Origin: a virus
Length of the DNA: 25,658 nt
IMG/VR virus record: IMGVR_UViG_3300024273_001259
Span: 1-25,658 of that record
Strand: one strand, 5' to 3'
In this document: one piece after another, positions 1 to 25,658 of the stretch
Layout: every line of letters starts with the position of its first letter
Position numbering within the stretch: position 1 is the stretch's first letter
The notes under the pieces: model-generated
What the model was told of the DNA's origin: nothing
The model's database searches: none
What the model saw: only the letters and a program-made list of their open reading frames with translations
Position numbers and translations under genes: made by a program

Positions 1-213
1 TTACCGTGTCAGGCTTTTTTTGGCTGATGTTGATTGTCTATAGAGTTTCTTGGCCTCTTCATTTTTTAACTTTCTTTTTAATTTTAAAAATTCCTTGTTA
101 GCCTCATACCACTTCTTATTCGTGAGACTCACGCTTTCTTTATTGTTATTTCGCCATTCTCTATTATAAGTTACGTACTCTTCCTTAGTTTTCTTTTTTA
201 CGTAAATTCCCAT
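1..213 (-). CDS. Small basic phage protein, HNH-N-terminus-like
   Basis: A 70 aa, lysine/arginine-rich protein that ends exactly at the window edge with a stop codon in bases 1-3, so it is complete. It contains two similar stretches (YNREWRNNNKES and NKKWYEANKEF) of the basic aromatic-Asn type often seen in front of HNH endonuclease or zinc-finger domains in phages. No HNH catalytic histidines or cysteine pairs are present, so it could be a stand-alone nucleic-acid-binding segment or a worn-down homing-endonuclease remnant. Its ATG shares one base with the stop of the preceding gene, which suggests translational coupling. The coding call is fairly safe; function is not known. Confidence 0.6.
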   Translation of the reverse strand: MGIYVKKKTKEEYVTYNREWRNNNKESVSLTNKKWYEANKEFLKLKRKLKNEEAKKLYRQSTSAKKSLTR

Positions 214-404
214 TACACTTTCTTTTTGTCTTTATAATTCATTTTACTTGGAACTATTGCAAATCCTTTTTCGAAGTCTATAGATAAAGATTCTATTTGG
301 TCTTTCGATAAGTGTCCAGATGTGTTTATACCAAGCCTAACAGCCCTGGCTTTTACCCTATTGTAAGGTATTCCTGTTTCGATAGATATATCAAGTGCTT
401 CCAT
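213..404 (-). CDS. Small putative helix-turn-helix protein
   Basis: A 63 aa protein. Residues 5-25 (ISIETGIPYNRVKARAVRLG) look like a helix-turn-helix: a helix, a Gly-centred turn and a recognition-like basic helix. The rest is basic and ends in KDKKKV. It could be a small DNA-binding regulator. It lies immediately upstream of the 70 aa gene, with one shared base. The function is inferred from the short motif only. Confidence 0.5.
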   Translation of the reverse strand: MEALDISIETGIPYNRVKARAVRLGINTSGHLSKDQIESLSIDFEKGFAIVPSKMNYKDKKKV

Positions 405-525
405 TTATTCAGATTTTAATGTTACCATTCTTCTTAAGTTTTTGTAAAGCCTGTTCCCTAAGCAGTACAGGCATCTTCCACTTGAATTCCTGCAATGCTT
501 GGAAACCGATTTGCCTTTAGTGTAT
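405..525 (-). other. 121-nt intergenic gap with weak terminator-like hairpin
   Basis: No convincing gene is seen. On the minus strand GCCTGT (472-467) pairs with ACAGGC (454-449) around a 12-nt loop, followed by only TTTAC, which is a weak terminator candidate. A 21-codon frame beginning MPVLLREQALQKL runs through the hairpin, and its in-frame upstream extension has no ATG; it is too short to call. Confidence 0.3.
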
Positions 526-846
526 TTACTCCTTATCGTTCTCGACACTTCGTTTATTTTTTAAAAATTGATTGTAAAAAAATAACTTAGAAATCCTCAT
601 ATTGGTTAGGTTGACTGGCGTTGGAGTACCTATAGACACTGCTATATATCCAGGATCGTCTCTAGTATGATTCATTCTAAGGTACTTTTTAGGTATTAAT
701 ATTGGAGATCTAGTGTGAGTTAAGCAATAATAAATTCCCTTATGCTTAAAGCCTAAATGCACGTCGTCTCCATCGTTAAAGCAGTTTTTATACAACGTTA
801 GCTGTATCCATTTCGTTTTTTTGTTTTTAGATATTATATTGCTCAA
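526..846 (-). CDS. Hypothetical phage protein, probable TTG start
   Basis: A 106 aa basic protein rich in aromatic and beta-type residues (KHKGIYYCLTHTRSP; GYIAVSIGTPTP). No family is recognised. The first start available after the upstream in-frame stop is TTG at 846-844; the next ATG is at codon 57, so the TTG (or an even weaker ATT) start is preferred. The leader is A/T-rich. It sits between two unknown genes in the same direction, 49 nt after the stop of the 234 aa gene. Confidence 0.55.
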   Translation of the reverse strand: MSNIISKNKKTKWIQLTLYKNCFNDGDDVHLGFKHKGIYYCLTHTRSPILIPKKYLRMNHTRDDPGYIAVSIGTPTPVNLTNMRISKLFFYNQFLKNKRSVENDKE

Positions 847-895
847 AATAAGTTTAATTACTCTTTCCGTTCAGGCTTTACACCTCCAAGCACCA

Positions 896-1600
896 TTAGT
901 ACCCAAATTTTGTTTTCTTTTTCTTTTTCTTTTTTGACTTTACTTTTAATTTGTTAAACTCTTTATTTTCCTTAAATACTTTAGTGTCTAAGTCGAACAC
1001 TCCATCGTAAGATAAACCAGTTTCTTCAAATGTGCTTCTCTCCGATTCTGACATTTCAAAAAAGTTCTTTAAGCCTACGGTTCCAAGCGCGCTCTCGCCA
1101 GTAGACTTTCCTTTTTTTGAGTATATTGGCTCAGGAGAGATCACAACAGATGTTTTATTTCTAGAGGTAGATTCTATTACTCCGTAAGCTGTTAATTCAA
1201 CTTCGCCCTCGCTAAGAACAAAGATCATTAGGGTTTTTTCTCTTTCTTTTTCGTTTAGCGTTCTAATGGATTCATTAATAGCCTTGTCTCTAGCTTCCTT
1301 ACTCATCTTGCCAAGTCCATCACACTGTTCTATAGCAATGTTCCCAACAAAAGAAGCTACTATGTAATCTACAGGGTGTCTAGAATCTTTATGGTTCTTA
1401 CACGCGTCTATAAATGCCTTTAAGGATATCGATGCTTCTATTGAAGATGATATTCCGAGTATGTGTTGATTCTCTGTGGAGTACAAACAACCCCTTACGA
1501 GTGAGACCGTCTCGTCAAAAACTCCTGACTTTGCGTTGTTCATAATGTCAGATAAGATCTTCTCTTTACTGTCTTTACTTTCTTGTTCTATTTTACTCAT
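896..1600 (-). CDS. Hypothetical protein with lysine-run C-terminus
   Basis: A 234 aa protein of unknown function. The middle (residues about 60-165) reads as an alpha/beta domain (DYIVASFVGNIAIEQ; TLMIFVLSEGEVELTAYGVIES). The C-terminus is a strongly basic tail containing seven consecutive lysines followed by TKFGY, a likely nucleic-acid or protein-contact tail. The underlying A-rich run is also a plausible site for polymerase slippage. The start codon overlaps the stop of the 86 aa gene as ATGA, so the two are probably translated together. Confidence 0.65.
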   Translation of the reverse strand: MSKIEQESKDSKEKILSDIMNNAKSGVFDETVSLVRGCLYSTENQHILGISSSIEASISLKAFIDACKNHKDSRHPVDYIVASFVGNIAIEQCDGLGKMSKEARDKAINESIRTLNEKEREKTLMIFVLSEGEVELTAYGVIESTSRNKTSVVISPEPIYSKKGKSTGESALGTVGLKNFFEMSESERSTFEETGLSYDGVFDLDTKVFKENKEFNKLKVKSKKKKKKKTKFGY

Positions 1601-1857
1601 GGTTTGTTATTTAGTTTAACAATGTTTTCAAAATGTTCTCTTGATATTCTCTCTGTGACAAAGGAAACCGACATAACGTTTAGGTTTAGCCTCTTGGCTA
1701 TTTCTGAGTCTCTATTGTCTACTATTCCTTTTTCATCTCTCCACTCCGCTTCGTAAGGTCCAAAGAACATTCTGTATATAGAATCTCTCTGATCTTGCGT
1801 AGACATGAGTCTTTTATCAGTGCATTTGACAACTACGTCATCTGTTCTTTTTCGCAT
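1597..1857 (-). CDS. Small putative DNA-binding protein
   Basis: An 86 aa protein. Residues about 49-70 (RDSEIAKRLNLNVMSVSFVT) resemble a helix-turn-helix of the type found in replication-initiator or sigma-like phage proteins, with an acidic-to-basic alternation and a typical 'IAKRLNL' first helix. It overlaps the next gene downstream by ATGA, and its own start lies 25 nt inside the upstream gene. A regulatory or DNA-binding role is inference. Confidence 0.5.
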   Translation of the reverse strand: MRKRTDDVVVKCTDKRLMSTQDQRDSIYRMFFGPYEAEWRDEKGIVDNRDSEIAKRLNLNVMSVSFVTERISREHFENIVKLNNKP

Positions 1858-2273
1858 ATCTCTATTAATTCAAATAAATCGATTTCTTTATAAGGAAAAT
1901 TAATCCAATCCTTGTCTGCTTTTTTCTTTTTAACCTCTTTCTTCGGCTTAGGCTCTAGTTTCTTAGCGTCAGCAATTTTTACTTCCGCTATAACAGCTTC
2001 TTTTATATTATTAGTTCTCATGTAAAATTCTTTGTATATTGAAAACATCTGAACATAAGCATCTTTTTCTGTGAAGACTTTTCTATTTGCTGGTGTTGCC
2101 GGCTTGTTAAAATCAGTCAAGAAATACGACATAGATCCATCAGGATTATGAAGTGTTAAATGAAATGAATCGCCAAACTCACTAGCTCTACAGATAGATA
2201 GTATCTTAATTTCTTTACTTACGCAGAATCTAAAATGCTCAAGTTCCGCAGAGTTAGGTGAGTAGGGGCTCAT
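1833..2273 (-). CDS. Hypothetical phage protein
   Basis: A 146 aa protein. The N-terminal 90 residues look folded (HFRFCVSKEIKILSIC; DSFHLTLHNPDGSMSYF). Residues 100-125 form a Lys/Pro-rich linker (PKPKKEVKKKKADK), and the end is an acidic amphipathic helix (KEIDLFELIEICEKEQ). This folded domain-linker-acidic helix layout is common in proteins that recruit a partner. No family is recognised. The 3' end overlaps the next gene by 25 nt, consistent with the compact packing here. Confidence 0.55.
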   Translation of the reverse strand: MSPYSPNSAELEHFRFCVSKEIKILSICRASEFGDSFHLTLHNPDGSMSYFLTDFNKPATPANRKVFTEKDAYVQMFSIYKEFYMRTNNIKEAVIAEVKIADAKKLEPKPKKEVKKKKADKDWINFPYKEIDLFELIEICEKEQMT

Positions 2274-2275
2274 GA

Positions 2276-2830
2276 CTAAATAGCTGTTATCTGTCTGTAA
2301 ATTTCATCTGTACCTTCAAAGGTTGATTGGTAAATCTTAACTCCAGGAACAAATGTCAAAGCTTCAGATACATTATCTCCTTGTTGAGTCGTTACTTGAA
2401 TAACACATCCAACACCGTGAATTTGCATTGCTTTAGTACTCTTCATCCAGCCCTCTTTTTTAGACGACGCTTTAGAAATCAATCTAAAAGTATCTCCGTC
2501 TCCAAAGAACACGATGTCTTTCACGTTTTTCTTAGCGCCGTTTGCGTCAGTATTTCCAAGTGACTTCTCACCTTCGTCAGAAACTATTACTTCAATAGGC
2601 TCTGTAAACTCTTGTAGATTAGCGATAAAATAATCTCTAGAAACATACCATTGGTCAGCGTGATTTACTGGATTACGGGCAACATATCCTCCAATAAGAG
2701 TTTTAAGCTTTAAGTCTTCCGCAGACACGCTTATTGTTGACATGTCTTCAGATAAGGCGAAAGGCCTCATTTCACTTAATCCTTTTCTTGAATACTTTTT
2801 AAATTCTTGTTCAAATTCTGGCATTTTCAA
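2276..2830 (-). CDS. Conserved phage hypothetical protein
   Basis: A 184 aa protein. The segment from residue 16 to 73 (RKGLSEMRPFALSEDM, then GGYVARNPVNHADQWYVS) matches a pattern I recognise from small conserved proteins of many large phages: an Met-Arg-Pro motif followed by ARNP-x-N-x-x-DQWYV. The role of that family is not known to me. The C-terminal half is beta-rich (VKDIVFFGDGDTFRLIS; GVGCVIQVTT). The leader AATTAAAACAATTGAAA before ATG is typical of this phage. It lies in a run of small genes downstream of the replication module. Confidence 0.65.
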   Translation of the reverse strand: MKMPEFEQEFKKYSRKGLSEMRPFALSEDMSTISVSAEDLKLKTLIGGYVARNPVNHADQWYVSRDYFIANLQEFTEPIEVIVSDEGEKSLGNTDANGAKKNVKDIVFFGDGDTFRLISKASSKKEGWMKSTKAMQIHGVGCVIQVTTQQGDNVSEALTFVPGVKIYQSTFEGTDEIYRQITAI

Positions 2831-2850
2831 TTGTTTTAATTGGTTAATTC

Positions 2851-3129
2851 TTAATTTTTATCCATTGGTATGTGGATGTAATTCTTTCTGATACAGGTGT
2901 CTACTTTTGTAGATAGTTCTTGCAAGTATGTTCCAGACCTTAATTCATCTACGTCGAATAGATTGTTTACTATCTTTTGGCAGGCATCTGACATTTCATT
3001 ACACTTCGCTTTTAACGAATGATCGTCTTTCATTTCTGGATTCAATTCGTCAAATGACTCTGCAAGTAGATAGGATAAGGCTGCTATCTTGTGACAGATA
3101 ACAGCCATTCTTTTTGGATTTAAAGCCAT
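2851..3129 (-). CDS. Hypothetical helical protein
   Basis: A 92 aa protein predicted by eye to be mostly helical (ICHKIAALSYLLAESFDEL; SDACQKIVNNLFDVDEL), with four cysteines spread through the chain but no CxxC pair. No family is recognised. It is spaced 3 nt from the upstream gene, so probably co-translated with it. Confidence 0.5.
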   Translation of the reverse strand: MALNPKRMAVICHKIAALSYLLAESFDELNPEMKDDHSLKAKCNEMSDACQKIVNNLFDVDELRSGTYLQELSTKVDTCIRKNYIHIPMDKN

Positions 3130-3132
3130 ATT

Positions 3133-3444
3133 CTAAATAGCAACTTCCTGTGCCAAGGGTTTTTTGTTTATCAGTGTGTCTATCTGAACTAAATGATACT
3201 CAATGTCTTCTTTGTACAGCTTTCCGCTATACTTTCTTGATTCTACGTATTTAATGTGTTTTTCAATGTTCTTCTTGTCGAGTCTAACTATCGTTACGCT
3301 TTCGCTCTTAAGCATTAAAATTTTATTATCAATTAGAACCATGTCAATCAAATAACTAGGCACTTTCACCACTCCTTTTCGAAGCGTCTGGGTCTTGTAT
3401 ATCACCAGCTTCTTCGATATCATCATGTTTTGTTGTTTTTTCAT
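3133..3444 (-). CDS. Hypothetical basic protein, overlapping start
   Basis: A 103 aa beta-rich basic protein (KKLVIYKTQTLRKGVVKVPSYLIDMVLI). From the first ATG it overlaps the upstream gene by 89 nt, which is unusually long for this phage. A later ATG at 3342 (MVLIDNKILML) would abolish the overlap but discards a coherent beta-hairpin-like stretch, so I keep 3444 with uncertainty. Function is not known. Confidence 0.5.
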   Translation of the reverse strand: MKKQQNMMISKKLVIYKTQTLRKGVVKVPSYLIDMVLIDNKILMLKSESVTIVRLDKKNIEKHIKYVESRKYSGKLYKEDIEYHLVQIDTLINKKPLAQEVAI

Positions 3445-3952
3445 AAAGTTCTTTTGTGAAGTTTTCTTTAAAGAACTCTGGCGGCGACGATAAGTCTAAA
3501 TCTCCAATAACTACATTCAACTGCTCTTCTATTTCTAGTTTTAACGCTTCGTCTTTTCTTATTATTCTTATGATTTTTGAATCCTCTCCAGCGCCATAGT
3601 TTACTTTTAGAAAACTGATTAATCCGGCTATGTCAGGAAGTCTTGAATACCTTCCTTCTAAAAATGTTTGTATTATATCTTCCAGTTCTTCTGGAACGTT
3701 CATGACGAATAAGACCTTGTCTCTTGACACGTCTACTGTCTTGCAGTAATGTTCGTTTTGTTCTAAGCTTCTTTCGTAGTCCGTAAAACTCTTCTTTCCT
3801 GAGTACAAGTACAGAAAACATATTTTTAATTCTCCTTCGAAATACAGGTAAGTATTCTTTAGTAGGTGAAAATTGGATATTTTTAATGTCTCTGCGAAGT
3901 AGTACAGGAGATACGTTTTGGATTTATTAAGAATGATATCAGAATCTTGCAA
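3356..3952 (-). CDS. Hypothetical phage protein
   Basis: A 198 aa protein with a hydrophobic, aromatic N-terminal half (TYLLYYFAETLKI; LKICFLYLYSGKK) and a charged C-terminal tail (HDDIEEAGDIQDPDASKRSGE). No transmembrane segment is convincing and no family is recognised. The low-complexity charged tail coincides with the part of the gene overlapped by the next gene, a common arrangement when a disordered end tolerates overprinting. It follows the PD-(D/E)XK nuclease gene by 40 nt. Confidence 0.55.
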   Translation of the reverse strand: MQDSDIILNKSKTYLLYYFAETLKISNFHLLKNTYLYFEGELKICFLYLYSGKKSFTDYERSLEQNEHYCKTVDVSRDKVLFVMNVPEELEDIIQTFLEGRYSRLPDIAGLISFLKVNYGAGEDSKIIRIIRKDEALKLEIEEQLNVVIGDLDLSSPPEFFKENFTKELYEKTTKHDDIEEAGDIQDPDASKRSGESA

Positions 3953-3992
3953 AATGATTATTTTTTATCTGTTTTGTTTGCCTTAAAAAAGA

Positions 3993-5090
3993 CTATGCTA
4001 TCGCCTCACACTTCGTTGCTGATACTGCGTCTGGAGTCTTGTTGTCTTTGTAAAACCTAAGCAACTCACCTATACCTTTTTTAATGAAATTATCGCCGCG
4101 ATAGTAGTGTGTAAAGCCTTTGAACGACTCCAAATACATCTTCTTATTTATAGAGTGAATAAATAGTTCCTGTATCGATAGTCCATTTCTAGGATTAGTG
4201 CTGGAATAAATAAACATAAAATCCTCTACGACGTAATCCTTGTATTTGGTGACATTCTTAAAAAACTCAACTAGAATCTTTCTGTACAGCCCTGCTTGTA
4301 TGTAGTAGTTGTATTTAAGATACGCTTGGTTATAAAAAGAATAGAAGTCTCCGTCAGTCATAACTCCAGTTTTAATGTCAATTGGAGTTATAGTTTTATT
4401 GTCGTGATTAATGTCTATTGCATCAAGCATGCACTTGATCTCTACGCCGTTAACTTTCGCTAAAAACTTCCTCTGAAAAACAACCTGTCTACTGCTGCTA
4501 TTTTGAAATGAATCGCTAAAAATATAAATAGCCTTAAGTCTTAGAATTGCTTTTTTAGTGATAGCTAAGTCAAACCTCGTTATAATTTGAGTGTCAGCAT
4601 CAGCAGCTTTCAAAGCGTTTATATACTCTTGATAGTTCGCTAGTTTTCCGTGAAAGTTAGCTGAAGTCATTCCGTTCTTCATGAATCCTCCAGAGCCTAA
4701 AAAATGCTCTAGTATATCCTTGTCGATGCCCATAAAGTTTGTGAAGGAAAGTTTCTCAACAATAGACTCAATTGCCAGTTCAGTAATAGTTCCGCTTCCA
4801 GGGATTTTATCTACTGTTTTTACATAGTCAGGAATGCCTGACAACCTATTGCTAATAACATCGTCAGTTATACTTCCCAATACAACGCCTCTTAGCTTTC
4901 CAATACTCGCTACGTTTGCGTTTACGGCAAGTATTCCAACTTTCTCGATATCACTAAGCCTACTGTAAGATACTGCAGGATACGCCCTGTATTCCTTCTC
5001 GTTCATCCTCATAACTTCAACTGTCATTCCTTGAGCCTTTTCTACTTCTGTGTTTTTAGTTTCCACTCCGTTTATTCTGTCTTCGCTCAT
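3993..5090 (-). CDS. PD-(D/E)XK nuclease (RecB/Cas4-like)
   Basis: A 365 aa protein carrying the core of a PD-(D/E)XK nuclease. The catalytic signature is D223 (in CMLDAID), then D238-I239-K240 in PIDIKTG, followed by the helix with Q265 (YYIQAGLY) typical of RecB/Cas4-like exonucleases. The N-terminal YPAVSYSRLSDIEK motif (about residues 37-50) is also typical of phage members of this family. These enzymes cut or resect DNA with divalent metal, usually in recombination. The context supports this: it lies downstream of primase, SSB and the Sak4-like ATPase in one transcription direction. It could be a RecB-like exonuclease paired with the recombinase, or a branched-DNA nuclease; the sequence does not decide. 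Confidence 0.85.
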   Translation of the reverse strand: MSEDRINGVETKNTEVEKAQGMTVEVMRMNEKEYRAYPAVSYSRLSDIEKVGILAVNANVASIGKLRGVVLGSITDDVISNRLSGIPDYVKTVDKIPGSGTITELAIESIVEKLSFTNFMGIDKDILEHFLGSGGFMKNGMTSANFHGKLANYQEYINALKAADADTQIITRFDLAITKKAILRLKAIYIFSDSFQNSSSRQVVFQRKFLAKVNGVEIKCMLDAIDINHDNKTITPIDIKTGVMTDGDFYSFYNQAYLKYNYYIQAGLYRKILVEFFKNVTKYKDYVVEDFMFIYSSTNPRNGLSIQELFIHSINKKMYLESFKGFTHYYRGDNFIKKGIGELLRFYKDNKTPDAVSATKCEAIA

Positions 5091-5109
5091 TTTTGTTTTT
5101 TTTATTTCA

Positions 5110-5610
5110 TTAATATTTGATAATTATTTCTAGTTCTAAATCGTCTATGTCTTCAACCTCATTGAAGCCGTACATTACTTTTTGAATGACCCCTATGTTG
5201 TCGTCTGAAATTACTTTAGCGATTGAAAGAGAGTCGTTACCTGTTTTGATCCAAATACTTGAGAGATTTTCAATGTCCCAGTTTGGAACATAATCTTTAG
5301 CTGCTTTCTTCCAGCTCCTTACGCCCTTTATACGACGTATGTTACCATGGTTGATTACAGTGTGAAAGATGTAGGCAATGCTTTTTACCTTTTGAATGTT
5401 AAGATTTAACATCTCATCCGGTATATTATACACAAAGTAGTAGTGCATGTTCTCTACTACAATTGCTCGTTTAAATCTGTGCATAGTCCCGTCGTAAATA
5501 TGCTGGCCATTGATCTTCATAAACTTATCAGGCGCAAGTTTGTTTTGCGTATAAGCTATGTGTGTGATTAAAGGCATTTTAATAACAAGGGTCTTTTCAG
5601 TTACGAGCAT
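5110..5610 (-). CDS. Hypothetical protein next to primase
   Basis: A 166 aa protein of unknown family. It begins with a hydrophobic beta strand (KTLVIKMPLITHIAY) and ends in an acidic stretch (NEVEDIDDLELEIIIKY). The start overlaps the end of the primase gene by 10 nt, implying coupled translation and a possible accessory role in replication, which is inference from position only. Confidence 0.55.
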   Translation of the reverse strand: MLVTEKTLVIKMPLITHIAYTQNKLAPDKFMKINGQHIYDGTMHRFKRAIVVENMHYYFVYNIPDEMLNLNIQKVKSIAYIFHTVINHGNIRRIKGVRSWKKAAKDYVPNWDIENLSSIWIKTGNDSLSIAKVISDDNIGVIQKVMYGFNEVEDIDDLELEIIIKY

Positions 5611-6632
5611 AGCTGTTCTTCTTTAGATTTTAAAATCACTCTCATTAAGATCTCAGAAGCTTCTTGATGACCGTGTTTAGAACACAGGTCGCTAAAATCC
5701 TTGCATCCTGTTTCTTCAGGTATGACTAAATTAATCACATTACTAAAGCGACGTATTAGTTTTTGAGCAGCATTTTGCCCCCAATTCGTTTCTTTATCAT
5801 AATCGTTGTCCATTAGTATGTAAACGTCAGTGAATCGGTTTATAACCTCACTCATTACTGATTCTTTTGGAGTTGTTGTTTCTGATTGAAACGCTGTAGA
5901 CGCTAGTGAAAGGTTCTTGATTATGCAGAGAGCATCTTTTCTTGAGGAAGTGATAATTACAGTTTCAGCTTTACGTGGCAGTTGTTCCCACATCTCCCAA
6001 ACAGAACCGTTGTTGTTATTTATCCATTTCAAACAAGAGCTTTTAGGCTGGTAGATCTTGATGGTTACATCTCCGTCTTTTCGCTCTAAGAAAGCATAAG
6101 AAAGCTTTTCTGCTATAAACATTTTTAAGCCAATAAAGAAGTGGCTAATCGGGATTATATTCGCGAATCTTAAATCTTCTTCGGTTAGATTGTACTGGCT
6201 CCAATACTCGTAGTCATTACTATTAAAGCTTCTTTTTGTTACGTTTATATCTACATTTCCAGAAACAGATATATTACTCCTTGGATTGTTGAAATCAGCC
6301 TTTTTAGAGGATATCTTACTAGAGTCAAAGTAGTTAAACTCAGCTGTTAGGGAAAAGTCTCTTACTATCATCAGTAAAGCGTCATTAAAATTTACTTTAT
6401 TCAGCTTCATTACAAATGTAATGGCATTACCTTTTTCTCCTGTAGCAAAGTCAACGAAGAATCCTTTTTCGTAAACTATAAAACTAGGGTTCTTGTCGTT
6501 CCTGAAAGGAGAGCTAAACGGCGTATTAAATTTAAACTTAGCGTCTGAATACTTTAGAAATATATTTACATTAGACACGAAGGACTGGACGTTTTCCGCC
6601 GTAACTGGCAGTAGACTCTTGGATAGCTCCAT
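5601..6632 (-). CDS. dnaG: DnaG-type primase with TOPRIM domain, degenerate zinc-binding site
   Basis: A phage primase that makes RNA primers at the fork. With the start chosen here it is 343 aa. Residues 36-51 (NTPFSSPFRNDKNPSF) match the CHC2-type N-terminal primase domain (usual pattern x-C-P-F-H-x-D-x-x-P-S), but the metal-binding Cys/His are absent. FVDFATGEKGN follows as in DnaG. The TOPRIM part is recognisable by IITSSRKDALCI (about 227-238) and ILMDNDYD with D275, D277 and D279, then CKDFSDLC. The normal catalytic Glu of TOPRIM motif I is replaced. The ATG at 6632 is preferred because TTTTAAAAAACAACAAACA stands directly before it, like other leaders here; the longer frame begins with TTG/ATG at 6665/6662 inside a 13-bp hairpin stem. 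Confidence 0.85.
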   Translation of the reverse strand: MELSKSLLPVTAENVQSFVSNVNIFLKYSDAKFKFNTPFSSPFRNDKNPSFIVYEKGFFVDFATGEKGNAITFVMKLNKVNFNDALLMIVRDFSLTAEFNYFDSSKISSKKADFNNPRSNISVSGNVDINVTKRSFNSNDYEYWSQYNLTEEDLRFANIIPISHFFIGLKMFIAEKLSYAFLERKDGDVTIKIYQPKSSCLKWINNNNGSVWEMWEQLPRKAETVIITSSRKDALCIIKNLSLASTAFQSETTTPKESVMSEVINRFTDVYILMDNDYDKETNWGQNAAQKLIRRFSNVINLVIPEETGCKDFSDLCSKHGHQEASEILMRVILKSKEEQLCS

Positions 6633-6652
6633 TGTTTGTTGTTTTTTAAAAG

Positions 6653-6697
6653 AAGTAAGCATCAAAGGTAGACTTTATGTATACTTGATGCTTACTT
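6653..6697 (-). terminator. 13-bp perfect inverted repeat between ssb and primase
   Basis: AAGTAAGCATCAA and TTGATGCTTACTT (arms 6697-6685 and 6665-6653) are perfect complements separated by 19 nt. On the minus strand the stem is followed by CTTTT and preceded by CAAAA. It could be a terminator or attenuator after the SSB gene, or a translational control hairpin just in front of the primase ATG at 6632. Confidence 0.6.
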
Positions 6698-6716
6698 TTT
6701 GTAAATTAATTAAAAA

Positions 6717-7760
6717 TTAAAAAGGAAGGTCGTCTGTTTCGCCTTCCATAGTGTATTCAGGCTCAAGTCTAGTTACTTCTTTAGGACCTGTTACAGTTTC
6801 TTGACTAGAACCGAATCCACCCGAAGTTGGTCCAAAAGGATCGGCTGCTTCTGCTGCACCAAACCCAAGTCCATTACTCACTGAGCTACCTGCGAATAAA
6901 TCCTCTTTATCTGTAGGTTTAGTAGCGTCATTAGTTGAAACGTACTCTCTAAAGTTAAGGTTTTGCAAGTCAAAATACGTACTAGAATATCTAGATGCAG
7001 CCTGTTCTTTATTGACTTTATCTATAAGATAACTGTCTTTGTCGGACTTAACCTCATAAGGTCTAAGTGGTTTTTCTTTGTAGAAATCTTGGTAAACACT
7101 TCCTTTGTCACTAGTCTTAGCTCCAAGCAAGAAACCTACTGTAGTATCTCCATGGTTCAGCAAAGCGCTAATATCCTTGAAGTCTCCTAAGAACATCTTG
7201 TCCAAATCCTTCTTGTCAAACATACTGGCTAACTTAGCTCTATCTTCTTGACTTGTAGTATCTCTTACGTTATTCAGATTTCTTAAGCTTCTGATAAAAC
7301 CAACTAAAGCTTCTTCTCCAACTAAACAAGGTTTAATGCCGTCAAGTACGTATACAGAGTCGCCGATAAAAGGATGAGAGATCGTAAGGGTTCTTGCCTC
7401 TGCTGTAGGTACCCAAAGAGTGTTGCCATACTTGTTAATGATCTGACATTTAGATCCATCATTGCTCATGTTGTAACGCTCTTGTAACATGTAGCTAACT
7501 TTGAAAAACGGGCTGTCTGGACCATCGAATACGTCTTTAACAAACACGTCTATCTTAGCAAATCTATTCTTAACACCATCAGCCTTATTCTTAGTTTGCA
7601 TTGTTCCGACTCTAGCGAATTCATTCTCGTTAATGTAGAACTTATTCTCTTTTAACCAATCCTCGCTTGGGTTTACCGCTGCGATCTTGAAAGATCTTTT
7701 TCCTAAAAATACTTTTCTTGATACTGTGTTGTCTTCTCTTTGTTCTGAAAAATTCATCAT
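6717..7760 (-). CDS. ssb: Single-stranded DNA-binding protein (phage SSB)
   Basis: A 347 aa protein that ends in the acidic tip EGETDDLPF, the classic SSB C-terminal tail used to dock replication proteins. The tail follows a Gly/Ser/Pro-rich disordered linker (about 290-335, GFGAAEAADPFGPTSGGFGSS). The N-terminal 200 residues would hold the OB-type DNA-binding domain (RFAKIDVFVKDVF; FFKVSYMLQERY). It is longer than bacterial SSBs (about 180 aa) but in range for SSBs of Bacteroidota phages. It lies between the 224 aa protein and the primase, each separated by a hairpin, so it may be its own transcription unit. The assignment rests on tail, linker and location; I did not identify OB-fold residues individually. 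Confidence 0.7.
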   Translation of the reverse strand: MMNFSEQREDNTVSRKVFLGKRSFKIAAVNPSEDWLKENKFYINENEFARVGTMQTKNKADGVKNRFAKIDVFVKDVFDGPDSPFFKVSYMLQERYNMSNDGSKCQIINKYGNTLWVPTAEARTLTISHPFIGDSVYVLDGIKPCLVGEEALVGFIRSLRNLNNVRDTTSQEDRAKLASMFDKKDLDKMFLGDFKDISALLNHGDTTVGFLLGAKTSDKGSVYQDFYKEKPLRPYEVKSDKDSYLIDKVNKEQAASRYSSTYFDLQNLNFREYVSTNDATKPTDKEDLFAGSSVSNGLGFGAAEAADPFGPTSGGFGSSQETVTGPKEVTRLEPEYTMEGETDDLPF

Positions 7761-7795
7761 AATGATTGTGTTTTTTTTGTTATTTATTTTTTTTA

Positions 7796-7826
7796 AGTTT
7801 AAAAAGCCAGGCTGTTACACCTGGCG
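7796..7826 (-). terminator. Rho-independent terminator
   Basis: On the minus strand GCCAGG (7825-7820) pairs with CCTGGC (7811-7806) around an 8-nt loop and is followed by TTTTTAAACTT. It lies between the 224 aa gene and ssb and is the cleanest intrinsic terminator in the window. Confidence 0.75.
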
Positions 7827-7842
7827 GATTTTGTTTGGATTA

Positions 7843-7857
7843 TAAAGCCTTGCTTTA
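7843..7857. repeat. Palindromic element TAAAGCNNNGCTTTA, copy 1
   Basis: TAAAGCCTTGCTTTA, a perfect 6-bp palindrome with 3-nt centre. On the minus strand it begins in the stop codon of the 224 aa gene (AAC-TAA-AGC). It is one of five related intergenic copies, three of them perfect. Confidence 0.6.
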
Positions 7858-8529
7858 GTTAAATCCCGCGAAGAAATCGCTTTCTGCTTTCGCTTCGTCT
7901 TGAACTGTTTCTAGTACTGGCTCAACAAATGCGTTTTCAACTTCGATTTCAGCTTCAGCTTCAGATTGAATAGCCGATTGCTCCATTATGTGCTCTATTG
8001 GGATTTCGTCTGCAACTACTTCTATAAGAACTCCAGAAGGAGCTACAATTACATCAGCGATCTCAGGATTAGTTTCAGCTACAGCTTCGCTTACGGTTTC
8101 GTTCATAATATCAACAGCACCCATTAACGACAATGAAAGTACTTTTTGTCCATTGAATTCTCCTCCAGTTTCAGTTAATAAAAACTCAGCAGAATCTTCT
8201 ACTTTTACATTGAAATTAGACTTGATAGCTTCAAAATAAGACTTATCAGAGACTGATTTAGATGTCTTAGCTAATCTAACTCCAGACATTCCTTCAAGAC
8301 CTGTGGTATTAGCTATAGACACTCTGCTCGCTAACTTGTCAAATGAAAATGAAATCAACACTTCAGGGTTTTCAAAATCTATCCCTAAACCCTCAATTGC
8401 TTTTGCGTTTAAAGAGATAGTTCTCCCTGTTCCTTTTCCTTTAAATTCCGAAACTGTAAGCACTGCAACATTTTCGTACTTTTCTTTACTTGAACCTGCT
8501 TCTCTTCTTTTTGGTACACCGAATTCCAT
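7855..8529 (-). CDS. Hypothetical acidic protein upstream of ssb
   Basis: A 224 aa protein. Residues about 20-150 look like a compact beta-rich domain (ENVAVLTVSEFKGKG; VLISFSFDKLASRVS), and the last 70 residues are strongly acidic and probably disordered (SEAEAEIEVENAFVEP), ending ESDFFAGFN. The acidic tail with a hydrophobic tip recalls SSB-type partner-docking tails, but the consensus is not matched. Its position between the Sak4-like ATPase and SSB suggests a replication or recombination accessory role (inference). Confidence 0.6.
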   Translation of the reverse strand: MEFGVPKRREAGSSKEKYENVAVLTVSEFKGKGTGRTISLNAKAIEGLGIDFENPEVLISFSFDKLASRVSIANTTGLEGMSGVRLAKTSKSVSDKSYFEAIKSNFNVKVEDSAEFLLTETGGEFNGQKVLSLSLMGAVDIMNETVSEAVAETNPEIADVIVAPSGVLIEVVADEIPIEHIMEQSAIQSEAEAEIEVENAFVEPVLETVQDEAKAESDFFAGFN

Positions 8530-8597
8530 AATTTTTAATTTTAATATTTAATAATTGATTTTTGTTTTTTTTTAAAACAACCTCTTCTGAAGGTTAT

Positions 8598-8912
8598 TTA
8601 CTTTTTCTCTAATGAGAATTGATACTCTTCTCCTTGATAAACAATAGTGCCTTGAACGACTTCGCTGCTAAATTCTTCAATACTTGCGTCTTGAATTTCA
8701 ACGATACTTGCGTTTTCAAAATCGACAAGACCTTGTTTGTTCTCCATATCTGATAAGTCTTTGCTGTTCTGATAATCGATATTCATTAATAAAGACCTTT
8801 TTACTTCATCAGACCAATCTTCATCCACGATGAACCTATGTTCAATAACCTTCTTCATCCTTGAAAAGATCACGCCTACTTCTGTCCCTTTTGGGAAAAT
8901 CAAGTTTTTCAT
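8598..8912 (-). CDS. Hypothetical small acidic protein
   Basis: A 104 aa acidic protein (MENKQGLVDFENASIVEIQDAS; EEYQFSLEKK). No family is recognised. Its leader AAAAAAACAAATATG is typical here, and a palindromic element stands 14 nt before the start. It is located between the Sak4-like ATPase and the 224 aa protein. Confidence 0.5.
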   Translation of the reverse strand: MKNLIFPKGTEVGVIFSRMKKVIEHRFIVDEDWSDEVKRSLLMNIDYQNSKDLSDMENKQGLVDFENASIVEIQDASIEEFSSEVVQGTIVYQGEEYQFSLEKK

Positions 8913-8925
8913 ATTTGTTTTTTTG

Positions 8926-8940
8926 TAAAGCCTAGCTTTA
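8926..8940. repeat. Palindromic element TAAAGCNNNGCTTTA, copy 2
   Basis: TAAAGCCTAGCTTTA followed on the plus strand by GTTTTTAATT. It lies between the stop of the Sak4-like gene (8949) and the next start (8912), so the whole intergenic gap is essentially this element. Confidence 0.6.
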
Positions 8941-8948
8941 GTTTTTAA

Positions 8949-9593
8949 TTAACGTCCTGCAAATTCTGCGATTTTTTCTACTAAATACTGATAGTCGTTG
9001 TCGATTCTGTTCACTCCTTCGCCAAAGATATCTGGTGGGCATTTTGAGGATGAAGCGTCAAGAGATAGATCTAGCCATGCGTGAACAACTCCTTTATCGT
9101 CTTTGTTTCTATCGGCATAAAGGCAAATGGTGAACTCTTTTTCAATGAGATTCTTCCACTCTTTTCCTTTAACTTTTACGAATTTTTCGTTGTCACCTTC
9201 GTTTTCTGACATCTCATAGTGAGCCATAATGATTACTTCTTTCTGAATGCTTTTAATGTAACTCAACAGCTTTCCGATTTCCTCGTTATAGAGATTCCAG
9301 ATATCAAAGTTCTTCTTAGTCGCTCTACATTCTCTTAGCAACGTCTCCATGTATCCGCTCAAGCTGTCGATGACAATTACTTTGATGTTTGGATCAGTTG
9401 CGTACTTTCTAATAGCTTCTTTAGCTTCCGAAGTACTTACGCATCTGGTGTGGTTCATGAAGTGGTTTTTAAACGGAAGAGGCTTGTCTTCTACATTAAC
9501 GAACCCAGTAGTTAGCGCATCTAAAGTTCTAGCGCCATAGGTTTTTCCTTTACCTGATTGTCCAACAACCAGGATTTTATAAAAATCTGACAT
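8949..9593 (-). CDS. Sak4-like RecA-fold ATPase (phage recombination)
   Basis: A 214 aa P-loop ATPase. Walker A is GQSGKGKT (residues 11-18) directly after the first strand (YKILVV), and Walker B is VIVIDS with D76. A third strand, VIIMAHYE (about 119-126), ends with the polar/His residues usual in RecA-like cores. This size and layout match Sak4-type single-strand annealing proteins, which work with SSB in phage recombination. Here it sits a few genes from SSB and a PD-(D/E)XK nuclease, which fits. The alternative is another ASCE/KaiC-type phage ATPase; the assignment is family-level. Confidence 0.75.
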   Translation of the reverse strand: MSDFYKILVVGQSGKGKTYGARTLDALTTGFVNVEDKPLPFKNHFMNHTRCVSTSEAKEAIRKYATDPNIKVIVIDSLSGYMETLLRECRATKKNFDIWNLYNEEIGKLLSYIKSIQKEVIIMAHYEMSENEGDNEKFVKVKGKEWKNLIEKEFTICLYADRNKDDKGVVHAWLDLSLDASSSKCPPDIFGEGVNRIDNDYQYLVEKIAEFAGR

Positions 9594-9595
9594 AT

Positions 9596-10126
9596 TTAAG
9601 ATTTTTGAAGGACTTCTCCTTGATTAATATTAATTTTCTTTTCTTCAAAACTGATTAAATACCTTTCTTTAAACACTTTGTCGTTCTGGTATTTATTAGC
9701 GAATCTGTACGCGCATTTGTAACTAAACGGGTAAATAACCTTGGTTCCTGCTAGGAACTTTCTAAGATGAACTCCTTCGTATATAACAACTCCTGCAGTG
9801 GTGTGTAGCTTATAGTGAAGTCTTCTGCGCTTCTTCTGTTCTTTAGCGTCTAGATCAGACTTAACCTTTGACTCAAACTCAATGTCCGAGTAATCTATCT
9901 TATCTCTAGACAAATAGTCCTCTGCTTCTTTAGAGGATGTATCGACAATACCAATGCTATTCAGCCTCTCCTTAGTATTTCCAACACAGATATCCGACAA
10001 ACATTCTTCCGAAACGTCTTCTGCGATTACCTGGAGGTCATTGATATCAGGAGTGCTTAACTTTGTTGGAGTTGTAGTAAAAAACAAGTCTAAAATCGAC
10101 ATCATTAAAAATTTAAGCTTCTTCAT
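9596..10126 (-). CDS. Hypothetical protein
   Basis: A 176 aa protein. The N-terminal 20 residues are hydrophobic (KFLMMSILDLFFTTTP) but too short and weak for a confident signal peptide. The central part is charged (KEQKKRRRLHYKLH), and the C-terminal domain is basic and aromatic (KVIYPFSYKCAYRFANKYQ). It is translated 2 nt upstream of the Sak4-like gene. No family is recognised. Confidence 0.5.
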   Translation of the reverse strand: MKKLKFLMMSILDLFFTTTPTKLSTPDINDLQVIAEDVSEECLSDICVGNTKERLNSIGIVDTSSKEAEDYLSRDKIDYSDIEFESKVKSDLDAKEQKKRRRLHYKLHTTAGVVIYEGVHLRKFLAGTKVIYPFSYKCAYRFANKYQNDKVFKERYLISFEEKKININQGEVLQKS

Positions 10127-10152
10127 AGTAGTTTTAATTTGATTTGTTAGAT

Positions 10153-11634
10153 TTAAGATTCTAGCTTCGATTGAGATGCGGCAAGTTTCATCTCCATTCT
10201 CTCCTTTACCAAATACTCACGTTGTTCTTGAGATAATGATGATACATACTCTTTTGCAGCCAACTCTCCATGCTCCACTCTCAATTGCTCTATCTTTTCA
10301 AACGTAGGAACCTCTTCCTCTAGCTTTTCAAAGTTTCCAGTAAGCAGTCCTTCAAGATCAGACATGCGTTGAAGGAAGTCGCTTTCCTCATCTTCATCAT
10401 CATCTTCATCATCATCTTCAGCTTCATGTATCGGCGTTGCATTATCGTCCTCCCAATTAGCATATCCATGTGTATCAGCTTCAATAGCTTCGATATCTAA
10501 ACATTCTTGCTCTTCTGCATCTCCAGCAAACAATTCATCTTCTATGTTGAACAAACCTGAGTTTCCCGAAAGCATAGTGTCGAAATCATCGTTTGGAGTG
10601 TTTTCCGCTTGTTCTAAGTACTCTTCAATCTCTTGGGATTCTTTGTCAATAGATTGTTTTGGAATATCTTTTACCACATCTCGTTTCGAAACAACCTCTT
10701 CCATTACTCCTTCTTCGATTGATGCTACGCTAGACTCGGTATTAACCTTGTCCCTTTTAAGCATTGAGTCCAGGAAGTCGTCTACAGCTTCCTTGTCATC
10801 TAAATCTAAATTATCAGAAGTCAAAGGTTCTTCAAGAGCATCTACGTTTTTAACCATTGAATACATATTTTCTACTATTTCTTTTTGCTCTTCTTCCGTG
10901 AAGTGAACGAAGCTTTCTTTGTGAATAGATGCAACTTTTCCCATAAGCCTAGATAATTCAAAAGGCATTCTTGATAATTCTAATGAGGTATTTGATGTTT
11001 TAACTCTCTCAAGCTCAGCCTCACAAAGACTTATAGATTTGTCTATAAAGTTCATGTCTGAATCAGCAATACTAATGCCTCTGCTTATTAAGAGAAGAAG
11101 ATCATTTTCTACTTTCTTGCAAAGCTTAGTAACTAAGCCAATCGCTCTTTCTGCAACACGTCTCTTATTTTCGATATCAGAATCTTTAATTCCTCCTTTG
11201 ATTACGTTTTCATTGATCAGTCTATCGGTGTGTTTAGCGATTAAATCAGCACCCTCAATCAAGTCATCTTCGTTTTTCTTCTTAGACTTAATTCTTGAGA
11301 AAGATATACCTTCTTCGCCTTCGTGAGCTGAAGATTGGTCGCGATTAAGCTTCTCTCTAAAAGCATTGTCTCCTTCAGACGCCAACATAGCTCCAAGCGT
11401 AACTAGGGACTTAATTAAAAAATCAAGAGACTCTACGTTTAGATTAATATTGATCTTTCCTACTTGCAAGACCATTTTAGAAACGTCTTCGTTAGCAGAA
11501 AGTAAAATACCGATTGAGTCGTCCAATACAGTTCCGAAGATAGTTTCCGCTTCAAAGATGTGTTTATCTTTAGCGTCTTTAAATGTGTTTTTAACTAACT
11601 TAGTTAACACGGCGTTTTTTTTGTTTTTTCCCAT
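10153..11634 (-). CDS. Large acidic protein in replication module
   Basis: A 493 aa protein of unknown family. Residues 1-290 are mostly helical with heptad-like patterns (KKVENDLLLLISRGISIAD). Residues 295-440 are low-complexity acidic, with a run of Asp/Glu around 410-425. The C-terminal 50 residues form a charged helix (SQEQREYLVKERMEMKLA). It is encoded 8 nt after the DnaB-type helicase and probably co-translated, so a replisome scaffold, helicase partner or DNA mimic are all possible. The start has a typical TTTAAACAAACAA leader. Confidence 0.6.
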   Translation of the reverse strand: MGKNKKNAVLTKLVKNTFKDAKDKHIFEAETIFGTVLDDSIGILLSANEDVSKMVLQVGKININLNVESLDFLIKSLVTLGAMLASEGDNAFREKLNRDQSSAHEGEEGISFSRIKSKKKNEDDLIEGADLIAKHTDRLINENVIKGGIKDSDIENKRRVAERAIGLVTKLCKKVENDLLLLISRGISIADSDMNFIDKSISLCEAELERVKTSNTSLELSRMPFELSRLMGKVASIHKESFVHFTEEEQKEIVENMYSMVKNVDALEEPLTSDNLDLDDKEAVDDFLDSMLKRDKVNTESSVASIEEGVMEEVVSKRDVVKDIPKQSIDKESQEIEEYLEQAENTPNDDFDTMLSGNSGLFNIEDELFAGDAEEQECLDIEAIEADTHGYANWEDDNATPIHEAEDDDEDDDEDEESDFLQRMSDLEGLLTGNFEKLEEEVPTFEKIEQLRVEHGELAAKEYVSSLSQEQREYLVKERMEMKLAASQSKLES

Positions 11635-11642
11635 TTGTTTGT

Positions 11643-12746
11643 TTAAATTTTTGTTCTGTCTATAAATTCTCTTAGTAAAGCTGCGTCCGACCTGTCTGGT
11701 AGTTCTTCAAAGAAGTTGTAACTACCATCGAAATAGAGTGGCAATGTTTTATTTGGCGTACCAAATCTATTTTTAATCAAAGTCACTGCTCTGAAGTTGT
11801 CGTAGAAGTTGTCACTAACTGTAGCGGGATCGCAAATGTTATAGCCTAAGTACTTGTCGATTTTAAATCGTTCTGGAGCAAACAATCCGAAGATGACATA
11901 ATCATCTCTAGCGATTTCTCTATTGTTTGCTAATCCATCCATACTCGGTAATAGCTTATTGATCACGGTTTCACCTTTATTGGTAAATACCTGTTGCTCG
12001 CTATCTAAACTTTGCTGTTGGACATTTAATGCCGCCCATCCCCATTGCTTTGTAATGATCTTTCTTTGATAGTGTGTGTGCCATTTAGCCATCGATTTAC
12101 CTTTGTCGAGATACTTGTTAGTCTCTGCTTCAAATTCTTCTTCTATCAAGCTTATATGGTCTGTAATAGTCAATACGATTTGACTCGGATCGTTCTTAGT
12201 GTAAATCTCCCTGCCTTTTGCGTTAATAGTGAACTTACCATGGTCTTCAGCAAATGCTCTACAGACGTTGTACATATCTGTAGGCTTGTATCTGTTGTCG
12301 ATTACGGTAATGTGATCCATAATAGAGTTCACGATATACTTAGCCTTTTCAACAAAAGCTAGTTCGGAACTAGTAAGCATCACGGGTCCATTTCCACTAA
12401 GTGCAAATCTGTCTATTTTTACCTTGAATACTCTTTGCAGAACATGTATGAATAAGCTATCGATAAACTCCTCTCTAGATTCTTCCAGTGCAAAATACAA
12501 TACATGATAATTCACATTGTACTTAATAGCAAAAAGTATAGGCTGATAAACAAATGCAAACTTGGCGAACTGAGTCTTACCTGCTCCAGAACCGCTAGTG
12601 ATTTTATACATGATTCCTGGAATGATTCCAGGAATATATTTAATCAACTTACTTAGTCCTGAGAAAGGGATATTAACTTTTCTTCCTGATAGTACATCAT
12701 CCCTGTTCTTGTGGTAGTCGTCTACCCTTTTCTGTACGTTATACAT
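11643..12746 (-). CDS. dnaB: DnaB-type replicative helicase (RecA-like domain only)
   Basis: A 367 aa helicase core. Walker A is GSGAGKT (52-58) in the typical context IPGIMYKITSGSGAGKT. YFALEES (about 84-90) matches the DnaB H1a glutamate region, and Walker B is IVLTITDHISLI with D196. KNRFGTPNKT near residue 330 corresponds to the KxRxG motif at the end of the DnaB fold. Bacterial DnaB is about 450-470 aa with an N-terminal primase-binding domain; that domain is missing or reduced to about 25 residues. The protein is expected to form a ring and unwind DNA at the fork. Neighbours (ligase, primase, SSB) agree. Confidence 0.85.
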   Translation of the reverse strand: MYNVQKRVDDYHKNRDDVLSGRKVNIPFSGLSKLIKYIPGIIPGIMYKITSGSGAGKTQFAKFAFVYQPILFAIKYNVNYHVLYFALEESREEFIDSLFIHVLQRVFKVKIDRFALSGNGPVMLTSSELAFVEKAKYIVNSIMDHITVIDNRYKPTDMYNVCRAFAEDHGKFTINAKGREIYTKNDPSQIVLTITDHISLIEEEFEAETNKYLDKGKSMAKWHTHYQRKIITKQWGWAALNVQQQSLDSEQQVFTNKGETVINKLLPSMDGLANNREIARDDYVIFGLFAPERFKIDKYLGYNICDPATVSDNFYDNFRAVTLIKNRFGTPNKTLPLYFDGSYNFFEELPDRSDAALLREFIDRTKI

Positions 12747-12760
12747 AATTGTTCTTTAAA

Positions 12761-13033
12761 TTAAAAAGGAAGATCTTCGTAAGTTACACTAGGCGTATCT
12801 AACACTATTCGTTTCGCTGACGAGTGGATTGTATGGACTCTCTTGGCGCAAGCTTTTTTTTGTGATTCAGATACATGTTGTCCGAATAAGTCAAGGCAAT
12901 TTCTGGTGAGAATTTTATACTCAGTTAAAAGCTCTTCTCTATTTAAAGCAGGCTGTCTTCCAACATATCTATTGAAATTTTGAAACAATGTGTCCACAAG
13001 TTCCTTGTTGATTTTTTCAAGTTTATGGTCCAT
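12761..13033 (-). CDS. Small helical protein with SSB-like C-terminal tail
   Basis: A 90 aa protein, helical and basic over residues 1-80, ending in SVTYEDLPF. The final EDLPF is nearly the same as the SSB candidate's tip (DDLPF), so both may dock on the same partner. It lies between ligase (3 nt) and the DnaB-type helicase (14 nt), so it is probably part of the replication machinery. It could be a helicase loader or a recruitment adaptor; nothing proves either. Confidence 0.6.
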   Translation of the reverse strand: MDHKLEKINKELVDTLFQNFNRYVGRQPALNREELLTEYKILTRNCLDLFGQHVSESQKKACAKRVHTIHSSAKRIVLDTPSVTYEDLPF

Positions 13034-13036
13034 AAC

Positions 13037-14101
13037 TTATTTATCTAGTCTGAATCCGTGACACACTGGGAATCTTGGGATACCAGATTCAGTAAACTCA
13101 AAGAATCTAATCTCTGCTGTTTGACCTATGTATTTAGATTTATTAACCAGAATCTCTTCTCTTTCAGCATGACTAAACTTCATTCCAGTATTAAAATACT
13201 GTCCAGTTCTTGAACAAAAACATCTAATTACTCCTTGCTCAGGTCTTGATTCAGAAGGAACTACATCTACAATTAGATAAACTTCATCTAAGAAGTCTTT
13301 ATATTTAAGTAGATCAGAACTGCGTTTGTTTACAGCGTAGCCAGACTCTCCGTGACGAATCATAGTTCCTTCGTAACCTGCAGCAATGTTTTTCTTGTGA
13401 TACTCAAGCATCTCAGCTTCGTTATTGACCCTAACTGTTTCTACCAAATCCAAATGAGGATTGTCAATACAGATACGAGCAAGAGTTAAATATCTTACAT
13501 TGAATGGAGCGTTCATAATCAAGTCGTAAACGTGATACTTTACAGTTTCTGTTTCGAGCGGACGATACTTCTTAACCAATCGCATTACTTCTTGGAATGA
13601 TTTTCCGTGGGCATATAGCTCGCCGTCCAATACAGTTTCTCCAAGACCATTGAATTTTATGTGTTTAATTGTGTCTATGACTTTACCTGTTCGAGATACA
13701 AGTGCATCTTCATCAGAACCTAATGCACGCATACCATCAAGTTTAGGTTGTGCGTAACAAGGGTACTTTACTTTCTTGAATTCCTTCTTGTAGTCTTTGG
13801 CCAGCATTGGTAATAAGAAATCTTTTCCTCCTTTTTCCATAGCTTCAATTTCCGTGTAGAAATAGCCAAGCCTTAATTTCTCGTCAAGTTTAGCCCTTGT
13901 CTCTAACATCGCTTGATAATTTGCGGAAGTTCCATTGCTTTTCCCTACGTTCTTTGCGGTACAAGCACTTCTGTTTTCTACTACGTTATCTGTACCTACA
14001 ACACCTGAACGTTGTACTACGAAATTGTCCTCATGACTAAGGTGTAAGAACCTTACTCTGCCCGCTGAATCTTTCTTATAGATCGTTTGATTTATTATCA
14101 T
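13037..14101 (-). CDS. lig: ATP-dependent DNA ligase with N-terminal WGR domain
   Basis: Seals nicks in DNA using ATP. The nucleotidyltransferase motifs are clear: motif I K120-LDG-MR (K120 is the AMP-accepting lysine), VLDGELY (158-163), VYDLI (191-195), motif IV YEGTMIRH (243-250) and motif V LLKYK (264-268). A C-terminal OB-type domain follows (VIRCFCSRTGQYF; QTAEIRFFEF). Residues 1-80 look like a WGR domain (IYKKDSAGRVRFLHLSHEDN, then KNVGKSNGTSANYQAMLE and GYF), normally found in PARP and DNA-binding proteins, here fused to the ligase. At 354 aa it is a minimal phage ligase plus this domain. Confidence 0.9.
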   Translation of the reverse strand: MIINQTIYKKDSAGRVRFLHLSHEDNFVVQRSGVVGTDNVVENRSACTAKNVGKSNGTSANYQAMLETRAKLDEKLRLGYFYTEIEAMEKGGKDFLLPMLAKDYKKEFKKVKYPCYAQPKLDGMRALGSDEDALVSRTGKVIDTIKHIKFNGLGETVLDGELYAHGKSFQEVMRLVKKYRPLETETVKYHVYDLIMNAPFNVRYLTLARICIDNPHLDLVETVRVNNEAEMLEYHKKNIAAGYEGTMIRHGESGYAVNKRSSDLLKYKDFLDEVYLIVDVVPSESRPEQGVIRCFCSRTGQYFNTGMKFSHAEREEILVNKSKYIGQTAEIRFFEFTESGIPRFPVCHGFRLDK

Positions 14102-14153
14102 TTTACTGTTTTTAAGTAATTAATTTAACCTGTAGAAAAGTTTATCGGGACGG

Positions 14154-14161
14154 CAAAGGTA
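14154..14161 (-). promoter_or_regulatory. Bacteroidota-type -7 box TACCTTTG before the ligase operon
   Basis: The minus strand reads TACCTTTG, matching the Bacteroidota sigma-factor -7 consensus TAnnTTTG. No clear -33 TTTG is found at the expected distance, but the palindromic element lies there instead. Transcription would begin about 45-50 nt before the ligase ATG. Confidence 0.5.
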
Positions 14162-14174
14162 AAGCATCGCTTTA
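14160..14174. repeat. Palindromic element TAAAGCNNNGCTTTA, copy 3
   Basis: TAAAGCATCGCTTTA followed on the plus strand by GTTTTTTACT. It lies between the 182 aa gene and the ligase and abuts the TACCTTTG box, so it could be part of a promoter. Confidence 0.6.
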
Positions 14175-14204
14175 GTTTTTTACTATATAAGCCCATTTAT
14201 TTTT

Positions 14205-14753
14205 CTACATAAGGTCATTATATTCTGAAGCTATTGTAGCCTTTTCATCCTCAAGGAGATACTCATACTTCTCATAGAAAGCTCCGTTTAACCATGCTTC
14301 ACAAGCTGACATGAACTCCATGTTATTCTCTTTTCTCCTGTAAGCCATCTCAGCTTCAAGCACTCTTATAACTTTGTTCTCAACAATAGGATTCTTTTTA
14401 AAGAGCCTGTTCCATTTAGTATGCAAAGCAGTAACGGCGACTCCTGTTGTCCCTACTGGAGACAAGTACCTTCCTTTTGGAGTCTTAATTGGAAACGTAG
14501 ATAAGAACCTGTAGAAGTTATCTCTTGGGTTTTGAAACATCTCCCTAGCTTTCTGTCTTAAGACTATGCCTTGTTCTGTTATCTTGATGAATCCGCAGTC
14601 TTCCAGATACTTTTCATTGATTTTACCGCAGATTAGTTTATCTTCAATAGACAAAGGCATATCTGTATTTTTAAGGCTCAAGAAGTGATATTCTCCAAGT
14701 GTAAGCGCATTAATAATCAATAAATTCCTGTCGATACTCACTATATCCGTCAT
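14205..14753 (-). CDS. Hypothetical phage protein
   Basis: A 182 aa protein, no recognised family. The N-terminal half is a winged-helix-like arrangement by eye (IINALTLGEYHFLSL; LEDCGFIKITEQGIVLRQKAR), and the C-terminal half is helical (ENKVIRVLEAEMAYRRKENN). Such a pattern would suit a DNA-binding replication or regulatory protein. The start overlaps the upstream gene by 44 nt. Position just upstream of the ligase operon is the only contextual hint. Confidence 0.55.
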   Translation of the reverse strand: MTDIVSIDRNLLIINALTLGEYHFLSLKNTDMPLSIEDKLICGKINEKYLEDCGFIKITEQGIVLRQKAREMFQNPRDNFYRFLSTFPIKTPKGRYLSPVGTTGVAVTALHTKWNRLFKKNPIVENKVIRVLEAEMAYRRKENNMEFMSACEAWLNGAFYEKYEYLLEDEKATIASEYNDLM

Positions 14754-14937
14754 AGCTATTTATTTGTTTGTTTGAAATCTCTAATTCACTTAGATCGATG
14801 TGAAGATTTAAGATGTCAGCGTTGTTAATGCTGACATCAAATTCTTCTTTAATTCTGCTGATTAAGCATTCATTTGACATTACACCAAACTTAAGCTCAA
14901 CTAGTGAAATCATTGTTTGAATGTTTTTTGTTGTCAT
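14710..14937 (-). CDS. Small hypothetical protein
   Basis: A 75 aa protein, acidic and helical (ELKFGVMSNECLISRIKEEF; ADILNLHIDLSELEI). It overlaps the next gene by 44 nt. No family is recognised; the leader AAAAACAAGTAAA before ATG supports the start. Confidence 0.45.
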   Translation of the reverse strand: MTTKNIQTMISLVELKFGVMSNECLISRIKEEFDVSINNADILNLHIDLSELEISNKQINSYDGYSEYRQEFIDY

Positions 14938-14948
14938 TTTACTTGTTT

Positions 14949-15191
14949 TTAACTAACTACAAGTCTTTCAAACTTGTCTTTTACAGCAACAAGAAAGACA
15001 ACGTTATTTATTCCGTATTGTTCATACATAGTTTCTAAAGCTTTTGAGTTACTACTTTCTATGAAAACAGACTTAGTAAAGCTCTTTACTTTTAGTTTTC
15101 CATTTGTTTCTAAATAAGAAACAGATATTCTACTCACCTTTTCAAAAGACCATTTGTTGAATGATGCTTTTTTTATAAATTTTCTTGTCAT
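14949..15191 (-). CDS. Small hypothetical protein
   Basis: An 80 aa basic, beta-rich protein (VSRISVSYLETNGKLKVKSF; INNVVFLVAVKDKFERLVVS). No family is recognised. It follows the VWA gene by 33 nt. Confidence 0.45.
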   Translation of the reverse strand: MTRKFIKKASFNKWSFEKVSRISVSYLETNGKLKVKSFTKSVFIESSNSKALETMYEQYGINNVVFLVAVKDKFERLVVS

Positions 15192-15224
15192 AACTAATAC
15201 ATTATTAAATTATTTGTAAGATTA

Positions 15225-16535
15225 TTAGTACATACGCTCTTCCGTGTACCAACCAGTAGAGTCAATAGCAACTTGTTTTAACCCTTGATTGCTGTTACCT
15301 AGGGCAACTACGTTAATCTTAACTCCTTTACAGTCTACCTCTTTAGGGTCGATATAGTCATCACCATCACAAACTATCATGATTTCTGGGCTATGATATC
15401 CTGGAATAGCACACACTTCGTTTACAGTTTCCTGTAGTACCGCTCCAATGTTAGTTCCACCTCCGTTAGGTATTCTTGTGCAAATCTCTTCGTAAAGCGC
15501 TCTACACTCTGCAGCAGTATTAACCGTTTTCTTGTTGTACCTACCTGATTCGTATAAGTAAAACACTAAAGTAGCGTGTCCTTTTACTACAGGCTCAAGG
15601 CGATTTAACAGTACAGCTCTAACGTAAGTCTGTTTTTGCACACATTGCATAGAACCTGAGTCATCGAGCAACATAGTAAACATCTGTTTCTTCGTTACTG
15701 GAGATACTTTTTTGTTCACTATAAGCTCTTTTTTAGCTAGCTTAATGTTGAAATCAGGCATAGCCAATTTAACTTTACTTACTTTAGAAAGATCTGATAC
15801 GGAAGTCATATTCATGTGCTTCTTCTTCTTAGAGGACGCGTCTTCGATAACTTTCATTTCTTTCGTCTCTTCCATTCCAAGTTTATTCTCTAAGTACGCC
15901 TTAATCTTAATGTCTTTGAAGATTTTTAAGTTAATAGGCATGTCTAATTTGTTGTTAACTCCGTAGATGTTTAGTATCTCTGGAGACAAATCACTTAAAA
16001 ATTCACGAACACACGACGTTAAGTCGTTAGAAAGCTCAACACTTCCCTCTTCAGATCTACTTTCCGGATTAGAGAATTTTTTAATAGATTTATTTAGAGA
16101 AATATCATCCACTTCGTCCATCTCTTCATTAACGGTTCCGACAGAATCGTATCTACCATTCTCTTTCGAAAGCTTAGTTGCGTACATGATTACATTCAAA
16201 GCCTTGTCCATTGGAGAAAATCCAAGAATCTCCTCTATATTCACCTTGGACAGAAAGTTAAGGTTAAATCGATAATAATCATTTTCGCTAGAACTTAGTT
16301 TTCTGCCCAGCACTTGTGTTTCGATAATTTTTCTGCTAAGAATATGTTCAGACTTAACAAAGTCAGACCCAAGATCACGCTCTTTCATGAAGATGTAATA
16401 CAGGTCTTTAAGAATATCCGGAGCCACCGTGAAAGCTTCAGAGAAGTTGATATTCTTCTCCATAGCTAACTCGTTTATGTGTTTCATGCCAGGCACATTT
16501 ATTTCATTGGTCAATCTAACTGAAAAACTTCCCAT
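15225..16535 (-). CDS. VWA-domain (MIDAS) protein, partner of MoxR-type ATPase
   Basis: A 436 aa protein whose C-terminal 150 residues form a von Willebrand factor A domain. The metal-ion-dependent adhesion site is intact: D291-x-S293-x-S295 in LLDDSGSM, T361 in GGGTNIG and D390 in IVCDGDD. The N-terminal 280 residues are helical and charged, as in CobT/ViaA-like partners of MoxR ATPases. It is encoded 2 nt downstream of the AAA+ gene, so the two surely act together, by analogy with MoxR-VWA, RavA-ViaA or CobS-CobT pairs, remodelling a protein or inserting metal in an ATP-driven way. The substrate is unknown. Confidence 0.85.
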   Translation of the reverse strand: MGSFSVRLTNEINVPGMKHINELAMEKNINFSEAFTVAPDILKDLYYIFMKERDLGSDFVKSEHILSRKIIETQVLGRKLSSSENDYYRFNLNFLSKVNIEEILGFSPMDKALNVIMYATKLSKENGRYDSVGTVNEEMDEVDDISLNKSIKKFSNPESRSEEGSVELSNDLTSCVREFLSDLSPEILNIYGVNNKLDMPINLKIFKDIKIKAYLENKLGMEETKEMKVIEDASSKKKKHMNMTSVSDLSKVSKVKLAMPDFNIKLAKKELIVNKKVSPVTKKQMFTMLLDDSGSMQCVQKQTYVRAVLLNRLEPVVKGHATLVFYLYESGRYNKKTVNTAAECRALYEEICTRIPNGGGTNIGAVLQETVNEVCAIPGYHSPEIMIVCDGDDYIDPKEVDCKGVKINVVALGNSNQGLKQVAIDSTGWYTEERMY

Positions 16536-16537
16536 AA

Positions 16538-17899
16538 TTAAGCTATTATTTTAGTTAATTTCTTTTTGAAAACAGATGTCTTCTCGAAGAACTCAAGTCT
16601 TTCTTGAGTGTGTTCTGTTAAGCTAGGTGTTGACTTTAAATGCACTTGCAACCACGCTAATTTATTTATTGATAATTTAACTGTATCAATATCTTTCTGA
16701 TCAAGAGTTCTTTCCACTCCAAAATTAGTGCTATCGCCTCCTAACATACGCAATACTTCATCTTCCACTTCTGCTCCTTCGCCTCCATCTACAGATCTAC
16801 AAGAGTCTTGTATTACTTGAAAATAAGCCTTTGCTTTCTCAAGAATTTTAACAGATGCTTGAACTTGCTCGCTTTGCTTATTGGCTTTAAAGTACTTTGT
16901 AACAATATCCTTGTCTATGTCAGAAACAAGATCTAGTGATGATCCAAATGCATACAGTTGAGCCGCTTGAACAGCAGTTCTAGGTGAAACAAAACTTGTC
17001 CCAACTGCATTATTCAACTCTATGATGCTAGCTAGGTCGGAAAACTTTATCTTGTTGTCTTTATAGAAAGTAGAGTCCTTGTCAAACACTTTTTCAAATA
17101 GGTTTATGAAATCAACTTTGCTGTAAGTATCCCATTCAACCTTCTTAGTTATCGGAAATCGTTGCGAGAACGCTTCCAGGCTTTCGTCTTCAGAGAAATC
17201 CTCTTTAGATTTATTAGTCAAGCCTATTATTACTTTTGTTTTAATCTTGAATTTCTGCTTTCCTTTTCTGAAGTATCCTGAAGTCATAATATCTTTCAAA
17301 GACAACAATATAGCTGCAGGAGCGTCGAACAATTCTTCGAATACAACTACCTCATGGTTCATGAAGCTATTCTCTACTAAGTATACGTATTCTCCAGTTC
17401 CAGTCTCCTTGTCTAGGAATAGTTTCATATCCAATCCACCAAACAAAGCCTCTTCAGTTAATCCTTCTCCAAGAGCTTGTACAAACGGCTCTGAACTAAT
17501 CATACCAAGTTCTTTAGCTTTCTCAAGGAAATGCTCAGTCATCTCTGACTTGCCGTGTCCACCCCTACCATAAAGCAATACGTTTTTTCCTAGAACTATT
17601 CCAGGATACAAAGCATCAACAACGTCTTTCGAGTGAATGAACTTGCTCGACAAAGAATCAAGAAGGTCCATGTAATTCTGTCCAAAAAGAATAGCTTCTT
17701 CTGTTGGATTTTCTTCAATCAAGTCTACTGATATGTTAACTCCGTGATACGGCATGAATCCTGCTTTCTTTGCTTTTATCATCTCAGCGTCGGTAACTGG
17801 AAATTTCAATCCAGACACTAAATCGTATTCTGCTTTTGGCACGTAGTAAAACAGTGTTTTAAGATAAGCTTCGTCTACTTCTTTAAATCTAATTATCAT
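16538..17899 (-). CDS. MoxR/CobS-type AAA+ ATPase
   Basis: A 453 aa AAA+ protein. Walker A is GRGGHGKS (111-118) after NVLLY. Walker B is VVVFEEL (184-190), in which the usual Asp-Glu is Glu-Glu (E188-E189). Sensor-1-like IIGLTNKSKEDF and the following SQRFPI match MoxR/CobS proteins, which bind ATP and remodel targets together with a VWA partner. The gene order ATPase then VWA is the family's usual one. The Asp-to-Glu change in Walker B could be functional or could slow the cycle. Its start overlaps the upstream gene's end by 11 nt in reverse order, indicating a tight operon. Confidence 0.85.
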   Translation of the reverse strand: MIIRFKEVDEAYLKTLFYYVPKAEYDLVSGLKFPVTDAEMIKAKKAGFMPYHGVNISVDLIEENPTEEAILFGQNYMDLLDSLSSKFIHSKDVVDALYPGIVLGKNVLLYGRGGHGKSEMTEHFLEKAKELGMISSEPFVQALGEGLTEEALFGGLDMKLFLDKETGTGEYVYLVENSFMNHEVVVFEELFDAPAAILLSLKDIMTSGYFRKGKQKFKIKTKVIIGLTNKSKEDFSEDESLEAFSQRFPITKKVEWDTYSKVDFINLFEKVFDKDSTFYKDNKIKFSDLASIIELNNAVGTSFVSPRTAVQAAQLYAFGSSLDLVSDIDKDIVTKYFKANKQSEQVQASVKILEKAKAYFQVIQDSCRSVDGGEGAEVEDEVLRMLGGDSTNFGVERTLDQKDIDTVKLSINKLAWLQVHLKSTPSLTEHTQERLEFFEKTSVFKKKLTKIIA

Positions 17900-18140
17900 T
17901 GTTGTTGTATTGTTTAATTATTACCTCTTGCAACTCCATTTCTTCTGCGTGATGATCTATAGAACCCCATATAGAATTCATTACACTTTCGTTTTGTAAT
18001 GCTCTATCTAACACTTCTTGAGCGTCTTCTTCATCACAATCGTACCTACCTATTACGTCATCTACTGACCATAAATTATCTACATAGTAACCTGCTTTTC
18101 TAAGCAAGTCTTTTGCTTTTTCTAGTTCTACTGCACTCAT
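17889..18140 (-). CDS. Conserved Bacteroidota phage protein, unknown function
   Basis: An 83 aa acidic protein with the pattern AKDLLRKAGYYVDNLWSVDD followed by a DCDEEDAQEVLDRALQNE helix and WGSIDHHAEEM. I recognise this from many short proteins in Bacteroides and Flavobacterium phages and prophages. Its fold is helical, and its function is not known to me. It overlaps the next gene downstream by 11 nt and the upstream gene by ATGA. Confidence 0.7.
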   Translation of the reverse strand: MSAVELEKAKDLLRKAGYYVDNLWSVDDVIGRYDCDEEDAQEVLDRALQNESVMNSIWGSIDHHAEEMELQEVIIKQYNNNDN

Positions 18141-18346
18141 GATACTTTTCCTTTTTGTTTACTGTAGATATTTGCTTCTACAGTTATGTTTACTACATTA
18201 AAATTTTCTCTCAAATACTCTTTAGCTTCTTTAATCATAGCTTTAGTGTTCTGATGAGTACCAGGCATTAAGTAATACCTGGCTCCTGATTGTTCTCCTA
18301 GTTCAAATTCAAACTCTATCCCGTTGGGAGTTTCTTCTTTTGCCAT
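18137..18346 (-). CDS. Small hypothetical protein
   Basis: A 69 aa protein (GIEFEFELGEQSGARYYLMP; IKEAKEYLRENFNVVNITVE), an alpha-beta pattern with no recognised family. It overlaps the preceding gene by 38 nt and the next by ATGA, so it belongs to the same translational string leading into the MoxR-VWA pair. Confidence 0.5.
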   Translation of the reverse strand: MAKEETPNGIEFEFELGEQSGARYYLMPGTHQNTKAMIKEAKEYLRENFNVVNITVEANIYSKQKGKVS

Positions 18347-18584
18347 CTGTCTTTAGTTGCTTAAAATGATTAAAAACCCTGATCCTTTTGTCTCTAGCGT
18401 GAATGCCCATTATGAATCTTTCTAATCTCTCAGCAGACGCTCCTGTTTTGTTTTCCATTTTTAAATTAACGGTTTTTTTTGTGATCGCTAAAGTGTCTCT
18501 CATGTAGAAGTAACTGCTTTTGTTTATGAATTCGTCTAACAGAAACAGCAACTTAAGTGTTTGTTTTTTTATTGTTCTTCTCAT
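18309..18584 (-). CDS. Small basic hypothetical protein
   Basis: A 91 aa very basic protein (RRTIKKQTLKLLFLLDEFIN; KQLKTDGKRRNSQRDRV), probably nucleic-acid binding. No family is recognised. It starts after a structured RNA element with a U-rich tail, so it may head the transcription unit that includes the MoxR-VWA genes. Confidence 0.5.
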   Translation of the reverse strand: MRRTIKKQTLKLLFLLDEFINKSSYFYMRDTLAITKKTVNLKMENKTGASAERLERFIMGIHARDKRIRVFNHFKQLKTDGKRRNSQRDRV

Positions 18585-18611
18585 CTTTTTAGAGTTATTT
18601 TTTCTTGTTGT

Positions 18612-18690
18612 GGAAAAAGAAAACGCTGTCGTAGGTTATTACCGCTTTCTCCTTATGGCGAAGAATGGAATGGTGACTACGACAGGTTAA
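18612..18690 (-). ncRNA. Structured leader/terminator RNA with 9-bp basal stem
   Basis: On the minus strand CTGTCGTAG (18685-18677) pairs perfectly with CTACGACAG (18634-18626). Inside is a second interrupted helix (TCACC with GGTAA, one mismatch) and a 6-bp hairpin (TTCTTC-GCCATAA-GGAGAA). The outer stem is followed by CGTTTTCTTTTT, so it could work as a terminator or attenuator. The inner part is more elaborate than a simple terminator. It matches no riboswitch family that I can name. Confidence 0.5.
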
Positions 18691-18708
18691 CTTCTTTTTG
18701 TTTGATTT

Positions 18709-18840
18709 TTAATTTTCTTCTTCGTATGCTTTTTCGCAATTCTTATCGCAGTACTTTCCAACGCAAGGGAATCCACAAAAATCACACTCGTTATCTAGTT
18801 CTACAGGTTGCTCTTCTAACTTCCATTTATCGTAATTCAT
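18709..18840 (-). CDS. 43 aa zinc-knuckle mini-protein
   Basis: A very short gene encoding 43 residues that begin MNYDKWKLEEQP. Five cysteines at 19, 22, 26, 31 and 35 (CDFCGFPCVGKYCDKNC) give a CxxC...CxxxC pattern able to bind zinc. The tail is acidic (EKAYEEEN). This resembles short zinc-binding phage proteins of Bacteroidota phages, possibly adaptor proteins. The stop is followed by the structured RNA element. The ATG lies just after the stop of the 51 aa gene with 5 nt between. Confidence 0.7.
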   Translation of the reverse strand: MNYDKWKLEEQPVELDNECDFCGFPCVGKYCDKNCEKAYEEEN

Positions 18841-18845
18841 ATATA

Positions 18846-19001
18846 TTAGTTTAAATCAGTTAATCTAAAATATCCAAAAACATACGCCGATATCACTAAC
18901 AAAGACCAACCTTTATTGTATTGAGACACCTTGCCTATAAGGGTTATAAACAAGAACAATCCAACCCAAAAAGGATAATATTTTTTTATAACCTCTTTCA
19001 T
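18846..19001 (-). CDS. 51 aa two-helix membrane protein
   Basis: A short gene encoding MKEVIKKYYPFWVGLFLFIT at its start. Residues 9-23 (YPFWVGLFLFITLIG) and 32-46 (WSLLVISAYVFGYFR) are two hydrophobic segments separated by a short polar loop (KVSQYNKG), so it is likely a small inner-membrane hairpin. Possible roles are a holin, antiholin or superinfection-exclusion peptide; there are no lysis genes nearby to decide. It has an A-rich leader before the ATG. Confidence 0.6.
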   Translation of the reverse strand: MKEVIKKYYPFWVGLFLFITLIGKVSQYNKGWSLLVISAYVFGYFRLTDLN

Positions 19002-19081
19002 AGTTTTATATTTTATTTTGGTTCTCTATTGGTTCCCAAGAAATAACATCTTTATTACTCGGTCGATCCCCTCCAAATCCA

Positions 19082-19687
19082 TTAATTCAATTGATTAAAT
19101 AACGAATCATGTACAAATTCACTATTTTCGTTAATAACATCTATCTCATCTTGAGTAGCAGGAAAGCCTTTGTATAAAGCTCTTGATACATAAGCGTCAA
19201 CATAGTCAGGTGCGTCATTATGATCTACGTCGTTGAAATCCACGTCTGTGAGTTGTGAAAAGTCAAGTTCATCCTTTTTGTCTTTAAGAAGTTTTAGTCC
19301 CTCTATTAACACGTCTTCAAGACATTCTTCATGACTATGATAATAACTAAAGTCTGAAAACGTATTCCAGTCGTCGTTGACATCGACTACATTTCCTTCG
19401 TAAAGAATTTGAAAGCCTTCTTCAGGAATCTCTTCTTTGTAAGCATCATGCATGTCATCTCTCCATGGATTAGCAGATACGTGTACCCTATGCTTCTCAC
19501 GTAGCCAAGCCTGAAGTTCTGATTGAGTTGGCCTTGAGATCGCTTTTAAAGGAAAATCAATTCGATTAAATTGCTCTGTCAAAGGACACCTGTACGGCAT
19601 TTCATCTACAAATGCATCATAAACATCTAAGTCAAACCCTTTCTCTTTAGCTAATTTTGCTGTGTTAAATTCCACTAGCTTACCCAT
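19082..19687 (-). CDS. Conserved phage hypothetical protein
   Basis: A 201 aa protein. The opening LVEFNTAKLAKEKGFDLDVYDAF and the segment RPTQSELQAWLREKHRVHVS (residues about 52-71) match a hypothetical family frequent in Bacteroidota phages and prophages. The middle is acidic (EECLEDVLIEGLKLL; DVDFNDVDHNDAPD). Its function is unknown. The stop of the upstream 111 aa gene overlaps its start by one base. A shifted 26-codon stretch after its stop looks protein-like, but there is no start codon. Confidence 0.65.
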   Translation of the reverse strand: MGKLVEFNTAKLAKEKGFDLDVYDAFVDEMPYRCPLTEQFNRIDFPLKAISRPTQSELQAWLREKHRVHVSANPWRDDMHDAYKEEIPEEGFQILYEGNVVDVNDDWNTFSDFSYYHSHEECLEDVLIEGLKLLKDKKDELDFSQLTDVDFNDVDHNDAPDYVDAYVSRALYKGFPATQDEIDVINENSEFVHDSLFNQLN

Positions 19688-20022
19688 CAGAAAGGAAGTT
19701 TCTTGTTTTCAATCCTGTCAATTATACTCGCTTTCTTTAGAATGAGATAATTAATAGCGTCTCCGAACTTCTCGTTCAACATCTCGTAAGTAGGAAGTTG
19801 TCCATTTTCAATGTCATCTATGATGTCGTCAATAGATATCTCATGCTTAAGAGCCATGCCTGATATTACTTTCTCACGAAGAATGCCCGTTTTTCTTGCT
19901 CCAACATTGAAGTTGTGCAATGGGTCGTCGTTTCTTGAGTACTCAGCTGATTTCACAGTTAGAACTTCAGTTACCTGTTCTAGAGTAGCGTCAACTATCT
20001 CATCAAATCTGCTTCTATCCAT
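19687..20022 (-). CDS. MazG/DUF1599-like all-alpha protein
   Basis: A 111 aa protein with the pattern LTVKSAEYSRNDDPLHNFNVGA (residues 21-42), LKHEISIDDIIDDIENG (58-74) and NEKFGDAINYLILKKASI (83-100). This is the signature of a phage family related to DUF1599/nucleotide-modification-associated proteins, which have a helical MazG-like fold with acidic metal-binding residues. It may hydrolyse or process a nucleotide; the catalytic assignment is inference. The C-terminus ends KKLPF, which is interesting next to the DLPF tails of SSB and the 90 aa protein but is not acidic. Confidence 0.6.
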   Translation of the reverse strand: MDRSRFDEIVDATLEQVTEVLTVKSAEYSRNDDPLHNFNVGARKTGILREKVISGMALKHEISIDDIIDDIENGQLPTYEMLNEKFGDAINYLILKKASIIDRIENKKLPF

Positions 20023-20028
20023 TTCTTT

Positions 20029-20238
20029 TTATTTTAAAATTTCTATTATTCTACCCATGTCTCCTTTGAACCACGACTGACTAACCGCGAATGGCTCTTC
20101 GCTCCTGGAAGATCTTTCCATCACTACCTCATTGTCGTCATTTAATTGAACCACGTCGTAAAAGTCTTCTCCGTCAAGAGCGTCGTAGGTTACTTTAATC
20201 TTCTTTCCAATGTATTCTTGAATTGTGTCTATAGGCAT
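20029..20238 (-). CDS. Small hypothetical protein
   Basis: A 69 aa acidic protein that looks like a small SH3/beta-barrel-type domain (GKKIKVTYDALDGEDFYDVV; NEVVMERSSRS). No family is recognised. A palindromic element copy stands just upstream of its start. Confidence 0.45.
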   Translation of the reverse strand: MPIDTIQEYIGKKIKVTYDALDGEDFYDVVQLNDDNEVVMERSSRSEEPFAVSQSWFKGDMGRIIEILK

Positions 20239-20251
20239 AATTTCTATTTTT

Positions 20252-20266
20252 TAATGCGTTGCTTTA
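20252..20266. repeat. Palindromic element TAAAGCNNNGCTTTA, copy 4 (one mismatch)
   Basis: TAATGCGTTGCTTTA followed on the plus strand by GTTTTC. It overlaps the 3' end of the 186 aa gene and stands 14 nt before the next start. Confidence 0.5.
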
Positions 20267-20824
20267 GTTTTCTATTGATACTAATTTATTGATTTTTCTA
20301 ATAGTAAATGTGCCTTCAATTTCAAAGTCGCTTGAAACTGACTCGTGGAAACCATCACTCATAGATCCTTCAGAGATAATAGACTTTCCATCAACAACAG
20401 ACATAGCCATTTGCCCATTGATTAGAACAAACCTATGAGTACTAGTTTTTTCAGAGCTAATTAACTCTTGAATTTCGATATCTTCTCTGTACTCGTCGTT
20501 CATCAGATCAGCGATTCTTTCATTAACAGCTTTCGGCCTGGTCACATCTATAGCGCCTAGGACCAACAGTTCTTCCAGCTCTACCATGTTGGATTGTTTC
20601 ACCTGAGACTCGCTATCTCTTAACATTTTAAGCGCTTTATTTCTCTCTACAGCTTGTACTTCGTAGATTTTACCAAGTATGGCTGCTGGAGTTCTATCTA
20701 CCAGAATTTCATTTAAGGTTACACAAGCTTCTTTAGCCTTCCTTCCTTGAGAATGAAATTCAATCGTAGCTGTGTCTCTCTCGCTCCAACTCTTACCTGT
20801 TCTAGTTTTTTGTCTTTGTTCCAT
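20264..20824 (-). CDS. Putative Myb/SANT-like DNA-binding protein
   Basis: A 186 aa protein. Residues 11-55 (KSWSERDTATIEFHSQGRKA, ending RTPAAILGKIYEV) fit a Myb/SANT or GcrA-like HTH pattern: Trp, acidic helix, Gly-turn and an R-T-P-A-A-I-x-x-K recognition helix. The C-terminal part is beta-rich (HRFVLINGQMAMSVVDGKSI). It could be a regulator of the genes downstream. It is the first protein gene after the RNA island, with an A-rich leader (AAAACAAAAACAAAAAA before ATG). Confidence 0.6.
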   Translation of the reverse strand: MEQRQKTRTGKSWSERDTATIEFHSQGRKAKEACVTLNEILVDRTPAAILGKIYEVQAVERNKALKMLRDSESQVKQSNMVELEELLVLGAIDVTRPKAVNERIADLMNDEYREDIEIQELISSEKTSTHRFVLINGQMAMSVVDGKSIISEGSMSDGFHESVSSDFEIEGTFTIRKINKLVSIEN

Positions 20825-20858
20825 TTTTTTGTTTTTGTTTTAATTAATAAATACTTTG

Positions 20859-20938
20859 TGAAGATTCCAGGAATCGAACCTGTCACACACATATCGTGTA
20901 CACGATTTGTATGCCAATACCTATTCTAAAAATATTTC
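20859..20938 (-). tRNA. Divergent tRNA-like element C with over-long anticodon-type hairpin
   Basis: A T-arm (CAGG-TTCGATT-CCTG, 20882-20868) followed by a candidate 3' acceptor strand AATCTTC-A (20866-20859). Upstream, a hairpin of 11 positions with one mismatch (CATACAAATCG-TGTACA-CGATATGTGTG, 20913-20886) occupies the anticodon-arm position but is twice the normal length. The candidate 5' acceptor GAAATATT (20938-20931) pairs only partly, and no D-arm is clear. It is either a degenerate tRNA or a tRNA-like decoy, and I cannot assign an amino acid. Confidence 0.35.
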
Positions 20939-20999
20939 TGCGCTTTTTAATATATATTATTACACAGCCTTTTTAATAGACATTTAATTTATCCCCAAT

Positions 21000-21141
21000 T
21001 TAGGGAGCTTAACGCGCTCCCAAGTCTCGTCTCTACGCTGCCAATCTCATTGGAGCGTTGAAAAGGTTTATAACTTTTGCAGTTATGTTTAAATCAATTC
21101 TCTTTACTACTTGTGTATTGCTGTCAAAACCGGTCGGCCCC
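21000..21141 (-). ncRNA. ssrA: tmRNA coding piece (5' half) with tag
   Basis: Starts GGGGCCG-ACC-GGTTTTGACAG. The tag frame is 21080-21033: GCA start codon after ATAACT, reading AKVINLFNAPMRLAA and a TAG stop. The LAA end is the usual ClpXP-type signal. The tag's 3' half folds as P5: CGCTCCAA-TGAGA-TTGGCAGCG. It is followed by a GGGAGC-GCGTTAA-GCTCCC hairpin (21021-21003). The exact 3' end is unknown. Confidence 0.75.
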
Positions 21142-21203
21142 ATTAATTTTGGTTATTTATACATCGGCTAACCAAACCAACACGCTATACACGGCACGTT
21201 TCG
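21142..21203 (-). other. tmRNA intervening segment (62 nt)
   Basis: Lies between the discriminator A of the acceptor piece and the G1 of the coding piece. It would be removed by RNase P and a 3' processing nuclease, as in known permuted tmRNA genes. Confidence 0.65.
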
Positions 21204-21268
21204 TGGAGCCGGGGAGAGTCGAACTCCCGTCCAAACAAAAACTCATAATAAGTCAACAAATCAATTCG
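21204..21268 (-). ncRNA. ssrA: tmRNA acceptor piece (3' half)
   Basis: Holds GAATTGATTTGTTGACTTAT, then the P2 strand TTATTAT, then GGAC, the T-arm GGGAG-TTCGACT-CTCCC (21228-21212) and the acceptor strand CGGCTCC with discriminator A at 21204. The 5' boundary is not fixed by the sequence; it begins just after tRNA-like element A, whose 3' end is at 21269. The 3' end must be trimmed and CCA added. Confidence 0.7.
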
Positions 21269-21370
21269 CAGGCAAGGGAGGATTCGAACCTCCGACCTCT
21301 TGTAGTGTACTTAATGAGTCGCGATGACCCAGGTTCCAAACAAGCGCTCTACCAACTGAGCTACAATCCC
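21269..21370 (-). tRNA. tRNA-like gene A with 29-nt insertion in the anticodon loop
   Basis: The D-arm GCTC-AGTTGGTA-GAGC, the variable loop AGGTC and the T-arm GGAGG-TTCGAAT-CCTCC are standard. The anticodon stem CTTGT/ACAAG is perfect, but the loop is 36 nt instead of 7 and contains an internal hairpin GGGTC-ATCGC-GACTC. Removing 29 nt at the usual 37/38 position would leave TTGGAA plus one base, with a GGA-like anticodon. Acceptor strands GGGATTG and CTTGCCT pair only at positions 1-3 (one G-U) and 7. It could be a tRNA with an intron, a decoy or a degenerate copy. Confidence 0.5.
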
Positions 21371-21601
21371 GTTTGCGTTTAAAAATAATTTCGTCTGATA
21401 AAAAAATCCACGCTTAAAAACTTCGTTTAAATCGTTCAGGTATCTAAAGAGTAAAAATCTCTTCTGAATCTAGGTCATAACAAAGTCTTTAATTCTTTTT
21501 TGAGTTCAACTTCACACTCAATCTTCTCAATTCTACCCACTATAAATAATGTAGTCTATTGCAATCACTAGATACTAACGATGGATTAGTGGTCTCAGTT
21601 G
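21371..21601 (-). other. Spacer of RNA island, no gene recognised
   Basis: 231 nt between tRNA-like A and B. It holds small hairpins only: AAGAG-ATTTTTA-CTCTT, CTAA-TCCATCG-TTAG and TTGAG with CTCAA followed by AAAAG. There is no TTCGA-type T-loop and no open frame of note; function is not visible. Confidence 0.4.
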
Positions 21602-21709
21602 TACGGATGACGTGAATCGAACACGCGGCTCCCGTTTTGTTTTTCACTCTCATTGCACGCTGTACACACGCTAACAAAACTTTGACTCTACCAACTGAGT
21701 TACATCCGC
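21602..21709 (-). tRNA. tRNA-like gene B with about 35 extra nt in the anticodon arm
   Basis: Full acceptor pairing (GCGGATG with CATCCGT, one G-U), D-arm ACTC-AGTTGGTA-GAGT and T-arm GCGTG-TTCGATT-CACGT, with discriminator A at 21602. The middle is 57 nt rather than about 22. GTTTTGTT pairs with AACAAAAC over 8 bp around a 31-nt loop that itself contains a wobble-rich hairpin (GCGTGT-GTACA-GCGTGC). Four nt separate D-stem from this stem instead of one. No valid anticodon loop remains, so it is either processed or not used for decoding. Confidence 0.55.
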
Positions 21710-21720
21710 GCCGTATTTTA

Positions 21721-21800
21721 AGAGAGTCATCAATTAACCCGCGTTCTATAACGCAATCCCCTAGGCGATCGGTATTTCGTGTCTGCTAACGTGACTCTCT
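21721..21800 (-). ncRNA. 80-nt RNA closed by a 9-bp stem (element D)
   Basis: AGAGAGTCA (21800-21792) pairs perfectly with TGACTCTCT (21729-21721). Inside, CGT-TAGCAGAC-ACG looks like a D-arm, and GCGTT-ATAG-AACGC is a 5-bp hairpin. There is no T-arm, so it is not a normal tRNA. It begins 8 nt after the stop of the upstream gene and could also act as a processing or terminator structure. Confidence 0.4.
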
Positions 21801-21808
21801 AAAATTTA

Positions 21809-22165
21809 CTATCCTCTAGCAGCTTCTAGTTCGTCTCTAAGAAATTCAATTTCTTCTAGATGATTGTTCAGAACTTCTTTAGATAAAGAAACTGAATTTC
21901 GCCTAGTTAACAATATCGTGATGTAAGACGTGTTGTCTTTAATTAAGTTTCCTCCATTAACTCTTGCGGTAGCTAATTCGTGTTCATTGCTTTCTAAATT
22001 TTCTTCTAAAGTAAGCGTATGACACTCTTTGGCTGCAATTTGAGCGGTTAGAACAGAAATAGCTTTCTTTTGAATCTTAATCGCAGTAGCCTCCGCATCG
22101 TCTCCTTTAATGATTGCTAGTGCTAACGCCACGAATAATGATAACTTTGTTGTGGAATTCTTCAT
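21809..22165 (-). CDS. Hypothetical coiled-coil protein
   Basis: A 118 aa protein. The N-terminus is hydrophobic after a short basic start (MKNSTTKLSLFVALALAIIK) and could be a short signal anchor; the remainder is a long helical heptad region (KAISVLTAQIAAKECHTLTL; EEIEFLRDELEAARG). It is the last protein gene before the RNA island. No family is recognised. It may be membrane-attached with the coil outside or inside, or it may be cytoplasmic. Confidence 0.55.
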   Translation of the reverse strand: MKNSTTKLSLFVALALAIIKGDDAEATAIKIQKKAISVLTAQIAAKECHTLTLEENLESNEHELATARVNGGNLIKDNTSYITILLTRRNSVSLSKEVLNNHLEEIEFLRDELEAARG

Positions 22166-22172
22166 TTTTGAT

Positions 22173-23075
22173 TTATTTATTAATTGTTATGTTGCTAATT
22201 TGTTCTACGGTAATTTGATTTCTTTCTTTTGTTTTACCAGGAACCGTTATGTTTCCACTAATAGGTTTAAATGTATCATCTGGATGAACTGGAAATTGAT
22301 TTCTAAGGCACTTTTCCCGCCATTCAGACTCTTGCTTTTTAATTTCACTAGGATATTCATGTTTGTCGCGTTCTCTTGCATCTTCTTCAGTCCTTTTTAC
22401 CGGGACTGGGATCATACTCGAGAAAGGAACTCCTCTCAGCATAGGACCTCCCGTTGCAGCTTCATTTTGATCTACAGTAAGACACGAGTGATTATTTACA
22501 ATAAAAACCTCGTACTCTACACCTATGACAAGGCGAGATGCCCATGGATTGTTTCTATTAACTGTAAATAAATCACCCTTTTTCCATACATTTTCTTTCA
22601 CATCAGGAAACTCTTTTGGAAACTCCGCTACGATGTTTGACATCGTTGAAAAACAATGAGATTCACGACTCTTAAATTTATCAGGTCCGTGCCAATGCCA
22701 AACACCTTTGCTTGTTGTAAAAGTATTTTTATCAGACTCTTTTTTATCAAAACAACCATAAACATCTTTGTGCCAATGCCAGTTAAACTTATACCACTGA
22801 CCGTCTACCATTGTATCGAAGTTTAATTCTTCGTTTGATGGAAATGCATCTGCATGACCTCTAGGTAGTCTCTGTCTTAATTCCTCTTGACTAACTTCGA
22901 AGAACTCATATCTTGGCTCTATAAAGAACCAGTCTATTGAATTATGAGAACGACGCTCGTCTATCCACTCTGAAAAATAAGCTTTATTAGCTTCCGCATG
23001 GTCAAACTTAATGACGTCTTTAGTCCAGAAACTACAGCCATACCACTTTCCTTTTGTTAACTCATCTATTTTCAT
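22173..23075 (-). CDS. Duplicated-domain hypothetical protein
   Basis: A 300 aa protein of unknown function with two related segments: residues 9-40 (GKWYGCSFWTKDVIKFDHAE) and 92-126 (GQWYKFNWHWHKDVYGCFDK), both with G-x-W-Y, an aromatic cluster and a K-D-V motif, spaced about 83 residues apart. A third weaker beta-barrel-like part follows (GDLFTVNRNNPWAS). The longer frame starting at 23117 has an Asn-rich start that is just the A-rich leader; the ATG at 23075 (MKIDELTKG) follows TTAAAAACAAGCTT and avoids overlap, so I chose it. Confidence 0.65.
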   Translation of the reverse strand: MKIDELTKGKWYGCSFWTKDVIKFDHAEANKAYFSEWIDERRSHNSIDWFFIEPRYEFFEVSQEELRQRLPRGHADAFPSNEELNFDTMVDGQWYKFNWHWHKDVYGCFDKKESDKNTFTTSKGVWHWHGPDKFKSRESHCFSTMSNIVAEFPKEFPDVKENVWKKGDLFTVNRNNPWASRLVIGVEYEVFIVNNHSCLTVDQNEAATGGPMLRGVPFSSMIPVPVKRTEEDARERDKHEYPSEIKKQESEWREKCLRNQFPVHPDDTFKPISGNITVPGKTKERNQITVEQISNITINK

Positions 23076-23103
23076 AAGCTTGTTTTTAAGGTTTTGATTG
23101 TTG

Positions 23104-23331
23104 TTATTTGATTTCAACCGGCCTACTTAAAACTTGTAAAGGCACGTCTAGATTATGTTTTAAGATGTAGGCATCTCTTATTTGAATTGCTTTTCTTGCT
23201 GTTTCGAATCCTCCTAGATAATGTCTTTTTGTTTTATGCGTTATTGAGGCGCAAAACAATCCAGAACGCGTGTTGAAGTTCACCCCTTTATAGATTGAAC
23301 TCGAACTCCTTTTCTTCTTACCTTCACTCAT
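23104..23331 (-). CDS. AP2-like DNA-binding mini-protein
   Basis: A 75 aa basic protein with SSIYKGVNFNTRSGLFCASI (12-31), HYLGGFETARKAIQIRDAYI (37-56). This is the AP2/ERF-type pattern Y-x-G-V, W/F-x-A-x-I, Y-L-G-x-F-x-T-A-x-x-A, A-x-D. Phages use such domains in homing endonucleases and integrases, normally next to an HNH domain. None is attached here, so it may be a regulator or a remnant. The start shares one base with the previous stop. Confidence 0.75.
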   Translation of the reverse strand: MSEGKKKRSSSSIYKGVNFNTRSGLFCASITHKTKRHYLGGFETARKAIQIRDAYILKHNLDVPLQVLSRPVEIK

Positions 23332-23945
23332 TACAAGATGCTATGTAAAGGCACTAAACTATCTTGAGATAGATTAGATTTGTTGTTGCCGGCTAACATA
23401 GACGACATTACAATACCTTCTATCATCACAGCTTTCAACTCCCCAACAGTTCTTTTTGGGTATTTTGACTTGTCACAGAACTCAGGGTTCTCAGTACTAT
23501 TGTGGGTTCTACAAATAAGTGGTCTATCTTCGTATATAGAACATTTTCTTTGTCCAGACTCATCTTCGTCAAGCAGTAGCGGGCAAGCCTTATCTATCCA
23601 TTTGATGTTAGGATTCATTCTTTTCTGCTTGTCAACTCTGTCAGCGTTAGGCACAATACCTTTCTCACTTACAATTCTTTTAATGTAATCTCCTTCATCA
23701 TGAGATACAAAGATCGTGTCGTGACAGCAGAATGAACAAGTTGCACTTGCGCAAGAAGTCTTTTCAATAAGCTTAGTCTTAACTAACGCTTCATCTACAA
23801 ATACTCTTGCTTGTAAGTAACCTATTTCGTTACCAAAGTCTTGCTTAGTCTTGAGTAGTATTGGCACGAAATCATGAATTACCTCTCTTATTTGCTCTGC
23901 ATTTGCCTCATGGAATCCTTGTTGAACGCTTGTTTCTTTATTCAT
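23331..23945 (-). CDS. YkgJ-type zinc/iron-chelating cysteine cluster protein
   Basis: A 204 aa protein with the YkgJ/CxxCxxCC family pattern: C65, C70, C73, C74 (TSCASATCSFCCHD), then CPLL with C121, KCSIYEDRPLICR with C135 and C145. Members chelate zinc or an iron-sulfur cluster through these cysteines; the phage role is not known. The start at 23945 (MNKETSVQQGF) is favoured because TTTAAAAAACAAAATAATA precedes it; the longer frame from 23972 encodes that leader. It ends 1 nt into the AP2-like gene. Confidence 0.75.
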   Translation of the reverse strand: MNKETSVQQGFHEANAEQIREVIHDFVPILLKTKQDFGNEIGYLQARVFVDEALVKTKLIEKTSCASATCSFCCHDTIFVSHDEGDYIKRIVSEKGIVPNADRVDKQKRMNPNIKWIDKACPLLLDEDESGQRKCSIYEDRPLICRTHNSTENPEFCDKSKYPKRTVGELKAVMIEGIVMSSMLAGNNKSNLSQDSLVPLHSIL

Positions 23946-24225
23946 TATTATTTTGTTTTTTAAATTGTTCAAACCACTCTTTTACACTTTCAACATCTCC
24001 TATAAGGTTATTAAAATCTCTTAATAGCCTAAGAACTTCTTCCTCACTATAACTTCTTTCTTGTTGCCAGTTCACGCCCCTAATGAATGCTATTTGTAAC
24101 TGTTCACTAATATCAATATCCATTACTTGAAATCCATCATTATACGGGTATAACTTTTTAGCAGCTTCTTCAAGCGTTTCTTGTTTAGGTTCTTCTTTTG
24201 GAATAAATTCATTTTTCATCATCAA
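23938..24225 (-). CDS. Conserved Bacteroidota phage protein
   Basis: A 95 aa acidic protein. The segments KQETLEEAAKKLYPY, FIRGVNWQQERSYSEEEVLR and VKEWFEQFKKQ form a pattern I recognise from many Bacteroidota phage and prophage genes: ETLEEAA, GxxWQxER, YSEEEVxxLL and WFEQFKK. Its role is unknown. It overlaps the next gene by 17 nt. Confidence 0.65.
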   Translation of the reverse strand: MMMKNEFIPKEEPKQETLEEAAKKLYPYNDGFQVMDIDISEQLQIAFIRGVNWQQERSYSEEEVLRLLRDFNNLIGDVESVKEWFEQFKKQNNNE

Positions 24226-24748
24226 ATAGTTTTTGGTTAGATATTCTTTCTAATATTGCTTTGTAAGCTATAATTCCCTTTTCACTAGTGAAATACTCTA
24301 CTTCTTGAAGCGATGCTTTATAATCTATTTCCACGAACTTAGGCACGTATTGGTATCTATATTCAGGAATAGATTTGTCGTAAGTGTTAGTTTTACGAAA
24401 CATCACTAAACAAGGCTTAGAAGTCCTGCCTATATCAATAAATATCGACATATCCGCATCAGTTCTATGTTCACAGTATACCCAACAATGGTTATACTCT
24501 ACTTGATTTCCTTTAATAATATCGATGAAGTCTCCGTGATATGCTTTTATAGTATATCCTAGCTTACTTATTGATGAATTCATGATATTAGCAACCACAA
24601 CTGCCGTTTGAGCACAACAGTTACCTTGCCATTCATCCATTAGCTTTTTAGCTTTAGACGCGTAATACTCTTTAATGGTTGGTTTTACAACGTACATTAG
24701 CGTTGAACTCAATAGATCAATATCTATCGAGGTTTCTGTTGTTGTCAT
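24209..24748 (-). CDS. Putative Cys-His-Asp hydrolase (transglutaminase/papain-like)
   Basis: A 179 aa protein. C44/C45 in QGNCCAQTAVVVANIM is followed by H87 in YNHCWVYC and D105 in FIDIGRTS. This order (Cys at the start of a long helix, His on a strand before W, Asp on a later strand) matches the transglutaminase-like/papain-like cysteine hydrolases. It could cleave peptide or peptidoglycan-type bonds, or deamidate. No signal peptide is seen, so it would act in the cytoplasm. This is a motif-based proposal only; the family is not established. Confidence 0.5.
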   Translation of the reverse strand: MTTTETSIDIDLLSSTLMYVVKPTIKEYYASKAKKLMDEWQGNCCAQTAVVVANIMNSSISKLGYTIKAYHGDFIDIIKGNQVEYNHCWVYCEHRTDADMSIFIDIGRTSKPCLVMFRKTNTYDKSIPEYRYQYVPKFVEIDYKASLQEVEYFTSEKGIIAYKAILERISNQKLFDDEK

Positions 24749-24770
24749 AGGCTTTTATCTATTTAAAAAC

Positions 24771-24785
24771 TAAATCTTTGCTTTA
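24771..24785. repeat. Palindromic element, copy 5 (diverged)
   Basis: TAAATCTTTGCTTTA followed on the plus strand by GTTTTTG. The 5' arm is degenerate, but the spacing and the GCTTTAGTTTT half are the same. It lies between the stop at 24797 and the start at 24748. Confidence 0.45.
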
Positions 24786-24796
24786 GTTTTTGTTTA

Positions 24797-25153
24797 TTAG
24801 AATTTCTTTTTCCTCTCCTTTTTATATAAATTGTTTTTTACTGCTATGATGTAGTATTTATGGATATAAGGCATATTGCTTTTTAGTATATTTTCACTTA
24901 AATTTTTAGACACATAGTCATCGTTTAATATACTCTCAACCTCCCTATCCATTTCTTCTATCTCCATTGATATCAGTTCTTCTCTACTTGAATTACTTTC
25001 ATCTTCTAAGAACAGTCTTATTGCTATATACAATTCTCCTTTTCTTTTCAACATACTCCTTTGTACATTGTTTTGTATTATCGTTGATGCTATTATCAAT
25101 ACAGAGCAAGAAACTATCGCTAGCATTAAGTTTATAAGAATCCTATCCATCAC
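24797..25153 (-). CDS. Membrane-anchored small protein
   Basis: A 118 aa protein with one N-terminal hydrophobic helix (residues 5-26, ILINLMLAIVSCSVLIIAST) after a short start, then a charged helical part (EELISMEIEEMDREVESIL) and a basic end (KKERKKKF). It has the topology of a signal anchor with a cytoplasmic or periplasmic tail. No family is recognised. It follows a terminator and a probable promoter region. Confidence 0.55.
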   Translation of the reverse strand: MMDRILINLMLAIVSCSVLIIASTIIQNNVQRSMLKRKGELYIAIRLFLEDESNSSREELISMEIEEMDREVESILNDDYVSKNLSENILKSNMPYIHKYYIIAVKNNLYKKERKKKF

Positions 25154-25211
25154 TTATCTCTTCCGTTTATTTGTCACTGATTAAACTAATCTTACTTACG
25201 TCTCTTTTTTA

Positions 25212-25246
25212 AAGTAAAAACGCGAAATTACATATAATTCCACGTT
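25212..25246 (-). terminator. Intrinsic terminator
   Basis: On the minus strand AACGTGGAATTA (25246-25235) pairs with TAATTTCGCGTT (25230-25219) through two G-U pairs around a TATG loop, followed by TTTACTTT. It stands after the 60 aa gene and before the 118 aa gene. Confidence 0.65.
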
Positions 25247-25297
25247 TTAGTTATAAAATGTTGACTTTTTGCTTACTTTTTTTTAACTCATTTATGC

Positions 25298-25480
25298 TTA
25301 AGCTTTTATAAGCTTTCCTTTAACTTCCCTCGCTATTATTTTGTGAGTTATATTGTCGTAAAAAACCATTTGTTCCTTAAATGTGTTTTCAAATTTGATT
25401 AGTCTATCGGTTTTATAGACAATTTCTCCTTGCAAGACGATATGGTTGTATATCCTCTTACGCTTTTCTTTTATCAACAT
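25298..25480 (-). CDS. Small hypothetical protein
   Basis: A 60 aa basic, beta-rich protein (RIYNHIVLQGEIVYKTDRLI; THKIIAREVKGKLIKA). No family is recognised. A terminator follows it. Confidence 0.45.
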   Translation of the reverse strand: MLIKEKRKRIYNHIVLQGEIVYKTDRLIKFENTFKEQMVFYDNITHKIIAREVKGKLIKA

Positions 25481-25495
25481 AGTGTTTCTTTTTTA

Positions 25496-25636
25496 TCAAT
25501 GTATTGGTACAAGCCTCATAGCTTTGTCCATTTTCTCAAAAGACGCTCTGTCTTTGTGTTGAATTATAACTCTCATCCAATGTTCAAACCTTTCTTGGTT
25601 ATTCATTGCTTTATCCGACTTTGCTCTACATTCCAT
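25496..25636 (-). CDS. Small basic protein
   Basis: A short gene for 46 residues: MECRAKSDKAMNNQERFEHW at the start, then IIQHKDRASFEKMDKAMRLV, ending in IH and TGA. It is helical and basic. It begins after an A-rich leader (TTAACTAAAACCTAAAGAG) and ends 15 nt before the next ATG. It was judged coding because of this spacing, the leader and balanced codons; no family is recognised. Confidence 0.5.
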   Translation of the reverse strand: MECRAKSDKAMNNQERFEHWMRVIIQHKDRASFEKMDKAMRLVPIH

Positions 25637-25658
25637 CTCTTTAGGTTTTAGTTAATAA

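Follow-up and report, generated by a model that had tools for sequence, protein, structure and literature searches.

The question raised by this locus is whether the window (the whole 25,658-nucleotide stretch of viral DNA that was analyzed) carries a genuine circularly permuted tmRNA gene, in which the 3' half is encoded upstream of the 5' half, as an earlier note had proposed, and, if so, what such a gene might do in a phage. ARAGORN called a permuted gene ('tmRNA*') at c[20942,21295] with the tag AKVINLFNAPMRLAA*, and reported a tmRNA in none of 300 dinucleotide-shuffled copies of the window. When the whole window was searched against all Rfam families, the merged permuted model (RF04321, tmRNA_permuted) gave an end-to-end match at 21256-21033, scoring 60.5 bits against a cut-off of 47 (E 1.3e-9), and hence a covariance-model match in permuted order. 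The models that the earlier note had named alongside ARAGORN fared less well: the standard one-piece model (RF00023) and the alpha and cyano lineage models (alpha_tmRNA, cyano_tmRNA) had no listing for the window at E<=1, and beta_tmRNA (RF01850) gave a partial match of 37.4 bits, under its cut-off of 84. The gene is recognized at cut-off only by RF04321, and by none of the three lineage models. Given the permuted ARAGORN call and the RF04321 match over cut-off, the feature is a genuine circularly permuted two-piece tmRNA gene.

The gene lies entirely on the minus strand, to which all feature coordinates below refer; the earlier note had the positions of the acceptor, P2, tag and hairpin elements as we find them, and left the strand unstated. 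Read 5' to 3' on that strand, the order is GAATTGATTTGTTGACTTATTATGAG-TTTTTGTTTGGAC-GGGAG-TTCGACT-CTCCC-CGGCTCC-A, then 62 nt, then GGGGCCG-ACC-GGTTTTGACAG-...-GTAGTAA-...-GCA, the tag AKVINLFNAPMRLAA, TAG, and a GGGAGC/GCTCCC hairpin. The acceptor piece, or 3' half (21204..21268; ARAGORN, RF04321 and T-stem covariation, with the 5' end placed by the abutting tRNA-like gene), contains the P2 3' strands, GGAC, the T arm GGGAG-TTCGACT-CTCCC (21228..21212), the acceptor 3' strand CGGCTCC (21211..21205) and the discriminator A73 (21204), and encodes no CCA. The coding piece, or 5' half (21001..21141; ARAGORN and RF04321, with the 3' end provisionally placed after the hairpin), contains the acceptor 5' strand GGGGCCG (21135..21141), a D-like region, the P2 5' strands, the tag frame and the downstream hairpin. 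As had been claimed, all seven acceptor pairs form between GGGGCCG and 21205-21211, including G3-U70. The P2 5' strands (21092..21110) consist of GTAGTAA (21110..21104) and the following AGAATTGATT, and the P2 3' strands (21245..21267) of TTATTAT (21251..21245) and the upstream GAATTGATTT. The tag frame (21033..21080) runs from the resume codon GCA through AKVINLFNAPMRLAA to the stop TAG. After it stands the hairpin GGGAGC-GCGUUAA-GCUCCC (21003..21021; fold -12 kcal/mol, z -3.3), which may be a P5-type or a 3'-end hairpin; several relatives (L062, L070-L072, L077, L097) have hairpins with similar GCG-loops on different stems.

Between A73 and G1 lies an intervening segment (21142..21203) of the 62 nt previously noted, 38-165 nt long in relatives, which on the example of known permuted tmRNAs is presumed to be removed on maturation. 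This segment and its counterpart in L037, L075 and L077 share a GCCGTGTA-like motif, and a hairpin in it has arms that are changed yet matching among these four (GGTTA/TAACC, AGTCA/TGACT), so that the segment may have a role of its own.

Using DNA patterns on conserved letters together with searches for relatives, we gathered a family of 24 Bacteroidota phage and prophage members, including the window gene and some near-duplicates. Because the strict patterns mostly picked up members with TTTGAC and TTTGGACG, the search biases both the apparent size of the family and the conservation seen at those letters. RF04321 matched over its cut-off in 17/17 loci of one Rfam batch. ARAGORN read the wrong tag frame in L069 and L075 and missed the tmRNA in several members that Rfam recognized.

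The earlier note had looked to related phages for compensatory changes in the acceptor and P2 pairs; the acceptor stem shows such changes, and P2 shows partner specificity. When the 17 members with 15-residue tags were aligned without gaps, pairing in the acceptor and T stems held in 100% of cells, and four pairs showed double changes; acceptor pair 5 occurred as four standard pair types, pair 6 as three, and two T-stem pairs as two or three, while G3-U70 was present in 17/17 sequences. The covariation score of the whole structure was 0.301, compared with 0.122 for shuffles (0/500 reached the observed value) and <=0.094 for slid partners. Since cofolding the joined pieces often scrambled P2, this helix was assessed by swapping partners across the family: the mean energy with the own partner was -10.7 versus -8.0 with permuted partners, and none of 20,000 permutations reached the own-partner value, demonstrating partner specificity for the set as a whole, in which individual helices are often weak (in 11/23 cases the own partner is not among the top three when ranked with the swaps). 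The best conserved part of the family RNA is the tRNA-like domain, with an identity of 0.82 within the family, 0.78 to other permuted phages and 0.74 to hosts, over a length too short to settle ancestry.

What is new here is a coherent family that leaves no room for pseudoknot PK1, has a covarying hairpin within the tag frame and conserves a tag whose residue at position -4 is basic. The resume codon stands 61 nt from the 5' end in the window and 57-64 nt across the family; the corresponding distances are about 85 in L039, a permuted gene of cell-like type, and about 96 in the chromosomal tmRNA of Sunxiuqinia. The PK1-position stem of the RF04321 model is unpaired or deleted in the window gene, and in the family an extended P2 fills the space of PK1. 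PK1 is an accessory and not a defining element, as mitochondrial tmRNA forms lack it. Permuted phage tmRNAs with GEQVELAMAA-like tags (e.g., L041) have an equally short 5' arm, and a short arm may be general for phages. These belong to a second permuted phage group (L038, L040, L041, L047, L078, L079, L086) with short conserved tags of the form G[EA]QVE[LM]AMAA.

An open tag frame with a stop codon is present in 24/24 members, and the encoded peptides are mostly related. They are 10-17 residues long, mostly 13-17, many being of the KV[IV]NLFNAPLRAVA type. Position -4 is R or K in 22/24 members (AGA, CGT or AAA in the cases read), whereas it is A in the four Bacteroidota one-piece tags seen. 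The pN/pS of the tag frame was 0.74 (bootstrap 95% 0.57-0.99; 16 tags) versus 0.99 and 1.06 in the shifted frames, and because the upper limit reaches 0.99 there is no more than modest support for selection on the peptide. The in-tag hairpin (21035..21058; fold -10.7 kcal/mol, z -3.3) is formed by the second half of the frame and takes in the first base of the stop codon. RNAalifold found no consensus for the tag block, and named pairs were counted instead: double changes occur at 5/9 of these in the 17 sequences. This RNA hairpin may explain part of the conservation of the tag frame.

What phage carries the gene, and which tmRNA do its hosts use? The window record, a 25.7-kb virus, encodes a primase, a DNA ligase, a Sak4-like protein, a helicase-like protein and a MoxR-type ATPase. 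The matches of the primase are almost exclusively to crAss-like, Bacteroides, Flavobacterium and Cellulophaga phages, the start codons have A/T-rich leaders with no obvious Shine-Dalgarno sequence, and the RNA has relatives in Maribacter phage Panino, crAss-like cr125_1, Chryseobacterium phage MA9V-3 and a prophage of Sunxiuqinia indica, all of which bears out the proposed assignment to a Bacteroidota phage. A near-identity search of the window DNA against phage records gave no match. Near its permuted tmRNA, cr125_1 (L035) also has a RAGATH-7 motif (672-878), two Hatchet ribozymes (941-1066, 4433-4561) and a RAGATH-9 motif (5792-5960), the last overlapping the start of the annotated tmRNA.

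The host bacteria use an ordinary one-piece tmRNA, which scored over cut-off in 96/99 sampled Bacteroidota genomes. A permuted tmRNA did so in 2/395, both times within phage-like regions. In Sunxiuqinia indica the permuted member lies inside an integrated prophage and a one-piece tmRNA is on the chromosome; PHROGs confirmed RecT-like, SbcC-like and anti-repressor genes in this prophage, and its integrase-like gene adjoins apparent chromosomal sigma and anti-sigma factor genes (identities read from translations). In the second genome the permuted member adjoins phage-like replication genes, also identified from their translations. The chromosomal Sunxiuqinia gene (L088, tag GENNYALAA) exemplifies the host form (RF00023): it has the same tRNA-like domain, with GGTTTTGACAG and GTTTGGAC, and belongs to the same pathway, but has the standard gene order, a longer 5' arm and a 9-residue tag ending in ALAA. 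No smpB was found in the 10 phage records searched, several of which are fragments.

A separate question is whether the RNA tags proteins at all. The strong conservation of the tRNA-like domain would also be expected of a decoy in which this domain forms without tagging and titrates SmpB or alanyl-tRNA synthetase, thereby blocking host trans-translation. PK1, for which there is no room here, promotes tagging in E. coli. A phage RNA with such an effect has a precedent in mycobacteriophage DS6A, whose RNA is domain-only (PMC11915505, PMC4131195). Nevertheless, the open tag frame with its stop in every member, the mostly related tags, and the mild purifying selection confined to the tag frame speak for a translated tag, and we regard a decoy as unlikely.

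Even less likely is that the locus is a piece of captured or decaying sequence retained for integration (attP), as was suggested for Panino (PMC11590407). Phages commonly integrate at tmRNA genes, the Panino authors report an integrase in their phage, and the Sunxiuqinia prophage has an integrase-like gene; however, with one-piece genes in the hosts a permuted copy could not simply regenerate the gene it had disrupted, and the compensatory changes argue for function, the covariation disfavoring decay. As for chance resemblance, or a tRNA mis-called as a tmRNA, flanking tRNA-like genes do overlap the ARAGORN call, but the E-value, the absence of calls in shuffled windows, the RF04321 matches throughout the batch of relatives and their covariation rule this out, leaving it a negligible probability. 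The window gene is thus very probably a functional two-piece tmRNA encoded by the phage, one of a family found in Bacteroidota phages.

How might such a functional tmRNA be made and used? On a single transcript the acceptor half would precede the coding half, and host tRNA enzymes would do the cutting. The 5' end of the acceptor piece would be released when the tRNA-like element upstream of it is processed at its own 3' end; the 3' end of the acceptor piece would be completed by RNase Z-type trimming and CCA addition, and RNase P cleavage at G1 would generate the 5' end of the coding piece. The acceptor stem and the extended P2 helix, at the usual place of PK1, would hold the two pieces together. 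Once G3-U70 had directed its charging with alanine and host SmpB had bound it, the RNA would enter a stalled ribosome, switch it to the GCA resume codon, append AKVINLFNAPMRLAA and permit release at the stop codon; the fate of the tagged protein likewise belongs to the model. Because the hosts have a one-piece tmRNA and none of the 10 phage records encodes SmpB, the simplest and most likely reading has tRNA enzymes cutting the phage RNA, which then works together with host SmpB.

The tRNA-like gene directly upstream of the tmRNA (21269..21370; RF00005, 50.5 bits) is a possible processing signal. In the window, as in L034, L067, L070, L077, L096 and L097, the distance from the end of a tRNA gene to the tmRNA match downstream of it is 4-15 nt, and 3' processing of that tRNA would therefore create the 5' end of the acceptor piece. 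Against this, a tRNA is detectable directly upstream in only these 7 of about 20 loci scanned, and the element in the window has three acceptor mismatches and an insert. Two such tRNA-like genes are in fact present (21269-21370 and 21602-21709), with about 30 and 50 nt, respectively, inserted in the anticodon region, and similarly over-long tRNA matches adjoin the tmRNAs of L096 (1722-1827) and L070 (57-169). Downstream of the tmRNA, at 20868-20932, lies a degenerate tRNA-like stretch, ACAGGTTCGATTCCTGG, with the palindromic ATCGTGTACACGAT, which Rfam does not recognize.

The earlier note had thought a permuted tmRNA in this phage group undescribed, and as worded this does not hold: permuted phage tmRNAs were published in 2022 (PMC9004378), and some members of the present family were already annotated in GenBank. 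That study, which presented phage Melnitz, found a tmRNA in 402 of 18,146 phages and a two-piece form in 53 of 133 unique structures (PMC9004378), and a tmRNA database holds 79 bacteriophage sequences (PMC11915505). Melnitz, a Methylophilales phage, and pelagimyophages share with our family a permuted two-piece ssrA in a phage genome (PMC9004378); their forms resemble SAR11/alphaproteobacterial ones, while the present family occurs in Bacteroidota phages. The other permuted phage group seen here, which we do not equate with Melnitz, has tags of about 10 residues such as GEQVELAMAA, in contrast to the mostly 13-17 residues, many of the KVINLFNAPLRAVA type, of this family.

Panino (PP540027), cr125_1 (NC_055900) and MA9V-3 (PV245944) belong to the family by their similar tRNA-like domain and P2 and short 5' arm, and ARAGORN reads the annotated SsrA of all three as permuted. 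They are annotated only as SsrA, and the readable text on them mentions neither permutation nor the family features; the Panino authors report an SsrA gene and suggest a role in integration (PMC11590407). In open-access main text we found no paper that calls a Bacteroidota-phage tmRNA permuted or treats these RNAs as a family. The cellular permuted tmRNAs of alpha- and betaproteobacteria and cyanobacteria (RF01849, RF01850, RF01851) have the same gene order, acceptor, T arm, P2, resume codon and tag, but their models fail to recognize the window gene at their cut-offs, and the merged permuted model has a PK1-position stem that the window gene lacks.

With regard to the origin of the permutation, using the MoxR-type ATPase as a probe we found phage relatives that carry one-piece, not permuted, tmRNAs. 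These phages and cultured Flavobacterium psychrophilum and Cellulophaga phages have one-piece tmRNAs with tags of 30-38 residues, which share NAQ[IV]xANM and in many cases VFSLL elements; related Bacteroidota phages thus carry both forms. Read from the conserved resume codon, these long tags are conserved (e.g., GNKTTRVVALGANAQIEANMNKVFSLLGEEVAVAA), and the loci comprise L013-L016, L018, L020-L022, L025 and L032 together with L122 (FpV4), L123 (phi38:1), L124 (Calle_3) and L125 (phi14:2). ARAGORN shortens or misses such tmRNAs, and the phi14:2 tmRNA scores just under the Rfam cut-off. Several are unannotated, among them those of F. psychrophilum phage FpV4 and of phi38:1; a Calle tmRNA, one-piece on our analysis, was reported in a study of North Sea flavobacterial phages (PMC8776804). 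In crAss-like cr128_1 (L126) a group I intron (997-1266; RF00028, 86 bits) lies just downstream of a stretch resembling part of a one-piece phage tmRNA, which is possibly intron-split.

The permuted DNSKVISIAPL resembles the one-piece DNKVISL, a likeness of letters that is suggestive only. A broader proposal, which we hold to be possible though rather doubtful, is that Bacteroidota phages host their own two-piece tmRNA lineage without PK1, that selection on its long conserved tag (basic residue at -4, KV[IV]NLF core) favored a fate different from routine ALAA degradation, and that the permutation may have arisen inside phages and not via proteobacterial or cyanobacterial transfer, the last in view of the one-piece tmRNAs with long conserved tags in relatives of these phages (DNKVISL... 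beside permuted DNSKVISI...).

A phage group with one-piece and permuted forms side by side is useful for asking how permutation arises, and the family provides a compact natural tmRNA without room for PK1. Bacteroidota phages, including crAss-like gut phages, bring with them a tmRNA of a different architecture from that of their hosts, and given cultured representatives such as Maribacter phage Panino and Chryseobacterium phage MA9V-3, phage replacement or re-programming of host ribosome rescue, and the role of the tag, are directly testable.
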